A stretch of DNA of 64,000 bases from Gordonia alkanivorans NBRC 16433. Lineage in GTDB: Bacteria; Actinomycetota; Actinomycetes; Mycobacteriales; Mycobacteriaceae. Below the pieces are notes generated by a model, which saw nothing but the letters and a program-made list of their open reading frames with translations, was not told the origin of the DNA and did no database searches. Location of the stretch: positions 1 through 64,000 of the forward strand of contig NZ_BACI01000056.1 in NCBI RefSeq assembly GCF_000225505.1. The letters run 5' to 3'. The translations under genes and the position numbers were made by a program. Of this stretch, positions 1 to 64,000 are shown one piece after another (positions within the stretch are counted from its first letter, which is position 1; each line of letters starts with the position of its first letter).

Positions 1-19
1 AATCGATAGGGGGTCATTC

Positions 20-47
20 CTGGCGGTGGCGGAGGGATTTGAACCCT
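20..47. repeat. attL: 28-bp direct repeat of the tRNA-Ser 3' end
   Basis: This 28-bp stretch is identical to 9792-9819. It contains the complement of the encoded CCA, the acceptor 3' strand and most of the T arm of tRNA-Ser(CGA), but no other tRNA part. It is therefore the duplicated attachment core at the far end of the element. The heptamer AATCGAT occurs on both sides of it (1-7 and 48-54), which may be chance. Confidence 0.88.
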
Positions 48-131
48 AATCGATCCACCAGTTCAGACCCCGAAACTGGCTCTCACCAGGCTTTACAGGT
101 CATGCTATGTCACCGCAAATCAATGCGAATC

Positions 132-159
132 GTGGGCAAGTGTGGGCAGAAGGTGGGCA
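132..159. promoter_or_regulatory. Left integrase arm-type sites (3 x GTGGGCA)
   Basis: GTGGGCA occurs at 132-138, 142-148 and 153-159, start to start 10 and 11 bp, about one helical turn. The same heptamer occurs twice near the right end (9705-9711, 9716-9722). Short direct repeats inside both ends of an integrated element are typical arm-type binding sites of tyrosine integrases. The assignment is inferred from placement and phasing. Confidence 0.55.
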
Positions 160-169
160 CGCTCGCCTG

Positions 170-490
170 TCAGCCGGCATTGTCCCCGCTTCCATCAAGG
201 GGCAGGCCGAGCTGGTGGCGCGCACGGATCAGGAGGCGGCGTTCGACGTAGTCCTCGTGGTCGTCAGGTGTCACATAACCGTTCGGGTACTGCAGCACGA
301 TCGGGACTCCCGGAGCAATCCACAACGCGATCTGCGTGTCGTCGCCACCACCGCCGATCCGATACAGATGGCTGCCGCCGAGCCGGTCCAGCCCGTCGAT
401 GATGTCTTCGATCTCCTCGAGTGCCCGGAGCGGAAGCGTGTACAGCTGGCCCGCGTAGTGCACATTCCCGTGAGTTAGGTCGCTCGCCAT
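170..490 (-). CDS. Hypothetical protein, last gene of the satellite
   Basis: This 106-residue acidic protein starts MASDLTHGNVHYAGQL and has no signal peptide or membrane segment. The ATG at 488-490 is preceded by a strong GGAGGAG ribosome site. It has a compact pattern (LRALEEIEDIIDGLDRLGG, then a stretch rich in hydrophobics and Pro/Gly) that I cannot assign to a family. It is the most distal gene of the leftward array, about 120 bp from attL and separated from the HNH gene by about 300 bp, so it may be a cargo gene or an element-end function. No function is claimed. Confidence 0.7.
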   Translation of the reverse strand: MASDLTHGNVHYAGQLYTLPLRALEEIEDIIDGLDRLGGSHLYRIGGGGDDTQIALWIAPGVPIVLQYPNGYVTPDDHEDYVERRLLIRARHQLGLPLDGSGDNAG

Positions 491-786
491 TCGTGTCTCC
501 TCCAGTTGGTGTGAATCGACGCACCGCGAGGTTATCGGGACGCAACGACATCGACCGAGCAATGCTCATATGCGCGGTGCGATATCGTCCCCGAGTTCCC
601 ACCACTCCGATACGCCGAAAACCGTTGCGATGCAACCCGATTGCCGCACTCAAAAGCCCTGCAGGGCAACATGATTCACCAGCATGAGCCTGGTCGCCCC
701 GTTCGCTCGAGCCCGCCGTAAAAAAACTCCTAACTACCTCGGCAGTCAGGGACCCCGGGGGGGTCGGATATTTCGGGCCGGGGGTC
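491..786. other. Non-coding gap inside the satellite
   Basis: About 296 bp between the HNH gene and the last leftward gene. I see no credible gene on either strand. The part near 505-640 is less GC-rich than its surroundings, and a C/G run lies near 750-760. It may hold a promoter for the distal gene or a packaging site; neither is demonstrated. Confidence 0.4.
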
Positions 787-1131
787 CTACCAGGGCCAGT
801 TCATGATGCGGAGGTCTTCGGGTTCGTCGGTGGCGGGTGGTGTGGAGTGTCCGGTGAGTGCGGGTCTGAGGTGGTCGCGGGTGCCGTTGCCGCGTTCGCG
901 GTTGCAGGTCATGTGGAGGAGGCGGTCGGCGGTGCGGCCGCCTTGGCTGCGGGCGATGGTGTGGTCGGCTTCGAGGGGTGCGTGGTCGAAGTTGTCGTCG
1001 GGTTGTCGGTACATGGGGCGATCGCACCACCAGCAGGGTGTTCCGTTGCGGTGGCGGTTGAGCAGGCGGGTGCGGGTCTGTTGGTGGTGCCAGCCGAGGC
1101 CGCGGCTGGTGGTGGTTTGGCGTCTGGTCAT
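787..1131 (-). CDS. HNH endonuclease
   Basis: A 114-residue protein of the phage HNH family. Visible are a CxxC pair (CWWCDRPM, about residues 34-41), the core DH motif in PLEADHTIARSQGG (about 57-70) and a following asparagine-containing stretch (MTCNRERG), giving a His-Asn metal site with a zinc-knuckle frame. The ATG at 1129-1131 follows AAGGGA; an in-frame extension to 1254 is possible but has no good ribosome site. In many actinophages an HNH protein near the packaging and capsid genes assists terminase-dependent cleavage. Here it sits just after the capsid and scaffold-like genes, although no large terminase is present, so a role with a helper phage's terminase is conceivable but inferred. 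Confidence 0.85.
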   Translation of the reverse strand: MTRRQTTTSRGLGWHHQQTRTRLLNRHRNGTPCWWCDRPMYRQPDDNFDHAPLEADHTIARSQGGRTADRLLHMTCNRERGNGTRDHLRPALTGHSTPPATDEPEDLRIMNWPW

Positions 1132-1162
1132 TGCGTGTCCCTTCGCGTGTGGTGTGACGACG

Positions 1163-1206
1163 GAGACCCCCGGTGGTCCGCTGGAGCACGGGTTGCCGGG
1201 GGTCTC
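1163..1206 (-). terminator. GC-rich hairpin between scaffold-like and HNH genes
   Basis: A perfect 11-bp inverted repeat (GAGACCCCCGG at 1163-1173, its complement at 1196-1206) with a 22-bp loop lies downstream of the capsid block in the leftward direction. There is no following T-run, so it may be a weak terminator, an mRNA-stabilising stem or a processing site that sets the dose of the genes beyond it. Confidence 0.45.
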
Positions 1207-1383
1207 GTCTTCGGTGGTAAGGGGTGGTGGTGTGCGGTGCTGGCCCCGGTCCATTGGGGTCCGGTCGTCGCTGGCCAGGTCTGCCGCGCCGGCCGCTCAC
1301 TGGAGGAGCGAGTGGTTCGGCCGGGTAACCTCCGCCCCTTTTCTCCCTCCCCGCGGGGTGGGTACCTCGTGGGGCCACCGAGG

Positions 1384-1935
1384 TCAGCGGAACCAGGTGC
1401 TACCGGGTTCGGAGTTGCTGAGGTCTTGGTTGTCGACGCCGTGGCCGATCTCTTTCATGGGGATGGCTGTCTCGTCGGGGATCTTGGCGAGCACGGTTTC
1501 CATGCCGGGGTCGTGTTCGAGGAGGGTGCGCCAGTGGTCGGAGCGGCCTCGGGTGATTGCACCGCGTTTGATCGCGGCGAGGATGACCTGTTCGCGGTGT
1601 TGTTCGGCGGCGGCGAGCTTGACCTGTGCGCCTTCGGCGGCGGCCGTCTTGAGGGCGTCGGCGGTGGCCTCGTCCATGACGACGAGTCCTCGGCGTCCTG
1701 CTGCGGCTGCGATCGCTGCGGGTGCGCCGTCGGTGGCGGCTTCGTCGGTGACGAGGTCGGTGACGGTGGTCAGGACGGTGTCGAAGGTGGCGTCGGAGGT
1801 GAGTCCGAGTGCACCGAGGAGGGATGCCCACTCTTCGCCGTCGATCTCTGGCGGGTCGACGGGTTCGACGGCCTGATCGGCCGGCGGTGGGGTGGCCGGC
1901 GCGGCGGCTTTGCGGGTCTTGGTCTTGGGAGCCAT
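1384..1935 (-). CDS. Scaffold-like phage protein (resembles the C-terminal part of Mu-I-type proteases)
   Basis: A 183-residue protein with a Pro/Ala-rich start and an Ala/Gln/Glu-rich predicted helical middle, ending in a pattern (AIKRGAITRGRSDHWRTLL, then IPMKEIGHG) that I recognise from the C-terminal scaffold portion of Mu-I-like prohead proteases. The ATG at 1933-1935 has an AAGGAG site. It lies directly after the major capsid gene (10-bp gap). In Mu-like phages the protease carries this scaffold region at its own C-terminus; here the protease gene (3257-3925) ends early, so the scaffold function appears to be on a separate gene downstream of the capsid. The role is inferred from motif and position. 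Confidence 0.6.
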   Translation of the reverse strand: MAPKTKTRKAAAPATPPPADQAVEPVDPPEIDGEEWASLLGALGLTSDATFDTVLTTVTDLVTDEAATDGAPAAIAAAAGRRGLVVMDEATADALKTAAAEGAQVKLAAAEQHREQVILAAIKRGAITRGRSDHWRTLLEHDPGMETVLAKIPDETAIPMKEIGHGVDNQDLSNSEPGSTWFR

Positions 1936-1945
1936 GCTCGTCTCC

Positions 1946-2851
1946 TTACGGGGTGGCGGTGCCGGTGATGCGGCGGGCGGCGCGCGCGAAGTTGGGTGCG
2001 AACGCCGGGACCGCGAACACCTGGATGGTGACGGTTCGGTTGATCTCGTTCTGGATGATGCGAGTGGTCAGCGGCTCTTCGAATTGGATGACGCCGCACT
2101 CTCCGGCCTGGACGACGAGCGCGGTGCCGGGGGTGGCTCGCGGGTTGCTGACCATGGTGAGTCCGAACGATGCGAGGACATCAGTCAGGTCGGAGCCGTA
2201 CACGGTGCGAAGCACAGCGGCCTGCTCGGGATGCACGATGAGGGTGTCGCCGATGACACCGAGCTCGTCCAGCTCGAAGGACATGAGCGCCTTCGCGAAC
2301 GACGCGGTGGGCCGGCTGATCGGGTCGGTGGGCGTCGCGCCGTCGAGCTGCACTGTGTCCCATGCGGCGTTGGCGAGGACGTCGAGCTCCGACCCGATGC
2401 GCGTCATCTCTGTGTTCAGAGTCTCGAACGCCCGGCGGTCGAGTTTCATCGCGACGTCGTTGGCGAGCTGGGTGACGCACTGATCGAGGAAGGGCAGGTC
2501 GTTGCGTTTGATCGCCTCTTCGGGAATCTCCTGTGTCCCGCCGTAGTCCTCGACCTTTGACAGCTGAGGCTCCGGCGAGACGGCCTGGAGTTGCGGGTAC
2601 TCGGCTCCGGGGCTGCGTGGGCCGATGTCGCCGGATGCGAACTGGTCGGCCTTCTGCAGGGAGGCCCACAGGACGCCGCCACCGACGACCGGCTGGCCGA
2701 TGGTGTGGAACAGCCACGGCGCGATGAGCTGCTTGTCGGTGAGTTGCGCAACCCGGGCGGTGATTCGGGTCGGGTTCTTCAGGAACGCGTCGACAGTGAG
2801 GCTCGAACCGGTCAGGGTCGGCAGGAGCATGGATGTGGTGGGCGTGGGCAC
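1946..2851 (-). CDS. Phage major capsid protein (HK97-fold type)
   Basis: A 301-residue protein. The GTG start (2849-2851) is chosen over longer frames because an AAGGAG site lies just upstream. Features seen: an N-terminal arm, QEIPEEAIKRNDLPFLDQC followed by a long helix as in HK97 capsid spine regions, and a C-terminal half with VVQAGECGVIQFEEPLTTR and NEINRTVTIQVFAVPAFAPN typical of actinophage capsid proteins. Length fits a mature-size subunit. It sits between the decoration-protein and scaffold-like genes. A full-length intact capsid gene in an element lacking portal and tail genes suggests it makes its own, possibly small, procapsid and takes the rest from a helper. Confidence 0.85.
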   Translation of the reverse strand: MPTPTTSMLLPTLTGSSLTVDAFLKNPTRITARVAQLTDKQLIAPWLFHTIGQPVVGGGVLWASLQKADQFASGDIGPRSPGAEYPQLQAVSPEPQLSKVEDYGGTQEIPEEAIKRNDLPFLDQCVTQLANDVAMKLDRRAFETLNTEMTRIGSELDVLANAAWDTVQLDGATPTDPISRPTASFAKALMSFELDELGVIGDTLIVHPEQAAVLRTVYGSDLTDVLASFGLTMVSNPRATPGTALVVQAGECGVIQFEEPLTTRIIQNEINRTVTIQVFAVPAFAPNFARAARRITGTATP

Positions 2852-2864
2852 GGGTGGTCTCCTT

Positions 2865-3242
2865 CTAGAGCTGGACTTCGACGAGGCCGCCGCTGGCGGC
2901 GCCGGTGAGGGCGTAGCCGACGACCGGATTGGCGCCGGCCGGGACGACGACACCACCGGCGCCGGCGGCGACGCGGGTGCCGGCGGTGATGGTGGCACCG
3001 GCGACGACGCGGACGATGCCGGTGCAGGCGATGGCGACAAGGTCACCCGCGGCCGGCGCGTCGGCCCAGGCGACACCGAGGACGGTCGGCGCGGACGCGG
3101 ACGCGTGTTCGGCGACGAGCGCACCTGGTGCGCTGGTGGCGTCGACGACGACGAGGTGCCCGGCGTCGATGGGGGTCTTCGCGGTGACGGTGACGTTGTC
3201 GCCGTTGGCGTACGCGCGCGGCGTGTACTGGACAGTTCCCAC
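2865..3242 (-). CDS. Capsid decoration/cement protein (DUF2190-like)
   Basis: A 125-residue protein dominated by beta-prone Gly/Ala/Val/Thr repeats (for example ATITAGTRVAAGAGGVV and NPVVGYALTGA), the pattern of DUF2190-type capsid cement proteins that stabilise expanded heads. The GTG start at 3240-3242 follows an AGGAG site. It lies between the protease and the capsid genes, the usual order protease, decoration, capsid. Family assignment rests on pattern and context. Confidence 0.75.
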   Translation of the reverse strand: MGTVQYTPRAYANGDNVTVTAKTPIDAGHLVVVDATSAPGALVAEHASASAPTVLGVAWADAPAAGDLVAIACTGIVRVVAGATITAGTRVAAGAGGVVVPAGANPVVGYALTGAASGGLVEVQL

Positions 3243-3256
3243 TGTGTTCTCCTGTG

Positions 3257-3925
3257 CTAGATGATGTTTCGGGCTCTGCGAGTGCGGCGAGCTTTAGCGG
3301 CGGTGACGGCCGATTGAGCGGTGCGGGTGCCGCGGGAGGCGGCGACGAACTCGCGGAGTTCGGCGAGGTTGCCGATCGCGGGTGCGGTGGCGCCGAGCAG
3401 CGCGAGCCCGGTCAGCACGAACGGCCAGACGCGGCCGTCGGCGTCGGTGTAGCCGACGACGCCTTCGAGGCTGCGGTTCGGCCAGCTCGTCGGCATCGCG
3501 TCGGCGAGCCAGCGCGGCACACCGGCGAGGTCTCCGACGAGGACCGGGCCGTTGACGCGGAGGTGGTCGACCCACCCGACCGAGGGGGCGCCGTCGAACC
3601 GGGGGTCTTCGTGTCCGAGTTTCAGGACCGGGCGGTGGATGACGCCGGCGGCGAGTGCTGCGACCGCGGAGGCGAAGTCGTCGGCGGTGAAAGTGGCTGG
3701 GCCGGTGGACGCTTCGAATGATCCGACGCGCGCGACCTCGACACTCGGGATGGTGACGCGTTCAGCCGGCGCGGCGTTCGGCGCGTGCGACGACGTCGGC
3801 AGCGGCCACGACCCACCGGCCGTTGAGCTGATAGGCGGTGAGCTGACCGCGTCGAATGAGCTGGCGAACACCCGCAGGGGTGATGCCGAGGAGTTGCCCG
3901 GCTTCGCGTGTGTCGACGAGGTCAT
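3257..3925 (-). CDS. Prohead protease, Mu-I-like, N-terminal catalytic part
   Basis: The recognisable part begins VGSFEASTGPATFTADDFAS and runs through RPVLKLGHEDPRF, VGWVDHL, a GDL segment, a central WPNRSLEGVV segment and ALTGLALLG-like sequence, as in Mu-I-type phage proteases that mature the scaffold. The family's C-terminal scaffold region is absent here; see 1384-1935. The start is odd: the conserved domain begins near 3735 but the frame has no ATG, GTG or TTG until a GTG at 3871 and an ATG at 3925 (GAGGAG lies about 13 nt upstream), so the gene overlaps the HTH gene by 100-165 bp out of frame. I give the 3925 start; a non-canonical start or a frameshift from the upstream gene is possible. 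Confidence 0.7.
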   Translation of the reverse strand: MTSSTHAKPGNSSASPLRVFASSFDAVSSPPISSTAGGSWPLPTSSHAPNAAPAERVTIPSVEVARVGSFEASTGPATFTADDFASAVAALAAGVIHRPVLKLGHEDPRFDGAPSVGWVDHLRVNGPVLVGDLAGVPRWLADAMPTSWPNRSLEGVVGYTDADGRVWPFVLTGLALLGATAPAIGNLAELREFVAASRGTRTAQSAVTAAKARRTRRARNII

Positions 3926-4154
3926 GCACCGAAGGTGGCTCCTCGACGACCTCCCCTGACGCGTCTGTGGCGTCTGCGGAACGGTTGTGTTCGGCCAAAC
4001 TGGATGCGACGGAACGGATAAGGCGGATGAACGACTCTGCGGCCGGTGACGGGGTCCATCCGCCGGCCGCGCACCTCCGCACCAGCGAGAACAGGAGCGC
4101 GTCGAGGAATGCGACTTCGTTCGGGTCGAGCTGCAGGCCGTCGGGGCGTCTCAT
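3762..4154 (-). CDS. Small HTH DNA-binding protein beside the head genes
   Basis: A 130-residue protein starting at the ATG 4152-4154, with a 4-bp ATGA overlap with the gene before it. The N-terminal half (LDPNEVAFLDALLFSLVRRC) is helical; the C-terminal ~50 residues are a MerR/excisionase-type helix-turn-helix (DTREAGQLLGITPAGVRQLI, then RRGQLTAYQLNGRWVVAAAD, ending in RAERRAG). Position directly before the head protease is where small terminases usually sit. It could be a packaging-specificity protein or a late regulator; both are inference. Confidence 0.7.
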   Translation of the reverse strand: MRRPDGLQLDPNEVAFLDALLFSLVRRCAAGGWTPSPAAESFIRLIRSVASSLAEHNRSADATDASGEVVEEPPSVHDLVDTREAGQLLGITPAGVRQLIRRGQLTAYQLNGRWVVAAADVVARAERRAG

Positions 4155-4438
4155 CGGTCGTCGACAGCCCCGGAGGTGACGGCCAGGAAGTCGAGCAACG
4201 CGGTCGGGGTGTCGTCCGGTGCTACCGGTAGTCGGCCCCAGGCCCACGCCATCGCGGCAACGGCGACGTAGGGGTCGGTGTCCTCGAGGGCGTTGACGAA
4301 GTCGCCGAGGGCGGCGGTTCGGCCGGCGACGTCCCTCGCGTGGGTGTGGACGGCCAGTTGGGCGGCTGCACGTTGGGCGCGAATCTCGGCGCGCGTCACC
4401 GCGGCGGGTCGTTCGATGGGCGGTTCGTGAGCGGTCAT
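4151..4438 (-). CDS. Hypothetical satellite protein
   Basis: A 95-residue Ala-rich, mostly helical protein (MTAHEPPIERPAAVTRAEIR at the start). The ATG at 4436-4438 overlaps the stop of the WhiB-like gene by 4 bp, and its own stop overlaps the next ATG by 4 bp, so translation is probably coupled. No motif that I recognise. Confidence 0.7.
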   Translation of the reverse strand: MTAHEPPIERPAAVTRAEIRAQRAAAQLAVHTHARDVAGRTAALGDFVNALEDTDPYVAVAAMAWAWGRLPVAPDDTPTALLDFLAVTSGAVDDR

Positions 4439-4758
4439 CGTTCGGTGGTTCCTTTCTTGCGGCCGGGGAGGTTCGGGCGGCGTCCGCCGACGACCATCGC
4501 GGCGAGATGTCGGTCGGGTTGGTCGTTGATCCACGTGCGGCAGTCGGCCCGGACGGGACACCGACCGCAAACCGCGACCGCGCGCTCCTGGCGGGCCTTC
4601 GCCGCGTCGAAAGACTCGGTGCGCTCGCGCGGTAGCCAGCCATCGAACAGGCGCGGATCCGCATCGACACACGCCGCGCCGGACAGGTTCGGCTGACCGG
4701 CGAGGACCTCCGACAGAAGACTCACAACGCCGGGTTCCAAGGTCTTCGCGTGACTCAC
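4435..4758 (-). CDS. WhiB-family iron-sulfur regulator
   Basis: A 107-residue protein with the four WhiB cysteines: ACVDADPRLFDGW supplies the first, then VCGRCPVRADC supplies the CxxC and the fourth. The usual C-terminal G[VI]WGG turn is replaced by a shorter region (AAMVVGGRRPNLPGRKKG) with a basic tail. The GTG at 4756-4758 is preferred because AAAGGAG precedes it and it overlaps the ATPase stop by 4 bp. WhiB proteins bind a 4Fe-4S cluster and act with the housekeeping sigma factor; phage versions (for example TM4 WhiB) repress host whiB2-type genes. A role in host or helper transcription control is inferred. Confidence 0.88.
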   Translation of the reverse strand: MSHAKTLEPGVVSLLSEVLAGQPNLSGAACVDADPRLFDGWLPRERTESFDAAKARQERAVAVCGRCPVRADCRTWINDQPDRHLAAMVVGGRRPNLPGRKKGTTER

Positions 4759-6248
4759 GCTGTCTCCTTTCTGTGCGCACGGACACACTTCGATTTGCTG
4801 GTGTGGAAGCCGTCGCGGATGTCGTCGCCGTAGATCAGCTGCTCGTCACAGTGAGGGCACATGCGGATCTCGCCGCGCTTGGCGTCGCCGTTGTGGACCA
4901 CGCGCAACTGACGCTCGGCCTGGCGGTCGGGGGCACGGTGTGCGGGGTCTGCACAGTCTTCGCAGGCGTCGGTGGCGGCGGTCTGGGGCAGAGTGATGTT
5001 GCACATCCGGCAGGCGGTCGGGCGAGCGGTGACCGGCTCTGTACCGACACTGTTCTGGGGGTTGTCGCTACTGGGGTTTTCGCCAGTAGCGACAACAGTA
5101 GCGACATCGCGTATCCGCTGGTCAGGCCCAGTAGCGACAGTAGCGACACTCGCAGAGGTGATAGGGGTGTCGCTACTGTCGGCTGAGGGGGTCGTGTCGC
5201 TACTGATCACCTCGCCGTCGACAATGTCGACGAGCTTCCAGAACGCTTTCCGGGGGAAGCCCTTGGACACCGATACAACGCGCGAGCCCTTGGCCCGGAT
5301 CGACCGCTCGATCGTGCGGACGCTGGTGCACAGCTCCTTGACCCCGAGGCGCTTGATCGTCGCGGCGTCGGTCTCCCCGTTCTCCTCGAGGTAGTCCTCG
5401 ACCCACCGGAGCGCCGCGCTCCGGTCGTCCTGATCGTCGTCGGCGAGAGACGACCGACGTGCCTCATCGACGCTCGTTTCGACGTCGCCGGTGAACACGA
5501 CCCGCCCGACTTCGGTGATGGCGTGCTCGGGTAGCTCGATCGATTCGAACCGGTAGCCGATGGAGCGCGGCGCCGGCGAGAGGTTGCCCTTGACGTCGGA
5601 GATGACGCCCTCGGTCTCGGCGTCCTCGCGATGGAAGACGAGCACCTGACGCGGAACGTCGGTCCATTCCGATGCACCCTTCACCGAGTCGCGGGCCTTG
5701 CGCTCGGCATCCTTCCCCAGATGGGCGATACCGAGGACCACCGCGTTAAGACGGCCGGCCATACGCTGGATCGGCTCGAGGAACGCCCGCACGTCGTCAC
5801 CTGAGTTCGCGCTCATCCTCGACGACTTGAACGAGGTGAGCGCGTCGAAGACCAGGAACCGGCAACCCAGCTCGACAAGCCCCTCCTCGAGGCGGTCGAG
5901 GTCCCGGGGCAGTTGCAGGGAGGTCTCACTGAGTTCGCCGTCGTCCATGCGGATCCCGACGTCGAGAAACTTGACCAGGTCGATGTCGGCGTTGGCTGCG
6001 AGGAGCTTCGGCACGATGTGCATCGACCGGTCCTCTTCGGAGTGCAGCCAGGCGACGACCTCGCCGCGGTTGGTGGCCTCAGCCGCCCAGGCGGCGCAAG
6101 TGGTCGACTTGCCGGCGTTCCCGCGACCGGCGGCCACCGTGAGACAACCCCGCGGGATCAGGTGCCGCTCCCACCAGTCGACCTGTACCGGCGTCACCTC
6201 AGACCCACTGGTCCAGGTGAAGACCCGCGGGTCGGTGGGCTCGCTCAT
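4755..6248 (-). CDS. AAA+/RecA-fold replication ATPase (RepA/AAA_25-like) with zinc ribbons
   Basis: A 497-residue protein. Walker A is at about residues 38-47 (AAGRGNAGKSTT), Walker B near 135 (CRFLVFDALTS), followed by a RecA-like helicase core (VVLGIAHLGKDAERKARDSV, PRQVLVFHRED). A winged-helix-like segment follows at about 285-340, then a Ser/Thr/Pro-rich linker (about 348-396) encoded by the iteron cluster, and two CxxC pairs at the C-terminus (CRMC...CEDC and CPHC...C) that look like zinc ribbons. ATG at 6246-6248 has GAGGAG upstream. It resembles the RepA-type helicases of phages, plasmids and phiRv1-like elements. Iterons within its own gene suggest it is the initiator for the element's replication. 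Confidence 0.8.
   Translation of the reverse strand: MSEPTDPRVFTWTSGSEVTPVQVDWWERHLIPRGCLTVAAGRGNAGKSTTCAAWAAEATNRGEVVAWLHSEEDRSMHIVPKLLAANADIDLVKFLDVGIRMDDGELSETSLQLPRDLDRLEEGLVELGCRFLVFDALTSFKSSRMSANSGDDVRAFLEPIQRMAGRLNAVVLGIAHLGKDAERKARDSVKGASEWTDVPRQVLVFHREDAETEGVISDVKGNLSPAPRSIGYRFESIELPEHAITEVGRVVFTGDVETSVDEARRSSLADDDQDDRSAALRWVEDYLEENGETDAATIKRLGVKELCTSVRTIERSIRAKGSRVVSVSKGFPRKAFWKLVDIVDGEVISSDTTPSADSSDTPITSASVATVATGPDQRIRDVATVVATGENPSSDNPQNSVGTEPVTARPTACRMCNITLPQTAATDACEDCADPAHRAPDRQAERQLRVVHNGDAKRGEIRMCPHCDEQLIYGDDIRDGFHTSKSKCVRAHRKETA
5061..5205. repeat. Seven-copy 11-bp iteron cluster, candidate replication origin
   Basis: CAGTAGCGACA or its exact complement occurs seven times in 145 bp: complement orientation near 5062-5072, 5168-5178 and 5195-5205; direct orientation at 5084-5094, 5096-5106, 5129-5139 and 5138-5148. 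The first two copies form a perfect 14-bp inverted repeat (5061-5074 and 5083-5096) around an 8-bp loop. The cluster lies inside the 3' third of the AAA+ ATPase gene, in a linker-coding region. Multiple identical iterons next to or within a rep gene are the hallmark of initiator-bound origins (plasmids, SaPI-type islands). Function is inferred; the repeats themselves are directly visible. Confidence 0.8.
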
Positions 6249-6571
6249 GCAGTTCTCCTCGGTATGTGCGCACCGGTGCGCAGGGCAATGTCTCTGTTTC
6301 TGATGCGACGGGCGACTGCAGTCCAGTCGGCCGCCTCGACCACTTCGACGGCCGCGGCCTTCTCGGCGTCACGACTCGCGTGCAGTTGCGCGATCTCTTC
6401 CTCGAGGCACCACCGAGACCCGGCGATGAGCAGCGCGGTGATCTTGGCGGGGTCGTTGTCGTCGAGCGCACACCACTCCGGGGTGCCGGCGACGATTGTG
6501 GTGGTGCGGCCACCCAGGACCCGGCCCACGAAGGCGTGGACCGGATCCCAGGTGACGGCGTACTCGGACAC
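6245..6571 (-). CDS. Phage protein, possibly DUF2742
   Basis: A 108-residue protein from a GTG start (6569-6571), immediately after the stop of the gene before it, and overlapping the ATPase start by 4 bp. The motif PEWCALDDNDPAKITALLIAG resembles DUF2742 proteins of mycobacteriophages and phiRv elements; I give that only as a resemblance. The second half is a charged helix (EEIAQLHASRDAEKAA). It is likely an accessory replication or early function because it is coupled to the ATPase. Confidence 0.65.
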   Translation of the reverse strand: MSEYAVTWDPVHAFVGRVLGGRTTTIVAGTPEWCALDDNDPAKITALLIAGSRWCLEEEIAQLHASRDAEKAAAVEVVEAADWTAVARRIRNRDIALRTGAHIPRRTA

Positions 6572-7135
6572 CTACGGAGTCACCGCCAGGTCACATGCAG
6601 CGGTGATGACCTCCGCGAGACGTCGCGCCTCGTCGAGCGTCATGTTCGTTCCGTGCCAGGTCCACTCGCCGTCGATGATCTTGCAAAGCGTGATCCCGAC
6701 CAGGTCGTCGCCCAACCCCGAACGTTTGGCCGCCACCTCGAACCGTGACGGCAGAGTCGATCCATCACGGTGCTCGCTGAACAAGTTGTGCGCCAACGGA
6801 ATCGCGACCGACTCCGACCGATAGGCGGACGCCCACACTGCCTTGCGGATGGAGTCACGTTCGACGGGCGCCCACGAGGGACGCGGGATCGGTGACAGCT
6901 TCGTCAGATCGTCGTCGGGGTCCACATACAGCTGGGCTTCGCTGCGCTGCACGAGGTCCTGCCACGCGACCGATGTCGGGTCGCTGCCGCACCGGGCGTG
7001 CTCACGGTTCCACTGCTCGACTGTCTCGGCGACATCCGGCCCGTCCAGGCCGAGGACCTGCACCTCCGCGCCGCACTCCTCGCATGTGAGGACCGACGAC
7101 GCATGTGTGGCCTTAGGCAGAGGGATTGCGCTCAC
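6572..7135 (-). CDS. Hypothetical satellite protein with one N-terminal CxxC pair
   Basis: A 187-residue protein from a GTG start with a GGGGG-rich region upstream and a 4-bp GTGA overlap with the preceding gene. Near residues 18-21 is LTCEECGAE, a zinc-ribbon-like pair, with a further Cys at about residue 49 (HARCGSD). The rest is mixed alpha/beta without a motif I recognise. Its place in the early, excisionase-to-ATPase stretch suggests a DNA-related role, but no function is claimed. Confidence 0.7.
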   Translation of the reverse strand: MSAIPLPKATHASSVLTCEECGAEVQVLGLDGPDVAETVEQWNREHARCGSDPTSVAWQDLVQRSEAQLYVDPDDDLTKLSPIPRPSWAPVERDSIRKAVWASAYRSESVAIPLAHNLFSEHRDGSTLPSRFEVAAKRSGLGDDLVGITLCKIIDGEWTWHGTNMTLDEARRLAEVITAACDLAVTP

Positions 7136-7347
7136 CGCACACCCCCGATTGTCTGCGCGGTGATGCGCTTTTCGTCGACGTCGCCGATAAGGTCAGCCAG
7201 GTCGAGCAGATCGCTGATGTCCTCGGGCTCGATGACGCCCAGGGCCTCGTGGAGCAGGTCGACGATGAGGTCGTCGTCTTCGGCCAGCGGGGTGATCATC
7301 GGACCGACAGGGACTGTGGCCTGTCGGCGTCGGGGTGTACGGTTCAT
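7132..7347 (-). CDS. Small acidic hypothetical protein
   Basis: A 71-residue protein: a basic N-terminus (MNRTPRRRQATV) then a strongly acidic helical region (IVDLLHEALGVIEPEDISDL). ATG at 7345-7347 with AGAGGAG upstream; stop overlaps the next GTG by 4 bp. Small acidic early proteins of phages often mimic DNA or bind host factors; here that is only a possibility. Confidence 0.65.
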   Translation of the reverse strand: MNRTPRRRQATVPVGPMITPLAEDDDLIVDLLHEALGVIEPEDISDLLDLADLIGDVDEKRITAQTIGGVR

Positions 7348-7348
7348 A

Positions 7349-7795
7349 TCAGTTCTCCTCTTTGGTGGGGGTAGGAACTTCGCCCTCGGACGGTGTTGGC
7401 GCACCGCCGGGGCCTTTCTTCTGTCCGAGCTGTGTTGCCCGGAGGTCTTCGGTGAGCGCGTCGGCTCGGTCTTCGAGGTCGTGGATGAAGTGCGCGAGGT
7501 TGTCCCGGGTCTGGCCCTCGGTGAGGCCCTCCCATACCCGCCAGTTGTGAGCGATCCGCTGCTCGAGACGCTCGAGCGCTTCGGTACGGATGAGGTCTTC
7601 GCCCGAGCAGCGACCGGCCTCGATCGCATCGAACATGCCGCCGAGGTCCATCCCGCTCGGGTCGTCCAGCTCGATGTTCGACGAGTCGACAGGCGTCGGT
7701 TCGATCCGCTCCGACGGTCGGGTGAAGCGCCGCATCCCGGGCTCTTCGGCCCCGAGGCCGAGGTCTCCGTGCGATTCGAGATCGGCGTACCGCAT
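7349..7795 (-). CDS. Hypothetical satellite protein
   Basis: A 148-residue charged, helical protein (coiled-coil-like stretch ALERLEQRIAHNWRVWEGL, then HDLEDRADALTEDLRATQ) ending in a Pro/Gly/Lys-rich tail. The ATG at 7793-7795 shares one base with the stop of the excisionase gene (TGATG), showing tight coupling. No family recognised. Confidence 0.7.
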   Translation of the reverse strand: MRYADLESHGDLGLGAEEPGMRRFTRPSERIEPTPVDSSNIELDDPSGMDLGGMFDAIEAGRCSGEDLIRTEALERLEQRIAHNWRVWEGLTEGQTRDNLAHFIHDLEDRADALTEDLRATQLGQKKGPGGAPTPSEGEVPTPTKEEN

Positions 7796-7986
7796 CACGC
7801 CGCACCCGGATTCACGGTGTTCGCCGCGAGGTAGGCGTCGACGTCGGCCCATCTGTAGAGGACCTTGCGGCCATGCTTGGTGTACGGGAGTCCACGGCCG
7901 AGGTAACGGTCTTGGGCGAGAGCGGCGGCGGTGGTGTGTAGATAGTCAGCGACCTCGCTCGGCGTCGCGAGTTCGTGTTCGGGCAT
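7795..7986 (-). CDS. xis: Excisionase / MerR-type HTH protein
   Basis: A 63-residue protein with the classic excisionase winged HTH: TPSEVADYLHTTAAALAQDR, then a wing ending in YRWADVDAYLAAN. First gene of the leftward transcript, back to back with the repressor gene. In related elements such a protein bends DNA at the arm sites to drive excision and can also repress its own promoter. ATG at 7984-7986. Confidence 0.82.
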   Translation of the reverse strand: MPEHELATPSEVADYLHTTAAALAQDRYLGRGLPYTKHGRKVLYRWADVDAYLAANTVNPGAA

Positions 7987-8015
7987 TCTCTCTCGATTCG
8001 TTGTTGTGGTTTCCT

Positions 8016-8069
8016 ACCCAAGGTGTTTGGGTTATGTTCAATCAGTACAGCACACCTCGACTGTTGACA
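8016..8069. promoter_or_regulatory. Divergent control region with operator palindrome and a -35-like box
   Basis: The 106-bp gap between xis (left) and the repressor (right) contains the palindrome ACCCAA-N5-TTGGGT (8016-8032), a likely operator overlapping the leftward promoter, and TTGACA at 8064-8069, a good -35 for the rightward promoter whose -10 would fall just before the repressor ATG at 8093. This is the lysogeny-type switch of the element. Assignment of which protein binds is inferred. Confidence 0.5.
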
Positions 8070-8092
8070 AGTGCCGAACTACTGTTTCGATC

Positions 8093-8605
8093 ATGGCAAC
8101 AAGACGAGTCGAGATAGGTCCCACCGGAGACACCGTTCGACGGAACATCGCCCGGACACGTCAAGATCAGCGACTCACGCTCCGGCAGTTGGCGGACCTG
8201 CTCGCAGAAACGGACAGGCCGATGAGCTACACCACGCTCAGTCAGATCGAGAACGGAGCGCGTCGTGTCGACGTCGATGACTTGATGAGCCTTGCTGTGG
8301 CGCTGAATGTTTCACCGATTGTCCTGCTGACCGATAGGACGAAGAGCGGCAGCGAGACCGTAACGGCAACCGGGCTCGGGGACGTCGAGGCCCGGGACCT
8401 CTGGGACTGGTTGCGCGCCGAGCGGTTCCCCATCACGAAACGGCTCGCCGAATCTCCGGTCGCCGATCCCGATGCGGACCTGGGGTGGATCCTCGGCCGG
8501 CCGAATTGGGTGAACGGCATCGCGGATCAGGCTCAGATCGACGAGATTCGCAATCTCTCGCACCAGTTGCAGCGAATCGTGAGGCGCTTCGATGGCGACG
8601 ATTAG
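8093..8605 (+). CDS. XRE-family repressor (immunity repressor-like)
   Basis: A 170-residue protein with a Cro/cI-type HTH in the first ~75 residues (TLRQLADLLAETDRPMSYTT, LSQIENGARRVDVDDLM). The rest carries no LexA-type protease motif, so induction is unlikely to be by RecA-stimulated self-cleavage; derepression by a helper factor, as in phage-inducible islands, is a possible alternative (inference). The start at 8093 lies after the shared control region. Its 3' end overlaps the integrase start by 14 bp. Confidence 0.82.
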   Translation: MATRRVEIGPTGDTVRRNIARTRQDQRLTLRQLADLLAETDRPMSYTTLSQIENGARRVDVDDLMSLAVALNVSPIVLLTDRTKSGSETVTATGLGDVEARDLWDWLRAERFPITKRLAESPVADPDADLGWILGRPNWVNGIADQAQIDEIRNLSHQLQRIVRRFDGDD

Positions 8606-9749
8606 CGCGTACTCGACGAAGTCTGGCCGGCGGTACCGAGTCCGGTACCGAACGCCGGACCATCGGCAGACCGACAAGCGTGGGTTCACGACGAAGCGTG
8701 AGGCGGAGGCGTTCGCCGCGACCGTCGAGGTGCAGAAGCTCACCGGGAACTACATCGCGCCTACTCTCGGGCGGATCACGGTCGCCGAGTTGGCGCCGGA
8801 CTGGTTGCGCCGCAAGGAATCCGATGTCGCACCGTCGAACTACCGAACCCTTGAGTCAGCGTGGCGTATTCACGTCGAGCCGAAGTGGGGGCATCGTCGC
8901 GTCGCCGACGTCGAGCTGGGCGAGGTCGAGCGGTGGATCGCTGAGATGGGCCGCACGGTGACCGATCGTGACGGCACGGTGATCACAAAGGGGGCCGGCG
9001 CCACCACGGTCCTGCGGGCGTACGGCGTGCTGGCCGGGGTCCTGGACGACGCGGTGAAGTCGCGGCGCCTCGCCGCCAACCCTGCGCGCGGTGTCGAGAA
9101 TCTGCCGAAGAAGGACCGCAAACGGCACGTGTACCTCTCGGCCGCCGATGTCGACCGACTGGCGACGGAGGCGAAGACGAACCGGGTCCTGGTGCTCGTG
9201 CTCGCCTACTGCGGTCTGCGGTGGGGTGAGCTGGTCGCGCTACGGGTCCGCGACGTCGAGTTCCTACGACGCCGGCTGACAGTCCACGACAACGCGGTTC
9301 AGCTCGGCGTCGACCACGCCGTCGGCCGCACGAAGTCGCGCAAGACCCGATCGGTGCCGGTCCCCCAGTTCATCCTGGACGAGCTGTCGGCTCACTGCCG
9401 AGGGAAGGCCCTCGACGATCTGGTGTTCCCGGGTCCGGGTGGCGGCTACCTCGCGAGGCCGAAGTCGACCCGCGGTTGGTTCGCCGGCGCGGTGAAACGC
9501 GCGAAGGTCCAGACGATCACCCCGCACGACCTCCGGCACACGACGGCGAGCCTGGCGGTGTCGGCGGGCGTCAACGTCCTCGCGCTCGCTCGGATGCTCG
9601 GGCACACGTCGGCGAAGGTCACTCTCGACGTGTACGCCGATCTCTTCGACGACGACCTCGACGCCGTCGCGGTCACTCTCAATCAGCGGTACTCGCCGCA
9701 GAGTGTGGGCAAAGTGTGGGCAGACGGCACCTCGGACACCACGCCGTAG
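8592..9749 (+). CDS. int: Tyrosine site-specific integrase
   Basis: A 385-residue phage integrase that recombines the 28-bp attachment core. It has an N-terminal arm-binding domain (about 1-55), an SAM-like core-binding domain (about 60-165) and a catalytic domain with the first Arg in GLRWGELVALR (about 205), the HxxR box at His312/Arg315 (HDLRHT), the second box LGHTSAKVTLDVY and nucleophile Tyr348. It overlaps the repressor by 14 bp and lies 43 bp from attR. Two arm-type heptamers are inside its last codons. Confidence 0.95.
   Translation: MATISAYSTKSGRRYRVRYRTPDHRQTDKRGFTTKREAEAFAATVEVQKLTGNYIAPTLGRITVAELAPDWLRRKESDVAPSNYRTLESAWRIHVEPKWGHRRVADVELGEVERWIAEMGRTVTDRDGTVITKGAGATTVLRAYGVLAGVLDDAVKSRRLAANPARGVENLPKKDRKRHVYLSAADVDRLATEAKTNRVLVLVLAYCGLRWGELVALRVRDVEFLRRRLTVHDNAVQLGVDHAVGRTKSRKTRSVPVPQFILDELSAHCRGKALDDLVFPGPGGGYLARPKSTRGWFAGAVKRAKVQTITPHDLRHTTASLAVSAGVNVLALARMLGHTSAKVTLDVYADLFDDDLDAVAVTLNQRYSPQSVGKVWADGTSDTTP
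9705..9722. promoter_or_regulatory. Right integrase arm-type sites (2 x GTGGGCA)
   Basis: GTGGGCA at 9705-9711 and 9716-9722, 11 bp apart, within the C-terminal codons of the integrase. They match the three copies at 132-159 near the other end, which supports an arm-site role. Confidence 0.55.
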
Positions 9750-9756
9750 ACAGCAA

Positions 9757-9790
9757 AACACCCCCTCACCTGGAAAGATGAGGGGGTGTT
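9757..9790 (+). terminator. Bidirectional terminator after integrase
   Basis: A perfect 12-bp stem (AACACCCCCTCA and its complement) with a 10-bp loop, flanked by A-run on the left and TTT on the right. It ends integrase transcription and shields the tRNA-Ser gene beyond; it can also stop transcripts entering from the right. Confidence 0.85.
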
Positions 9791-9791
9791 T

Positions 9792-9819
9792 CTGGCGGTG
9801 GCGGAGGGATTTGAACCCT
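9792..9819. repeat. attR core inside tRNA-Ser(CGA)
   Basis: Identical over 28 bp to 20-47. It covers the encoded CCA, the acceptor 3' strand and part of the T arm, so integration restores a complete tRNA gene. Confidence 0.88.
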
Positions 9820-9883
9820 CGGTACGGGGTTACCGCACACAGCATTTCGAGTGCTGCACCTTCGGCCGCTCGGACACGCCACC
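9793..9883 (-). tRNA. serU: tRNA-Ser(CGA), with encoded CCA
   Basis: A class II tRNA: the 7-bp acceptor GGTGGCG pairs with CGCCACC, discriminator G and encoded CCA follow. The anticodon loop is CTCGAAA, anticodon CGA, and a long variable arm is present. It is the attachment site of the satellite. The gene symbol is by convention, not by comparison. Confidence 0.93.
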
Positions 9884-9960
9884 GCGAAAGACTGTACCGC
9901 AGCAGGGCGTTGAGTCTTAAATCAGCTGGTCAGAGCCATAAAACCGGGTGCAGCGGACAA

Positions 9961-10170
9961 TCAGTGGCCGGTGAGCTTGTCCTTGACGTCGTCGATCTTG
10001 CCCTTGACGGCGTCGGCGGCCTCGGTGATCTTCTGCTTGCCCTGGGCGTGGGCCTGATCGCCCTTGCCCTCGTTCTTCAGACTCTGATCGTCGGTGAGGC
10101 TGCCGGCGGCTTCCTTGCCACGGCCCTTCAACTCTTCGGCCTTGTTCTTGGCGTCGTCAGTGGTTCCCAT
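9961..10170 (-). CDS. CsbD-family stress protein
   Basis: A 69-residue hydrophilic protein with the CsbD signature: AKNKAEELKGRGKEAAGSLT, then a second helix with KGKIDDVKDKLTG. ATG at 10168-10170 with AGGAGG upstream. CsbD proteins are small, abundant, general-stress proteins without a known enzymatic role. First host gene right of the satellite. Confidence 0.9.
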   Translation of the reverse strand: MGTTDDAKNKAEELKGRGKEAAGSLTDDQSLKNEGKGDQAHAQGKQKITEAADAVKGKIDDVKDKLTGH

Positions 10171-10339
10171 GAAGCCTCCTCGGTGAGGTTCGGCGCGGCC
10201 TGGTGCCGGCCGAGGTGGAAGAACTCGGCGACCTCACGCGCCGGTGGCTCGACGCGGGCGTCGCTCGAAGGAGCTGACTCCTGGTTCCCACCGTGCCACA
10301 GACATTCCCCGGCCTGCAGAACCGCAGGTCAGAGGACGA

Positions 10340-10609
10340 TCATCGGTTGTTGAACTTCTGGGCGACCTCGGTGATCTTGTCTTTGGCCGTGGTCACGGCC
10401 TCCTGGACCTTCTCGTTTTCGGCGAGTTCGCTCAGCTTGTCCTTGGCGGTGCCGAGCGCATCCTGGACCTGCTTGCTCTCGACGAACTCGTCGATCTTGT
10501 CGCGGGCGGTGCCCAGTGCTTCCTGCACCTTGCCGCTCTCGGCCAGTTCGTTGATCTTGGACTTGGCGGTGTCGAAGGCTGCGGTGACCTTGTCGGCCGG
10601 GTCGGACAT
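10340..10609 (-). CDS. Small amphipathic-helix protein with three 20-residue repeats
   Basis: An 89-residue hydrophilic protein made mostly of three consecutive 20-residue units (NELAESGKVQEALGTARDKI and two close variants), seen also as ~60-bp DNA repeats. No signal peptide, no Cys. Amphipathic repeats of this kind resemble LEA/CsbD-like or antitoxin-like stress proteins. ATG at 10607-10609 with GAGGAG. It probably shares a stress theme with the CsbD gene next door; function unknown. Confidence 0.75.
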   Translation of the reverse strand: MSDPADKVTAAFDTAKSKINELAESGKVQEALGTARDKIDEFVESKQVQDALGTAKDKLSELAENEKVQEAVTTAKDKITEVAQKFNNR

Positions 10610-10730
10610 GGCTTCTCCTCGAGGATCTGGTCGGTACCAGTCCAATCTGCCAGAGCAGCACAGCGCCGACCATCGGTCGCGACCCTGAGATCCCACCGAT
10701 CTTTTTGTCTCCGGCCCCTGACAGCCGCCC

Positions 10731-11195
10731 TCAGCGCTCGCGCTTCGTCGCGAAAAAGTCGACCATCAGCGCCCGGCACTCGTCCTCGAGTACCCCGCCC
10801 TTCACCTGGGGGCGGTGGGTGAGTCGCGGGTCCCGCACGACGTCCCACAGGGACCCGACCGCCCCGGTCTTGGGCTCCCATGCCCCGAACACGAGTGCGT
10901 CGACGCGCGAGAGCGTGATGGCACCGGCGCACATCGTGCACGGTTCGACGGTCACCGCGATCGTGCAGCCGGGGAGTCGCCAGCCGTCACCGAACGCCTG
11001 GGCGGCGGCGCGCAGGGCGAGAACCTCGGCATGAGCGGTCGGGTCACCGTCGGCTTCCCGGCGGTTGGCCGCGCGCGCGAGTTCGACGCCCTCGGGGTCG
11101 AAGACCACGGCACCGATCGGGACGTCGTCGGTACCCGACAAGGATGCGGCGTCGAGCGCCGCGCGGACCATGTTCTCCCAGGCGGGGGCGCTCAT
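10731..11195 (-). CDS. tadA: tRNA-specific adenosine deaminase
   Basis: A 154-residue cytidine-deaminase-fold protein that converts A34 to inosine in tRNA-Arg(ACG); such a tRNA is encoded at 16981-17053. The zinc site is HAE (His55, Glu57) plus PCTMC (Cys86, Cys89). It lies 10 bp after its associated-protein gene, and the pair precedes divergent tyrA, as in mycobacteria (Rv3752c-Rv3754). Confidence 0.93.
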   Translation of the reverse strand: MSAPAWENMVRAALDAASLSGTDDVPIGAVVFDPEGVELARAANRREADGDPTAHAEVLALRAAAQAFGDGWRLPGCTIAVTVEPCTMCAGAITLSRVDALVFGAWEPKTGAVGSLWDVVRDPRLTHRPQVKGGVLEDECRALMVDFFATKRER

Positions 11196-11205
11196 CAGGA
11201 GCCGG

Positions 11206-11748
11206 TCAGTGTCCGAGCGAGTCGAGAACCTTGCCCAGTTCGTCGGCGAAGCCGAGTCGGGCGGCGATCATGCCGAGCTGTTCGTCGGCGTAGAGGTCGG
11301 TGTCGCCGACGATGATGCTCATGACCGCGTCGGGCAGGCCCAGGTCGGCGAGGACCGCCAGGTCTCCCTCTTCCCACGGGTCGACGGTGTCGAGCTCGTC
11401 CGGGTCGATGTCGGGGACGTCGAGGTTCAGGGCGTCGAGGACATCGGCCGCGACGTCGTAGTCGATCGCCGCGGTCGCGTCGGAGAGCAGCAGACGAGCA
11501 CCCGTCGGCGCGGGACGAATGACGATGAAGAACTCGTCGTCGACGTCGAGCAGTCCGAAGACCGCACCGGCGGAACGGAGCTCGCGGAGTTGCCTCTCGG
11601 CGTCCTCGAGATCGGAGAGCGCCGACGGCTTGAGCGCAGAGACCTTCCATCCGCTCTCGTCACGGACCACCGCGACGGCGAAACCGTCGATGTCGTCGTC
11701 CACGTCCTGCGCGTTCGACCCCGACTTCCCAAATCCGGCACCGGCCAT
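11206..11748 (-). CDS. tRNA adenosine deaminase-associated protein
   Basis: A 180-residue acidic protein of the actinobacterial family always found beside tadA (Rv3753c-like). Visible: DGFAVAVVRDESGWKVSALK at the N-terminus, then a helical C-terminal half (LADLGLPDAVMSIIVGD). The ATG at 11746-11748 is preferred to an upstream start that would enter the tyrA promoter region. Function unknown; likely a partner of TadA. Confidence 0.85.
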   Translation of the reverse strand: MAGAGFGKSGSNAQDVDDDIDGFAVAVVRDESGWKVSALKPSALSDLEDAERQLRELRSAGAVFGLLDVDDEFFIVIRPAPTGARLLLSDATAAIDYDVAADVLDALNLDVPDIDPDELDTVDPWEEGDLAVLADLGLPDAVMSIIVGDTDLYADEQLGMIAARLGFADELGKVLDSLGH

Positions 11749-11827
11749 GGGAGAAACCGTAGCCGCTATCACCGGCAGTCCCAAGTCCCGGGACAAGCAG
11801 CGATCAAGGTATGGGAACGTTGTCGGC

Positions 11828-12802
11828 GTGACTGCTGACTCGTCGTCCTCGCGTTCTGTGCCCACGACGCCGGTGTGCGTGCTGGGTCTGGGTCTGATCG
11901 GCGGCTCGCTGCTGCGCGTCCTGCACGACGCCGGCCACGAGACGTTCGGCTACAACCGCTCGTCGGCGACCGTCGAGGCAGCGACCGCCGACGGGTACCA
12001 GGCGTCGACAGATCTCGTCGCCACCCTGCGCCGGGCGGCCGAGACGGGTGCCGTCGTGGTGCTGGCGACGCCGGTCACGACCATCGAGCCGATCCTCTCG
12101 GCCATCGCCGAACATGCGCCCGGCGCGTTGCTGACCGACGTGATCAGCGTCAAGCAGGAAGTGGAGAAGGTGATCGCGCGGGCGCATCCCGGTGCGCGGT
12201 ACGTCGGCGGCCATCCGATGGCCGGGACGAGCCGGTCGGGTTGGTCGGCAACCGATCCGACGCTGTTCCAGGGGGCGATGTGGGCGGTCACCACGACCGA
12301 TCACACCGACGCCGACGACTGGCTGGCCGTCGCGTCGATCGCCCGCATGGCGGGTTCGCGGGTCGTGCCGGTGGCGCCCGACGCACATGACCGTGCCGTT
12401 GCCGCGATCTCGCACATGCCGCATCTGACGGCGGCCGCGACCGCGGCTGTGGGTGCCGGCGAGAGCGACCTGGCCCTGCGTCTGGCCGCCGGCAGTTTCC
12501 GCGACGGCACCCGGGTAGCCGGTACCGCGCCCGCGCTGCAGCGGGCGATGATCGAGGCCAACAGCATCGCCGTCCTGAATGTGCTCAGCGAGACCATCGA
12601 CCGGCTCATCGCCGCGCGCGACGAGCTGCGCGACCACGGGACCGCGGAGATCCTGGTCGACGACGGGCATCGCGCACGCGTCGCATACGAGCGACTGCAC
12701 GATGGCGAGCCGGAGCCGATCAGCGGGGTGACCATCGGTGAGCCGGGCTGGCAGGAGGAACTCCGCCGCCAGGCGCACCAGGGCAGGGTCTGGGTGGGTT
12801 AG
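11828..12802 (+). CDS. tyrA: Prephenate dehydrogenase
   Basis: A 324-residue NAD(P)-dependent enzyme of tyrosine synthesis, oxidatively decarboxylating prephenate. Rossmann motif VCVLGLGLIGGSLLRVLHDA near the N-terminus; GGHPMAGTSRSGW is the family substrate motif, and SHMPHLTAAA is in the C-terminal helical domain. GTG at 11828 is the best start; it is 80 bp from the divergent gene. No ACT domain is visible at the C-terminus. Confidence 0.92.
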   Translation: MTADSSSSRSVPTTPVCVLGLGLIGGSLLRVLHDAGHETFGYNRSSATVEAATADGYQASTDLVATLRRAAETGAVVVLATPVTTIEPILSAIAEHAPGALLTDVISVKQEVEKVIARAHPGARYVGGHPMAGTSRSGWSATDPTLFQGAMWAVTTTDHTDADDWLAVASIARMAGSRVVPVAPDAHDRAVAAISHMPHLTAAATAAVGAGESDLALRLAAGSFRDGTRVAGTAPALQRAMIEANSIAVLNVLSETIDRLIAARDELRDHGTAEILVDDGHRARVAYERLHDGEPEPISGVTIGEPGWQEELRRQAHQGRVWVG

Positions 12803-13420
12803 CTAGACCCGTCGGGCGAGTCCCGGGTAGTCGGTGACGAACCCGTTGTCATCGAGCGTGAGGGTCGTGGTGGCCAGTGGCGACACGAGGTCGATGCCCT
12901 TCGCGGTGGCGGTGTAGGACATCGTGGCCGCCTTGACCTCGCCGCTCGGCAGGTACATGTACACGACCGGGACGTCGACGGCCCCGTCTGCCTCGGTCAA
13001 TGCCTTGCGGCGCAGCGGAAGCGCGTTGAACATCGGCGAGAGGGCGAGGTCGACGTCTTCGGCACCGTCGAAGTCCGACCGGATGATCTCGCCGTCGGGG
13101 CGCCGGATGAGCCAGGTGCCCTCGTTGTCGCGGGTGATGCCGAACTGGGTCTCCCCCGCTTCGCAGATGAGGTGCACAGTGAGGCGTTTGGTGACGCCGG
13201 ACTCCGTGGTCTGCAATTCGTACGACGCTGAGAAGGCCTCATGGTCGTCGGTCTTGGCGGCGATGATCCGGCCGTAGGCCTTCATGCGCGTGCCGGAGAC
13301 GACCAGGCGCACCTGTTCGAGTCGATCGGTGTCCTCACCACGCCACGTCAGCACTGTCTTGAACTCGTCCGTGGTGGCGGAGGACTGCCCGCTCTCGGGG
13401 GCTGTCTGCGGGGAACTCAC
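12803..13420 (-). CDS. Putative glycolipid-binding protein (PF06475/DUF1089-like)
   Basis: A 205-residue soluble protein with beta-rich pattern: VLTWRGEDTDRLEQVRLVVS near the start and a central FGITRDNEGTWLIRRPDGE. This matches my memory of the glycolipid-binding DUF1089 family. GTG at 13418-13420 is chosen; a start at 13453 would add a basic, unlikely extension. The stop abuts the tyrA stop, so the genes are convergent. Confidence 0.72.
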   Translation of the reverse strand: MSSPQTAPESGQSSATTDEFKTVLTWRGEDTDRLEQVRLVVSGTRMKAYGRIIAAKTDDHEAFSASYELQTTESGVTKRLTVHLICEAGETQFGITRDNEGTWLIRRPDGEIIRSDFDGAEDVDLALSPMFNALPLRRKALTEADGAVDVPVVYMYLPSGEVKAATMSYTATAKGIDLVSPLATTTLTLDDNGFVTDYPGLARRV

Positions 13421-13504
13421 ACGTCTACGGTAGCGAGCCGACGGACCGATCACACATCGGACGTGCTGGTCACTCCACCGAGTGGACGACCGTGGAGACG
13501 CCGG

Positions 13505-14251
13505 TCAGGCGATACAGGAGGCGGTGCGTCGGGCCGACGACGCCGTCACGGTGTCCTCCACGACCACCTCGCCGTCGACGGTGATCGAGCACTTGGCGCC
13601 GCTCCCCGTCCCGGCGATCACGAGCAGGCGCAACGGATTGTCGCTGCCGGTGAACTCGACACTCCACGGATTCGACGGCGCGAACTCCGACCGCAGGCCC
13701 ATCGAGTCGACGTAGAGGATGGTCGCCTGGCCGTCGATGGCGACCTCGTAGGTCACCGGCTTGTCCTGCGGGTTGACGCGCTCATCGGGTCCGCCGGGCG
13801 CCGACCGGCCGGGACCGTCGGGGGTCAGCCGCGGCGGCTCGAACGTGCGGGGAAGCGGGACCGTGTCGATCGTGGTGGGCGGGTCGGCGAGCGGCGGCTC
13901 GGTGGGCTCGTTCCGGAATATGCCGCTGAACCCGATGATCGCCACCGCCACCAGCACGACGAGTCCGAGACAGACGATGAGCGACGTCGTGGACACCTTC
14001 GGGATGCGGGACTCGTCGTCCGCCCCGGCTGTCGACTCGGCGGCGGCCCGACCCTCTTCGCGTTCGGCCTGCTCGGCGATCCGGAGTTCGGTGTTCGTCG
14101 GCTGGCCAGGCGTGAACAGGGCGGTGCCGTCCGGGGCGTAGCCGAGCGGCGGGTACAGCTGCGGCGACGCGGATGTCTGCGTATACGGATCGTTGCCGTG
14201 ATCCCGCGGGTCGCGGGCGTCGCGGTTCGGCCCGCCGTACGGCTGTCCCAT
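13505..14251 (-). CDS. Single-pass membrane protein with MmpS-like C-terminal domain
   Basis: A 248-residue protein: a cytosolic Pro/Gly/acid-rich N-terminus (~95 residues), one membrane segment (TTSLIVCLGLVVLVAVAII), a Pro-rich extracytoplasmic linker, and a ~85-residue beta domain (VTYEVAIDGQATILYVDSMG ... CSITVDGEVVVEDT ... SC) that resembles the exported domain of MmpS proteins, with the Cys pair near the end. No MmpL partner lies nearby. ATG at 14249-14251. Confidence 0.72.
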   Translation of the reverse strand: MGQPYGGPNRDARDPRDHGNDPYTQTSASPQLYPPLGYAPDGTALFTPGQPTNTELRIAEQAEREEGRAAAESTAGADDESRIPKVSTTSLIVCLGLVVLVAVAIIGFSGIFRNEPTEPPLADPPTTIDTVPLPRTFEPPRLTPDGPGRSAPGGPDERVNPQDKPVTYEVAIDGQATILYVDSMGLRSEFAPSNPWSVEFTGSDNPLRLLVIAGTGSGAKCSITVDGEVVVEDTVTASSARRTASCIA

Positions 14252-14461
14252 CGTCGGCCTCCGGTCGAAGTGTCGTCTGTCTTCGACCTTACGGCGGGTC
14301 GCGATGGTAGTGACCCCGCGCGGTCCGGAAATACAGGTCGCTTGGGGTTCGATCCGACGCGGATCCGGTTGACCAAATGAAATCGGCTGCTTCTCGAAAT
14401 GACTTCCCACGCGCGGACAGCCGGCCTCTGGGGGTCGAGGCGTCCTCGACCGATGCCGCGC

Positions 14462-14494
14462 TGCCGCCCCTACCCCCAGTATCTGGGGGCGGCA
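14462..14494. promoter_or_regulatory. Nested inverted repeats upstream of helR
   Basis: An outer repeat, TGCCGCCCC (14462-14470) with its complement (14486-14494), encloses and partly overlaps an inner perfect one, CCCCCAG-TAT-CTGGGGG (14473-14489). The two stems are mutually exclusive. It lies in the 487-bp gap between the MmpS-like gene and helR and may be a terminator of incoming transcription or an operator. Confidence 0.4.
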
Positions 14495-14519
14495 GCCCCC
14501 TGACAGGCCCCGCCGAAAT

Positions 14520-14536
14520 AGTTCACCGAGTGAACT
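14520..14536. promoter_or_regulatory. Operator-like palindrome AGTTCAC-CGA-GTGAACT
   Basis: A perfect 7-bp inverted repeat with 3-bp spacer, the geometry of a dimeric HTH regulator site. It is about 220 bp before the helR start and 130 bp from the rifamycin-associated element. No cognate regulator is evident in the window. Confidence 0.45.
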
Positions 14537-14650
14537 GATGCCACCTTCACACAACTGGAAACAGCGTGCAACAGATGGGCGCCGGCGCGTCGTCATCCGT
14601 GACCCGCTCGGTGTCCGAAAGTTTTTCCCTCTTCACCATAAGCGCTGGAC

Positions 14651-14671
14651 GGGGCCTTGCCGCAAGACCCC
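14651..14671. promoter_or_regulatory. Rifamycin-associated element (RAE)
   Basis: The 21-bp GC-rich inverted repeat reads on the minus strand as GGGGTC + TTGCGG + CAAGGCCCC, the published RAE consensus (GGGGCTTGCGGCAAGGCCCC) with one extra T. It is 68 bp upstream of the helR start, where RAEs lie in other actinomycetes; CAGAAT (14682-14687) could be the -10 box. RAEs mediate induction by rifamycins. Confidence 0.8.
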
Positions 14672-14738
14672 CTACCGGGTGCAGAATCGCCTTCCCACCT
14701 GCCGGAAGTCCTACCCGCATCGCACCATCGGAGCCGCC

Positions 14739-16919
14739 TTGTCCGTGCCGTCCGCCCCGCTCGCCCCTGAACCCAGCACTGTCTTCGACCTGCCGCCCAG
14801 GCTGTCCGTCAAGGCTGACCCCGCTCTCATCGCCGACGACGAGCGACACTTCGCCTCGATCGCCACGAGCCTCGCCGAGAGCATCGCCGACGCGAACTCC
14901 CGGATCGCGGCGCTTCGCCGATCCGATGGCGGCGGCGGACGTCGAGCCCTGGATCGGGATCTGGAGATTCACGAGACCCTGTCCCGCGTGCGGGCTCTGA
15001 AACGCTTCGACCTCGAGGCTTGCCTGGGGCGCATCGTCGGCGCCGACGGTGAGGTGCTCTACATCGGCCGGCTCGGTCTCACCGATGCCGCCGGCCAAAC
15101 CCTTCTCGTCGACTGGCGTACACCCGTGGCGGCACCTTTCTTCGCCGCGACCCTGCGTGATCCCGCAGGACTGGTCAGTCGACGCCGCTACCGTTGGACG
15201 CAAGGGCGGATCACCGACTACTGGGATGAGGTCTTTGTCGACGACCCGGCTGCTCTTGATCGTCACGCAGCTCTCGACGACCAGTCGGCGTTCATCGCCG
15301 ACCTGGGCGCCGTCCGTTCGCCGCGGATGCGGGACGTGCTGGGCACTATCGCCGCCGATCAGGACGCGATCATCCGTGCCGGCTCCCACGGCGCGCTGGT
15401 CGTCGACGGCGGCCCCGGGACGGGCAAGACGGTGGTGGCCCTCCATCGGGCGGCCTATCTCGTCTACGCCGACCCTCGACTCGCCGGTAACCGCGGAGGG
15501 CTCCTCATCGTCGGTCCGCATCGCCCGTACCTCGCCTACGTCGCCGATGTGCTGCCGAGCCTCGGCGAGGAGAGCGTGCAGACGTGCACGCTCTCCGATC
15601 TCGTCGTCGAAGGGGATTCGGCGACAACGGAATCCGACGATCGCGTGGCACGACTGAAGTCGTCGGCGCGGATGGTCGGGGCTGTCGAGCCGGCGGTGGA
15701 GTTCTACGAGCAACCACCGACGACGCCGCTTGTCGTCGAAACGCCCTGGGCCGAAGTCACTCTCACTGCATCGGATTGGACCGAGGCGTTCGATGTGCCC
15801 GAGCCCGGCACGCCGCACAACGACGGCCGGGACGAGGTGTGGGAGGAACTCGTCTCGATCATCGCCTCGAAGCACGACGACGATGTTCCCTTCGGCGCAC
15901 TGCGGCGTGCGCTCGCCACCGACCACGAGCTCACGTCGGCGTTCAATCGCGCGTGGCCGGTTCTGCAACCGGCGGACATCGTCGGCGATCTGTGGTCGGT
16001 GCCCGCCTATCTGCGCCGGTGTGCGCCGTGGCTGACACCTGACGAGGTGCGTGCCCTACAGCGCGACATCCCCGACGCCTGGACCGACGCCGACCTCCCG
16101 CTGCTCGACGCTGCGCGACGCAGGGTCGGGGACCCCGAAGCCGCCCTGCGCAGACGCCACCGTCGGGCGACCGTCGCGGCCGAGCGCGATCGCATGAACC
16201 AGGTGGTCGACGACCTGATCGCAGCCGGGGTGCACGACGACGGCGAGGGCCTCATGACCATGCTCCGCGGGGAGGATCTGCGCAACGCGCTCGACGACGG
16301 CGTCGTGGCCGACACCGGCACCGCGGACCCGCTGGCCGGACCATTCGCGCACATCGTCGTCGACGAGGCGCAGGAGCTGACCGACGCGCAGTGGCAGATG
16401 CTCCTCGACCGCTGCCCGTCGACGAGCTTCACGGTGGTCGGCGACCGTGCACAAGCCCGTCACGGATTCACCGAGTCGTGGTCGGAGAGGTTGCGGCGGG
16501 TCGGGTTCGGCGACGTCGCCCTGGCGGGGCTGACCATCAACTACCGCACGCCCGAGGAGATCATGGGCGCCGCGGAACCGGTCATCCGCGCCGCGCTGCC
16601 CGACGCCAACGTCCCGACCTCGGTACGCCGCACCGGCTTGCCCGTCCGTTACGGACGACGATCCGAGCTCGCGGGGGTCGTCGACGAATGGTTGTCCGCG
16701 CATGACGAAGGACTGGTCTGCGTCATCGGCGACCCGGGCTTCGCCGAGAACGAGCGGGTCCGGTCGTTGACCCCGACCCTCGCCAAGGGGCTCGAGTTCG
16801 ATCTCGTGGTGCTCGTCGATCCGGAGTCGTTCGGCGAGGGGATCGAAGGTGCCGTGGATCGGTATGTGGCGATGACGCGGGCGACGAACGAATTGGTGGT
16901 GCTCACCACAGACACGTAG
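14739..16919 (+). CDS. helR: HelR, RNA-polymerase-recycling UvrD-like ATPase (rifamycin tolerance)
   Basis: A 726-residue SF1 helicase-like ATPase of the HelD class. N-terminal coiled-coil arm (~residues 25-100), Walker A GGPGTGKTVV at about 224-233, DEAQE box (VVDEAQELTDAQWQ), and C-terminal helicase motifs ending in VDRYVAMTRATNELVVLTT. HelD-class proteins pull stalled or drug-bound RNA polymerase off DNA; HelR does so with rifamycin-bound enzyme and is induced through the RAE, present here. The TTG at 14739 is preferred because GGAG is 5 nt upstream and family homology begins there; an upstream extension would cross the RAE. Confidence 0.87.
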   Translation: MSVPSAPLAPEPSTVFDLPPRLSVKADPALIADDERHFASIATSLAESIADANSRIAALRRSDGGGGRRALDRDLEIHETLSRVRALKRFDLEACLGRIVGADGEVLYIGRLGLTDAAGQTLLVDWRTPVAAPFFAATLRDPAGLVSRRRYRWTQGRITDYWDEVFVDDPAALDRHAALDDQSAFIADLGAVRSPRMRDVLGTIAADQDAIIRAGSHGALVVDGGPGTGKTVVALHRAAYLVYADPRLAGNRGGLLIVGPHRPYLAYVADVLPSLGEESVQTCTLSDLVVEGDSATTESDDRVARLKSSARMVGAVEPAVEFYEQPPTTPLVVETPWAEVTLTASDWTEAFDVPEPGTPHNDGRDEVWEELVSIIASKHDDDVPFGALRRALATDHELTSAFNRAWPVLQPADIVGDLWSVPAYLRRCAPWLTPDEVRALQRDIPDAWTDADLPLLDAARRRVGDPEAALRRRHRRATVAAERDRMNQVVDDLIAAGVHDDGEGLMTMLRGEDLRNALDDGVVADTGTADPLAGPFAHIVVDEAQELTDAQWQMLLDRCPSTSFTVVGDRAQARHGFTESWSERLRRVGFGDVALAGLTINYRTPEEIMGAAEPVIRAALPDANVPTSVRRTGLPVRYGRRSELAGVVDEWLSAHDEGLVCVIGDPGFAENERVRSLTPTLAKGLEFDLVVLVDPESFGEGIEGAVDRYVAMTRATNELVVLTTDT

Positions 16920-16941
16920 ATCACGTTCGTCGCCGACGAAT

Positions 16942-16974
16942 GAACCCGCCACCGGGAGCCGGTGGCGGGTTCAT
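16942..16974 (+). terminator. Bidirectional terminator between helR and tRNA-Arg
   Basis: A perfect 13-bp stem (TGAACCCGCCACC and its complement) with a 7-bp loop and a following T-rich stretch. It separates the rightward helR and the leftward tRNA-Arg. Confidence 0.85.
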
Positions 16975-16980
16975 TTTCTG

Positions 16981-17053
16981 TGCGCCCGTAGGGATTCGAA
17001 CCCCAAACCTTCTGATCCGTAGTCAGATGCTCTATCCGTTGAGCTACGGGCGC
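16981..17053 (-). tRNA. tRNA-Arg(ACG)
   Basis: A 73-nt class I tRNA: acceptor GCGCCCG/CGGGCGC, discriminator A, anticodon loop CTACGGA with anticodon ACG, T loop GTTCGAATCC. CCA is not encoded. Its A34 is the expected substrate of the TadA at 10731-11195. Confidence 0.93.
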
Positions 17054-17089
17054 GTGTTATTCAGTTGTACCGCCGTCGGCCGACTGCGG

Positions 17090-17181
17090 TGGCGGAGGCG
17101 AGAGGATTTGAACCTCCGGTCCCGTTTTAGCGAGACAACTCATTAGCAGTGAGTCCCATTCGGCCGCTCTGGCACGCCTCC
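17090..17181 (-). tRNA. tRNA-Ser(GCT), with encoded CCA
   Basis: A class II tRNA with acceptor GGAGGCG/CGCCTCC, anticodon loop CTGCTAA (anticodon GCT), long variable arm and encoded CCA. It lies 36 bp from tRNA-Arg, likely one transcript. Confidence 0.92.
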
Positions 17182-17298
17182 TTGGCGGAGTCCTTTCGAA
17201 CTGCCGGACGAAAGATTACACACCCGCCGCGTCCACAAGCAAACCGTTTGGTCAGAGCCGGTTTTTGCCCCTCTGACGGGTCGGCCTACATTGGTCTG

Positions 17299-18366
17299 GT
17301 GAGCCTGCGAATCCGCCCCGATCTCGACACCCTTCCCGTCTACGTTCCGGGCAAGACGTTTCCCGGGGCCGTGAAGCTCGCGAGCAACGAGGTCACCGAG
17401 GGTCCGTTGCCGAGCGTCGTCGACGCCATCGCCGCAGCCGCGGCCGGAGTCAACCGCTACCCCGACAACGGCATCGTCGAACTCACCGCAGCGCTCGCGA
17501 AGAAACTCGGCGTCACCGAGGACGAGGTCCAGGTGGGCTGCGGATCGGTGATCCTCTGCCAGAACCTCATCACCATCACCAGCGGCCCCGGCGACGAGGT
17601 GGTCTTCGGCTGGCGGTCGTTCGAGACCTACCCGCTGGCCACGCGTGTGGCGGGGGCGACGCCGGTGCAGGTGCCGCTTACCGGCGACCTCACCTACGAC
17701 CTCGACGCGATGGCTGCGGCTGTCACCGACCGGACCCGGTTGATGTTCGTGTGCAATCCGAACAACCCGACCGGCACCGTCGTCGAGGCGGCCGACCTCC
17801 GCGCGTTCCTGCAGCAGGTGCCGTCGGACATCCTCGTCGTGCTCGACGAGGCGTACTTCGAGTACCTGCGCCTGCCGGAGAGCCAGGCCTACGACGCACT
17901 CGAACTGCGTCGCGAGTTCCCGAATCTCGTGATCTTGCGCACCTTCTCCAAGGCGTACGGCCTCGCCGGTCTCCGCGTCGGTTACGCGATCGCCGACCCC
18001 GAGGTCATCACTGCGCTCGGCAAGGTCCACGTGCCCTTCTCGGTGAGCAGCGTCGCCCAGGCGGCCGCGCTCGCGAGCCTCGAGGCCGCGGACGAGCTCG
18101 TCGCACGGACCGACGCCGTGGTCGCCGAACGTGCCCGCGTGACCGAGCGGCTACGGGCCGCCGGCTACCGAGTGCCCGAATCGCAAGCGAACTTCGTCTG
18201 GCTCGATCTGGGCGACGCGGCGATGGAGTTCGCGCGGGCCGGCGTCGACGCCGGTGTGGTGATCCGACCGTTCGACGGTGACGGTGTGCGCGTGACCGTC
18301 ACCAACGCCGTCGAAGGTGACGTCTTCTTGGCGTTCGCCGAGAACTGGGGCGGACCCCGCGCCTAG
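17299..18366 (+). CDS. hisC2: Histidinol-phosphate/aromatic aminotransferase
   Basis: A 355-residue class I/II PLP aminotransferase. Motifs: KLASNEVTEGPLPSV and YPDNG at the substrate arm, CNPNNPTGT, VLDEAYFEY, and the PLP-lysine motif RTFSKAYGLAGLRVGYA; the C-terminal GVVIRPFDGDGVRVT binds the alpha-carboxylate. It matches the HisC2/Pat group of mycobacteria, used for aromatic amino acid or histidinol phosphate transamination. The true hisC of the his operon is not here. GTG at 17299 starts at the family N-terminus. Confidence 0.88.
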   Translation: MSLRIRPDLDTLPVYVPGKTFPGAVKLASNEVTEGPLPSVVDAIAAAAAGVNRYPDNGIVELTAALAKKLGVTEDEVQVGCGSVILCQNLITITSGPGDEVVFGWRSFETYPLATRVAGATPVQVPLTGDLTYDLDAMAAAVTDRTRLMFVCNPNNPTGTVVEAADLRAFLQQVPSDILVVLDEAYFEYLRLPESQAYDALELRREFPNLVILRTFSKAYGLAGLRVGYAIADPEVITALGKVHVPFSVSSVAQAAALASLEAADELVARTDAVVAERARVTERLRAAGYRVPESQANFVWLDLGDAAMEFARAGVDAGVVIRPFDGDGVRVTVTNAVEGDVFLAFAENWGGPRA

Positions 18367-19358
18367 AGACCGCGCGCGATGGTCGGCCACGCGACCTCGA
18401 GGTCGCGCTCCCAGTAACCCCAGGTGTGGGTACCGATGAGCCGGAAGCCGTCGGTGTACGGGATGCGTGCGGCGCGCAGGGTGACCGCGAACTCGAGGGA
18501 GCAGCGGTAGGCGCCCAGTTCGAGCGCGGACGACGAAGCCGTCACGACGTCGCGGGTGCCCTCTTCGGGGTCGATCCGGCGCTGCAGGTCCAGGGGACCG
18601 ATGGCCCCGGACCCGGCGGAGAGGAAGATGTTCTTCCCGCGGAGTTTGTCCAGATGGTGAGTCGGGTCGTGAGCGCGCCATCCGGCCGAGCCGAACGGTC
18701 CCCACATGTTGGTCGCGTCGCCGCCGTCACGGCCGACCGTCGAGCGCACATACGCCTCGTTGAACGGCCCCGACACCGGCGGACAGCCGCTGAGCGACGC
18801 GACGCCGGTGTACATCGCCGGGTTCCGGACGGTGAGCGCGAACGCCGCCTGCCCGCCCATCGACAGACCGATGATCGCGTTGCGCCCGTTGCCGTTGAAC
18901 CGCTCGTCGACGAGCGGGGGCAGCTCCTTGGTCAGGAATGTCTCCCACATGGGCTTGCCGAGCTTCGCGTCGCGCTTCTTCCAGTCGGTGTAGAAGGTGC
19001 CCGACGCCCCGGCGGGAAGTACTACGTTGACGTTCTTGTCGGCGAAGAACCGGCCGGCGCGACCCTTGGTGATCCAGTCGCTGACGTCCTTGTAGTTGCC
19101 GGCACCGTCGAGCATGTACACCGTCGATCGCGGACCCGTCGCCCCCGGCGGGGTCAGGACGGACACGCGGATGCGGTCCTTCATGGCCGGGGAGTACACC
19201 CATACATCGGTGCGCAGGGCACTCATCTTCACGGTCTTGGCGATACGTGCGACGGGTTTCGGCTCGGTCGTCCGCGGTGCCGCGTGGGCCACCACCGGGG
19301 TCAATGCAGCCGTCATCAGCACACTGGCAAGGCCCGCGATCAAGCGCCTCGAAATCAC
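18363..19358 (-). CDS. Secreted mycolyltransferase-like esterase (antigen 85/Cmt family)
   Basis: A 331-residue alpha/beta-hydrolase of the Ag85 family with a signal peptide (RRLIAGLASVLMTAALTPVV-AHA). Motifs: nucleophile GLSMGGQAAF, YMLDG and NVVLPAG early, WETFLTKELPPLVDERF, and the C-terminal HTWGYWERDL with the catalytic His. Such enzymes move mycolates between trehalose monomycolate and arabinogalactan. GTG at 19356-19358 has AGGGAG upstream. A second paralogue is at 24347-25330. It overlaps the aminotransferase stop by 4 bp, convergently. Confidence 0.87.
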   Translation of the reverse strand: MISRRLIAGLASVLMTAALTPVVAHAAPRTTEPKPVARIAKTVKMSALRTDVWVYSPAMKDRIRVSVLTPPGATGPRSTVYMLDGAGNYKDVSDWITKGRAGRFFADKNVNVVLPAGASGTFYTDWKKRDAKLGKPMWETFLTKELPPLVDERFNGNGRNAIIGLSMGGQAAFALTVRNPAMYTGVASLSGCPPVSGPFNEAYVRSTVGRDGGDATNMWGPFGSAGWRAHDPTHHLDKLRGKNIFLSAGSGAIGPLDLQRRIDPEEGTRDVVTASSSALELGAYRCSLEFAVTLRAARIPYTDGFRLIGTHTWGYWERDLEVAWPTIARGL

Positions 19359-19557
19359 GTCAAACTCCCTACCCGGCAAAACCCCGACCGCACCGGAAGT
19401 CACCGTTCGTCATGTAACTGCACCGCACCGGACAACCGGACACGTGGCGGACATCTAGACTGTCAGACTACCTGCTGGTCGGCAGGGCGAGACGCCGCGG
19501 AAGTGGCCGATCCGATACCAATCGCCACACAATCTCTGTCCCCGAGCGAAAGTCACG

Positions 19558-20037
19558 ATGAACGCAGCGAAGACCGGTCTCGAGGACGGCGGGCTCGACG
19601 ACTCCGCGTACGCGTTCGTCGCGGAGGTCGGGGTCCGGTGGTCGGACATGGATGCCTTCGGGCACGTCAACCACGCGCGCATGGTCACCCTCATGGAGGA
19701 GGCGCGCATCGCCTGGCTCCTGAGCGCCGGCGAGGAGTACACCCCGCTGATCACCAGCGCGATGATCGTCCACGTCGACATCCGGTACCAGGCCCAACTC
19801 AGACACGACGACTCGCCACTGCGAATCGGCATGTGGATCAAGAACTTCCGGTCGGTCGACTTCACCATCGGCTACGAGATCCGCGGTGCACATGCCGACC
19901 CGGTGAGCCGCCCGGCGTGTGTGGCGAGCACCCAGATGGCCGTCGTCGACGTGGAGAAACACACTCTCCGGCGTCTCAGCCCCGGCGAGAAGGACTACCT
20001 CAAGGCCTGGTCACGACGGCTCGTAGCGAGCCGGTAG
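19558..20037 (+). CDS. Acyl-CoA thioesterase, hot-dog (4HBT) family
   Basis: A 159-residue hot-dog protein; the 4HBT signature RWSDMDAFGHVNHARMVTLM contains the catalytic Asp (SDMD) and the helix that follows. It hydrolyses short or aromatic acyl-CoA. Its 3' end overlaps the convergent gene by 27 bp. Confidence 0.86.
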   Translation: MNAAKTGLEDGGLDDSAYAFVAEVGVRWSDMDAFGHVNHARMVTLMEEARIAWLLSAGEEYTPLITSAMIVHVDIRYQAQLRHDDSPLRIGMWIKNFRSVDFTIGYEIRGAHADPVSRPACVASTQMAVVDVEKHTLRRLSPGEKDYLKAWSRRLVASR

Positions 20038-21261
20038 CTCCCGCGGTACGGCCGGTGATATCCGGGCGATGTTGCCCTGCAACACATCCCGGTAGATCCG
20101 AAGCTGCTCTTCGCCGCTGCGCACCTGCTCGGTGAGACGCATGGTGTTGTCGACCGAGATCTCCCGATCTCCCGAACGCGCGATCAGCGCGTCGATGCGG
20201 TCGTCCAACGTCATCGCCTTGTTGTATTCGGCGAGCACCTGGAGTTCGACGGCGGCCGACTCGACGACGTGCGCGACCTCGCCGAGTGCCTGGACGCGAT
20301 CGATGAGTTCACTCCACACCGGGCGGAGCGTCGTCTCTCGCTGGTCTATCTGGGCCGCGAAGGTGCGGTCGAATCCGCCGTTGCGCTTCGCGCGGTCGAG
20401 GTCGATGCGAACAGCTCGCAGGCCGATCACGTCGGCGGCGATCTCGGCCAGCTCGGCGTGGAGGTTGACCTGGGTGCGCTGCACTTCGAAGTGGTCCGAA
20501 CGCCACGCGGGGTTGCCGACGATGCGGTCGTAATAGTGGCCCGCGATGAACAGCAGTGTCTCGTAACCGTCGACGAAGGTCGCCGATCGCGGGGCGCCGG
20601 CCTGTGCCGCGTCGCGGCTGGTGGTCAGGAGCTGATCGGCCCACTGCCCGGCCTGCGGGTTGCCCGACTTCGCGGCGACCTGTCCGACGACGCCGGCGAT
20701 GCGGTCGATGGCCGCCGTGCCCGCGCGTCGGACATAGCCCGAGGAGTTGACGTTGGGGGTCGGCGTGCACAGCAGGCCGGAGAAGAGCCGCTCGCGTTCC
20801 TCGATCTCGAGGTAGATGTTCTCGCGACGCTCGCGACGGATCGCGCGCGTTCCCGAGGCGAGGACGCCCTTGGCGGTCACGATGTGCTTCCGGGCGTCGT
20901 CGCGGCGACGTTGGAGACCGTTCAGCCGGTTGCGCATGACGGCGCCGACGACGCTCGGGACGACCGGGTTGGACAGCTGGTGTTCGAGCTGGACGATCGC
21001 GCGCTGCAGGCGGCGCAGGTCGCCGAACCCGGCGGGGACCGTCGGCATCGGGCGGCCGGTGGAGATCCTGCGCACCACGATCGCGCGGCCCCCGGGAGTC
21101 AGGTAACCGGCCGCGACGAGCAGCGCGGCAGTGTCGGACAGTTCGCGACGCTCACCCGGCAGTGCCGACCGGTCGCACCACTCGCGGATCTGCTCGCTGC
21201 TGCGCGCAGGCATCCGCCCCGACCCTCTCGAGCCCTGCCCTTCCGAGCCCTTGTCGACCAT
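20011..21261 (-). CDS. Hypothetical protein, helical, actinobacterial
   Basis: A 416-residue, mostly helical, soluble protein with no signal peptide and few Cys. Two blocks look conserved: an N-terminal one with ALLVAAGYLTPGGRAIVVRR and a middle one with FVDGYETLLFIAGHYYDRIV. A coiled-coil-like region (EIEERERLFSG) sits between. Starts at 21261 or 21213 (MPARSSEQIR) are both possible. No family assigned. Confidence 0.7.
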   Translation of the reverse strand: MVDKGSEGQGSRGSGRMPARSSEQIREWCDRSALPGERRELSDTAALLVAAGYLTPGGRAIVVRRISTGRPMPTVPAGFGDLRRLQRAIVQLEHQLSNPVVPSVVGAVMRNRLNGLQRRRDDARKHIVTAKGVLASGTRAIRRERRENIYLEIEERERLFSGLLCTPTPNVNSSGYVRRAGTAAIDRIAGVVGQVAAKSGNPQAGQWADQLLTTSRDAAQAGAPRSATFVDGYETLLFIAGHYYDRIVGNPAWRSDHFEVQRTQVNLHAELAEIAADVIGLRAVRIDLDRAKRNGGFDRTFAAQIDQRETTLRPVWSELIDRVQALGEVAHVVESAAVELQVLAEYNKAMTLDDRIDALIARSGDREISVDNTMRLTEQVRSGEEQLRIYRDVLQGNIARISPAVPRELPARYEPS

Positions 21262-21408
21262 GCCACTGCCGCCTTACCTGGGAGATCGATGCGCCCCCGT
21301 TTCCGCAAACACCGATTTCGATGCTACCCGCGGTTTCCGACACGCCGGGGTGACCGCGATCTCCTCACCCGGGCTCGCCCGAGGCGTTCGTGCTGTCACG
21401 ATGTGGGC

Positions 21409-22506
21409 ATGACCGATTCCGCCGAGGCCGGTACCGAACGGCACGCGAACGAGCGGGTACGCGGCCAGCTCTGGCGCGAAGGCGAAGCCGTGGACGGCTT
21501 CGACATCGACGCGATCTCGGACTGCCTCGACACCGACGATCCCGACACCCTCATCTGGGCCGACCTCGAATGCCCCACCCACGAGACCCTGTCGAGGGTC
21601 GCCGCCGAGCTCGACCTCGATCCCTTCGCGGTCGAGGACACCGTCGCGGCGGCCGAACGCGTGAAGACGGTCATGTACTCCGGCCACACGTTCGTCATGG
21701 TCTACGCGATCGCCCTGCACGACGGCGCCGCCGGTGAGACCACGTCCGACGACGTCGCGGAGAACGCGTCGGGGACCGACTTCCGGGCGTCGTCGGACGG
21801 GCGCGCCCGCATGTTCGACCTGCACCGGATCTCGATCTTCGTCAAACGGAACGTTCTGATCACTGTGCGCCCGACCCCGGACTTCGACATGGACGAGGTG
21901 GTCCGGCGCTGGTCGGAGAGCGGCGCGACGCAACACGGCATGGGCGCGCTCGTCCACGGCCTGCTCGACGTCGTGGTCGACGGACATTTCGACGCGGTCC
22001 AGCGACTCGACGACGAGATCGAGGACCTCGAGGCACTGCTCTTCGACGAACGGGTCCCGGGCCGGGAACTCCAGCGCCGCACCTACGATCTGCGCAAGGA
22101 CCTGGTCGTGCTGCGGCGGGTGGTCCTGCCGATGCGTGAGGTGATCGCCGGCATCCAGCGGCGCCGTCTCGAGAACCACGCGCCGCCCGAACTCGATCCC
22201 CACTTCTCGGATCTGTACGACCACGCCCTCCGCGCGTCCGAGTGGACGGAGTCGTTGCGGGACATGATCACGACCGTCTTCGAGACGAACCTGACGCTCG
22301 CCGACGCGCGGCTGAACACGGTGATGAAGAAGCTGACGGCCTGGGCCGCGATCATCGCGATTCCGACGGCCATCACCGGTTTCTACGGACAGAATGTGCC
22401 GTATCCGGGGTATCTCGCCACCTCCGGCTTCATCATGAGCATCTCTCTGATAGTTGTAATCGTGCTCGGCCTCTACATCACCTTCCGACGCCGCGATTGG
22501 TTGTGA
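21409..22506 (+). CDS. corA: CorA-family divalent metal transporter
   Basis: A 365-residue CorA-type protein: acidic cytosolic domain, long stalk helix (RLDDEIEDLEALLFDERVPG), and two C-terminal membrane helices (LTAWAAIIAIPTAITGFYG and ATSGFIMSISLIVVIVLGLY) with the pore motif FYGQN between them. The canonical motif is GMN; the middle residue here is Gln, which may alter ion selectivity. Basic C-terminal tail (RRRDW), as in CorA. ATG at 21409. Confidence 0.9.
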   Translation: MTDSAEAGTERHANERVRGQLWREGEAVDGFDIDAISDCLDTDDPDTLIWADLECPTHETLSRVAAELDLDPFAVEDTVAAAERVKTVMYSGHTFVMVYAIALHDGAAGETTSDDVAENASGTDFRASSDGRARMFDLHRISIFVKRNVLITVRPTPDFDMDEVVRRWSESGATQHGMGALVHGLLDVVVDGHFDAVQRLDDEIEDLEALLFDERVPGRELQRRTYDLRKDLVVLRRVVLPMREVIAGIQRRRLENHAPPELDPHFSDLYDHALRASEWTESLRDMITTVFETNLTLADARLNTVMKKLTAWAAIIAIPTAITGFYGQNVPYPGYLATSGFIMSISLIVVIVLGLYITFRRRDWL

Positions 22507-22513
22507 CCCGACG

Positions 22514-23428
22514 TTGAACTCCCCCGCCATCACGATCGATGGATTGACCAAGCGCTTCGGTGCGGTCACCGCGGTCGACGACTTGTCCTTCACGGTCGCG
22601 CCGGGGCGCGTGACGGGTTTCCTCGGACCGAATGGTTCGGGCAAGACGACCACCCTGCGAATGCTGCTGGGGCTCGTCGAGCCGACGGCGGGACGAGCAC
22701 TCATCGGTGACCGCCCGTACCTGCAGATCCGGCGACCGGCGCAGGAGGTCGGGGCTGCACTCGAGGCGTCGAGCTTCCATCCGGGCCGCACCGGTCTCGG
22801 ACATCTGACGACGCTGGCCCCGCAGGTCGGGGTCTCGAAGGCGCGTTGTCGCGAGATGCTGGACTTCGTCGGGCTCACCGCGGCCGCGGACCGGCGGGTC
22901 GGCGGCTACTCGATGGGCATGCGCCAGCGACTCGGGCTGGCCACCGCACTTCTCGGCGACCCGGGGGTCATCCTGCTCGACGAACCGGCTAACGGTCTCG
23001 ATCCCCAGGGCATCGTCTGGTTGCGCGGACTCCTTCGATCGCTGGCCCACGAGGGGCGCACGGTGCTCTTGTCGAGTCACGTTCTGGCAGAGGTACGCAG
23101 CACCGTCGACGACGTGGTGGTCATCAGCAACGGTCGACTCGTCCGCGCGTCCACCCTGACCGAGTTCGAGGACCTCGCGGTTCACGCGGTCGGGGTCCGC
23201 ACGCCGAGCCCCGCGTCGTTTGTGGCCCTGGCGCGCGAACGCCACTGGCGAATCGAGGACGCCCCCGGGGGGTTCCGCATCCACGGCGTCGACACCGCGA
23301 CCGTCGGCTCCGCGGCATTCGGCGCCGGGATCGAGTTGCACGAACTCACCGACGCCGGAGCCGATCTCGAGACCGTCTTCCTGCAACTTACCGGTTCGGC
23401 CACGCCGTCGATGGGAGCTGAGCGATGA
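22514..23428 (+). CDS. ABC-2 type exporter ATPase
   Basis: A 304-residue ATP-binding subunit: Walker A GPNGSGKTT (about 36-44), signature YSMGMRQRLGLA, Walker B VILLDEPANGLDP. After ~residue 215 it has the C-terminal extension usual in DrrA/CcmA-type ATPases. The start is TTG at 22514, 8 bp after corA; no better start exists in frame. ATGA overlap with the permease shows a two-gene transporter. Confidence 0.88.
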   Translation: MNSPAITIDGLTKRFGAVTAVDDLSFTVAPGRVTGFLGPNGSGKTTTLRMLLGLVEPTAGRALIGDRPYLQIRRPAQEVGAALEASSFHPGRTGLGHLTTLAPQVGVSKARCREMLDFVGLTAAADRRVGGYSMGMRQRLGLATALLGDPGVILLDEPANGLDPQGIVWLRGLLRSLAHEGRTVLLSSHVLAEVRSTVDDVVVISNGRLVRASTLTEFEDLAVHAVGVRTPSPASFVALARERHWRIEDAPGGFRIHGVDTATVGSAAFGAGIELHELTDAGADLETVFLQLTGSATPSMGAER

Positions 23429-24225
23429 AGGCGGCGCTGGTCGCGGAATACCGCAAGTTCGTCTCCACCAGGATGTGGTGGGTGCTGCTCATCGCGATGG
23501 TCGGATACCTGGCGTTCATCGGTGCCGTCCTTGCCTTTTCGATGACCGCTGACGATGCGATGAATCAGCCGGTGCTGCTCTCGGGTGGCGACCTCGCGCG
23601 GTCGATCTACGCACTGACCTCACCGATCGGATATGTCTTCGCGCTGGTGATCGGCAGCTTGGCGGTGACCGGCGAGTTCCGGCACAAGACCATCACCGCC
23701 AGCCTCCTGGTGGAACCGCGACGCGGAATCCTGTTGGTGGCCAAGTTGGTCGCGGGTATTCCGATCGGCGCGCTGTACGGCATCCTCGGCACGCTCGCGG
23801 TGGTGGCGACCGCCGCGCCGGTCCTCGCGCTCCTCGGGGACGGCGCCTTCCTCGGCGACACGTCGACCATCGAGGTCATCGTCCTGTCGATGCTCGTGAT
23901 GGTGTTGTGGACGGCGCTGGGCGTCGCCTTCGGGGCGGTGGTCTCAAATCAGGTCGCCTCGATCGTCATCCTGCTGGCGTTCACCCAGCTCGTCGAACCG
24001 ATCGCCCGGATCGCGCTGGCCTCCTTCGACGCCACCACGTCGGTGTCGAAGTTCCTGCCCGGGTCGGCGGCCGACGCCCTGGTCGGCACGAGCTTCTACG
24101 CCAGCATGGGTGAGGGCGCCGGGGATCTGCTCCCGCAGTGGGCCGGTGCTCTCGTGATGCTGGTGTACATCGCCGCGTTCGCGGTGATCGGGCGGTACAC
24201 CACGCTGCGACGCGACATCGCTTAG
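23425..24225 (+). CDS. ABC-2 type exporter permease
   Basis: A 266-residue membrane protein with about six segments (WWVLLIAMVGYLAFIGAVLA first, MLVYIAAFAVIGRYTTLRRD last). It overlaps the ATPase gene by 4 bp (ATGA). Together they form an export pump of unknown cargo; nothing nearby gives the substrate. Confidence 0.86.
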   Translation: MKAALVAEYRKFVSTRMWWVLLIAMVGYLAFIGAVLAFSMTADDAMNQPVLLSGGDLARSIYALTSPIGYVFALVIGSLAVTGEFRHKTITASLLVEPRRGILLVAKLVAGIPIGALYGILGTLAVVATAAPVLALLGDGAFLGDTSTIEVIVLSMLVMVLWTALGVAFGAVVSNQVASIVILLAFTQLVEPIARIALASFDATTSVSKFLPGSAADALVGTSFYASMGEGAGDLLPQWAGALVMLVYIAAFAVIGRYTTLRRDIA

Positions 24226-24346
24226 CTCCCGCATCAACGGGGCGTATGCCGAGCCCGTCGTTGCAATCCGGTCACAACACCTGTCCCATCCGTCACATCT
24301 GCCCCATACTCGACGGGTTACTCGACCCACGACGAGGGGATGCCGC

Positions 24347-25330
24347 ATGCGACGACACCGAACGCTGACCGGGGCACTGGTGGCGGTCGGGGTGTCACTC
24401 GTCGCGCTGACACTCACCCCGGGAGTCCCGTCCGCTGTCGCCGACCAGGACACCGCCCGCATCGTCTCGACCACCGCCTTCGACGGACGCGAGCGCCTCA
24501 AGATCTGGTCGCCGTCGATGGGTCGCGAGATCACCGTCGACGTCCAGCATCCGGCCGGGGACACCAAGCGACCGACGCTGTACATGCTCGACGGCGCCGA
24601 AGCACACGACGAGGAGTCCGGCTGGTACGCGATGACGAACCTGCAGCAGCTGGCCGCGGGCGAGAAGCTCAACGTCGTGACGCCGGTCGGCGATCCGCAC
24701 AGCTACTACACCGATTGGCGCGCAGTCGATCCCGGCGTCGGCAAGAAGTACATGTACGAGACGTTCCTGACCGAGGAACTGCCCCCGCTGATCGACGAGG
24801 AGTTCGGCGGCAACGGTCGCAACGCCATCGCCGGGGCGTCTATGGGCGGGGTCGCGGCCCTGACCCTCGCCACCCGACGCCCCGCGCTGTACCGCGGGGT
24901 GGCCGGGTACAGCGACTGCGCCAACATCTCGAGCCCCCAGAACCAGCTGCTCACCCGATGGGACGTGAGCCGCGGCGGCGGCAACGCGAACAACATGTGG
25001 GGCCCGATGGGCGACCCAGAGTGGAGCGCCCACGATCCCTACGTGAACGCGGAGGAGCTGCGCGGCAAGACCATCTACATGTCGTCGGGAAACGGCCTCC
25101 CCGGGAAGTACAACAACCTGCTCTCCGACCCGATCGACGAGACCTTCCAGGGCATGATCGGCGAGTTCGGCAGCTGGACCTGCACCGGACAGATGAGCAA
25201 CCGCTTGAAGCAACTCGGCATCCCCTACACCTCCAACCTGCGACCCAGCGGCACCCACAAGTGGGGCTACTGGAAGGACGAACTGGCTGTGTCCTGGCCG
25301 ATCCTGATGCGCTCGATCGGACTGCGCTGA
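24347..25330 (+). CDS. Secreted mycolyltransferase-like esterase (antigen 85/Cmt family)
   Basis: A 327-residue Ag85-family protein with a signal peptide (LTGALVAVGVSLVALTLTPGVPSAVA). Motifs: LYMLDGAEAHDEESGWYAMT, GASMGGVAALTL (nucleophile Ser), ETFLTEELPPLIDEEFGGNG and HKWGYWKDEL with the catalytic His. It is a paralogue of 18363-19358. ATG at 24347. Confidence 0.87.
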   Translation: MRRHRTLTGALVAVGVSLVALTLTPGVPSAVADQDTARIVSTTAFDGRERLKIWSPSMGREITVDVQHPAGDTKRPTLYMLDGAEAHDEESGWYAMTNLQQLAAGEKLNVVTPVGDPHSYYTDWRAVDPGVGKKYMYETFLTEELPPLIDEEFGGNGRNAIAGASMGGVAALTLATRRPALYRGVAGYSDCANISSPQNQLLTRWDVSRGGGNANNMWGPMGDPEWSAHDPYVNAEELRGKTIYMSSGNGLPGKYNNLLSDPIDETFQGMIGEFGSWTCTGQMSNRLKQLGIPYTSNLRPSGTHKWGYWKDELAVSWPILMRSIGLR

Positions 25331-25331
25331 T

Positions 25332-26006
25332 TCACGCGGGACGCGGGATGGCCGCCGAGAGGCTCTGCCCGATCCACGACGGGATCTCGCGGGCGATCTC
25401 CGCCGGGGCGTGGACCTCGGCTCGATCGGCGCTGAGCGCGTACCGCCAGTCGATGTCGCCGCGCCAGATCTCGGTCAGGGTTCTCAAATCGGTCACGATG
25501 GTGGCGTCGACCTCGTAACCGGGATCGAAATCGCACACCTGCGCGTCGTCGCCCGACACGACGAGCCACCAGGTTCCCGACCTACCGATGACATCGCGAA
25601 ACCTGAACTGCACCATGGTCCGTCGCCGTGGCCATCGTTCGACGGCGATGGTGCGGCGCATGTCCCACATCAGCAGGTGAGGGTCGAGGTCGGCGTCTCC
25701 GAGTTCTCCGACCCAGCGAATCCCCCACTGGCTCAACGCCTCCACCACAGTGGTCAGCTCCTGGCCCATGTCGGTCAGTGAGTACACCGAACGACCACCG
25801 ATGTCCGAACGCCGAATGACCCCGGCTCGTTCCAAACTGCGGAGCCGCTTGGTGAGCAGCGCCGGCGACATCTTCGGTACGCCGCGTCGTAGTTCGTTGA
25901 AATGACGGCTGCCCAAGAGCATTTCGCGGACGATCAGGATCGTCCAGCGTTCATCCAGGAGCTCCATGGCCTTGGCGACCGGGCAGAACTGTCCATACGA
26001 CGTCAT
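25332..26006 (-). CDS. HxlR-family regulator with C-terminal SCP2-like domain
   Basis: A 224-residue protein: HxlR winged helix in residues 1-100 (CPVAKAMELLDERWTILIVR, then LLTKRLRSLERAGVIRR), followed by a ~110-residue domain that looks like SCP2/sterol carrier. HxlR regulators sense reactive electrophiles or redox through a conserved Cys, here Cys8. ATG at 26004-26006 with AAGGGAGG. It faces the methyltransferase gene, so it is the likely regulator of that gene and itself. Confidence 0.85.
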   Translation of the reverse strand: MTSYGQFCPVAKAMELLDERWTILIVREMLLGSRHFNELRRGVPKMSPALLTKRLRSLERAGVIRRSDIGGRSVYSLTDMGQELTTVVEALSQWGIRWVGELGDADLDPHLLMWDMRRTIAVERWPRRRTMVQFRFRDVIGRSGTWWLVVSGDDAQVCDFDPGYEVDATIVTDLRTLTEIWRGDIDWRYALSADRAEVHAPAEIAREIPSWIGQSLSAAIPRPA

Positions 26007-26032
26007 CGCATCCTCCCTTGCGTCGTTGAATC

Positions 26033-26091
26033 CCAGTACACACCCGCGGCACGTCGATGACCAGTACAGAATGTGAACCGGTTCCGGTACA
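26033..26091. promoter_or_regulatory. CCAGTACA repeats between HxlR regulator and methyltransferase
   Basis: CCAGTACA occurs at 26033-26040 and 26061-26068 (28 bp apart), and a variant CCGGTACA at 26084-26091 next to the palindrome ACCGG-TT-CCGGT (26077-26088). Placement between divergent genes suggests operator or promoter elements for the HxlR protein. Confidence 0.42.
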
Positions 26092-26182
26092 GATGTTGGT
26101 CTGGAGGGATGCGCCGTGGACGGTGGATGCTCGAGAGGTCCGCCAGATGAACACGACTCCAACGAGCACGAGGATTCCCATC

Positions 26183-26998
26183 ATGACCACGATCCACCCC
26201 ACCCCGTTCGACGCCGAGATCAAGGCCAAGCACCGCAAGCTCTGGGCAGCGGGCGACTATCCCGCCGTCGCCGATCTGATCGCCCCGCTGGGCAGGCGCC
26301 TCGTCGACGCGCTGTACATCCGGTCCGGCGACAAGGTTCTCGACGTCGCCGCCGGCGCCGGCAACGTCGCGGTGCCGGCAGCTCGGGCCGGTGGGCACGT
26401 CGTCGCCACCGACCTCACCCCCGAGCTGCTGGAGACCGGCGAGGCGCGGCACAAGGATCTCGGCATCACCTGGCGCACCGCCGATGCCGAGGACCTCCCG
26501 TTCGACGATGACGACTTCGACATCGCGACCTCCTGCGTCGGCGTCATGTTCGCACCCAACCACCAGCGGTGCGCCGACGAACTCGTCCGCGTCGTTCGAC
26601 CCGGCGGCAGGATCGGCCTGATCAACTGGACGCCAACGGGTTTCATCGGCGAACTGTTCGGCGTCATGAAGCCGTATGCACCGCCGCCACCTCCCGGAGC
26701 ACAGCCCGGACCGCTGTGGGGCAGCACCGACCATGTGCGATCGCTGTTCGACGGCCGCGTGACCGATCACCGGTTCACCACCACGACGGTGGAGATCGAC
26801 AAGTTCCCCGACGGCGCCGCGTTCCGGGACTTCTTCAAGGCCCACTACGGCCCGACGATCGTGACCTTCCGCAACATCGCCGACGACCCGACCCGCGTCG
26901 CCGAACTCGACTCCGCCATCGCCGAGCTAGCCGACCGGCACATCACCGACGGCCGCATGGAGTGGGAGTACCTGCAGGCTGTGCTCACCGTCGTGTGA
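26183..26998 (+). CDS. SAM-dependent methyltransferase
   Basis: A 271-residue class I methyltransferase: motif I VLDVAAGAGNVAVPAA, motif II VVATDLTPELLE, DAEDLPFDDDDFDIATSCVG, then VVRPGGRIGLINWTP. ATG at 26183 (GAGG upstream) is preferred to 26147. Divergent from the HxlR regulator; substrate unknown. Confidence 0.84.
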   Translation: MTTIHPTPFDAEIKAKHRKLWAAGDYPAVADLIAPLGRRLVDALYIRSGDKVLDVAAGAGNVAVPAARAGGHVVATDLTPELLETGEARHKDLGITWRTADAEDLPFDDDDFDIATSCVGVMFAPNHQRCADELVRVVRPGGRIGLINWTPTGFIGELFGVMKPYAPPPPPGAQPGPLWGSTDHVRSLFDGRVTDHRFTTTTVEIDKFPDGAAFRDFFKAHYGPTIVTFRNIADDPTRVAELDSAIAELADRHITDGRMEWEYLQAVLTVV

Positions 26999-27098
26999 GC
27001 CCCGTCCCCGCCGCGTGGCACAATCGCGACTTCCCCTCAGATGCGCCACTTCCGGCTGGCGCTTCTGGCCGGAACCAGCGATTGTGCCCGGGCGCGGG

Positions 27099-28328
27099 TC
27101 ACGCGTGCGCGAACGCCGCCTCCGATTCCGGGTTGCGCGCGACGTAGCGCCGGCCGATAGCGAAGCAGACCGCGGTGAGGATCGACGAGACGATCATGAT
27201 GCAGGCCATCGGTACGGCGGTGTCGTCGCCGGCGAGGCCGCCCAGCGGGGACAACGCGCCACCCACGAGGAACATGATCCCGCCGAGCATGGCACTGCCG
27301 GCGCCCGCGGCGTCGTGGGTGTGCTCCATGGCCAGGGCGGCCGCGTTGCCGAAGATGAAGCCGATGGCCGTGGCGAGGAGAAACAGCGGGACAACCAGCA
27401 GGACCGGCACCGACGACACCGCCGCGCCGAGCACCCCGCACGCGGCGAGGATCAACACGGGAAGACTGCGCTTGATGGTCGTCGCGGGATGGACCTGCCG
27501 ACGCGCCAACCTCGACGAGATCAGTCCTCCACCCATCATCCCCAGCGCGTTGACCGCAAAGGCGCAGCCGTACACCAGCTCCGACGTTCCGATGACGTTC
27601 TGGTACACGAATGACGAGCTCGAGATGTAGGCCATCAGCGCGCCGAACGCGAAGGCCTGCGTCAGTACGTAGGCCATGAACGCCGGGCGCTTCAGCCGAC
27701 CGAGTAGGTCCCCGAACCGAAGTCGCGGTGCACGACGCTCCTGCGGCAGGGTCTCCGGCACCGAGGTCACCGCACCGATCAGCTGCAATACGGCCGTAGC
27801 CAGGATCACCGCGAGGATGCCGCGCCACGGAACATGTCCTGCGAGAACACCTCCCACGAGCGGTGCGATGACCGGTGCGAGACTCTGGATACTCATCATC
27901 AGCGTCATCGACCGGGCGCCGGCGAATCCGCGGAGGAGATCGGCGATGACGGCGCGGGCGATGACCATGCCGGACGCCGCCGCGAGCGCCTGCACGAACC
28001 GGGCGCCGATCAGCACCTCGATGTTCGGTGCCGCGACCACCACCACACCGGCGATGACTGCGCCGGCAGAGCCGATGATCAGCGGGAGACGCCGACCGAA
28101 CCGGTCCGAGATCGGACCCCAGATGACCTGGCCGACACCCACACCGATCAGGAACGCGGTCAGCGTCAACTGCACGTGCGTGGCGTCCGTGTGCAGAGCG
28201 TCCTGGACGTCGATGAACGAGGGCAGGTACAGATCGGTCGCGATCGGTGCGGTCGCCGACAGGAGCGCCAGAGTGAACAGGAGGCGCGCACCCAGGCCGT
28301 CGCGGGTGGTCGGAGCAGAGCTTGTCAC
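27099..28328 (-). CDS. MFS multidrug exporter (Bcr/CflA type)
   Basis: A 409-residue 12-segment transporter. First helix region LFTLALLSATAPIATDLYLP, motif A variant GPISDRFGRRLPLIIGSAG, and LAPVIAPLVGGVLA (motif C-like). Starts at GTG 28326-28328. The 13-bp gap to xthA suggests a shared transcript. Confidence 0.85.
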   Translation of the reverse strand: MTSSAPTTRDGLGARLLFTLALLSATAPIATDLYLPSFIDVQDALHTDATHVQLTLTAFLIGVGVGQVIWGPISDRFGRRLPLIIGSAGAVIAGVVVVAAPNIEVLIGARFVQALAAASGMVIARAVIADLLRGFAGARSMTLMMSIQSLAPVIAPLVGGVLAGHVPWRGILAVILATAVLQLIGAVTSVPETLPQERRAPRLRFGDLLGRLKRPAFMAYVLTQAFAFGALMAYISSSSFVYQNVIGTSELVYGCAFAVNALGMMGGGLISSRLARRQVHPATTIKRSLPVLILAACGVLGAAVSSVPVLLVVPLFLLATAIGFIFGNAAALAMEHTHDAAGAGSAMLGGIMFLVGGALSPLGGLAGDDTAVPMACIMIVSSILTAVCFAIGRRYVARNPESEAAFAHA

Positions 28329-28341
28329 CGGCGGGAGATCA

Positions 28342-29280
28342 TCAGCCCAGCTGAGTACCTGCGGGTCGCGGACCGTCTGACGACCCCTTCTCCCCGTCGT
28401 TGACCTCGGCGTATTCGACGACGAGGGGCGCGTGGTCGGAGAGCCGGACATCCGGCGTCGGTTCCTTGTCGACCTCGACCCACCGCGCCCGACGCGCGAG
28501 CCCGGGTGTCGCGAGATGGTGGTCGATGCGCCACCCGACGTCCTTGACGAAGGACTCCCCCGCCCAGCTCCACCAGGTGAGCGGGCCCGGCCGGTCGCCG
28601 TGCAACGCACGCACCACGTCGACGAGCCGGCGCGACCCGGTGATCTCACCGAACCACTCTCGTTCCTCGGGCAGGAAGCCCTCCATCTTGCGGGCCGCAC
28701 GCCAGTTGGTGACGTCGTGTTCGAGGTGGGCGACGTTGAGGTCGCCGAGAAGAAGGAACTCCCGCCCGGCGCGGCGTGCCGCGAGCCGGCTGCGCTGCAG
28801 TTCGCGGGCGAACGCCGCCAAGAACCGTTGTTTGCGTGCATGTTTGGTGCCGCCATCGGGCTTCTCCCGCATCGAACCGGGCCGCTGCAACTCCGCGGGC
28901 AGACCGCCCTTGGGTAGGTAGATGTTCGCGACGGTGAGGGGCCGGTCGGCCAGATCGACCTCGACATACCGCCCTTCGAGCGCGAAAGCGTTCAGCCCGA
29001 GCGCCTTCGGTGGATGCGTCAGCCAGGTACGCACTGCGGCGGGCGCGGTGCGGGTCAGGATCGCCACGCCGTTTCGTCCCGGGATCGTGCCGACGTCGAC
29101 TGCCGCGGTGTAACCGGCGAACTCACCGACATCGTCGATGCCGCACCGCAACTCCTGCAGGCCCACGACATCGGGATCGCGCTGTGCCAGCCAGACGTCG
29201 AAGCCGCGCCGACGCGCCGCCCGAATCCCGTTGACGTTGAACGACGCGACGGTGAATCCGGCTCCCTCGACCTCAGACAT
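28342..29280 (-). CDS. xthA: Exodeoxyribonuclease III (AP endonuclease)
   Basis: A 312-residue Exo III-family enzyme for abasic-site repair. Motifs: SFNVNGIRA, VGLQELRC, AILTR, LLGDLNVAHL, and SDHAPLVVEY at the C-terminus with the catalytic Asp/His. ATG at 29278-29280 overlaps the stop of the SGNH gene by 8 bp. A ~20-residue Gly/Ser-rich tail is unusual but short. Confidence 0.92.
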   Translation of the reverse strand: MSEVEGAGFTVASFNVNGIRAARRRGFDVWLAQRDPDVVGLQELRCGIDDVGEFAGYTAAVDVGTIPGRNGVAILTRTAPAAVRTWLTHPPKALGLNAFALEGRYVEVDLADRPLTVANIYLPKGGLPAELQRPGSMREKPDGGTKHARKQRFLAAFARELQRSRLAARRAGREFLLLGDLNVAHLEHDVTNWRAARKMEGFLPEEREWFGEITGSRRLVDVVRALHGDRPGPLTWWSWAGESFVKDVGWRIDHHLATPGLARRARWVEVDKEPTPDVRLSDHAPLVVEYAEVNDGEKGSSDGPRPAGTQLG

Positions 29281-30046
29281 CCCGAACGACGATCGAGGTG
29301 AGTGACGGCCGCTTGGGCTCGCGGCCGTCGCCGAGGGAGACCCCGCGGAGCTTGCGTATGAGCCACGGCGTGAAGAACTCGACCGCCCACCGGGTGTCGC
29401 GAACGAGGGCGGCCACCGGATGCGAAACCGGTGCGGGTGGCAGCGGATTGCCCCAGTCGTCGGTCGCGTCGGGGAGACCGAGGGCATGCGCGGCAGCGTC
29501 GGCAAACCTCTCATGCCCGAACGGCGAGGCGTGCAGGCGGTCCGACGACCACGATCGCGGGTCCGTCAACACCGGTGCGGCGTGGAGGTCGACGAGGATA
29601 AAACCGTAGGTCGCGGCGAACTCGCGATTCATCGCGTTCAGCTCCAGCAACCGGTGCTCTTTTCGGGCGGCGAACGGGATGGTGCGGACGATGTTCGGGA
29701 AGGTCGAGACGATCACCGTGACATCCGAATCGGCGAGTCGCCGATAGATCGCATCGAGGTCGGCGCGCACCTGGGTGAGGTCAGAGCGGCCGATCACGTC
29801 GTTCATACCGAGCGGTGCGGCGACGAGATCCGGTTCGAGAGCGAGCGCCGGTTCGAGCTGATCCTCGAGAACCTGCCGCGTCCGCTTCCCACGGATCGCA
29901 AGGTTGGCGTACTGCAGATCCGGGTTGAGTACCGCCATCCGCTCGGCGAGGCGATCGGCCCACCCGCGGAATTCGTACTCCGGGTGCGGGTCTCCCAGAC
30001 CCTCCGTCTGACTGTCACCGATGGCGACGAACCTCGAGAACTGCAC
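29273..30046 (-). CDS. SGNH/GDSL hydrolase
   Basis: A 257-residue cytosolic SGNH hydrolase: block I AIGDSQTEG (nucleophile Ser), block II with Gly in NLAIRGKR, block III GMNDVIG, and block V DRLHASPFGHERFA. GTG at 30044-30046 is chosen because the longer frame runs through tRNA-Ser(TGA). Coupled to xthA by an 8-bp overlap; esterase or lipase substrate unknown. Confidence 0.88.
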   Translation of the reverse strand: MQFSRFVAIGDSQTEGLGDPHPEYEFRGWADRLAERMAVLNPDLQYANLAIRGKRTRQVLEDQLEPALALEPDLVAAPLGMNDVIGRSDLTQVRADLDAIYRRLADSDVTVIVSTFPNIVRTIPFAARKEHRLLELNAMNREFAATYGFILVDLHAAPVLTDPRSWSSDRLHASPFGHERFADAAAHALGLPDATDDWGNPLPPAPVSHPVAALVRDTRWAVEFFTPWLIRKLRGVSLGDGREPKRPSLTSIVVRDV

Positions 30047-30120
30047 GGCGAAGATCTTAGGACGCCGCGTGCCGTGTCGTGCCTCACGTACAGATTCGCG
30101 AAGGCGCCACACGGCGATCC

Positions 30121-30208
30121 TGGCGGAAGCGGAGGGATTTGAACCCCCGGTGGTTTTACCCACGCTCGCTTTCAAGGCGAGTGCATTCGGCCGCTCTGCC
30201 ACGCTTCC
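30121..30208 (-). tRNA. tRNA-Ser(TGA), with encoded CCA
   Basis: A class II tRNA: acceptor GGAAGCG/CGCTTCC, anticodon loop CTTGAAA with anticodon TGA, encoded CCA. Its 3' 28 bp differ from the satellite attachment core at only three positions, so it is a potential secondary attachment site. Confidence 0.92.
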
Positions 30209-30293
30209 CTGACCAGCAAGAGTACGTCAAACACGGACATCGGCCGTCAGCACCCCATTGCGCCGCGCTGATCTGGTGGTAGGCGGCTCCGAG

Positions 30294-30443
30294 TCAGTCC
30301 TCCTCGGCTTCGCGCTCCCGCCGCGCCGCTTCGATCACCTCGGGTGGAGCCGGCTTCCGCAGCCAGGCCTGCATGCGCAGCAACCCGCCTGCGATCGTGC
30401 CGATGGCAACCACGGTGATGATGATCCAGAACAGAGTGGACAT
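30294..30443 (-). CDS. Small single-pass membrane protein
   Basis: A 49-residue protein: an N-terminal hydrophobic helix (LFWIIITVVAIGTIAGGLL) then a charged tail (PEVIEAARREREAEED). ATG at 30441-30443, about 100 bp from the divergent quinone oxidoreductase gene. Small proteins of this layout are common near tRNA genes in actinomycetes; function unknown. Confidence 0.6.
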   Translation of the reverse strand: MSTLFWIIITVVAIGTIAGGLLRMQAWLRKPAPPEVIEAARREREAEED

Positions 30444-30543
30444 GAGCCCATTGTCCGCCCACCGAGGTCGGGCGGACACCGGTTCGGCCCGGGACGTCGC
30501 GGGACACCGTGGTTCTGGTGCCCCATGTGGAACCATCGACAGG

Positions 30544-31512
30544 GTGAAAGCCATCGTCGTCGAATCCGAGAACCTGTCCGTGCAGGACGTGCCCGACCCG
30601 TCGCCGGCTGCCGGTGAGGTGGTGATCGACGTGGTCGCGGCCGGTGTCAACCGTGCCGACATCCTCCAGCGAGCCGGGAACTACCCGCCGCCGCCCGGTG
30701 CCTCGGAGACGCTCGGTCTCGAGGTGTCCGGCCGGATCTCCGCGCTCGGTGACCAGGTGTCCGGTTGGGCGGTGGGCGACGAGGTGTGCGCACTCCTGGC
30801 CGGCGGCGGCTACGCGGAGAAGGTCGCGGTTCCCGCCGAGCAGGTCATGCAGGTCCCGCGTGGCGTCGACCTGGTGTCGGCGGCCGCGCTCCCCGAGGTC
30901 GCGTGCACCGTGTCGTCGAACGTCTTCGACACCGCGCACCTGAGCACGGGCGAGCTGCTTCTCATCCACGGCGGATCGAGCGGCATCGGCACCCATGCGA
31001 CACAACTCGCGCATGCGATGGGCGCCCGGGTCGCGGTCACCGCCCGCACCCAGGCCAAGCTCGACCGGTGCCGCGAATACGGCGCCGAGATCCTGATCGA
31101 CTACACGCGAGACGATTTCGCCCAGATCCTCAAGGACAACGGCGGCGCCGACGTGATCCTCGACATCATCGGCGCCAAGTACCTGTCGTCGAACATCAAG
31201 GCGTTGAGCACCGACGGACGTCTGGTGATCATCGGGATGCAGGGCGGCACGAAAGCCGAACTCCCGATCGGCCTGCTGCTGGCCAAGCGGCTGTCGGTGA
31301 TGGGCACGACGCTGCGCGCCCGTCCCGTTCACGGGCCGGGCGGCAAGGCCGAGGTGGTCGCGGCGACCATGGCCCGCACGTGGCCGTTGATCGAAGCCGG
31401 GAAGGTCGAGCCGGTCGTCGACCGCACTTTCCCCCTGGCCGACGCCGCCGCGGCGCACGACCACCTCAACAGCGGTGACGCCATCGGAAAGGTCCTGCTG
31501 ACGCTGGAGTAG
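30544..31512 (+). CDS. NADPH:quinone oxidoreductase, MDR family
   Basis: A 322-residue zinc-free medium-chain reductase: LQRAGNYPPPPGASETLGLE, then the nucleotide motif LIHGGSSGIGTHATQLAHAM and a C-terminal LADAAAAHDHLNSGDAIGKV. It reduces quinones or enones with NADPH. The gene order qor-like, csd-like, bpa matches Rv3777-Rv3780. GTG at 30544. Confidence 0.88.
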   Translation: MKAIVVESENLSVQDVPDPSPAAGEVVIDVVAAGVNRADILQRAGNYPPPPGASETLGLEVSGRISALGDQVSGWAVGDEVCALLAGGGYAEKVAVPAEQVMQVPRGVDLVSAAALPEVACTVSSNVFDTAHLSTGELLLIHGGSSGIGTHATQLAHAMGARVAVTARTQAKLDRCREYGAEILIDYTRDDFAQILKDNGGADVILDIIGAKYLSSNIKALSTDGRLVIIGMQGGTKAELPIGLLLAKRLSVMGTTLRARPVHGPGGKAEVVAATMARTWPLIEAGKVEPVVDRTFPLADAAAAHDHLNSGDAIGKVLLTLE

Positions 31513-31513
31513 G

Positions 31514-32014
31514 TCAGCGAGCGGGGGCCGACTCCTCGTCGGCGGCGGCGACCGCCTCCTTGATCTTGCGGAACGCGATCCCGAGACAGGCGAACTCATC
31601 CGGGCTCATCGCGTCGACGACGAACCTCCGGATGACCCGGTCGCGGAGATGGACGTGGGTGGCAAGAGTCTCGCGGCCCTGATCGGTGAGGTGAACAAGT
31701 CGATGGCGCCCGTCCGCCTTCGACTCGAGTCGTTCGACGTCGCCGACCTCGCTGAGTCGCGCGATCATGCGCGACACGGTGCTGACGCGCATGTGCACGG
31801 TGTCGGCCACCTCGCTGACACCCAGCTTCGGCGATTGCGAGATCGCCTCGAGGATGCGCAGGTCCGACAGCGACAGGCCGCGCCTTACGAACTCGTCGTT
31901 GACGCGCGCGAACAACGCCCATCCACCGTCGACGAGGTAGAACCAACTCTCGGCCTCGGCAGAGGTGAGTGACCGCGGAGGACCTGATGCTCGATCATCC
32001 TTGTTTCCCGACAC
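31514..32014 (-). CDS. MarR-family regulator
   Basis: A 166-residue winged-helix protein: LGVSEVADTVHMRVSTVSRM is the recognition region, and LESKADGRHRLVHLTDQGRE the wing. GTG at 32012-32014; the 17-bp palindrome 7 bp before the start is its probable own operator. It stands convergent with the oxidoreductase and next to the csd-like gene. Confidence 0.86.
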   Translation of the reverse strand: MSGNKDDRASGPPRSLTSAEAESWFYLVDGGWALFARVNDEFVRRGLSLSDLRILEAISQSPKLGVSEVADTVHMRVSTVSRMIARLSEVGDVERLESKADGRHRLVHLTDQGRETLATHVHLRDRVIRRFVVDAMSPDEFACLGIAFRKIKEAVAAADEESAPAR

Positions 32015-32020
32015 AACAGG

Positions 32021-32037
32021 ACAACATACATTGTTGT
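32021..32037. promoter_or_regulatory. Operator-like palindrome ACAACA-N5-TGTTGT before marR
   Basis: A perfect 6-bp inverted repeat with 5-bp spacer immediately upstream of the MarR-type gene, in an AT-rich patch. MarR proteins usually bind 16-20-bp palindromes overlapping their own promoter, so this is a good autoregulation site. Sequence visible; binding inferred. Confidence 0.65.
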
Positions 32038-32089
32038 TAATTCGGGACGCGCAATAGTGAATACCGTGCGGGGTTGCGCTGTCCTCTGT

Positions 32090-33286
32090 TCAGGCGAGTG
32101 AACCCAGGGTTCGGACCAGGTGGTCCACCTCGTACGGCGTCGAATACGGTGCGAGACCCACGGTGACGGCACCCCCGAACTCGGGTGCGCCCATCCGCAC
32201 CAGCGCTCGGTGAGGGACGTCGGCAAGCGCACACACCCCGTTGTCGGCGAGGCGACGCACCACCTTGTCGGCGCTCACCCCGTCAACGGTGAAGCTCACC
32301 AGCGGCACCCGGTTCTCCTCGGTGCCGACCACATTGACGTGATTGAGCTGGGTCAGCGTCGTGACCAGGTAATAGGTCAGCCGCTGCAGGTACTCGTAGA
32401 CGCCGTCGAGGGAGGTGATCAGACGGCGCCGGCGTTTTCCGATGCCATCCTCGTCCAGTCCCGCGATGTGTTCGACCGAGGCCACCAGTCCGGCGAGCAT
32501 CGACCCCTGGTGGGGTTCCGGTTCGAGTCGTGCCGGCCCCTTGGCGCCCGGGTCCATCGACATCAGTCGTAACCGGTCGATGACCTGGGGTTCGCGAAAC
32601 ACCATCGCCGACATCCGCGGGCCGCCCCAGCGGTCGGCGGAGACCACCAGGACGTCGGCCCCGAGCTCGTGGATGTCCAGCGACAGGTACGGCGCGGCAT
32701 TGGTGGCGTCGACGACGAACAGCGCGCCCGCCTCGCGGACCAGCGGCGTGATCTCGCCGATGTCGGTGATGGCACCCGTCGTCGACGAGGCGAGGGTCAC
32801 GGCGACGACCTCGGTCTCCGGAGTGATGAGATCACCGAACTGCCATGCGGGCAGCGCCCCGCTCTCGACGTCGACCTCGGCCCACCTGATCCGACCGGCG
32901 TACCGCTCAGCGGCTCGGACCCACGGAACGATGTTCGGCTCGTCGTCCTGCCGGGTCACCACCACATCGCCGCGCAGGAACGCGTGCGGGGAGAGCGCCT
33001 CGGCCAGGCAGGCCAGCAGCGAGTAGCGCGACGGACCGAGGACCACGCCCGCGGCGTCGCCGCCCACGAGATCGGCGATCGCGCGTCGAGCGCTGTCGGT
33101 GACATCCGCGGAGGCGCGGGCCGACGGGTACACGCCACCGGGAGCCGCCGCCAGATGACGGAAGCTGGTGGTCACCGCCGTGGCGACCGAATCCGGAACC
33201 TGCATACCCGCCTGAGGGTCGAGGTGAATCCAGCCGTCGCCGAGCGATGGAATCAATCCACGCACATAGGCGACGTCGAAAGCCAT
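32090..33286 (-). CDS. Cysteine-desulfurase-like protein lacking the PLP lysine (Rv3778c-like)
   Basis: A 398-residue fold-type I aminotransferase class V protein. The DATNAAPYLSLDIHELGADV region matches the family, but the PLP-lysine site, normally HK(x)xGP, reads SADRWGGPRM, so both His and Lys are replaced. The M. tuberculosis counterpart Rv3778c, as I recall it, also lacks Lys here. It is probably not a working cysteine desulfurase but a structural or regulatory relative. No active-site Cys loop is evident either. ATG at 33284-33286 matches the family N-terminus FDVAYVRGLIPSLGDGWIHL. Confidence 0.8.
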   Translation of the reverse strand: MAFDVAYVRGLIPSLGDGWIHLDPQAGMQVPDSVATAVTTSFRHLAAAPGGVYPSARASADVTDSARRAIADLVGGDAAGVVLGPSRYSLLACLAEALSPHAFLRGDVVVTRQDDEPNIVPWVRAAERYAGRIRWAEVDVESGALPAWQFGDLITPETEVVAVTLASSTTGAITDIGEITPLVREAGALFVVDATNAAPYLSLDIHELGADVLVVSADRWGGPRMSAMVFREPQVIDRLRLMSMDPGAKGPARLEPEPHQGSMLAGLVASVEHIAGLDEDGIGKRRRRLITSLDGVYEYLQRLTYYLVTTLTQLNHVNVVGTEENRVPLVSFTVDGVSADKVVRRLADNGVCALADVPHRALVRMGAPEFGGAVTVGLAPYSTPYEVDHLVRTLGSLA

Positions 33287-33403
33287 GGCACGAGGATAGA
33301 CGCCCTTACTCGCGCCGTTCACCGCCTCTCTGGTGAGTGCCGGTACCCGAACGATCCGCGCCCGGCGAGGTCTCGGTCGATCTGGATGGGCACAATGGGA
33401 GCC

Positions 33404-33961
33404 ATGGCAATCGATGGCACTCCAGGACCCGGTTCGACGCCCGGCAGCCCCTTCGGCGCCGGCGACTCCGAGAACGTGATCGTGGTGGGCGCGGGCGTGG
33501 ACGGCCCGAAATCCGGCGACGAGTCGTCGGAGTCGACGAGCGTCGCCGACATGGTCGAGCAGCCCGCCAAGGTCATGCGGATCGGCACGATGATCAAGCA
33601 GCTGCTCGAGGAGGTGCGGGCCGCACCTCTCGACGAAGCCTCGCGCAACCGGTTACGCGAGATCCACGAGTCGTCGATCCGCGAACTCGAGGAGGGCCTC
33701 GCGCCCGAGCTGCGCGAAGAGCTCGAGCGCCTCGCACTGCCGTTCTCCGACGATCAGACTCCGTCCGACGCCGAGCTGCGGATCGCGCAGGCCCAGCTCG
33801 TCGGCTGGCTGGAAGGCCTCTTCCACGGAATCCAGACGGCACTGTTCGCCCAGCAGATGGCGGCCCGCGCCCAGCTCGAACAGATGCGCCAGGGTGCACT
33901 GCCCCCGGGCATGCCCGGACCCGGCGGTGGCCCTGGCCACAGCACCGGCCAGTACCTCTGA
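33404..33961 (+). CDS. bpa: Bacterial proteasome activator Bpa/PafE
   Basis: A 185-residue protein: disordered N-terminus, four-helix region (KVMRIGTMIKQLLEEVRAAP to QTALFAQQMAARAQLEQM) and a Gly/Pro-rich tail ending GQYL, the HbYX-like motif that docks into the 20S proteasome alpha ring. Bpa rings open the gate for ATP-independent degradation of unfolded proteins. Its place upstream of the galactan transporter matches Rv3780. ATG at 33404. Confidence 0.9.
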   Translation: MAIDGTPGPGSTPGSPFGAGDSENVIVVGAGVDGPKSGDESSESTSVADMVEQPAKVMRIGTMIKQLLEEVRAAPLDEASRNRLREIHESSIRELEEGLAPELREELERLALPFSDDQTPSDAELRIAQAQLVGWLEGLFHGIQTALFAQQMAARAQLEQMRQGALPPGMPGPGGGPGHSTGQYL

Positions 33962-33988
33962 GTCCCGGCGCGGGTACGCTGACTCCTC

Positions 33989-34852
33989 GTGTCAGCGGTA
34001 GTAGACGACGACGCGATACCCGCGCGTCCCGAGAGTTCTGAGTCACGCACCTTCGCGCGTGCGGTCAAGGACCTCCGCGACGGTCTCGCCAGCCGCGAGC
34101 TGTGGTTCCATCTGGGTTGGCAGGACATCAGGCAGCGGTATCGCCGGTCGGTGCTGGGCCCGCTCTGGATCACCATCGCCACCGGCGTCACCGCGACCGC
34201 GATGGGCCTGCTGTACGGCGAACTGTTCGGCATGGACATCAAGGTGTTCCTGCCGTACGTCGCGCTGGGCTTCATCTTCTGGAACTTCATCCAGACCTCG
34301 ATCCTCGACGGCGCGGAGGTGTTCGCGAAGAACGAAGGCCTGATCAAACAGCTCCCGGCCCCGGTCAGCGTCCACGTCTACCGGGTCGTGTGGCGGTCGC
34401 TGATCATCTTCGCGCACAACGTGGTGATCATCGTGATCATCTTCGCGATCTTCACACCGCCGCTGAACTGGACCGTGTTCCTCATCGTCCCGGCCATCGG
34501 CCTGTACGTGCTGAACGCGGTGTGGGTGACGATCGTCTTCGGTATCCTGTCCACCCGCTTCCGCGACATCGGTCAGCTCCTGACCACCGCGGTGCAGCTG
34601 GTGTTCTTCATGACGCCGATCATCTGGACGACGTCGAGCCTGAGCAGCGCGACCGGCGAGACGTCGTCGCGGCTGAAGCTGGTCGAGCTGAACCCGATGT
34701 TCCATTACCTCGAGATCGCGCGCGGACCGCTGCTCGGCGAACCGGTGGAGTTCTACCACTGGGCCGTCGTCCTCGGATGCACCGCCGTCGGCTGGGTTCT
34801 GGGCATGCTGGTGATGCGCAACTATCGCGCCCGCGTGGCGTACTGGGTGTAG
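33989..34852 (+). CDS. wzm: Galactan ABC transporter, permease Wzm
   Basis: A 287-residue ABC-2 permease with about six membrane segments (SVLGPLWITIATGVTATAMG first) and the N-terminal amphipathic segment. In mycobacteria Wzm-Wzt exports the decaprenyl-PP-linked galactan that will be arabinosylated and tied to peptidoglycan. It precedes wzt by 11 bp and glfT1 follows, so initiation and export genes are coupled. GTG at 33989. Confidence 0.9.
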   Translation: MSAVVDDDAIPARPESSESRTFARAVKDLRDGLASRELWFHLGWQDIRQRYRRSVLGPLWITIATGVTATAMGLLYGELFGMDIKVFLPYVALGFIFWNFIQTSILDGAEVFAKNEGLIKQLPAPVSVHVYRVVWRSLIIFAHNVVIIVIIFAIFTPPLNWTVFLIVPAIGLYVLNAVWVTIVFGILSTRFRDIGQLLTTAVQLVFFMTPIIWTTSSLSSATGETSSRLKLVELNPMFHYLEIARGPLLGEPVEFYHWAVVLGCTAVGWVLGMLVMRNYRARVAYWV

Positions 34853-34863
34853 GGACTCAACTG

Positions 34864-35700
34864 ATGGCCAGAAACAACAACCTCGAGGACAACCGGGTCC
34901 GCGTCGACACGTGGGATGCCTGCGTCGACTTCCCGATCTTCGACGCCAAGACGCGTTCGCTGAAGAAGTCCGTCATCGGCGCCGCCGGCGGTGTCATCGG
35001 ATCCAACGCGTCGAACGTGGTGGTCGTCGAGGCTCTCAAGAACATCAACCTGCACCTCAAACACGGCGACCGCATCGGTCTCGTCGGCCACAACGGCGCC
35101 GGCAAGTCGACGCTGCTGCGCCTGCTGTCGGGTATCTACGAACCGACCCGCGGCGCCTGCCGGGTGCATGGTCGCGTCGCCCCGGTCTTCGATCTCGGCG
35201 TCGGCATGGACCCCGAGATCTCGGGCTACGAGAACATCATCATCCGCGGCATGTTCCTGGGCATGACCCGCAAGGAGATGCTGAAGAAGATCGACGACAT
35301 CGCAGAGTTCACCGAACTCGGCGACTACCTGCAGATGCCGCTGCGCACCTACTCCACCGGTATGCGCGTCCGCATCGCACTCGGCGTCGTGACGTCGATC
35401 GACCCGGAGATCCTCATCCTCGACGAGGGCATCGGCGCGGTCGATGCCGACTTCATGAAGAAGGCGCGTGGTCGTCTGCAGGCGCTCGTCGAGCGTTCCG
35501 GAATCCTGGTCTTCGCCAGCCACTCCAACGAGTTCCTCGCCCAGCTCTGCGATCGCGCGCTGTGGATCGACAAGGGTGAGGTCCGCATGGAGGGCGGCAT
35601 CGAAGAGGTCGTCGAGGCCTATGAGGGCCCGGGCGCCGCAGCCCACGTCCGCAAGGTGATCGCCCAGGTCCAGGCCGATTCGCAGAAGGCTTCCGAGTGA
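34864..35700 (+). CDS. wzt: Galactan ABC transporter, ATPase Wzt
   Basis: A 278-residue ATPase: Walker A GLVGHNGAGKSTLLRLL, signature YSTGMRVRIALG, Walker B ILILDEGIGAVD. As in mycobacterial Wzt there is no extra carbohydrate-binding domain at the C-terminus. ATG at 34864; the GTGA stop overlaps the glfT1 start by 4 bp. Confidence 0.92.
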   Translation: MARNNNLEDNRVRVDTWDACVDFPIFDAKTRSLKKSVIGAAGGVIGSNASNVVVVEALKNINLHLKHGDRIGLVGHNGAGKSTLLRLLSGIYEPTRGACRVHGRVAPVFDLGVGMDPEISGYENIIIRGMFLGMTRKEMLKKIDDIAEFTELGDYLQMPLRTYSTGMRVRIALGVVTSIDPEILILDEGIGAVDADFMKKARGRLQALVERSGILVFASHSNEFLAQLCDRALWIDKGEVRMEGGIEEVVEAYEGPGAAAHVRKVIAQVQADSQKASE

Positions 35701-36614
35701 GCGGTTCCCGGCCGAAGAAGGTGATCGCGGTGGTGGTGACCCACCGTCGCGTCGAACTGCTCGCCGAATCCCTCGCGGTGGTGTCCGGTCAGGACCGGCC
35801 CGTCGACCACCTCATCGTCGTCGACAACGCCGACGAACCCGCGGTCGCCGAACTCGTTGCGTCTCAGCCTGTTCCCACCACGTACCTGGGGTCGCACCGC
35901 AACCTCGGCGGTGCCGGCGGTTTTGCGCTGGGCATGCTGCACGCACTCGCGCTCGGCGCCGACTGGGTCTGGTGCGCCGACGACGACGGCCGGCCCGACG
36001 GATCGTCGGTGCTCTCCACACTGCTCGACTGCGCGAAGCGTCACGACCTCGACGAGGTGTCGCCGGTGGTCGCCAACCTCGACGACCCGGACACCCTTGC
36101 CTTCCCGCTGCGACGCGGGCTCGTGTGGCGCCGCAAGCGTTCTGAGCTCTTCGCCGACGGTGAGGCCCAGTCTGACGATCTCCTGCCCGGTATCGCGTCG
36201 CTGTTCAACGGCGCGCTGTTCTCGGCGAAATGCCTCGAGCAGGTCGGCGTCCCCGATCTCCGGTTGTTCTTCCGCGGCGACGAGGTCGAGGTGCACCGCC
36301 GTCTGGTTCGCTCCGGGGTGAAGTTCGGTACCTGCCTGCGAGCCGGCTACCTGCATCCGGACGGTTCCGCGGAGTTCCGCCCGATCCTGGGTGGCCGCAT
36401 GCACACCCAGTACCCGGACAACGACACCAAGCGCTATTTCACCTACCGCAACCGCGGCTACCTCATGAGCCAGCCCGGTATGCGCAAGCTGCTCCCCCAG
36501 GAGTACGCCCGCTTCGGCTGGTTCTTCCTTGTGCAGCAACGTGACCCGAAGGCGTTCGCCGAGTGGGTACGACTGCGCGGATTGGGTCGTCGGGAGCGGT
36601 TCACAAGGCCCTGA
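35697..36614 (+). CDS. glfT1: Galactofuranosyltransferase GlfT1
   Basis: A 305-residue GT2-family enzyme that adds the first Galf residues to the decaprenyl-PP-GlcNAc-Rha acceptor of galactan. Visible: VVVTHRRVELLAESLAVVSG at the N-terminus, DNADEPAVAEL, the metal-binding triad CADDDGRPDG, and a C-terminal RYFTYRNRGYL segment. Start GTG at 35697 overlaps wzt. Length and order fit Rv3782. Confidence 0.9.
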   Translation: MSGSRPKKVIAVVVTHRRVELLAESLAVVSGQDRPVDHLIVVDNADEPAVAELVASQPVPTTYLGSHRNLGGAGGFALGMLHALALGADWVWCADDDGRPDGSSVLSTLLDCAKRHDLDEVSPVVANLDDPDTLAFPLRRGLVWRRKRSELFADGEAQSDDLLPGIASLFNGALFSAKCLEQVGVPDLRLFFRGDEVEVHRRLVRSGVKFGTCLRAGYLHPDGSAEFRPILGGRMHTQYPDNDTKRYFTYRNRGYLMSQPGMRKLLPQEYARFGWFFLVQQRDPKAFAEWVRLRGLGRRERFTRP

Positions 36615-36675
36615 GTCGGCGCGAATTGTTGCGGCAGTCGGTCCCGTATTCCGGTACCAAGTGCCGCAACTTTTT

Positions 36676-38079
36676 TCAGAGCCCGGCGCGCGGGGTCATG
36701 CCGAGCGCGGCGACACCACCGACCACCCCGATTCCGGCGAGCACCCACCACGCCGAGACGAACCCGTCGTGCACGTCGTCGTAGAGAACCGCGGTGCCGA
36801 CGATCGCGACGAACACGCTGACACCCAACGACATTCCGATCTGGCGGTTCATGCTGACCACCGCACTGCCGGTCGCCGCCTGATGGGCGGGTAGGTCGGC
36901 CGTCGCGGAGGACAGGATCGACGGCAGCGCGAATCCGACACCGGCACCGCCGATGAGCCAGCCGGGCAGCATCTCGGTGGCGAAGTCCGGGGTGGCGTCG
37001 ACCGATGACGCGACCATCGCGATTCCGACCGCGAACAGGACACAGCCCGCGGCCACGATGACGCCCACCGGAATCCTCGCATTGAGGCGATCGGCGACCG
37101 CCGCGAAGATCGGGACCATCAGCGGTCCGGTGGACACCGCCAACCCGGTCGTGATCGCCGAGAACCCCCAGACCTGTTGTAACCACAGGATGTTGGCGAG
37201 CAGCGCGCCGGCGAACGGAATCGAGAAGAGCAGGATGGCCACGTTGGCGTAGGAGAAGGCCCGAACCCGCAACAACGCGGGGTCGATGACCGGTTCGGCG
37301 TGGCGTCGGGAACTCAGCACGAACCCGGCGAACGCCACCAGCGCAACGAGCCATGCACCGATGATGCGGGAATCCGACCAGCCCCATTCACTCCCCTGCA
37401 CCAGACCCAAGGTCAGCCCACCCACGGCCACCACGAGCAGACCGGCGCCGAGAGCATCGGGAAACGCAGTCACAGAATCGTTTCGGGAGCGGACGAGAAC
37501 GAGCGCACCCGCGATGAGAGCGGCGATGCCCACCGGGATGTTCACCAGGAACACCCACCGCCACGACGCCTCCACCAACACGCCTCCCACAGCGGGACCG
37601 AAAGCAGCGGCGAGCGCACCGGTGGCCGCCCAGATCTTCACACCGCGCGCACGACGCTCCGGCGGCAATGTCGACACCACCAGCCCGAGGCTTGCCGGCG
37701 TCAGGATCGCCGCACCGACGGCCTGCAGCGCACGGAATGCGACGAGCCACCAAACACCCTGTGCTGCAGCGCAGGCTGCACTGGCGACGGTGAACAGTGC
37801 GAGACCCAGAAGGAACCCACCTTTACGGCCATAGCGATCGACGATCCGGCCCGCCGGGACGAGGAGCGCCGCATAGAGAATCGCGTACGCGTTGAGGATC
37901 CACGACATCGCGGACAGGCTCGCGCCGTCGAAGTCGGCACTGATGTCGTCGAACGCGACGTTGACGATGAACACGTCCAGGCTGGCCATGAACGCGGCGC
38001 CGGACAAGATGAGCAGCCTTAGCCCAGGCCGGGCGAAAACCGTTGACGGCGAGTCTGTTTCGGCGGGTGTGGAGGTCAT
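36676..38079 (-). CDS. MFS drug exporter, EmrB/QacA (14-helix) type
   Basis: A 467-residue transporter. The DHA2 motif VIVNVAFDDIS is replaced here by DVFIVNVAFDDISADFDGAS, then SWILNAYAILYAALLVPAGR, GRIVDRYGRKGGFL and a MNRQIGMSLGVSVF helix. ATG at 38077-38079 overlaps the frameshifted thioesterase gene by 4 bp, so both formed an operon facing the HxlR regulator. Confidence 0.86.
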   Translation of the reverse strand: MTSTPAETDSPSTVFARPGLRLLILSGAAFMASLDVFIVNVAFDDISADFDGASLSAMSWILNAYAILYAALLVPAGRIVDRYGRKGGFLLGLALFTVASAACAAAQGVWWLVAFRALQAVGAAILTPASLGLVVSTLPPERRARGVKIWAATGALAAAFGPAVGGVLVEASWRWVFLVNIPVGIAALIAGALVLVRSRNDSVTAFPDALGAGLLVVAVGGLTLGLVQGSEWGWSDSRIIGAWLVALVAFAGFVLSSRRHAEPVIDPALLRVRAFSYANVAILLFSIPFAGALLANILWLQQVWGFSAITTGLAVSTGPLMVPIFAAVADRLNARIPVGVIVAAGCVLFAVGIAMVASSVDATPDFATEMLPGWLIGGAGVGFALPSILSSATADLPAHQAATGSAVVSMNRQIGMSLGVSVFVAIVGTAVLYDDVHDGFVSAWWVLAGIGVVGGVAALGMTPRAGL

Positions 38080-38913
38080 CGGGCCGACCACCCCACGACG
38101 CGGCGGCTCTGGCGCGCGGAAGCGAGGAGCCGCCCGTTGCGGTCACGGAGGGTCGTGTCGTCGACGGACCAGCCGCCCGACGTGGAGATGTTGCGGGTGT
38201 GCACGAGGACCGGCGCCGGTTCGGGATCGTCGAGCGCTGCGGTGATGTGCATCGAGAAGGCGACGGTGGGGATGGCCAGGGGTGCGGTCAGTGTGGGGAA
38301 GACCGCGGGCGGCAGACAATCGGCGAGCAGGCCGAGGTAGGCCGCGTCGAGCGCCATGGGGGCGCGCGTCGAGATCCACGCACGCATCCACGGGTCGTCG
38401 GCGCCGGTCAGCGGCAGCGGGCCATCGACCGGGCGAAGGTCGAGGTGACCGCCCATGGGGACGACCTCCGGCGGGATGTCGAACTGCGCGAGCCCTTCCG
38501 GACCCGGCACGGCCGCCGTGAAGTCGACGATGTCATCGGCAGCGGCGGTCGCCGACCCGCCCCGCCGTCACCGAGGCGATCGCGATCTCGGCGGTTCCCT
38601 GCGTGACGGCCACGTCGACGATCCGCGTGTGCCGGCCGACCTCACGGACCGACGGCGTCAGGATGAGTTCGCCGCCGGCCGGTTTGCCGACGAACCGCAG
38701 GTCCACCGCGCGGACCGACGCCCCCGGCACCGCATCGGCTGCGACGTGTACGGCGAGCGCGACGATCGCCCCGCCGAACGGGCCCGACCAGCCCCACCAA
38801 CTCTCGTCGATGGTTGCCGCCCACCTCCCCGAACCGACCGGCAACGCCCCGAATTGTCCCGCCAGACCACCGGCAGAGTTCCACTGCCTGATGAGTTGTT
38901 TCATGCAACTCAT
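38076..38913 (-). pseudogene. Acyl-CoA thioesterase (TesB-like, two hot-dogs), frameshifted
   Basis: Two reading frames together make one thioesterase: the N-terminal half (38913-38533; WWGWSGPFGGAIVALAVHVA) and the C-terminal half (frame ending 38076; MRAWISTRAPMALDAAYLGL, STSGGWSVDDTTLRDRNGRLL). The frames join if one base is removed from the GC run near 38555-38566, which would give 278 residues. Either a recent mutation, an error, or a real loss; no in-frame rescue is visible. Start ATG at 38911-38913 or 38902-38904. It stands in an operon with the MFS gene, so the pair may have handled toxic acyl compounds. Confidence 0.7.
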
Positions 38914-38941
38914 GCAAGCAGGTTGAGTTGCTTCACGCAAC
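38894..38941. promoter_or_regulatory. Two HxlR-type operators, 32 bp apart
   Basis: Site 1 (38894-38910) is AGTTG-N7-CAACT; site 2 (38927-38941) is GTTGC-TTCAC-GCAAC, a perfect 5-bp inverted repeat. They share 13 of 15 central bases and are spaced 32 bp centre to centre, three helical turns. The first lies on the start of the thioesterase gene, the second just before the HxlR ATG at 38959; both promoters can be controlled at once. Confidence 0.65.
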
Positions 38942-38958
38942 CCACTATCGTCGAGGGC

Positions 38959-39435
38959 ATGCGCCGCGCCTCTTTCACCGACATGAACTGCTCGGTCGCC
39001 CAGAGCCTGGAGATCGTCGGCGAGTGGTGGACCCTGCTCATCGTTCGCGATGCCCTGTTCGGCGTGACTCGGTTCGACGAGTTCTCGACGCGGCTCGGTA
39101 TCGCCCGCAACGTCCTGACCCAGCGTCTCGACACCCTCGTCGAGCACGGCGTGATGACCAAGGAGCCCTACCAGGACAACCCGGTCCGCTACGACTACCG
39201 CCTCACCGACAAGGGGCGTGACCTGTGGACCGTCGTCACCGCGCTACGGCAATGGGGCGACAAGTGGACCACCGACGACGGCGCGCCGGTGGAGTCGACG
39301 CACACCTGCGGCGACACGATGACCGTCGAGCCGCACTGCTCGGTCTGCGGCGAGCACGTCGAACTCGCCGACCTCCGCGTTCGCCCGGGGCCGGGCGCGC
39401 GGGAGAACAACCCGCTTTCCGGGTTGCATCGATAG
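38959..39435 (+). CDS. HxlR-family regulator with a C-terminal Cys pair
   Basis: A 158-residue HxlR protein: MNCSVAQSLEIVGEWWTLLI (Cys12 is the usual redox Cys), then ARNVLTQRLDTLVEHGVMTK, and an extension with PHCSVCGEHVEL that may bind zinc. Divergent from the thioesterase-MFS operon it probably represses. ATG at 38959. Confidence 0.88.
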   Translation: MRRASFTDMNCSVAQSLEIVGEWWTLLIVRDALFGVTRFDEFSTRLGIARNVLTQRLDTLVEHGVMTKEPYQDNPVRYDYRLTDKGRDLWTVVTALRQWGDKWTTDDGAPVESTHTCGDTMTVEPHCSVCGEHVELADLRVRPGPGARENNPLSGLHR

Positions 39436-39528
39436 CTCCCAGCTGCGTCGATGGCGGACTCTTCCCGAGCAAACTAGAACGTGTTCTACTGTGGGGAGAG
39501 TTCCGTCTGGACGTCCTTGAGGAGCATG

Positions 39529-40407
39529 ATGCGGTTCACTTTCGCCGAGGCCATGACCGACCCGTCGTACTACGCGCCGCTCGCGCAGGCCGCGGAGATG
39601 GCAGGGTACGCCGGCTTCACCATCCCCGACTCGCTCGCCTATCCCGAGGAATCGGACGCCAAATACCCGTACACCCCCGACGGCAATCGCGAGTTTCTCG
39701 ACGGCAAGGCGTTCATCGAGACCTTCATCCAGGCCGCGGCACTGGGCGCGGTCACCTCGACTATCCGCTTCACCCCGTTCGTGTTGAAACTTCCCGTCCG
39801 TCCGCCGGCCCTGGTCGCCAAGCAGGCCAGTTCGGTCGCCTTCCTCACCGGTAACCGCCTCGCCCTCGGCGTCGGCACGAGCCCGTGGCCCGAGGACTAC
39901 GACTTCATGGGTGTCGACTTCCGCCGCCGCGGCAAGCGGATGGACGAGTGTATGGACATCATCCGCGGCCTCACCACGGGCGAGTACTTCGAGTTCCACG
40001 GCGAGTTCTACGACATCCCGAAGATCAAGATGACGCCCGCGCCCACCGAGCCCATCCCGCTGCTCGTGGGCGGCCACGCGGACGCCGCACTCAAACGAGC
40101 GGTGATCCGTGGCGACGGCTGGATGCACGGCGGCGGCCCGCCCGAAGAGCTCGACGCACTCCTCGAGCGCATCAACGAGATCCGCAAGGCGGAGGGCAAG
40201 GCCGACGATCCGTTCGAGATTCACGTGATCTCGATGGACGCCTACACGGTCGATGGATGTAAGCGCTTGGAGGACAAGGGGATCACCGATGTGATCGTCG
40301 GGTTCCGCCTGCCCTACGTGATGGGTGAGGACACCGAACCGCTGCAGACCAAGATCGACCATCTGAACTGGTACGCCGACAACGTGATCGCGAAGGTCAA
40401 CGACTGA
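39529..40407 (+). CDS. LLM-class F420-dependent oxidoreductase
   Basis: A 292-residue luciferase-like TIM-barrel enzyme: EAMTDPSYYAPLAQAAEMAG at the start, FIQAAALGAVTSTIRFTPFV, LALGVGTSPWPEDYDFMGVD and FRRRGKRMDECMDIIRGLTT, then IPLLVGGHADAALKRAVIRG. Probably uses F420, substrate unknown. ATG at 39529 has a GAGGAG 4 nt upstream; a Met codon just before is too close to the site. Confidence 0.85.
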   Translation: MRFTFAEAMTDPSYYAPLAQAAEMAGYAGFTIPDSLAYPEESDAKYPYTPDGNREFLDGKAFIETFIQAAALGAVTSTIRFTPFVLKLPVRPPALVAKQASSVAFLTGNRLALGVGTSPWPEDYDFMGVDFRRRGKRMDECMDIIRGLTTGEYFEFHGEFYDIPKIKMTPAPTEPIPLLVGGHADAALKRAVIRGDGWMHGGGPPEELDALLERINEIRKAEGKADDPFEIHVISMDAYTVDGCKRLEDKGITDVIVGFRLPYVMGEDTEPLQTKIDHLNWYADNVIAKVND

Positions 40408-40468
40408 TTCGGTTGTGCAGCGGTCTCCGTGACAGTCCCCGACGTTGCGGCCGGCCCTCGACCAGCTG

Positions 40469-40822
40469 TCAGGCAGGCACCTTGTCGAGGAAGCCGCGAA
40501 CGTCACGGATGCGCTGGTCCGCGTCGACCACCACCACGTCGAAACCGACGACGACCGGCTCCTCGCCGTCCGGGCCCAGACCCCATTGGAAACGAACCTG
40601 CTGATGGTGGGCATCGACCTCGCCCACGGAGGTGAACACGAAGCCCGGGAACTGGGCATGCACGGCCTGGATGGTCATTCCGACGGCTTCGCGGCCCTGC
40701 ACCTCGGCAAGCGGGTCGACGTACGCGCAATCCTCGGACCAGTGATCGGCGAGAAGTTCGGCGCGTGCCGCCTCGTCGGTGGCGTTCCAGGTGTCGAGGT
40801 AACGGGTGACAATTTCTTTCAT
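40469..40822 (-). CDS. SnoaL-like / NTF2-fold protein
   Basis: A 117-residue NTF2-fold protein: YLDTWNATDEAARAELLADH, then DPLAEVQGREAVGMTIQAVH and a final FDVVVVDADQRIRDVRGFLD. The family holds polyketide cyclases and isomerases; here it is probably a detoxification or isomerase enzyme. AAGGAAG precedes the ATG. Divergent from the XRE regulator. Confidence 0.85.
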   Translation of the reverse strand: MKEIVTRYLDTWNATDEAARAELLADHWSEDCAYVDPLAEVQGREAVGMTIQAVHAQFPGFVFTSVGEVDAHHQQVRFQWGLGPDGEEPVVVGFDVVVVDADQRIRDVRGFLDKVPA

Positions 40823-40898
40823 GGTGTCTTCCTTGTCTTTTCTCGAATGAGCTGCACCCGAAGTCTCACCGCTGGTCGACCGGCGGTCGATTACCCGC

Positions 40899-40918
40899 GA
40901 GGTCATGGTCGTCCTGAT
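40899..40918. promoter_or_regulatory. Motif shared with 41857-41876
   Basis: A 20-bp site between the SnoaL and XRE genes matches 41857-41876 at 16 of 20 positions, starting GAGGTCATG and including GTCCT. It may be the XRE operator; see the second copy before the ABC importer. Confidence 0.35.
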
Positions 40919-40940
40919 CCGGACTGCCTACGCTCGGGGC

Positions 40941-41726
40941 ATGACTTCGACGGCGACAACTCCATCGGTCGGCAATGAATTGCGCCGCTGGCGCGAGCTG
41001 CGATCCCTCAGCCAGCTCGCCCTCGCCACGCAGGGGGCGGAGGTGAGCACCCGGCATCTGAGCTTCGTCGAGAACGGACGGTCCCGGCCGACACCGGAGA
41101 TGATTGTCCGTCTGGCAGAGGTGATGCGGGTACCCATGGGCGAGCAGAATCGACTTCTGCTCGCCGGAGGCTACGCTCCTCGCTATCCGCACCGTGCCAC
41201 CGACGACAAGGCGCTCGCGCCGGTGATGGCCGGACTGCGGCGCTTGTTGGACGCCCACGCGCCGTACCCCGCTTTGCTCCTCGATGACCATTGGGACGTC
41301 GTCGATGCCAACGAGCCCGTCGATGCGCTGGTCACCGGTTGTGATCCCGGTCTGATCGAGCCGCCGCTGAACGTGATCCGGCTCTGCTTGCACCCGCGAG
41401 GACTCGCGCCGCGCATCCGCAACCTGCCCGCTTGGCGAACACACCTGATTCACCAACTCGAGCAGCGCATCGCCCACACCGGCGGTGACCCCGACCTGGT
41501 CTCACTCCTGGAGGACGTCACCGCCTACCCCTCCGACGGAACTCCACCCGCCCGATCGCTGGTCGACCCTGTCATCCCGATGGAGATCGAGGTAGGCGAC
41601 GATGTACTCCGGCTCTTCAGCGTGACCAGCCAGATCGAGAGTGCATCAGACGTCACCCTCCGTGGGCTCCATCTCGAGACTTTCGTACCCGCGGACGACA
41701 CCACGCGGCAGCTGCTGAGTCGGTGA
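40941..41726 (+). CDS. XRE-family regulator with MmyB-like C-terminal domain
   Basis: A 261-residue protein: N-terminal XRE HTH (RWRELRSLSQLALATQGAEV, then RHLSFVENGRSRPTPEMIVR), then a ligand-binding domain of the MmyB/PAS type (PYPALLLDDHWDVVDANEPV). Such regulators often repress a divergent enzyme gene, here the SnoaL protein. ATG at 40941. Confidence 0.88.
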   Translation: MTSTATTPSVGNELRRWRELRSLSQLALATQGAEVSTRHLSFVENGRSRPTPEMIVRLAEVMRVPMGEQNRLLLAGGYAPRYPHRATDDKALAPVMAGLRRLLDAHAPYPALLLDDHWDVVDANEPVDALVTGCDPGLIEPPLNVIRLCLHPRGLAPRIRNLPAWRTHLIHQLEQRIAHTGGDPDLVSLLEDVTAYPSDGTPPARSLVDPVIPMEIEVGDDVLRLFSVTSQIESASDVTLRGLHLETFVPADDTTRQLLSR

Positions 41727-42047
41727 CAGGAAACTGAGCGGCCTCCGCACGCGCTGAGCACCCGGCCCAGGCCAGGCCGGCGAGTCTCGCCTCGCATCCG
41801 CGGAAAGACGGCGAGGCCCATGCTGTCCGACATCATGCGACTTCGCGATCACCTCCGAGGTCATGATTGTCCTTCTGAGAGTGCCGCTTTCGGATCAGGC
41901 GACTGGTGTCGCCCAGCAACTGCGCTTCGATGCTGCCACTGGGGGGCACCGGTCGGCGCTGTTGCACGGCACCTCCCCCTGGGGCAGACTGCAGACACGG
42001 ACAATGCAGACCCCAGGTGTGAGCAATCACCGGGTGGGAGGACAGCG
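41727..42047. other. Intergenic region before the peptide importer operon
   Basis: 321 bp without a credible gene. It holds the second copy of the XRE-region motif at 41857-41876 and a good GGGAGGACAGCG ribosome site at its end. It probably contains the promoter of the importer operon. Confidence 0.5.
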
Positions 42048-43655
42048 ATGACCGATTCACCCGGTGGGTCGGCCTCGTGGTCGACGCAGGGTTCCGGTCG
42101 GGTGAACGGTTCGTCTCGCCTGAACAGGCGTACCTTCTTCAAGGCCGCGGGGGTCACCGGTACCGCGCTTCTCGGCGCCTCGGCACTCGCCGCATGCGGC
42201 GGGTCGTCCGTCTCGCCGAATACCTTGCGGGTCGCCATCGCAGGCGAACCCGATCAGCTCGATCCGCAGAAATCCAGCTCGTACTTCACCTTCGAGGTAC
42301 TCGAGAACGTCTTCGACACCCTCGTCGAACCCGACGAGAACCTGCAGATGCAACCATCTCTCGCCGAGAGCTGGGAGGTGAGCCCCGACGCCAGGCAGTG
42401 GACTTTCCTCCTGCGCCCGGGGGTCACGTTCCACAACGGCGATCCGCTGACCGCCGCCGACGTCGAGTTCTCGTTCCGACGCATCCTCGACGAGGAGCTG
42501 TCCAACGCCTGGAAACTCGAGGCCATCGAATCGATCACCGCGCTCGACGACCGCCGCGTGCAGTTCACCGTCCGCGAACCCACCCCGAACCTACTCACCA
42601 ACATCGGCGGCTTCAAAGGACTGGCGATCGTCAACCGGCGCAACGTCGAATCCGGGGAGATCGCAACGAAACCCGTGGGCACGGGCCCGTTCTCGTTCGT
42701 CTCGCGCTCCCCCGGCGCGTCGATCGTGCTGAAGGCCAACCCCGACTACTGGGGTGGGCCGCCGGCGATCGACGGCGTGAACTACAGCTTCATCTCGCAG
42801 GGCACGACGGCGGTGTCGGCATTGCGCTCCGGCGAGATCGATTGGACGGACGCGATTCCCGCGCAGCAGCTGAACATCCTGTCGCGGGACGACACCCTAG
42901 AAGTCGGCACCGTCACGGCCAACGACTACTGGTACATCACGATGAACTTCGACGCCAAGCCGTTCGAGGACACCCGCGTGCGCCAGGCCGTCGCCTACGC
43001 CATCGACCGACCATCGATCGCGCAGGTCGTCGGATACGGCACCGCCACACCCAACGAACTCGCGATCCCCTCGACCAGCCCCTGGTTTGCCCCCTACGAC
43101 CGCTACACCGCGGGCCTCGACCGCGCCCAAGCCGTCGACAAGGCGAAAGACCTGTTGCGCCAGGCCGGTATCCGGTCGATGGACATGCGGCTCATGGTGA
43201 CCACCGAGTACCCCGAGACCGTGACCGCGGCGCAGGTCATCGCGTCGAACCTGTCCGACGTCGGCATCGCCGTCAAGATCGAGCAACTCGACTTCGGCGC
43301 GTGGCTCGACCGGCAGGCCGCCGGCGACTTCGACGCCCTGCTGCTCGGCTGGCTCGGCAACATCGACCCCGACGACTTCTACTACGCCCAGCATCATTCG
43401 GCGGGAACGTCGAACGCGCAGAAGTACTCGAACCCGCAGGTGGACGCCTTACTCGACCGGGGACGCACCGAACTCGACGTCGAAACCCGCAAGGGCATCT
43501 ACGCCGACGCGGCCGGCCGGATCGCCGACGACGTGAGTTACCTGTACCTCTACAACCCGTCTGCCACGCAGGCGTTTTCGAAGGAGCTCCACGGATACAC
43601 GGTCCGGTCCGACAAAGCCGTCCGGTTCCGCTCCGCCCGGCTGGAGAGGGGCTGA
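42048..43655 (+). CDS. Peptide/opine-type substrate-binding lipoprotein (SBP_bac_5), Tat-exported
   Basis: A 535-residue family 5 solute-binding protein. The N-terminus carries a Tat signal (LNRRTFFKAAGVTGTALLGA) ending in lipobox ALAAC, so it is exported folded and lipidated. The family motifs are RVAIAGEPDQLDPQKSSSYF, LAESWEVSPDARQWTFLLRP and VKIEQLDFGAWLDRQAAGDF. First gene of a three-gene importer. ATG at 42048. Confidence 0.9.
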   Translation: MTDSPGGSASWSTQGSGRVNGSSRLNRRTFFKAAGVTGTALLGASALAACGGSSVSPNTLRVAIAGEPDQLDPQKSSSYFTFEVLENVFDTLVEPDENLQMQPSLAESWEVSPDARQWTFLLRPGVTFHNGDPLTAADVEFSFRRILDEELSNAWKLEAIESITALDDRRVQFTVREPTPNLLTNIGGFKGLAIVNRRNVESGEIATKPVGTGPFSFVSRSPGASIVLKANPDYWGGPPAIDGVNYSFISQGTTAVSALRSGEIDWTDAIPAQQLNILSRDDTLEVGTVTANDYWYITMNFDAKPFEDTRVRQAVAYAIDRPSIAQVVGYGTATPNELAIPSTSPWFAPYDRYTAGLDRAQAVDKAKDLLRQAGIRSMDMRLMVTTEYPETVTAAQVIASNLSDVGIAVKIEQLDFGAWLDRQAAGDFDALLLGWLGNIDPDDFYYAQHHSAGTSNAQKYSNPQVDALLDRGRTELDVETRKGIYADAAGRIADDVSYLYLYNPSATQAFSKELHGYTVRSDKAVRFRSARLERG

Positions 43656-43656
43656 C

Positions 43657-44622
43657 GTGACCTCGCTCCGTTCCCCGCTGCTGCGCTTCATCCTCATCCG
43701 GCTCGCCTACACCGTCGCTGTCTTGCTGGGGGTGATCGTCGCGGTGTTCTTCCTGATCCAGATCGTGCCCGGCGACCCGGTGCGCATCGCACTCGGCACG
43801 CGCTACACGCCGGAATCGTATGAGGCGCTTCGCAGTGCATCCGGCCTGGATCAGCCGCTCGCCAACCAACTGTTCGCCTACGTCGGCAATGCCTTCACCG
43901 GCGATCTCGGGGTGAGTTTTCGCAACAGCGAACCCGTCACGACCATGCTGTTCGACCGGTTGCCCGCCACCATCACGCTCGCCCTCGCCGCCATCGTGGT
44001 GGCACTGCTCATCGCGATCCCGCTGGGGTCGTGGGCGGCTCTCCGCGAAGGCCGACTGGCCGACAACGTCATTCGCGTCATCAGCCAGTTCGGCATCTCG
44101 GTCCCGGACTTCTGGATGGGCATCCTGCTGATCGGTCTCTTCTCGACCGCGCTCGGCTGGCTGCCGTCGGCGGGATACCAGCCGTTCGCCGACGGGCCGC
44201 TCGGCTGGTTCGAGCATCTCGTCCTGCCCGCGGTGACGGTCGGGGTCGTGACGGGCGCGATCATGACGCGGTACGTCCGGTCGTCGGTGCTCGAGGTCGT
44301 GAACACACCGTTCGTCACCACTGCTGAGTCAAAGGGCTTGAGCAAGAAGAAGATCATGCTCGATCACGTCGGGCGCAACGCCCTGGTGCCCGTCCTCACC
44401 ATATCCGGTATCCAGTTCGCGGGGCTTCTCGGTGGCGTCATCGTCGTCGAGGTCGTGTTTGCCTGGCCGGGCCTGGGACTGCTGGTCTACGACTCGGTCG
44501 CGGCCCGCGACTACCCGGTGCTGCAGGGAGCCATCCTGCTGATCGCGGTGATCTTCCTGCTCGTGAACCTCGTCGTGGACATCCTCGACGCCGTCATCGA
44601 TCCGAGGATCCGGTTGTCATGA
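43657..44622 (+). CDS. Peptide ABC importer permease, DppB-like
   Basis: A 321-residue permease with six membrane segments and the EAA loop (TAESKGLSKKKIMLDHVGRN). GTG at 43657, one base after the binding-protein gene. Its end overlaps the next gene by 4 bp (ATGA). Confidence 0.9.
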   Translation: MTSLRSPLLRFILIRLAYTVAVLLGVIVAVFFLIQIVPGDPVRIALGTRYTPESYEALRSASGLDQPLANQLFAYVGNAFTGDLGVSFRNSEPVTTMLFDRLPATITLALAAIVVALLIAIPLGSWAALREGRLADNVIRVISQFGISVPDFWMGILLIGLFSTALGWLPSAGYQPFADGPLGWFEHLVLPAVTVGVVTGAIMTRYVRSSVLEVVNTPFVTTAESKGLSKKKIMLDHVGRNALVPVLTISGIQFAGLLGGVIVVEVVFAWPGLGLLVYDSVAARDYPVLQGAILLIAVIFLLVNLVVDILDAVIDPRIRLS

Positions 44623-47201
44623 CACCCACCGCACCCGACCCTCCCGCCGCCACGGATTCGGCCTGGCGCCTGCTGCTCCGCAATCGCGCATCGGTCGCGG
44701 GCCTGGTCATCATCGCGGTCGTCGTCGTCGCCGCGATCTTCGGTCCGCTGATCGCCCCGTACGGCGCCAACGCGATCGACGTGCCGAACGCGCTGCAGGC
44801 ACCGAGTTGGTCGCATCTGTTCGGCACCGACGACCTCGGTCGCGACGTCTTTTCCCGGGTCGTGCTCGCGGCGTCGGTGAGCTTGCGGGTCGCGGTGATC
44901 GCCGTGGCGATCTCCCTCACGGTCGGCGTGATCCTCGGGATGGTCGCGGGTTTCGCCGGCGGGGTGCTCGACACGGCGCTCATGCGCATCGTCGACGTGG
45001 TGTTCTCGTTCCCCGTGCTCCTCCTGGCACTGGCGATCGTCGCGGTCCTGGGGCCCGGGGTCACATCGGCGATGATCGCCATCGGCGTCGTCTACATCCC
45101 GATCTTCGCTCGGGTCGCCCGCGCGGACACGTTGCGGGTGCGGCAGACCCAGTACGTGCAGTCGGCCCGGACGATGGGGGTGCGTACCTCCCGCATCCTG
45201 TTCAGCCATGTGCTGCCGAACATCTCGGGGCCGGTCATCGTGCAGACCTCGATCTCTCTCGCGTTCGCCATCCTGTCGGAGGCCGCACTGTCCTTCCTGG
45301 GCCTCGGTGTCCAGCCGCCCGATCCGTCATGGGGCCGCATGCTTTTCGATGCGCAGGGTTTCATCACCACCGCATGGTGGATGGGCGTCTTCCCCGGTCT
45401 CGCGATCCTGTTCACCGTGTTCGCGTTCAACCTGGTCGGCGACGGGGTGCGCGACGTGCTCGACCCACGGCAGCGCACGCTGCTGCGCAACCGGGGATAC
45501 GACCGCACGTCCGTCACCGTCGCGACGGCGACGCCGAAGCCGGCACGCGCAGTCGCCGAGGATTCGGTGCTGGACGTGGAAGACCTCATCGTCGGGGTCG
45601 GACCGCGGGAGATCGTGCACGGCATCAGCTTCACGGTCGCACGCGGCGAGACTCTCGGCATCGTCGGCGAGAGCGGTTCGGGAAAGTCGTTGAGCGTGCT
45701 CGCCGCAACGGGTCTGTTCGACGCCCCGAGCGCCTACGTGCGCGGATCGGCTCGACTCGGTACCACCGAGATCGTCGGCGCCACCCCGTCGACGCTGCGT
45801 GCCCTTCACGGAACACGAGTGGGCTTCGTCTTCCAGGACCCGTCGTCGAGCCTCAATCCGCTTCTCACCATCGAGCAGCAGCTCACCGAGGGACCGCGCC
45901 GACACCTCGGCCTCGGTCGCGCCGAGGCACATGACCGCGCACTCCAGTTGCTGCGCGACGTCAATCTGCCCGACCCCGAAAGCCGTTTGCGCGCATACCC
46001 GCACCAACTGTCGGGCGGCCAGCGCCAGCGCGTGATGATCGCGATCGCCCTTGCCTGCGACCCCGACCTGCTCATCGCCGACGAGGCGACCACGGCCCTC
46101 GACGTGACCACCCAGGCGCAGATCATCGATCTCGTCGCCGACCTCCAGCGCAAACGCGGCATGGCGGTGGTGTGGATCAGCCACGACCTCGGGGTGATCG
46201 GTCGGATCGCCGACCGTGTCATGGTCATGCGTTCGGGTCGCATCGTCGAAAGCCGCGACGTGGCAGCACTCTTCGACGACCCGCGGGACGAGTACAGCAA
46301 GAAGCTCCTCGACTCGCGGCCGTTGCTGAGCAAGGTCGAGGAACGCGACGCCGACCGGGGGCTGACGAAGGAAGTCGCCGAGAAACCCGTCCTGCAGGTG
46401 AGCGGGCTCGGCGTCGAGTACGTGGTGCGCGGACCGACGGGCCGGAGCATTGTGCACGCGATCGACGGGGTGGACCTCGAGGTGGCGCGCGGCCGGACTC
46501 TCGGCATCGTCGGCGAGTCGGGATCGGGAAAGTCGACGGTCGCCGGCGTTGTCACCGGTCTGATCACCTCGGGTCAGGGAACGACGGTGACCGGCAGCGT
46601 GACGGTGACGATCGACGGGCGCGAGGTCGAGGCGGTGGGTGTTCGAGGTGCTGACGAGGCGCTCCTCCGACGCCGGGTCGCGATGGTCTTCCAGGACCCG
46701 ACCGCGTCACTGGATCCGCGGATGACGGTCGCCGCGTCGATCGCCGAACCGCTCCGCGCACAGGGGCCGGCCTCCGGTCGCGACAAGATGCGCAGCCGTG
46801 CCGAGCAGTTGCTGGCAGACGTCAGCCTCGACTCGTCGTTCCTCGGTCGCTATCCGCATGAGATGTCCGGCGGTCAGCGCCAGCGCGTCTGCATCGCACG
46901 GGCGTTGGCCTCCGAACCGGAGATCCTCATCCTCGACGAGTCGACGGCGTCGCTCGATGTGTCGGTGCAGGCGGGCGTACTCGAACTGTTGCGGGGGCTG
47001 CAGCGCGAGAAGGGTCTGACCTTCCTGTTCATCGCGCACGACCTCGCCGTCGTCGAGCAGATCAGCGGCACCGTCGCGGTGATGCAGAACGGCAGGGTCG
47101 TCGAAGCAGGCCCGGCGTCGCAGATCCTGCACGATCCCGAAACCGATTACACGCGAGACCTTCTCGCGGCGATCCCGCCAGAGGTCCCGCAGCGGGCGTG
47201 A
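44619..47201 (+). CDS. Triple-fusion peptide importer: DppC permease + DppD + DppF ATPases
   Basis: An 860-residue protein. Residues ~1-300 are a DppC-like permease with the EAA loop (YVQSARTMGVRTSRILFSHV). Residues ~320-570 are ATPase 1: Walker A GESGSGKSLS, signature LSGGQRQRV, DEATTALD. Residues ~590-855 are ATPase 2: GESGSGKSTV, MSGGQRQRV, DESTASLD. Normally three genes; permease-ATPase fusions are known in actinomycetes, two ATPases on one permease are rarer. With DppB and the binding lipoprotein this makes a two-permease, two-ATPase importer from three genes. No stop or frameshift is visible at the joins. Confidence 0.9.
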   Translation: MTPTAPDPPAATDSAWRLLLRNRASVAGLVIIAVVVVAAIFGPLIAPYGANAIDVPNALQAPSWSHLFGTDDLGRDVFSRVVLAASVSLRVAVIAVAISLTVGVILGMVAGFAGGVLDTALMRIVDVVFSFPVLLLALAIVAVLGPGVTSAMIAIGVVYIPIFARVARADTLRVRQTQYVQSARTMGVRTSRILFSHVLPNISGPVIVQTSISLAFAILSEAALSFLGLGVQPPDPSWGRMLFDAQGFITTAWWMGVFPGLAILFTVFAFNLVGDGVRDVLDPRQRTLLRNRGYDRTSVTVATATPKPARAVAEDSVLDVEDLIVGVGPREIVHGISFTVARGETLGIVGESGSGKSLSVLAATGLFDAPSAYVRGSARLGTTEIVGATPSTLRALHGTRVGFVFQDPSSSLNPLLTIEQQLTEGPRRHLGLGRAEAHDRALQLLRDVNLPDPESRLRAYPHQLSGGQRQRVMIAIALACDPDLLIADEATTALDVTTQAQIIDLVADLQRKRGMAVVWISHDLGVIGRIADRVMVMRSGRIVESRDVAALFDDPRDEYSKKLLDSRPLLSKVEERDADRGLTKEVAEKPVLQVSGLGVEYVVRGPTGRSIVHAIDGVDLEVARGRTLGIVGESGSGKSTVAGVVTGLITSGQGTTVTGSVTVTIDGREVEAVGVRGADEALLRRRVAMVFQDPTASLDPRMTVAASIAEPLRAQGPASGRDKMRSRAEQLLADVSLDSSFLGRYPHEMSGGQRQRVCIARALASEPEILILDESTASLDVSVQAGVLELLRGLQREKGLTFLFIAHDLAVVEQISGTVAVMQNGRVVEAGPASQILHDPETDYTRDLLAAIPPEVPQRA

Positions 47202-47202
47202 C

Positions 47203-48606
47203 CTAACCGCGCAGCGCGGCCTCCGCGGCGCGGAACCCGCACATGCCGTGCACTCCCCCGCCCGGTGGGGTCGACGAGGAGCACAGGTACACGCCGTCGA
47301 CGCCCGTGGCGTACGGATTCGGCGACAGGCGGGGCCGGGCGACGAGATGCCACAGGTCGTTTCGGCCGCCGCCGATGTCGCCGCCGACGTAGTTCGGGTT
47401 CTCGACCTCGAGCTCGGCGGGACCGATGCTCCGGGACGCGCGGATGCGCGAGGAGAATCCCGGTGCGAAGCGCTCGATCTGCGCGGTGACCGCCTCGGTC
47501 GCGTCGCCGGTGTACCCGCGCGGCACATGGGCGTAGGCCCACAACGGTTTCCGATCACCCATCGCCCGGGAGGGGTCGGCAAGCCACTGCTGGCCGATGA
47601 GGACGAACGGATCGTCGGGCATCCGGCCGTCGAGGACCGTGTTCTCCGCTCTCACCACCTGTTCCATGGTGCCGCCGAGATGGACGACGCCGGCGCGGTC
47701 GCATCCGGGGGCGGTCCACCCGACCTCGCCCTCGACGACATAGTCCACCTTGAACGCCCCCGGTCCGCCCCGATGCCCACGATAGGTCCGGGCGGTGCGC
47801 GACGGCTGTTCGGTGCCGAGGATGCGTTGCGCCGCTGTGGGGTCGGTGTCGAGCAGGACGATGTCGGCATCGAGGTCGGCGCGGCTGGTCACGGTGGTGC
47901 CGGTCTCGATCCGGCCGCCGAGATCGGCCAGCTTCGCGGCGAGCGCCCGGGTGATCGCGGCAGAGCCGCCCTCGGCCACGGGCCAACCCTCGACGTGGCC
48001 GGCCGCGGTGAGCATCACGCCGCCCGCGGCGGTGCCGATGCGGTTCAACCGCACGAAGGGATGCGCGGCGATACCGATGAACAACGCGCGTGCCTGCGGG
48101 GTGGAGAAGGCCCGGGCCAGCAGGGTCGCCGGTAGTCCCGAACGCGCTGCGAAGCCGGCGAAACCCAGCGGATGTCGCGGGATTCGCAGCATGGGCCCGA
48201 GCGCATCGTCGGCGACGGCGGAGAAGCGTTTCGCCACGGGCCCGAAGATCGCGCGCCACCGTCGACCGTCGGCGCCGAGCCCGGCGGCGGTCTTCTCGAC
48301 CGACTGGTAGAACAGGCCGGCGGTGCCGTCGTCGAGGGGATGCGCGGCGTCGATCTCCGGCCGGAGGAAGCGCAGGCCGTACTGCTCGAGCCCGAGGGTT
48401 CGCAGATATGGAGACGCCGCACCGAGCGGGTGGAAGGCCGAACAGATGTCGTGCACGATGCCGGGCTCGAGCAGCTCCGCGCTGCGTGTGCCGCCACCGA
48501 TCTCGTCTGCGGCCTCCAGCACGGTCACCTCCAGACCCGCCTGGGCGAGCCGGACCGCGCCCGCGAGTCCGTTGGGTCCTGCTCCGACTACGACGGCTCT
48601 TCGCAT
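47203..48606 (-). CDS. CrtI-like FAD oxidoreductase (phytoene-dehydrogenase family)
   Basis: A 467-residue flavoprotein: dinucleotide motif AVVVGAGPNGLAGAVRLAQA near the start, EIGGGTRSAEL, and the C-terminal CSSSTPPGGGVHGMCGFRAA. It is of the type of Rv3829c rather than a true carotenoid desaturase. ATG at 48604-48606. Convergent with the importer. Confidence 0.87.
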   Translation of the reverse strand: MRRAVVVGAGPNGLAGAVRLAQAGLEVTVLEAADEIGGGTRSAELLEPGIVHDICSAFHPLGAASPYLRTLGLEQYGLRFLRPEIDAAHPLDDGTAGLFYQSVEKTAAGLGADGRRWRAIFGPVAKRFSAVADDALGPMLRIPRHPLGFAGFAARSGLPATLLARAFSTPQARALFIGIAAHPFVRLNRIGTAAGGVMLTAAGHVEGWPVAEGGSAAITRALAAKLADLGGRIETGTTVTSRADLDADIVLLDTDPTAAQRILGTEQPSRTARTYRGHRGGPGAFKVDYVVEGEVGWTAPGCDRAGVVHLGGTMEQVVRAENTVLDGRMPDDPFVLIGQQWLADPSRAMGDRKPLWAYAHVPRGYTGDATEAVTAQIERFAPGFSSRIRASRSIGPAELEVENPNYVGGDIGGGRNDLWHLVARPRLSPNPYATGVDGVYLCSSSTPPGGGVHGMCGFRAAEAALRG

Positions 48607-48625
48607 GCCGCCACGGTAGCCGCGA

Positions 48626-49144
48626 TCAGCGGATCTTGAAGATGACCGCCCGCTGGACCACGAAGTTGATGACCGTCGCGGTGCCCTGCGCGATGACGAA
48701 GGCGATCGCCGAGTAGAGGGCCGTCTTGTCCCACAGCGACGACAACCAGCTGTACAGACCGACGTTGACCGCGAAGGTGACCAGGTAGAGGAGCACGACC
48801 GCGGTGAAGCGGGCGGCGCTCGGCTCGGCGCGGAACGTCCAGCGCCGGTTGATCAGGTACGCGACGGTGGTGCCGAGGATGAAGCCGAATGCCTTGGCGA
48901 CCCAGTCCGGGGTCCCGACGATGTACTGCAGGAACAGCGTCAGCCCGAAGTCGAGAACCGCCGACCCGGCGCCGGTGACGACGAAGCGGATCAGCTGCGT
49001 CTTCAGGTCGACATCGGTCGACGCCTCTTCGTCGTCGAAGGGCAGTTCGATCGGCATCGGCGCATGCCGCGTCGTGAAGTCCTCGTGGTGATCGTGAGGG
49101 ACGTCACCTGCGGGTTCGTCGTTGCCGGAGTCGGGTCGAGACAC
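48626..49144 (-). CDS. GtrA-family membrane protein (Rv3789-like)
   Basis: A 172-residue protein: acidic N-terminal ~45 residues, then four membrane segments with the GtrA pattern (VTGAGSAVLDFGLTLFLQYI, VAYLINRRWTFRAEPSA, IAQGTATVINFVVQRAVIFK). In mycobacteria Rv3789 is near dprE1 and was proposed to flip decaprenyl-phosphoryl-arabinose or to anchor AftA; a related role is likely here. GTG at 49142-49144 is the best start; ATG options lie inside the acidic region. Confidence 0.85.
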   Translation of the reverse strand: MSRPDSGNDEPAGDVPHDHHEDFTTRHAPMPIELPFDDEEASTDVDLKTQLIRFVVTGAGSAVLDFGLTLFLQYIVGTPDWVAKAFGFILGTTVAYLINRRWTFRAEPSAARFTAVVLLYLVTFAVNVGLYSWLSSLWDKTALYSAIAFVIAQGTATVINFVVQRAVIFKIR

Positions 49145-49165
49145 GCTGACACCCTAGCGGACGAG

Positions 49166-49996
49166 CTAGAACTCCTCGTCGACGTCCGAGTCCCGGGCGG
49201 CGCGTTCGCCGCGGTCCAGCGAGGCGAGGTCGGCGAGGTCCGCGTCGTCGAGGGCGAAATCGAAGAGGTCCGCGTTCTCGAGCTGACGGCCGGCGTGCGA
49301 CGACTTCGGCACGACGCTGATGCCGTGCTGCACCGCCCACCGCAGCGCGATCTGAGTCGGCGACTTGCCGTACTTGCGGGCGATCCGCAGGATTGCCGGG
49401 TCGCCCAGGACACCTTCCTTACGGCCGGTCGGATGCCACGCCTGTGCGTGAATCCCCTTCTCCGCCATGAACTCACGGAGCTCGGTCCGTGGCAGTGCCG
49501 GTGAGCACTGGATCTGGTTGAGCACCGGCCAGCGCCCCGTCTCGTCGAACAGCGTCTGGAGCTGATGAGGTTTGAAGTTCGAGACACCGGGCGTGCGGAC
49601 GTAACCCTCGTCGGCCAGGGTCAGCAGTGCCTTCCACGACTCGACCGTGCGTCCGAGACTCGGGCACGGCCAATGGATCAGATAGACGTCGATGTAGCCG
49701 ACACCGAGCCGACGCGCGCTTTCCTTGGCGGCGTTGATCGCCTCGTCGAAACCCTGGTCACCGCCGCTGAGCTTGGTCTGGACGATGACCTCGTCACGAG
49801 CGATGCCCGAACCGTGCACGCCCATGCCGACACTGAGCTCGTTGCTGTAGCGGGGAGCGGTGTCGAGGAGTCGGTATCCAGCCTTGAGTGCGGCGCTGAC
49901 CGCGCCGATGCACGGCCGGCCGAGCATGTTGTAGGTGCCGAGTCCCACGAGAGGAATCGACCGACCGTTGCTGAGCTCGACCGAGGGGATGTCCAC
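49166..49996 (-). CDS. Aldo/keto reductase
   Basis: A 276-residue AKR: SNGRSIPLVGLGTYNMLGRP, GYRLLDTAPRYSNE with catalytic Asp and Tyr, VQTKLSG, YIDVYLIHWPCPS and the coenzyme motif SVVPKSSHAGRQLENADLFD. GTG at 49994-49996. It reduces carbonyls with NADPH; substrate unknown. Confidence 0.9.
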   Translation of the reverse strand: MDIPSVELSNGRSIPLVGLGTYNMLGRPCIGAVSAALKAGYRLLDTAPRYSNELSVGMGVHGSGIARDEVIVQTKLSGGDQGFDEAINAAKESARRLGVGYIDVYLIHWPCPSLGRTVESWKALLTLADEGYVRTPGVSNFKPHQLQTLFDETGRWPVLNQIQCSPALPRTELREFMAEKGIHAQAWHPTGRKEGVLGDPAILRIARKYGKSPTQIALRWAVQHGISVVPKSSHAGRQLENADLFDFALDDADLADLASLDRGERAARDSDVDEEF

Positions 49997-50144
49997 CCGA
50001 CAAGGATAGGTCGGCCGCGACCCCCGTTCGCTCCGCCGAGACCAAACTGGAAACCGAGGGGGGCACGGAAACCGCTCCGGTACGGCACGAATACTCACCG
50101 TCCTGAGGTGTACGCGGCACATGAGTACCTTTACTGTTCTGAAC

Positions 50145-51383
50145 ATGTCTGCCCTCACGTCCAGATCACCTGTGTCGCGCACCACGCGAACACTCGTCTC
50201 CGTCATCACCGGCCTCGGCATGGTCCTGCTCGCGTTCGGATCGACCGCCCCGGCACACGCGGATGACGCGGTTTCCGTCGGCATCCCGAACTGGTCGGGC
50301 CTGGACGTCACCGAGTACTCGGGCCCCATCCCGGCCAAGGCGGGCACCCTCATCTCCCGGGTCCCGCTCGCCGCGGAGCTCAACCTCCCCGCGGCCGGTG
50401 ACGCCTACCGCATCCAGTACTCGTCGCTGAACCAGCACGGCAAGATGGCGACGGGCACCGGCGCGGTCTTCCTGCCCAAGGGCAAGGCACCCGCCGGTGG
50501 CTGGCCGATCATCTCCTGGGCGCACGGCACCGTCGGCATGAACGACGACTGCACGCCGTCGGCGTTCCCGCGCAGCGAGCGCGACCAGAAGTACCTGGGC
50601 CACTGGCTCCAGCAGGGTTACGCCGTCGTCGCCGCCGACTATGTCGGTCTCGGCACCCCGGGCCTGATGGCCTACCTGAACGGCGTCACCGCGGCGCACG
50701 CGATCGTCGACATCGTCGTAGCGTCGCATCAGATGGATCTGCCGTTCGCCAAGCGCTGGGCCATCATCGGACAGTCACAGGGTGCGGCCGCCGCACTGAA
50801 CGGCGCCCGCTACGCCACCGAGTTCAGCCGTGGCTCGGGTCTGGACTACCGCGGCGTCGTCGCCACCGGCATCCCGGCCAACCTCGAGTACCTGTACCAG
50901 AACCTGGGACCGGCCGTCCCGCCGGTGAACCTGCCCGGCGGCCTGAACGCCTACACCGCCTACATCCTGGCCGGGTTCAACGACACCCGTCCCGACATGA
51001 ACATCACCAAGGTCATGACGCCCAAGGGCATCGCACGCCTGGCCGAGGGTCGCACCACCTGCTACCCGATCCTCAAGAAGGCACTCGCCGGTGACGACGT
51101 GCGGACCTGGTTCCGCGCACCGCTCATGTCGATCCCGGGTCTGAGCCCGGCACTGCACGAGTACATGGCGACTCCGTACAAGGGTTACGACCGCCCGATC
51201 TTCCTCGGACAGGGCCTGCGTGACGTCGATGTGCCGGCACCGTCGGCGCTGTCGCTCTACGCACAGATGAAGGCCAACAACCAGCCCGTCGAGCTGTTCG
51301 TCTACCCCGAGGACGACCACTCCAGCGCGGTTCTGGCCTCGATGAAGGACTCGACCCCGTTCGTGGCCCGCATCCTGCGCTGA
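50145..51383 (+). CDS. Secreted lipase (LIP family)
   Basis: A ~412-residue exported alpha/beta hydrolase of the secretory-lipase (PF03583) family: signal peptide (TLVSVITGLGMVLLAFGSTA-PAHA), nucleophile elbow IIGQSQGAAAAL, HGTVGMNDDCTPSA near the start, and QGLRDVDVPAP and EDDHSSAVL with the catalytic Asp/His. ATG at 50145; an ATG at 50121 would add eight residues without a better ribosome site. Confidence 0.87.
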   Translation: MSALTSRSPVSRTTRTLVSVITGLGMVLLAFGSTAPAHADDAVSVGIPNWSGLDVTEYSGPIPAKAGTLISRVPLAAELNLPAAGDAYRIQYSSLNQHGKMATGTGAVFLPKGKAPAGGWPIISWAHGTVGMNDDCTPSAFPRSERDQKYLGHWLQQGYAVVAADYVGLGTPGLMAYLNGVTAAHAIVDIVVASHQMDLPFAKRWAIIGQSQGAAAALNGARYATEFSRGSGLDYRGVVATGIPANLEYLYQNLGPAVPPVNLPGGLNAYTAYILAGFNDTRPDMNITKVMTPKGIARLAEGRTTCYPILKKALAGDDVRTWFRAPLMSIPGLSPALHEYMATPYKGYDRPIFLGQGLRDVDVPAPSALSLYAQMKANNQPVELFVYPEDDHSSAVLASMKDSTPFVARILR

Positions 51384-51430
51384 CCCGAAATCACCGCTGC
51401 GGTGTCCATCGATCTGAGACCCTTTGAACG

Positions 51431-53065
51431 ATGGGCACAGGACCGATGGGCACCGCAGTTGCTTTCTATGACGACGTCATCATCGGCGCTGGGCACAACG
51501 GTCTGACCGCCGCCGCCTATCTCGCGCGCGCCGGTCGTCGGGTCCTCGTCCTGGACAAGGCCGATCATGTCGGCGGGGCGACCGTCTCGGCGATGCCCTT
51601 CCCCGGTCTCGCGGCCCAGCTGTCGCGGTTCTCGTATCTGGTCTCGCTGATGCCGCGCGAGATCATCACCGACCTCGACCTCGACATCTCGCTGATCCGA
51701 CGCCGCTACTCCTCGTACACGCCGCTCCCGTCGGACCCGACGCGCGGCATCCTCATCGACACCCAGGACGACGACGCGACCGCGGAAACGTTCCGGCGGG
51801 TGTTGCGCGCCGACCGCGTCGGCGCCGACGCCGTGGGATTCTCCAACGCCGGTTTCGTGGCGTGGCAGTCCTTCTACCGCCGTGTCGGCACCATCGCGCA
51901 GCGCGTCTTCCCGACCCTGACCGAGCCCCTCCGCACCGCCGCCGACATGCACGAACTCGCGGTCGGCACCGACACCTCCGACGCCGAGCTGTGGGAGGCG
52001 CTCACCACGCTGCCGCTCGGCACGCTGCTCGCCCAGTACTTCGACCACGACCTGCTGCGCGGCATCGCCGCCACCGACGGTCTGATCGGCACGTTCGCCG
52101 ACCTCGACGACCCGTCGCTGCGGCAGAACATCTGCTTCCTCTACCACGTGATCGGCGGCGGGACCGGGGACTGGGACGTCCCGGTCGGGGGCATGGGGGC
52201 GGTCTCGGGCGCGCTGTACCAGGCCGCGGCGTCGGCGGGTGCCGACATCTGCACGGGGGTCACGGTGTCGGGCGTCGATCCGGCTGACGGGACCGTCGAG
52301 TTCACCGATTCGGGCGGCACGCCGCACAACGCACGCGGCTCGATGCTCTACGCCGCCTGCGCACCGCAGGTCCTCAACACACTGCTCGACGATCCGATCG
52401 TCTGCGAGGCCCATCCCCGCGGCTCGCAGCTGAAGATCAACCTCCTCCTCGACCGTCTCCCCCGCCTCCGCGACGAGTCGGTGACACCCGAGGCCGCGTT
52501 CGCCGGCACCTTCCACATCAACGAGACCGCGAGTCAGCTCCACGACGCCTGGCGGCAGGCCACCCGGGGCGAGGTCCCTGAGCTGCCGCCGTGCGAGATC
52601 TACTGCCACACCCTCTCCGACCGGTCCATCCTCGGACCCGAACTCGACGGCAAGCACACGCTCACGCTGTTCGGTCTGCATATGCCACCGGACGTGTTCG
52701 ACGAGCCGGGCGCCGTCGAGCACGCGGTGGGCGCGACCTTCGCCTCGCTCAACATGCTGCTCGCCGAGCCGATCCAGAACGTCATCGCCCACGACCTCGA
52801 CGGCCGCCCGTGCATCGAGACGAAGACCCCGCAGGACCTCGAGGACATGCTCGGGCTGCCCGGCGGCAATATCTTCCATCAGTCGCTGCGGTGGCCGTGG
52901 GCGGAAACGGCGTCGGAGGTCGGCACCTGGGGCGTCGAGACCCGCCATCCGCGGTTGCTGCTGTGCGGCGCCGGCGCACGACGCGGCGGGGGTGTGAGCG
53001 GCATCCCCGGCCGGAACGCGGCGGCCGCCGTGCTGGGACGGGCCGAACTCGGCGTGCTGCGGTAG
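51431..53065 (+). CDS. CrtI-like FAD oxidoreductase (phytoene-dehydrogenase family)
   Basis: A 544-residue flavoprotein: [35 protein letters not shown], and the C-terminal [20 protein letters not shown]. Of the same broad family as the 47203-48606 protein but clearly a different subfamily. It probably acts on a polyisoprenoid or lipid; substrate unknown. The start may be 51431 or 51446 (both Met). Confidence 0.87.
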
Positions 53066-53153
53066 CCCGACGCCACAGCCTCGCGAAAGTGCGACACCTG
53101 TCGCACGTCGTCTCTCATCGCCGGCCCACCGCGGCCGAGTACTCTCTTCAGCG

Positions 53154-54578
53154 ATGTCTACTGAAGAGTTGCTGCCGATCACGACCCGCAAGCTGGTGGG
53201 TTGGTCTCGCACCACCCCGATCGAGGGCCACGTCCTGTCCACGCCGTATCCCGAGGTCATCGCCGAGGCGGTGGCCCGCGTCGCCGACGACAACGCGGAC
53301 AAGCCGGACTACCTCAAGCGCGGTGTCATCGCCCGCGGACTGGGCCGCTCCTACAACGAGTCGGGCCAGAACAGCGGCGGTCTCACGATCGACATGACCC
53401 CGCTGACCAGGATCTACGCCATCGACTCCGAGACCGCGACGGTCGACCTCGACGCCGGCGTCTCCCTCGACACCCTCATGCAGGCCGCGCTCCCGTACGG
53501 CCTCTGGGTGCCGGTGCTCCCGGGTACCCGCCAGGTCACCGTGGGCGGTGCGATCGCGCACGACATCCACGGCAAGAACCACCACAGCCAGGGCAGCTTC
53601 GGCAACCACGTCGTCGAGATGCAGCTGCTCGTGGCCGACGGTCGCATCCTGACGCTCACCCCGGACGGCTCCGGCGACGACCCGAGCGGCGAACTGTTCT
53701 GGGCGACGGTCGGCGGCATCGGCCTCACCGGCATCGTGCTGCGCGCGAAGATCCAGATGAAGCGCACCGAGAGTGCCTACTTCATCGCCGACACCGCGCG
53801 CACCGGCTCGCTGCAGGAAACGCTCGATCTGCACCTGCAGGACGGTTTCGAGGACGGGTACGAGTATGCCTCGGGCTGGTTCGACACCATCAGCGCACCG
53901 CCGAAGCTCGGCCGCGGCACGTTCTCGCGTGGCAACCTCGCGCGCGTCGACGAGCTGCCGGAGAAGTACCGCGACAACCCGCTGTCCTTCAACAACAAGC
54001 CCCTCGTCCGTTTCCCGGACGTGTTCCCGCGCGGGCTGGCCAACAAGCTCAGCTTCTCCGCGGTCGGCGAGGCGTACTATCGGATCGGCCCGCCCAGCGA
54101 GGGCAAGGTCAAGAATCTGGCGCAGTTCTACCACATGCTCGACGTGTTCGGTGACTGGAACAACGCCTACGGCCGCGGCGGCGGGTTCTGCCAGTACCAG
54201 TTCATCGTGCCCACGGGTAACGAGGCCGAGTTCACCAACCTCATCGAGCACATCCAGGCGTCGGGGCACGTCAGCTTCCTCAACGTGATCAAGCTGTTCG
54301 GCGACGGCAACAAGGCGCCGCTCAGCTTCCCGTTCAAGGGCTGGAACGTCTGCCTGGACTTCCCGGTGAAGGCCGGACTCGCCGAGTTCCTCAACGACCT
54401 CGACCGACGCGTGATGGCGATGGGCGGACGCCTCTACACCGCGAAGGACTCGCGGACGTCGGCGGCGGCCTTCCACTCGATGTACCCGCGCATCGACGAG
54501 TGGATCGCCACGCGTCGGCGGATCGACCCCAACCGCGTGTTCATGTCCGACATGGGCCGCCGACTCGAACTCGCCTGA
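53154..54578 (+). CDS. dprE1: Decaprenylphosphoryl-beta-D-ribose 2-oxidase DprE1
   Basis: A 474-residue FAD enzyme that oxidises decaprenylphosphoryl-ribose at C2, first step of DPA synthesis for arabinan. Visible: FAD motif [40 protein letters not shown], and the active-site [10 protein letters not shown] with Cys400, equivalent to Cys387 of M. tuberculosis, the benzothiazinone target. The first gene of dprE1-dprE2-aftA. ATG at 53154. Confidence 0.95.
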
Positions 54579-54655
54579 CCCACAACCGGTTCCGACCTCC
54601 ATACCACCTCTGCGGCCCGACCGGCCGCAGACCACCGAAAGCGAGAAGACCGAAG

Positions 54656-55417
54656 ATGATGAACGCCGTCGGCGTCCCACAGTCCATCCTGGTCCTGGGC
54701 GGGAGCTCGGAGATCGGGCTCGCCATCACCGCCGAGTACCTGAGCAAGGGCCCGGCCCGGGTCATCCTCGCCGCGTTGCCGGGCGACCCGTCCGTCGAGG
54801 CCGCGGTCGAGAAGGCCAAGAAGGCCGGTGCCACCGAGGTCAGTGTCATCGACTTCGACGCTCGCGCCACCGACACCCACCGCGACGTGATCGAAAAGGC
54901 CTTCGCCGACGGTGACGTCGACGTCGCCATCGTCGCCTTCGGCATCCAGGGCGACGACGAGCAGGCCTGGCAGGACCACGGCCTCGCGGTCGCCGAAGCC
55001 CAGATCAACTACACCGCAGCGGTTTCCGTCGGCGTCCTGCTCGGCGAGAAGATGCGCGCCCAGGGCCACGGCCAGATCATCGCGATGAGCTCGGTCGCCG
55101 GTGAGCGCGTCCGTCGCAGCAACTTCGTCTACGGCTCCACCAAAGCCGGACTCGACGGTTTCTACCTCGGACTCGGCGAGGCATTGCGCCCCTTCGGTCC
55201 TCGCGTCCTCGTTATCCGCCCGGGCCAGGTCCGCACGCGACTGTCGGCGCACGTCAAGGAAGCGCCGCTGACCGTCGAGAAGGAAGACGTGGGACGTCTC
55301 GCGGTCGCCGCGGCCACCAAGGGCAAGGAAATCGTCTGGGTCCCCGGACCTTTCCGCTACATCATGATGGTCCTGCGCCACATCCCGCGCCCGATCTTCC
55401 GCAAGCTGCCCGTCTAG
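54656..55417 (+). CDS. dprE2: Decaprenylphosphoryl-2-keto-ribose reductase DprE2
   Basis: A 253-residue short-chain reductase: [20 protein letters not shown] Rossmann motif, [20 protein letters not shown] with catalytic Ser and Tyr, then [20 protein letters not shown]. Reduces the DprE1 product to decaprenylphosphoryl-arabinose. 77 bp after dprE1. A Met pair at 54656 and 54659 leaves a one-codon doubt. Confidence 0.95.
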
Positions 55418-55442
55418 CAGCCCTCGACTGCGATTGCGAGCG

Positions 55443-57446
55443 ATGACGACTTCGGTGAGCGCTGACCGCCAGGACCCCACGACCGCGCCTCAGGAAACGG
55501 ACTCCGGTCCCACCACGGCCTCACGCCTCGGCCGGACGGTGCTGCTCCTGCTGACGGCGGTGGTGGTCGGTGCGGTGGTGTCGATCGTCGGCCTCAAGGC
55601 GATCGAGACCGTCAACTGGCCGGCCTTCAACTCGTCGAACGTGACCCGGTCGCTGACGACCGCCGGTCAGGTCCTCGCGATCGCGGTGCTCGTCGTCGTC
55701 GCGCTGCTGTACCGCTACGGCAAGGGACGGGTCTTCATCCCGTTCCTGTCGGCGGCGGCGACGGCGGCGTTCGTGACGGTCACCATCGGGATGCCCTTGG
55801 GGGCAACGCGTCTCTACCTCTTCGGCCTGTCCGTCGACCAGGAGTTCCGCACCGAGTATCTGACGCGGATGACGTCGAGTCCGCGCCTGGCGGACATGAC
55901 CTACCCGGATCTGCCCCCGTACTACCCGGCCGGCTGGTTCTGGTGGGGCGGCCGGTTCGCGAATCTGCTCGGCCAGCCCGGCTGGGAGGCCTACAAGCCG
56001 TGGGCCATCGTGTCGATGGCGGTGGCCGCGGCCGTCGGCGTGATCCTGTTCAACCGGATGTTCGGCGCAGATCGTGGTGTGGCACTGGGACTCGCGGTGA
56101 CCACGATGGCCCTGCTGTACGCCTCACCCGAGCCGTACGCCGCGATCCTCGTGATCATCGGTGTACCGATGATGATCGTCCTCACCTACGCGCTGAGGGG
56201 TCGCACGCGTGCCGCCGATGGTCCGGCCGGACCACTGCGGGGTGCGACCAGTTGGCCTGCGGTGGTCGGTGCTGGTGTCTTCCTCGGCATCTCGGCCGCG
56301 ACCTACACGCTCTACACCGGCCTGTTCGCACTCACCGCGATCCTGCTTGCCTGCTACTTCCTCGCCCAGGGCTGGATCGCGGCGACCAACAAGGCGACAC
56401 CGACCCGGACCGTCAAGGCGCACCGCCGCGAGATCATGGTCGCCGTCGCCGGCCGACTCGTCTCGGTGGGCGTCATCGCCGGAGGAATCGCCCTGCTGGT
56501 CTGGGCGCCTTATCTGCTGAAGCGGCTGTCCAGCGCCCCGGCCAGCGGCGGAACCGCCGAGCACTACCTCCCGGAGCGCGGTGCGGTGTTCCCGCTGCCG
56601 ATGTTCGGGGTCAACCTCGTCGGCGCGATCACCATGATCGGCCTGCTGTGGATTCTCCTGCGTTTCCGGACACGCACCGTCGCGGTTGCCATGGGCGCCA
56701 CCGTGATCACGGTGTACCTCTTCTGTCTACTGTCGATGCTCATGACCGCGATGGGCACCACCCTGCTGTCCTTCCGGCTCGAGCCGATCCTGGTGTGTGC
56801 GCTCGCCGCGGCCGGCGTCTTCGGTGTCGTCGACATCGGCCGCTGGGCCGTGGGCAGGTTCGGTGACGTACGCGTCGTCGTCGGCGCGGTGGCCGTGCTC
56901 GCCGCAATCGCAGCGGCACAGAGCATCCCCGGTCATCTCGGTACGGAGATCACCACCGCCTACACCGACACCGACGGTTACGGCAAGCGCGCCGATGCAC
57001 GTCCGGCCGGCGCCGAGTCGTACTTCGCCGAGATCGACAAACTGATCGGGGAGCAGACCGGCCGGCCGCCGACCGAGAACGTCGTCCTCACCGCCGATTT
57101 CGGGTTCCTGTCGATCTATCCGTACTGGGGTTTCCAGGGACTTACCTCGCACTACGCCAACCCGCTGGCCGAGTTCGACAAGCGCGCCGCGGCCATCGCA
57201 CGGTGGGCGAAGTCGGAGGACGCCGATCAGTTGGTCGGACACCTCGACGAGTCGCCGTGGAAGGCGCCGAACGTCTTCCTGTTCCGATACAGCTCGGACG
57301 GGTACTCGCTCCGCCTCGCCGAGGACGTCTACCCGAACGACCCGAACGTGAAGCGTTACACCGTCACCTTCGATCCTTCGGTCTTCGATGACCCGCGGTT
57401 CGAGGTCACCGAGGTGGGCCCGTTCGTCCTCGTCGTCCGGAAGTGA
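55443..57446 (+). CDS. aftA: Arabinofuranosyltransferase AftA
   Basis: A 667-residue GT-C membrane enzyme with about 11-13 segments and a C-terminal soluble part. It adds the first arabinofuranose from DPA to the galactan. The first extracytoplasmic loop has the acidic YLTRMTSSPRLADMTYPDLP-type GT-C site; NVVLTADFGFLSIYPYWGFQ lies in the C-terminal domain. ATG at 55443 after dprE2 (25-bp gap); a TTG at 55434 is an alternative. Confidence 0.92.
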   Translation: MTTSVSADRQDPTTAPQETDSGPTTASRLGRTVLLLLTAVVVGAVVSIVGLKAIETVNWPAFNSSNVTRSLTTAGQVLAIAVLVVVALLYRYGKGRVFIPFLSAAATAAFVTVTIGMPLGATRLYLFGLSVDQEFRTEYLTRMTSSPRLADMTYPDLPPYYPAGWFWWGGRFANLLGQPGWEAYKPWAIVSMAVAAAVGVILFNRMFGADRGVALGLAVTTMALLYASPEPYAAILVIIGVPMMIVLTYALRGRTRAADGPAGPLRGATSWPAVVGAGVFLGISAATYTLYTGLFALTAILLACYFLAQGWIAATNKATPTRTVKAHRREIMVAVAGRLVSVGVIAGGIALLVWAPYLLKRLSSAPASGGTAEHYLPERGAVFPLPMFGVNLVGAITMIGLLWILLRFRTRTVAVAMGATVITVYLFCLLSMLMTAMGTTLLSFRLEPILVCALAAAGVFGVVDIGRWAVGRFGDVRVVVGAVAVLAAIAAAQSIPGHLGTEITTAYTDTDGYGKRADARPAGAESYFAEIDKLIGEQTGRPPTENVVLTADFGFLSIYPYWGFQGLTSHYANPLAEFDKRAAAIARWAKSEDADQLVGHLDESPWKAPNVFLFRYSSDGYSLRLAEDVYPNDPNVKRYTVTFDPSVFDDPRFEVTEVGPFVLVVRK

Positions 57447-57449
57447 GCG

Positions 57450-58217
57450 ATGCGTCCCTCCTTCCGCACCGCCCGGCCGATGGAGATCACGCGCCTCGAC
57501 GCTGACTCGGCGACAACGTATTTCGTCCACACCGACGTCGTGAACTGGGTGCTGCTGGAGCAGAACGGCGAGCTCACCCTCATCGACGGCGGTTACCCCG
57601 GACAGGCCGGGCAGGTGATCGAATCGATCAATCGGATCGGTCGCCGCCCTGAGGACATCCGTGGCGCGCTGCTGACACACGCGCACGTCGACCATCTCGG
57701 CGGACTCGCGAAACTGCAGGCGCGGTACGGATTCCCGGTCTACATGGATCCCGTCGAGGTCGACCACGCCCTGCGGCACCATCTCCAGCAGGCCAACGCC
57801 CTGGACCTCGCACCGCTCGCCGGACACCGACGACTCTGGTCGTGGCTGGCCAAGACCACACCACTCGGGGTGTTGAGCCGCGCGGGACTGCCGGCGGCAG
57901 CACCGTTCTCCGAGCCGCTGGATCTGCCGGGTTCACCGATCCCGGTGGCCAGCCACGGCCACACCGACGGCCACAGCTCCTACCTGGTCGGCGACGGACG
58001 CGCCCTGGTCTCCGGCGATGCGCTGGTCAGCGGCCATGAGGTGTCGGCGATCGCCGGGCCACAATGCATTCCGTCCCCCTTCCAGCACGACGAGGCCACG
58101 GCGCGTCGGAGCGTCGAACGGTTCATCGAACTCGACGCCGAGCTGCTGCTGGCCGGACACGGACCGCTGTATCGAGGCAGCGTCGCCGACGCGGCCCTCC
58201 GAGCGCTCTCGCTCTAG
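57450..58217 (+). CDS. Metallo-beta-lactamase-fold hydrolase
   Basis: A 255-residue MBL-fold protein: the metal motif THAHVDH at residues 76-82, then SHGHTDGHSSYLVGDGRALV, GDALVSG and AGHGPLYRG for the other ligands. Three bases after aftA, so it may be co-transcribed. Substrate unknown, glyoxalase II-like. Confidence 0.87.
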   Translation: MRPSFRTARPMEITRLDADSATTYFVHTDVVNWVLLEQNGELTLIDGGYPGQAGQVIESINRIGRRPEDIRGALLTHAHVDHLGGLAKLQARYGFPVYMDPVEVDHALRHHLQQANALDLAPLAGHRRLWSWLAKTTPLGVLSRAGLPAAAPFSEPLDLPGSPIPVASHGHTDGHSSYLVGDGRALVSGDALVSGHEVSAIAGPQCIPSPFQHDEATARRSVERFIELDAELLLAGHGPLYRGSVADAALRALSL

Positions 58218-58220
58218 CCC

Positions 58221-58898
58221 CTACTCGAACCCCACGAACGTGGTGGCTTCCTCGACCGTCTTGCGTTCGGAGATCACGGCATTGGCGGGGAACGTCTCAT
58301 CCGGCCAGCCCAGCGCGATGCTCTTCATGATCACCTGGTCATCCGGGATTCCGGCATGTTCCCGAACGACGGGTGACTGCATGATGCCCTGGCTGTTGAT
58401 CACCGCACCGAGACCCCGGGACCAGGCGGCGTTCACCAACGCGGTGGAGACCGCACCGCAGTCGAAGGGTGTGTCGTCGCTGCCGTCGAGGATGCGGTCG
58501 TAAGTCACGATCACGCAGACCGGGGCGTCGAACTGGCGGAATCCCCGTAGGACCCAGTCCTGCCGCATCTCCATGTCCTCGCGAGCGATGCCCATCGCGG
58601 TGAACAGCTGCTTGGCCACGCCGACCTGGCGATCACGATGGACACCGGTGAACTTCTCCGCCCCGGTCCGGAACTCGCGAGAGTGCGGTACACCGGCCAG
58701 GTTGCGCTCGGTGTTGCCCGCACGGATGCGATCGAGTGGTTCACCGGTGATCACGTAGAAGTTCCAGGGCTGGGTGTTCATCGAGGACGGAGCACGCATG
58801 GCGAGCGCGAGGATCTCCTCGATCAGTTCTCGGGGCACGGGCTCCGGTGTGAAACCGCGGATGCTGCGCCGGCCCAGGATCACGTCGTCGTACTGCAT
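58221..58898 (-). CDS. Nitroreductase-family FMN oxidoreductase
   Basis: A 225-residue protein: VILGRRSIRGFTPEPVPREL, RAPSSMNTQPWNFYVITGEP, and the C-terminal IALGWPDETFPANAVISERK. ATG at 58896-58898 with GAGAGGGA. It faces the adenylation gene. Confidence 0.9.
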   Translation of the reverse strand: MQYDDVILGRRSIRGFTPEPVPRELIEEILALAMRAPSSMNTQPWNFYVITGEPLDRIRAGNTERNLAGVPHSREFRTGAEKFTGVHRDRQVGVAKQLFTAMGIAREDMEMRQDWVLRGFRQFDAPVCVIVTYDRILDGSDDTPFDCGAVSTALVNAAWSRGLGAVINSQGIMQSPVVREHAGIPDDQVIMKSIALGWPDETFPANAVISERKTVEEATTFVGFE

Positions 58899-58996
58899 CG
58901 TTCCCTCTCGTCGGGCCATCGGGCCTACCGATCTGTCTTCACCCTACTGTTACCCGCGCCACGTTCTCGCCGTCCAACACTGCCGATGAGCCGAAC

Positions 58997-59015
58997 AAAG
59001 GGTAGCGTTACCTGA
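58997..59015. promoter_or_regulatory. IdeR/DtxR-like box before the adenylation gene
   Basis: The 19-bp AAAGGGTAGCGTTACCTGA agrees with the iron-box consensus TTAGGTTAGGCTAACCTAA at about 12 of 19 positions and carries the GGTA-GCGT-TACC core palindrome. It is 117 bp before the broken adenylation gene. Weak on sequence alone. Confidence 0.35.
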
Positions 59016-59131
59016 GTAGTTTCCGGGGCCGGAGGAGGGGCCGCGTCCCGCACGGAACGGCGCCGTCCGGGTCGAGAGCCGCGGCCCGCCCGCAACCGTG
59101 GTCCCCCCCGCCACCTGGGGAGTTCGAGGAC

Positions 59132-59650
59132 ATGACCGGCGCCAGATACCTGGATCACAGTCCGTTTGCCACGGCCGGATCATCCGAGTCCGCCGGGACC
59201 GTCGCCGCCCGATGGCGAGCCATCGCCCGCAGCGGTGGCGACTCGGCCGCGATCCGCACTCCGGAGCAGTCGATCACTTTCGCGCAGGCGGCCGCGCGGG
59301 TGGACGACCTCGCCCGCGCAATCCTCGACACGACCCCGACGGACAACCCGGTGGCCGTCGAGATCGAGTCCGACGTCGACTCGGTGCTCTCAATGCTCGC
59401 GGTCTGGTGCGCCGGACGTCCGCTCGTACTGGTCGACCCGTTCCTGCCCGAGGACCGCCGCGCGAACATCCTGGAACTGTCCGGGGCGCACCTCCTCACC
59501 CCGGCGACCGTCGGTCAGCTCGCGCCGCTCGACCAGGCCGCGACGCCCTACGCCGAACCCGCACCCGACGACCCTGCAGTTCTCCTGTTCACCTCCGGCT
59601 CCACCGGCACCCCCAAGGGGGTCGTACTCGCCCAGCGCACACCCGTCAAC
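59132..59650 (+). pseudogene. Adenylation-domain gene, truncated after the A3 motif
   Basis: The N-terminal ~170 residues read as an AMP-binding (adenylation) domain: TPEQSITFAQAAARVDDLAR, an A2-like ILELSGAHLL, and the A3 P-loop LLFTSGSTGTPKGVVLAQR. The homology stops near 59650; the frame continues into unrelated sequence and stops at 59737. Most of the domain (A4 on) is gone, so the product cannot be active. It was probably an acyl-CoA ligase or an NRPS start module. The break marks the edge of the accessory segment to the right. Confidence 0.7.
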
Positions 59651-59965
59651 CACATCCCACGGGTTGCTCACCGTGAACGCCGAGACCATCAACCCCGACA
59701 TTCTCGCGTTCATCCGGCAGCCCTAATCACGACGTGACCCGAGACGTTCACGATCGAAGACCTAGAGGTCGGACGCACACGGCGGCCATTGACGGCCTTC
59801 GCCTACGCCGGCATGACGCATCTGCTCCGTCTACGAGCAGTTTCGTGATCTCTGGCTCTACGCCATCGTCACTGTCGCCCACCGGGATCACGGTGTCGTT
59901 GGACTATCGGGACCGGACGGCGGCCGGTCCAATCACGACCGGCCGCCACTAGATGAGGAGTCATC
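59651..59965. other. Degenerate sequence at an accessory junction
   Basis: 315 bp without an intact gene. Short coding-like fragments appear in different frames (for example TFTIEDLEVGRTRRPLTAFA and YEQFRDLWLYAIVTVAHRDH), as if a gene were broken by indels; I cannot name it. It also holds the hairpin at 59919-59947 and the ribosome site of cynT. Confidence 0.45.
59919..59947 (+). terminator. GC-rich hairpin in front of cynT
   Basis: A perfect 11-bp inverted repeat (GGCGGCCGGTC and its complement) with 7-bp loop, just before the GAGGAG ribosome site of the carbonic anhydrase gene. No T-run; it could be a terminator or an attenuating leader stem. Confidence 0.5.
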
Positions 59966-60552
59966 ATGCACGCACTTCAGGAGGGCGTCACCCGCTTCCA
60001 GCAGGAGGTCTTCCCAAGCAAGCAAAGCTGTTCGCCCAGCTAGCCAACCACCACGAACCCACTACGTTGTTCATCGGTTGTTCCGATGCTCGCGTTGTTC
60101 CCGAATTGATCACCGCCACCGAGCCCGGCGACCTGTTCGTCATTCGTACCGCCGGCAACCTGGTGCCCGCCTACACTCCGGGGGCCGAAGGTGTGGCGGC
60201 AAGCATCGAATACGCCGTTGCTGCGCTGGCAGTGCAGGACATCGTGGTCTGCGGCCATTCCGGCTGCGGCGCCATGACTGCGCTCGCCCACGGGCACGAT
60301 CTCAGCCACACCCCCGCGGTTGCCGCCTGGCTTCGGCACGCGGATGCCTCACTGGCGCGGACTGCCGCCGCCGGCGACGTTTCATCGCTGGTCCGCCAGA
60401 ACGTACGCGCACAACTCGCGAACCTGGCGACCCATCCATCGATCGCTCACGCGCTGGCCAAGGGAGCCCTCTCCCTGCACGGCTGGGTCTTCGACATACC
60501 AACCGGCCAAATCGAGGAACTAGACGCCGCCAATCAGCCACTGTCAGCGTGA
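59966..60552 (+). pseudogene. cynT: Beta-carbonic anhydrase, one-base frameshift
   Basis: Begins with ATG at 59966 (GAGGAG upstream) as MHALQEGVTRFQQEVFPSKQ, then must shift frame near 60021-60027 to go on as LFAQLANHHEPTTLFIGCSDARV. Adding one A in the run there gives a 195-residue enzyme with the zinc motifs CSDAR and HSGCGAM. So the gene is broken by one missing A, or the sequence has a homopolymer error. It stands 34 bp before cyanase; in cyn operons the anhydrase supplies bicarbonate for cyanate breakdown. Confidence 0.75.
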
Positions 60553-60586
60553 CCCCACTCGACACCCTCAAGAGAAGAATACGATC

Positions 60587-61056
60587 ATGATCCAATCCCA
60601 GTTCGATCCCACCGCCCGTCAACTCCTCGCCGCAGCGGCCGTAGAGGCCAAAACCCTCAAGGATTTGTCCTGGCATCAACTCGCAATGCCGCCGGCCTCT
60701 CCGTGGCCTTCACCACTGCAGCCGTTCTCGGCCAACACGCCTTGCCGGAAGCATCGGCAAAGGCAGTCTGTGCCCTGTTGGGACTGGACGACGACGCGGT
60801 GCGGCTACTTCAAGCCATCCCCACCCGCGGCTCCATCCCCGGTGGCGTGCCCACCGATCCAACCATCTATCGCTTCTACGAGATGGTGCAGGTCTACGGG
60901 ACCACCCTCAAAGCCCTTGTCCACGAGCAGTTCGGCGACGGCATCATCTCCGCCATCAACTTCCGGCTGGACGTCAAGAAGGTCGCGGACCCCGCCGGTG
61001 GGGAACGCGCCGTCATCACGCTGGACGGCAAGTACCTGCCGACCGTGCCTTTCTGA
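60587..61056 (+). pseudogene. cynS: Cyanate hydratase (cyanase), one-base frameshift
   Basis: Starts [20 protein letters not shown] and, after a break near 60688-60694, goes on as [20 protein letters not shown] and [20 protein letters not shown]. The active residues are visible: Arg and Glu in IYRFYEMVQ and Ser in [10 protein letters not shown]. With one extra A at the break the protein is 156 residues, the exact length of E. coli CynS. Like cynT, it lacks a single A, so the pair may be decayed or carry sequencing errors. Converts cyanate and bicarbonate to ammonia and CO2. Confidence 0.78.
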
Positions 61057-61324
61057 GGCACGCGCCGACCTGGCCGATCTCGCATCGACCGCGCAGGCGG
61101 ATCGTCAAGCCTGGCCGGGTTCCGTCGTTTTGACAAACTCTTCTCAGTCGTGCTTCTGACTGCAGATGCCGCAGTTGGGAATTCGACCTAGAGTTGAGAC
61201 CCGGCCGACAGGTCCGGAAGACGCCGACGGCCCGGCTTCGATCAGACCACACTGACCGACGTGTGGGCGGCGACCGCCGAGAAGGCCCCACGGGCCTGGC
61301 ACCAAAGACAGGGGATGTCTGCAC

Positions 61325-62614
61325 ATGCATGCGTATGACGACTGTAGTCACGACGCGACTCCTGAGATTCGTTCGGTCGTCGAACATCAGCAGGCAGTGG
61401 CGGCGCTCTTCGGCAACCCACGACCCGTCCTCCGTCCACTCACGGACGTGCACGGGGCTGCTCTCGCCCGCGAGATCGTCGCACCGATTTCGTTGCCACC
61501 CTTTGACAATTCCGCTATGGACGGATTCGCCGTGCGCAGCGCCGATTTTGTGGATGCAAGCCCCCAACACCCGGTGACGTTCCCCGTCACCGACGACATA
61601 CCGGCGGGCCGCACGGATGTTCCCGTGCTTGCGGCGGGAACAGCGCATCGCATCATGACCGGGGCCCCGGTGCCGAGTGGTGCCGATGTGGTGATCCCGG
61701 TGGAAGCGGCACAATCCGCCCTAGGCATGAGTCGGCCCCCCGCCAGATCGGCCGAATCGGCCGTGACGATCAGCTCGGCGCTTCCCGCGGGTCGCAACAT
61801 CAGGCGTGTCGGGTCCGACATCACCGCAGGAGCACCGGTCTTGGCCGCGGGCACTGTGATCGGTGCCGCTCAGATCGGGATTCTCGCGGCGCTCGGCTTC
61901 ACCGAGGTTCCGGTATACGCCCAACAACGTGTCGCGATCTTGTCCACCGGATCCGAACTCGTCAGACCGGGCAGCCCGTTGCTGCCAGGTCAGATCTACG
62001 AATCCAACGGGGCCATGCTCACCGCCGCCTGCATTGAGGCAGGCGCGCAGGCTCAGCACATGCACTTCGTTCCCGACGACATCGGCGAGTTCCTGAGGCG
62101 ACTGCGCGAGATCTCTGTCGATGCAGATCTCATCATCACCTCCGGCGGCGTCAGCGCCGGAGCATATGAGGTGGTCAAAGAAGCATTGACTGAAGTCGGC
62201 GGCGTCGAGTTCGTCAAGGTGGCCATGCAACCCGGCAAACCCCAGGGGTGTGGTCGATTCCGCTTCGCGGACGGTCAATCGATTCCGATCATCACGGTGC
62301 CGGGGAACCCGGTCAGCTCAATGGTCTCTTTCGAGGTGTTCATCCGCGAACCGCTTCGGGCCGCGATGGGGCTCCCCATTCGACGTGATCGGATACGCGC
62401 CCGGCTCGACACGGCGGTCACCTCACCCCCCGGCAAACGTCAGTTTCAACGCGGTGTCTTTGTCGACCGACCGGATGGACCGTGGATAACACCGATCGGA
62501 CCGCCGGCATCGCACCATCTGAGCAATCTCGCGCACGCCGACGTATTGGTCGACATCCCGGCCGACGCAGTCGACCTGGCGGCTGGCGATGAGATCGAGG
62601 TCATCCGGATCTGA
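61325..62614 (+). CDS. moeA: Molybdopterin molybdotransferase MoeA
   Basis: A 429-residue MoeA that inserts molybdate into adenylated molybdopterin. Motifs: SLPPFDNSAMDGFAVRSADF, MTGAPVPSGADVVIPVEAAQ, the MogA-like DLIITSGGVSAGAYEVVKEA, and the C-terminal FVDRPDGPWITPIG region of domain IV. It is intact, unlike cynTS beside it. ATG at 61325. The 268-bp gap before it shows no gene. Confidence 0.92.
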   Translation: MHAYDDCSHDATPEIRSVVEHQQAVAALFGNPRPVLRPLTDVHGAALAREIVAPISLPPFDNSAMDGFAVRSADFVDASPQHPVTFPVTDDIPAGRTDVPVLAAGTAHRIMTGAPVPSGADVVIPVEAAQSALGMSRPPARSAESAVTISSALPAGRNIRRVGSDITAGAPVLAAGTVIGAAQIGILAALGFTEVPVYAQQRVAILSTGSELVRPGSPLLPGQIYESNGAMLTAACIEAGAQAQHMHFVPDDIGEFLRRLREISVDADLIITSGGVSAGAYEVVKEALTEVGGVEFVKVAMQPGKPQGCGRFRFADGQSIPIITVPGNPVSSMVSFEVFIREPLRAAMGLPIRRDRIRARLDTAVTSPPGKRQFQRGVFVDRPDGPWITPIGPPASHHLSNLAHADVLVDIPADAVDLAAGDEIEVIRI

Positions 62615-62816
62615 ACGCGGACCCTGACAGTGCCCAACACCGCGCAGCCGTGATGACGCTGCCTGCGACTCGATTTCAGGTGGACCGCGTCGGCTTTCTC
62701 GTCCGTTCGTCGTCGTCGCCTACTACCGCCACAACGTCATGGCCCCATCCGACCACTACACAAGTGCGACCGCGAAAGCCGTTCGCGTTGGTCCTGGCGC
62801 AGTGGGCACACGAACA

Positions 62817-64000
62817 TCAGTCCGCGAACTCCACGACGGACGCCCCGGGCGCGCTCACGATGTCCAAGCGGTGCTCCGCGATCGCAATCAGCTGGGGGTC
62901 ATGTTCGGCGATCACCACGGTGTCGCCGCGCGCCACCAGACCCTGCAGCGCCATGCGGATGCGGTCGATGTCGCAGGGGTGCAGACCGGTCGAAGGAGTG
63001 TCGAGCACATACATCGTTGAGCCGCGCGACGGCCTTTGTAGCTCGTTGGCGAGTCGCACCCTCTGCGCCTCGCCACCGGACAGCTCCATCGCGGAATGCC
63101 CAAGTGTCAAATAGCCCAGCCCCACCGTGAGCAGTGCGTCCAGCCCGCGGCGAAGGGTGGCGTTGTCGGCGAATACCTCGACGGCATCGCCAACGCTCAA
63201 CGTCAGTACGTCAGCCACCGTGCGACCATCGACGGTCACCTCGAGCACTTCTGGTCGATAGCGGGCGCCGTCGCATTCGTCGCACTCCACTCGCACCGAC
63301 GGTAGGAAATGCAGGTCGAGTTCGCGAGACCCTTCTCCCCCACATCCCGGGCACCGCCCCTGGGCAACGTTGAACGAGAAAGCACCGACACCGAATCCGT
63401 GGGCTCGCGCCGTGTCGGTAGCCGCGTAGACGCGTCTAATCTCGTCGAAAATTCCCACATAGGTGGCGACCACAGAACGTGGGGTTCGACCGATCGGACG
63501 CTGATCGAGCTCGATCACCCGGTGCACGCTGGTCCGTGTGCTGTCGCTGGCGGCGGGAATCAGCGCATCGACCAGGAATCGTGTCTTACCGGTGCCGGAG
63601 CGGCCCGTGATTGCGGTGACGACTCCCAGCGGGATCCGCGTAGGGGGTAGTCGGCTGGCCACGCCGTCGGTGGCAGTGAGGCACAGATGGCCGCGTGGTT
63701 GCCGATCAGTCTTGCCCGCGTCCTTCGACTGTACTGCCGTGCGTAACGCCGCTCCGGTCAGTGACTCAGCAACGTCGATGACACCCCCGGGTGGTCCCGA
63801 GTAGACGAGATGGCCACCATCGACACCGGCCTTCGGGCCGAGGTCGACGAGCCAGTCCGCGGCACGCATGATCGTCGGATTGTGGTCAACGGCAACCACC
63901 GACCCACCCATGGCACGCAGACGATCGAAGAGGGACAACAAGTTCGGCAGGTCGTCGGGATGGAGCGCTGCCGACGGCTCGTCGAAAATGTAGAGCAGGC
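62817..64000 (-). CDS. UvrA-like ABC ATPase, 3' part (5' end beyond the window)
   Basis: About 394 C-terminal residues, open at the right edge. Visible: IFDEPSAALHPDDLPNLLSL and VVAVDHNPTIMRAADWLVDL from the first ATPase end, then a second ATPase with Walker A TGRSGTGKTRF (usual form GxSGSGKS), the zinc-finger region CPGCGGEGSRE..CDECDG, signature MELSGGEAQRVRLA, and VLDTPSTGLHP. It is a class II UvrA-like protein rather than the main UvrA. Some paralogues give drug resistance. The nearest gene is moeA, convergent. Confidence 0.85.
   Translation of the reverse strand, partial: LLYIFDEPSAALHPDDLPNLLSLFDRLRAMGGSVVAVDHNPTIMRAADWLVDLGPKAGVDGGHLVYSGPPGGVIDVAESLTGAALRTAVQSKDAGKTDRQPRGHLCLTATDGVASRLPPTRIPLGVVTAITGRSGTGKTRFLVDALIPAASDSTRTSVHRVIELDQRPIGRTPRSVVATYVGIFDEIRRVYAATDTARAHGFGVGAFSFNVAQGRCPGCGGEGSRELDLHFLPSVRVECDECDGARYRPEVLEVTVDGRTVADVLTLSVGDAVEVFADNATLRRGLDALLTVGLGYLTLGHSAMELSGGEAQRVRLANELQRPSRGSTMYVLDTPSTGLHPCDIDRIRMALQGLVARGDTVVIAEHDPQLIAIAEHRLDIVSAPGASVVEFAD

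Follow-up and report, generated by a model that had tools for sequence, protein, structure and literature searches.

A capsid-encoding element of Gordonia alkanivorans as a probable cos-type phage satellite using a helper's terminase, portal and tail

Overall organization of the element

The window, a stretch of 64,000 nucleotides from the Gordonia alkanivorans NBRC 16433 chromosome, contained at positions 20–9819 a 9.8-kb element with both ends present and an intact appearance. This element was best explained, with a probability of roughly 0.64, as a cos-type phage satellite that would build its own head shell and use the terminase, portal and tail of a helper. Self-made heads with a borrowed DNA pump and tail are probable because the element combines shell genes with a packaging signal matching the ends of free Gordonia phages. 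The sequence-only reading had already proposed an own shell with a borrowed motor and tail, and this plan gained support from the lack of a recognised portal or large terminase, from the match of the cos site to phage ends and from the recurrence of the cassette in 45 loci.

The element was bounded by the following features.

20..47, no strand: attL core, chromosomal copy; 28 nt, direct repeat of 9792–9819
9792..9819, no strand: attR core, supplying the restored 3' end of the tRNA; 28-nt repeat of 20–47
9793..9883, minus: tRNA-Ser(CGA), integration target (ARAGORN)

The earlier claim of two element ends was borne out by the 28-nt repeats, the second of which overlapped the 3' end of tRNA-Ser(CGA), and the claim of intact genes by open reading frames and intact att sites. 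The left flank consisted of only 19 nt, and the window begins at base 1 of contig C76. In the empty relative G018, the DNA adjoining the tRNA was the start of contig C72 of the present assembly, and the break between C72 and C76 appears to fall inside the tRNA terminator hairpin. Different DNA adjoined tRNA-Ser(CGA) in the relatives G018 and G021. No near-identical phage came up in a search.

The integration, regulation and replication genes occupied the right-hand part of the element, with further genes of uncertain role.

8592..9749, plus: tyrosine integrase (PF00589, 6.2e-20; phrog_1, 1e-71)
8093..8605, plus: XRE-type regulator (PF01381, 8.7e-8; phrog_11503, 1.1e-13)
7795..7986, minus: Xis-like HTH protein (PF12728, 3.8e-5, under the family cut-off; phrog_66, 0.0018)
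7349..7852, minus: uncharacterised gene, 167 aa as called, possible start 7795 (phrog_28698, function unknown, 3.6e-4)
7132..7347, minus: uncharacterised 71-aa gene (ORF call, without family match)
6572..7135, minus: 187-aa gene with a weak zinc-ribbon/Lar-like stretch (phrog_599, 0.0066; TIGR03655, 0.0012, under the cut-off)
6245..6571, minus: DUF2742 protein (PF10888, 5.3e-20)
4755..6248, minus: replication ATPase, AAA_25 (PF13481, 5.4e-19; phrog_10729, 3.3e-16)
5063..5203, no strand: candidate origin, seven 9-mer iterons inside rep (repeat count)
4435..4788, minus: WhiB-like regulator (PF02467, 6.7e-7)
4151..4438, minus: uncharacterised 95-aa gene (homologue in G. aichiensis and G. otitidis elements)
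170..490, minus: uncharacterised gene close to attL, with an open frame up to 562 (no family match better than E 0.04)

The integrase, repressor and excisionase named from the sequence were recognised by Pfam and PHROGs as an integrase, an XRE-like regulator and a Xis-like HTH protein, the last under the Pfam cut-off. The replication ATPase with an apparent origin was likewise recovered, through the AAA_25 match and the 9-mer, present seven times within rep against an expectation of 0.32 for the window. The 95-aa gene gave a weak tail sheath match in Pfam/PHROGs (E 0.21).

Head-shell cassette and nested protease start

The shell genes were arranged in one cassette on the minus strand.

3762..4154, minus: hth130, HTH protein with a winged-HTH C-terminus (PF12728, 4.8e-8)
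3257..3925, minus: head maturation protease half; ATG at 3923–3925 nested in hth130, +1 frame (phrog_3894, 1.3e-52, positions 5–157 of 458)
2865..3242, minus: cement/decoration protein (PF09956, 9.5e-9; phrog_673, 8.7e-17)
1946..2851, minus: major capsid protein, MCP (PF25209, 6.6e-14; phrog_1650, 2.9e-45)
1384..1935, minus: scaffold, downstream of the MCP (phrog_3894, positions 333–437; phrog_2976, 2.1e-20)

The protease, decoration and capsid genes of the earlier head-shell set stood, and its "scaffold-like" gene was redefined; it corresponds to the C-terminal half of the phage protease-scaffold fusion, here a separate gene. The cement protein also gave a weak amidase-model match (E 0.33).

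The protease frame probably opens at a conserved ATG, out of frame within hth130. Since 11 of 29 protease frames started right at the hth130 stop in +1 and lacked a nearby start codon, entry from hth130 by a programmed +1 frameshift was considered; it was set aside as less likely than the nested start. An ATG in the +1 frame was found at a fixed place, ~150–190 nt upstream of the hth130 stop, in 26/29; the His/Tyr codons at this site ended in T in all 26 (5.6 expected), and the +1 frame was open in 28/29 against 14.6 expected.

The hth130 product was weighed as a candidate small terminase. The gene gave weak small-terminase matches (E 0.19 and 0.11), and matches to phrog_57 TerS with E ≤ 0.1 were obtained for 18 of 21 family members; the copy in the window stood at 0.11. 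All 21 also matched the excisionase family phrog_66, and both kinds of match ran through the winged HTH.

Packaging genes and the cos site

The earlier claim that portal and large terminase are missing agreed with the HMM search, in which the element proteins matched no portal or large-terminase family of Pfam/PHROGs up to E 1. A portal profile found the portals of phage loci and none in the element, and a profile search likewise recognised no large terminase there. The Schnabeltier gene 8 profile detected connectors in phage loci and nothing in the element, which matched no Pfam/PHROGs connector family. Neither a Schnabeltier-type TerS nor a recognised tail gene was found in the element. These results bear on whether the element is a cf-PICI, with which it shares MCP, protease and HNH genes. 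The cf-PICI definition, as given in PMC10690885, also demands a portal, connectors and both terminase subunits, and portal, connectors and large terminase were all unrecognised here; by its gene content the element fails this definition, and a cf-PICI identity is hardly tenable.

The left-hand part of the element contained two features that point to packaging.

704..784 (approximate), minus: cos site, with cleavage between 735 and 734 predicted from the ends of phage records
787..1131, minus: HNH endonuclease; frame open up to 1254, with the start at 1131 favoured by a ribosome site (phrog_1808, 9.3e-42)

The earlier gene inventory needs two corrections: it overlooked the cos site, and the HNH gene belongs to the packaging plan. 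A comparison of the cos region with phage records hit 21 of them, from 12 phages (17 records of Gordonia and 4 of Mycobacterium phages), and in all 21 it matched the right genome end. Every match lay within 29 nt of the right end, 12/21 of them at E ≤ 0.006, and the alignment ran through the joined ends of six phages. A model built solely from the genome ends of six phages gave the window as top match (E 5.4e-17 in 1.80 Mb), against a best E of 1.3 in the reversed-sequence control. The exact cos core occurred once in the 5.07-Mb genome; its 16 bases alone were unspecific among the IMG/VR matches listed and were left out of the evidence. Against the ends of Mycobacterium phage Rem711 the cos models gave either nothing or E 2.8, which is no match. 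At the level of sequence, the element thus carried the cos site of a helper phage, as expected of a cos-type satellite.

The element HNH gene adjoined cos, as in the cos-matching phages, and its protein was 50–59% identical to the HNH proteins of five Gordonia phages. The phage HNH gene was the last gene shown near the right end in Schnabeltier, Suerte, Sidious and BaxterFox, and was separated from the end by one small gene in Francois and Ruthy. The HNH stretch also matched the small-terminase family phrog_4581 (3.1e-20, positions 295–386 of 395); the phrog_1808 HNH match was far stronger.

The cos site alone could suffice for packaging, and an ordinary cos satellite might travel in helper heads and keep the head cassette for helper interference. 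That the protease start and the genes for cement and scaffold are conserved across genera argues against this reading, which is very improbable.

Comparison with phage loci

The family comparison covered 45 portal- and terminase-free loci from Mycobacteriales genera and 47 phage loci. The hth130 gene lay within 1.7 kb upstream of the MCP in 45/45 satellite loci and in 0/47 phage loci, Schnabeltier being the only one of the six cos phages among the latter. The scaffold was downstream of the MCP in all 35 satellite loci where it was found, against an upstream position in 47/47 phage loci. The phage-only model detected cos at E ≤ 0.01 in 15 of the 45 satellite loci.

The main rival of an own shell is capsid redirection, in which the satellite MCP would co-assemble with the helper capsid protein, Ccm-like at the pentamers, to give small heads on the helper portal, tuned by protease, cement and scaffold. 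A precedent is the cos-type SaPIbov5, in which the pentamers of small procapsids consist of Ccm, a homologue of capsid proteins, and the hexamers of helper protein (PMC8569155). No protease was found in 15/45 satellite loci and no downstream scaffold in 10/45, which also favours redirection. Furthermore, five loci (L088, of the short-flank class, L122, L180, L189 and L206) contained only HTH and MCP, with no protease, scaffold or cement although 5.6 kb or more followed downstream, and fit redirection better than self-made shells. However, the protease was kept in 30/45, the scaffold in 35/45 and the cement gene in 38/45 loci, and no protease was identified in SaPIbov5 according to PMC8569155. 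Capsid redirection is therefore a serious reading and still an unlikely one.

The head genes were homologous to those of full prophages in the genus, and constraint looked weak on the window's own branch: the window–L183 pair gave a dN/dS of 0.42 for the MCP and 0.80 for the HTH gene, against MCP values of 0.06–0.24 in seven pairs of relatives. Both observations would suit a decayed Schnabeltier-like prophage that had lost its packaging, portal and tail genes. In such a prophage, however, the scaffold would not be expected on the far side of the MCP, split from the protease, nor cos after the head cassette; a single deletion is insufficient because of this scaffold and cos order. The recurrence of one plan in 45 loci, the open genes and the intact att sites also speak against decay, as does apparent recent transfer of a sister element at the same tRNA. 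Its copies in G009 and G016 were 99.3–100% identical over the 7.4 kb comparable, against 86.7% in the left flank and 89.2% in the right (370 bp). This indirect evidence for transfer covers the ends and the replication half; in G016 the contigs compared did not cover the middle with the MCP, and a search there gave no MCP of the G009 type, a point that weighs slightly against the satellite reading. Decay is thus highly improbable. A quick MCP tree (support 60) was compatible with a single origin of the satellites.

Helper candidates and proposed mechanism

MCP homologues were found in five and scaffold homologues in all six of the cos phages (E ≤ 1e-3); Ruthy gave no MCP homologue at this threshold. 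The element MCP was 35% identical to that of Schnabeltier and 22–29% identical to those of the other four, and with such low identity portal compatibility is unproven. No resident helper with a cos of the element type was found in the genome. The C39 prophage was rejected as resident helper, as it has another capsid family and no such cos in 35 kb. Its TerL was distantly like that of GMA4 (27% identity), and Schnabeltier TerL as sole query found nothing.

In the proposed satellite cycle, the element would excise once its host is infected by a siphophage of Gordonia whose cos resembles its own, and replication would start from the rep iterons. The MCP, the separate scaffold and the protease would form a shell, probably small, round a helper portal, and the weak nested start may hold the protease dose low. 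The satellite cos would be cut by the helper TerS/TerL with a helper or satellite HNH protein, and TerS/TerL would pump in one unit of ~9.8 kb. Connectors and tail would come from the helper, and hth130 may regulate the cassette or confer a packaging preference.

Comparison with known systems

The element fairly probably represents a third satellite packaging strategy, that of "shell-only" Mycobacteriales satellites with an MCP, separate scaffold, protease, cement and cos, which would steal portal, terminase and tail. The hallmarks of such satellites would be the moved scaffold and an overlap of an HTH gene with the protease start, and their helpers could be read from cos. If this is true, a shell without a portal raises the question of how a foreign portal enters a satellite capsid, in a position between SaPI/P4 remodelling and cf-PICI independence.

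The likeness to phiRv1 and phiRv2 noted earlier held for size, which alone was compared (9.3 and 10.8 kb in PMC3986857, and 9.8 kb here). Both belong to the candidate Mycobacterium PICIs of PMC10654092, which are defined by an integrase and an MCP in a phage-like region, a combination also found in the element, in a Gordonia host. Like the element, these candidates are small, some lie in tRNA genes and some carry replication and scaffold genes; some carry a terminase. The description consulted in PMC10654092 does not mention cos, a scaffold in a new place, an invariable HTH gene or a missing portal. The candidates were thought to be mobilisable, and in that 2023 paper mobilisation and the link to inducing phages were undemonstrated; the cos match to named plaque-forming Gordonia phages makes the question of the mobiliser testable by infection for a Gordonia relative.

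The cf-PICIs resemble the element in their own MCP, protease and HNH but have in addition genes for a portal, connectors and the two terminase subunits (PMC10690885), and average 14 kb (PMC10803314) against 9.8 kb. The Streptomyces satellites MulchRoom and MiniFlayer are also actinobacterial and encode capsid genes; unlike the element, they have both terminase subunits, a portal and an adapter, and linear genomes with direct terminal repeats (PMC10690885). SaPIbov5 is likewise a cos-type satellite with a capsid-protein homologue, and its particles contain helper portal and tail proteins (PMC8569155). Relative to the SaPIbov5 of that account, the element also encodes protease, cement, scaffold and HNH proteins, and the capsid family and hosts differ. 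Schnabeltier, Suerte, Sidious, Francois, Ruthy and BaxterFox share with the element a cos with an HNH gene nearby, but they are full phages in which protease and scaffold are fused and lie upstream of the MCP.

Integration site and gene content

The candidate satellite lay at 20–9819 in tRNA-Ser(CGA), as the sequence-only reading had proposed, and was bounded by a 28-nt repeat with copies at 20–47 and 9792–9819. The left flank comprised only 19 nt, with the window starting at base 1 of contig C76. The start of another contig, C72, was the sequence adjoining the same tRNA in the relative G018, and the C72 and C76 ends both seem to lie inside the tRNA terminator hairpin. The tRNA neighbours in the relatives G018 and G021 were other DNA.

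Searches with Pfam and PHROGs (17 ORFs, up to E 1) recognized an integrase, an XRE regulator, an Xis-like protein, DUF2742, an AAA_25 replication ATPase, a WhiB-like protein, and the six genes listed here with the cos site.

704–784 (−), cos site
787–1131 (−), HNH gene
1384–1935 (−), scaffold half
1946–2851 (−), major capsid protein (MCP)
2865–3242 (−), cement protein
3257–3925 (−), protease
3762–4154 (−), hth130, an HTH protein gene

The absence of a portal and a large terminase, claimed from the sequence, was borne out among these 17 ORFs and among 10 ORFs each in NCBIfam and PADLOC (up to E 0.1). Weak matches were a small terminase through the HTH (E 0.11–0.19), a domain-only small terminase through the HNH stretch (phrog_4581), a tail sheath for a 95-aa gene (E 0.21), and, for the cement protein, an amidase model (E 0.33). 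Within rep, a 9-mer repeat occurred seven times, against 0.32 expected in the window.

Gene order in the satellite family

At genus level, 12 of 59 genomes carried relatives of the MCP, counting satellites and full prophages together; the figure was 62 of 401 for the family and 15 of 397 for the order, and 19 viral contigs had relatives as well. Nineteen loci were in named genomes of Tsukamurella, Mycobacterium, Mycobacteroides, Mycolicibacterium, Williamsia, Gordonia, and Rhodococcus. Wider stretches (60) were taken for most, not all, of the family and order matches. Removal of 10 duplicates and 10 fragmentary MCPs left 100 loci for classification. The phage class (n = 47) contained a portal or large terminase (TerL), and the satellite class (n = 45), with at least 5 kb upstream, lacked same-strand genes for a portal, TerL, or tail over about 9.5 kb (or up to the contig limit). 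Six loci with short flanks, and two having tail genes alone, entered neither class.

The hth130 gene was present within 1.7 kb upstream of the MCP in all 45 satellite loci and in 0 of 47 phage loci; the profiles behind these class counts were built from the same sequences, so they gauge whether a gene is present and say nothing of independence, and related loci do not count as separate events. In phage loci, the scaffold was upstream of the MCP in 47 of 47 and shared one frame with the protease in all 31 where a protease was found. In satellite loci, the scaffold was downstream of the MCP in 35 of 45 and upstream in none; an integrase was found in 43, cement in 38, a protease in 30, and HNH in 4. 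In two of the 30 satellite loci with a protease (L197 and L200), a single frame downstream of the MCP held both protease and scaffold.

The gene previously read as scaffold-like corresponded to the C-terminal half of a head-protease family (phrog_3894, positions 333–437 of 458). The N-terminal half (positions 5–157) was a separate gene upstream of it. In the Gordonia phage Schnabeltier, one protein of 480 aa, encoded upstream of the cement and MCP genes, contained both halves.

Seven loci (L184, L186, L187, L192, L195, L197, and L200), mostly from small genomes (2.3–3.8 Mb), had an altered cassette order, with the MCP before cement and the protease sometimes after the MCP; the HTH gene was still first and the scaffold last. 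In Mycobacterium gordonae (L118/L089), a 1,221-aa gene, located after the satellite scaffold and before a second integrase, resembles a tape measure gene as read from its sequence and may be part of a neighbouring element. Three loci (L086, L087, and L088) had ESX/WXG100-like cargo genes, as read from sequence, downstream of the head cassette, resembling the PEST systems of PMC10654092.

A probable protease start within hth130

In 11 of 29 loci where the protease adjoins hth130, the protease frame had no start codon near the start of homology, and all 11 frames were +1 relative to hth130; the remaining 18 had a start codon nearby. An ATG in the +1 frame was found at a fixed place within hth130 in 26 of 29 loci. 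The His/Tyr codons at this site ended in T in 26 of 26, where the codon usage of each element would predict 5.6 (joint p about 1e-14 over 19 sequence clusters, highest chance per cluster taken). Of the 29 loci, 28 had a +1 frame open as far as the stop codon of hth130, against 14.6 expected; the +2 frame was open in 2, against 11.5 expected, a shortfall partly explained by the stop that the same T creates there. In 19 loci without an adjacent protease, the ATG occurred in 5 and an open +1 frame in 9 (6.4 expected). The conserved ATG, the T-ending codons, and the open frame argue that the protease start probably lies inside hth130, where the nested ATG of the window is at 3923–3925 (hth130 region 3762–3925).

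The nested frame of many other members stopped just beyond a separate protease start, an arrangement that looks like translational coupling. A purine-rich stretch was located about 13 nt before the nested ATG of the window. None was seen in most other loci inspected, so expression from the nested start is probably low.

The cos site and a putative helper

Comparison of satellites showed that 704–784 was a conserved non-coding block directly after the HNH gene, and it matched the joined ends of Schnabeltier. A search of 690–790 against 50,697 phage records gave 21 matches (17 Gordonia and 4 Mycobacterium), representing 12 phages, some of them with both a GenBank and a RefSeq entry. The matched genomes were linear, and every match lay no more than 29 nt from the right end, with E values of 3e-6 to 3 (E ≤ 0.006 for 12 records); the 21 did not include Schnabeltier. 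Suerte, Sidious, Francois, Ruthy, and BaxterFox had the HNH gene near the right end, followed by one small gene in Francois and Ruthy, and the small terminase (TerS), TerL, portal, protease, cement, and MCP near the left, with four genes before TerS in Francois. The block alignment spanned all six phage junctions at 77–85% identity.

A model built from the six phage ends alone had its best match in the window (E 5.4e-17 in 1.80 Mb), against E 1.3 for the reversed control. At E ≤ 0.01, it had matches in 15 of the 45 satellite loci, in 14 cases 0.9–3.3 kb downstream of the MCP, and in 5 of the 47 phage loci, each time 4.5–6.5 kb upstream of the MCP, between HNH and TerS/TerL; HNH together with TerS or TerL was present in 18 of 47 phage loci. 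A satellite-seeded model gave more matches, but the seeds themselves are bound to match it. The Rem711 ends matched neither model (no hit in the six-end model, E 2.8 in the satellite-seeded one). The exact cos core occurred once in the host genome, and with at most one mismatch 11 times, against 7 for the backwards pattern.

The cos site and head genes point to a Gordonia siphophage of the Schnabeltier, Suerte, Sidious, and Francois kind as the putative helper. No resident helper with a cos of this type was found in the source genome. Its other prophage, on contig C39 (L084, L085), had an SPP1-type portal, a TerL with 27% identity to its counterpart in Gordonia phage GMA4, and no capsid of the element's family. 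Neither cos model matched in the 35 kb of C39 searched, and the Schnabeltier TerL query had no match in the source genome, though it detects TerL in sister prophages.

Transfer and selection

In G009, an element occupied the same tRNA; its integrase and that of the window shared 86% identity. The G009 and G016 (G. aichiensis) elements were 99.3–100% identical over comparable pieces (7.4 kb of about 10 kb), against chromosomal flanks of 86.7% over 4.8 kb (left) and 89.2% over 370 bp (right). The middle of the G016 copy, including the MCP, was outside the compared contigs, and the sole MCP found in G016 was of another type on another contig. Recent transfer is thus shown, as judged from sequence identity, for the ends and the integration/replication half only, shell genes not included.

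G016 seems to contain parts of two satellites (L042, L043, and L063); the cos-side sequence of L063 was 98% identical to the G009 element over 591 nt, and the assembly breaks nearby. At L199 (G263:C2:92000-111900), two nearly equal satellites lay in tandem, with MCPs 9,257 nt apart and an HNH gene after each.

The family is under constraint, given MCP dN/dS values of 0.06–0.24 in seven pairs of relatives. Evidence was weaker for the window's own branch, where the pair with L183 gave 0.42 for MCP, 0.80 for hth130, and 0.78 for cement.

Comparison with known systems

No Gordonia or mycobacterial satellite of this plan, with a capsid and without a portal, was found in the literature searched, which left subscription journals mostly and bioRxiv wholly outside, so one may be published. 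SaPIbov5 is a cos-type satellite able to redirect helper heads with one capsid homologue, according to PMC8569155. The cf-PICIs are described, in PMC10690885, as encoding a portal, connectors, and both terminases, whereas no portal, large terminase, or connectors were recognized in the element. Candidate Mycobacterium PICIs are defined, in PMC10654092, by an integrase plus an MCP; the element falls under this loose definition, but in another genus.
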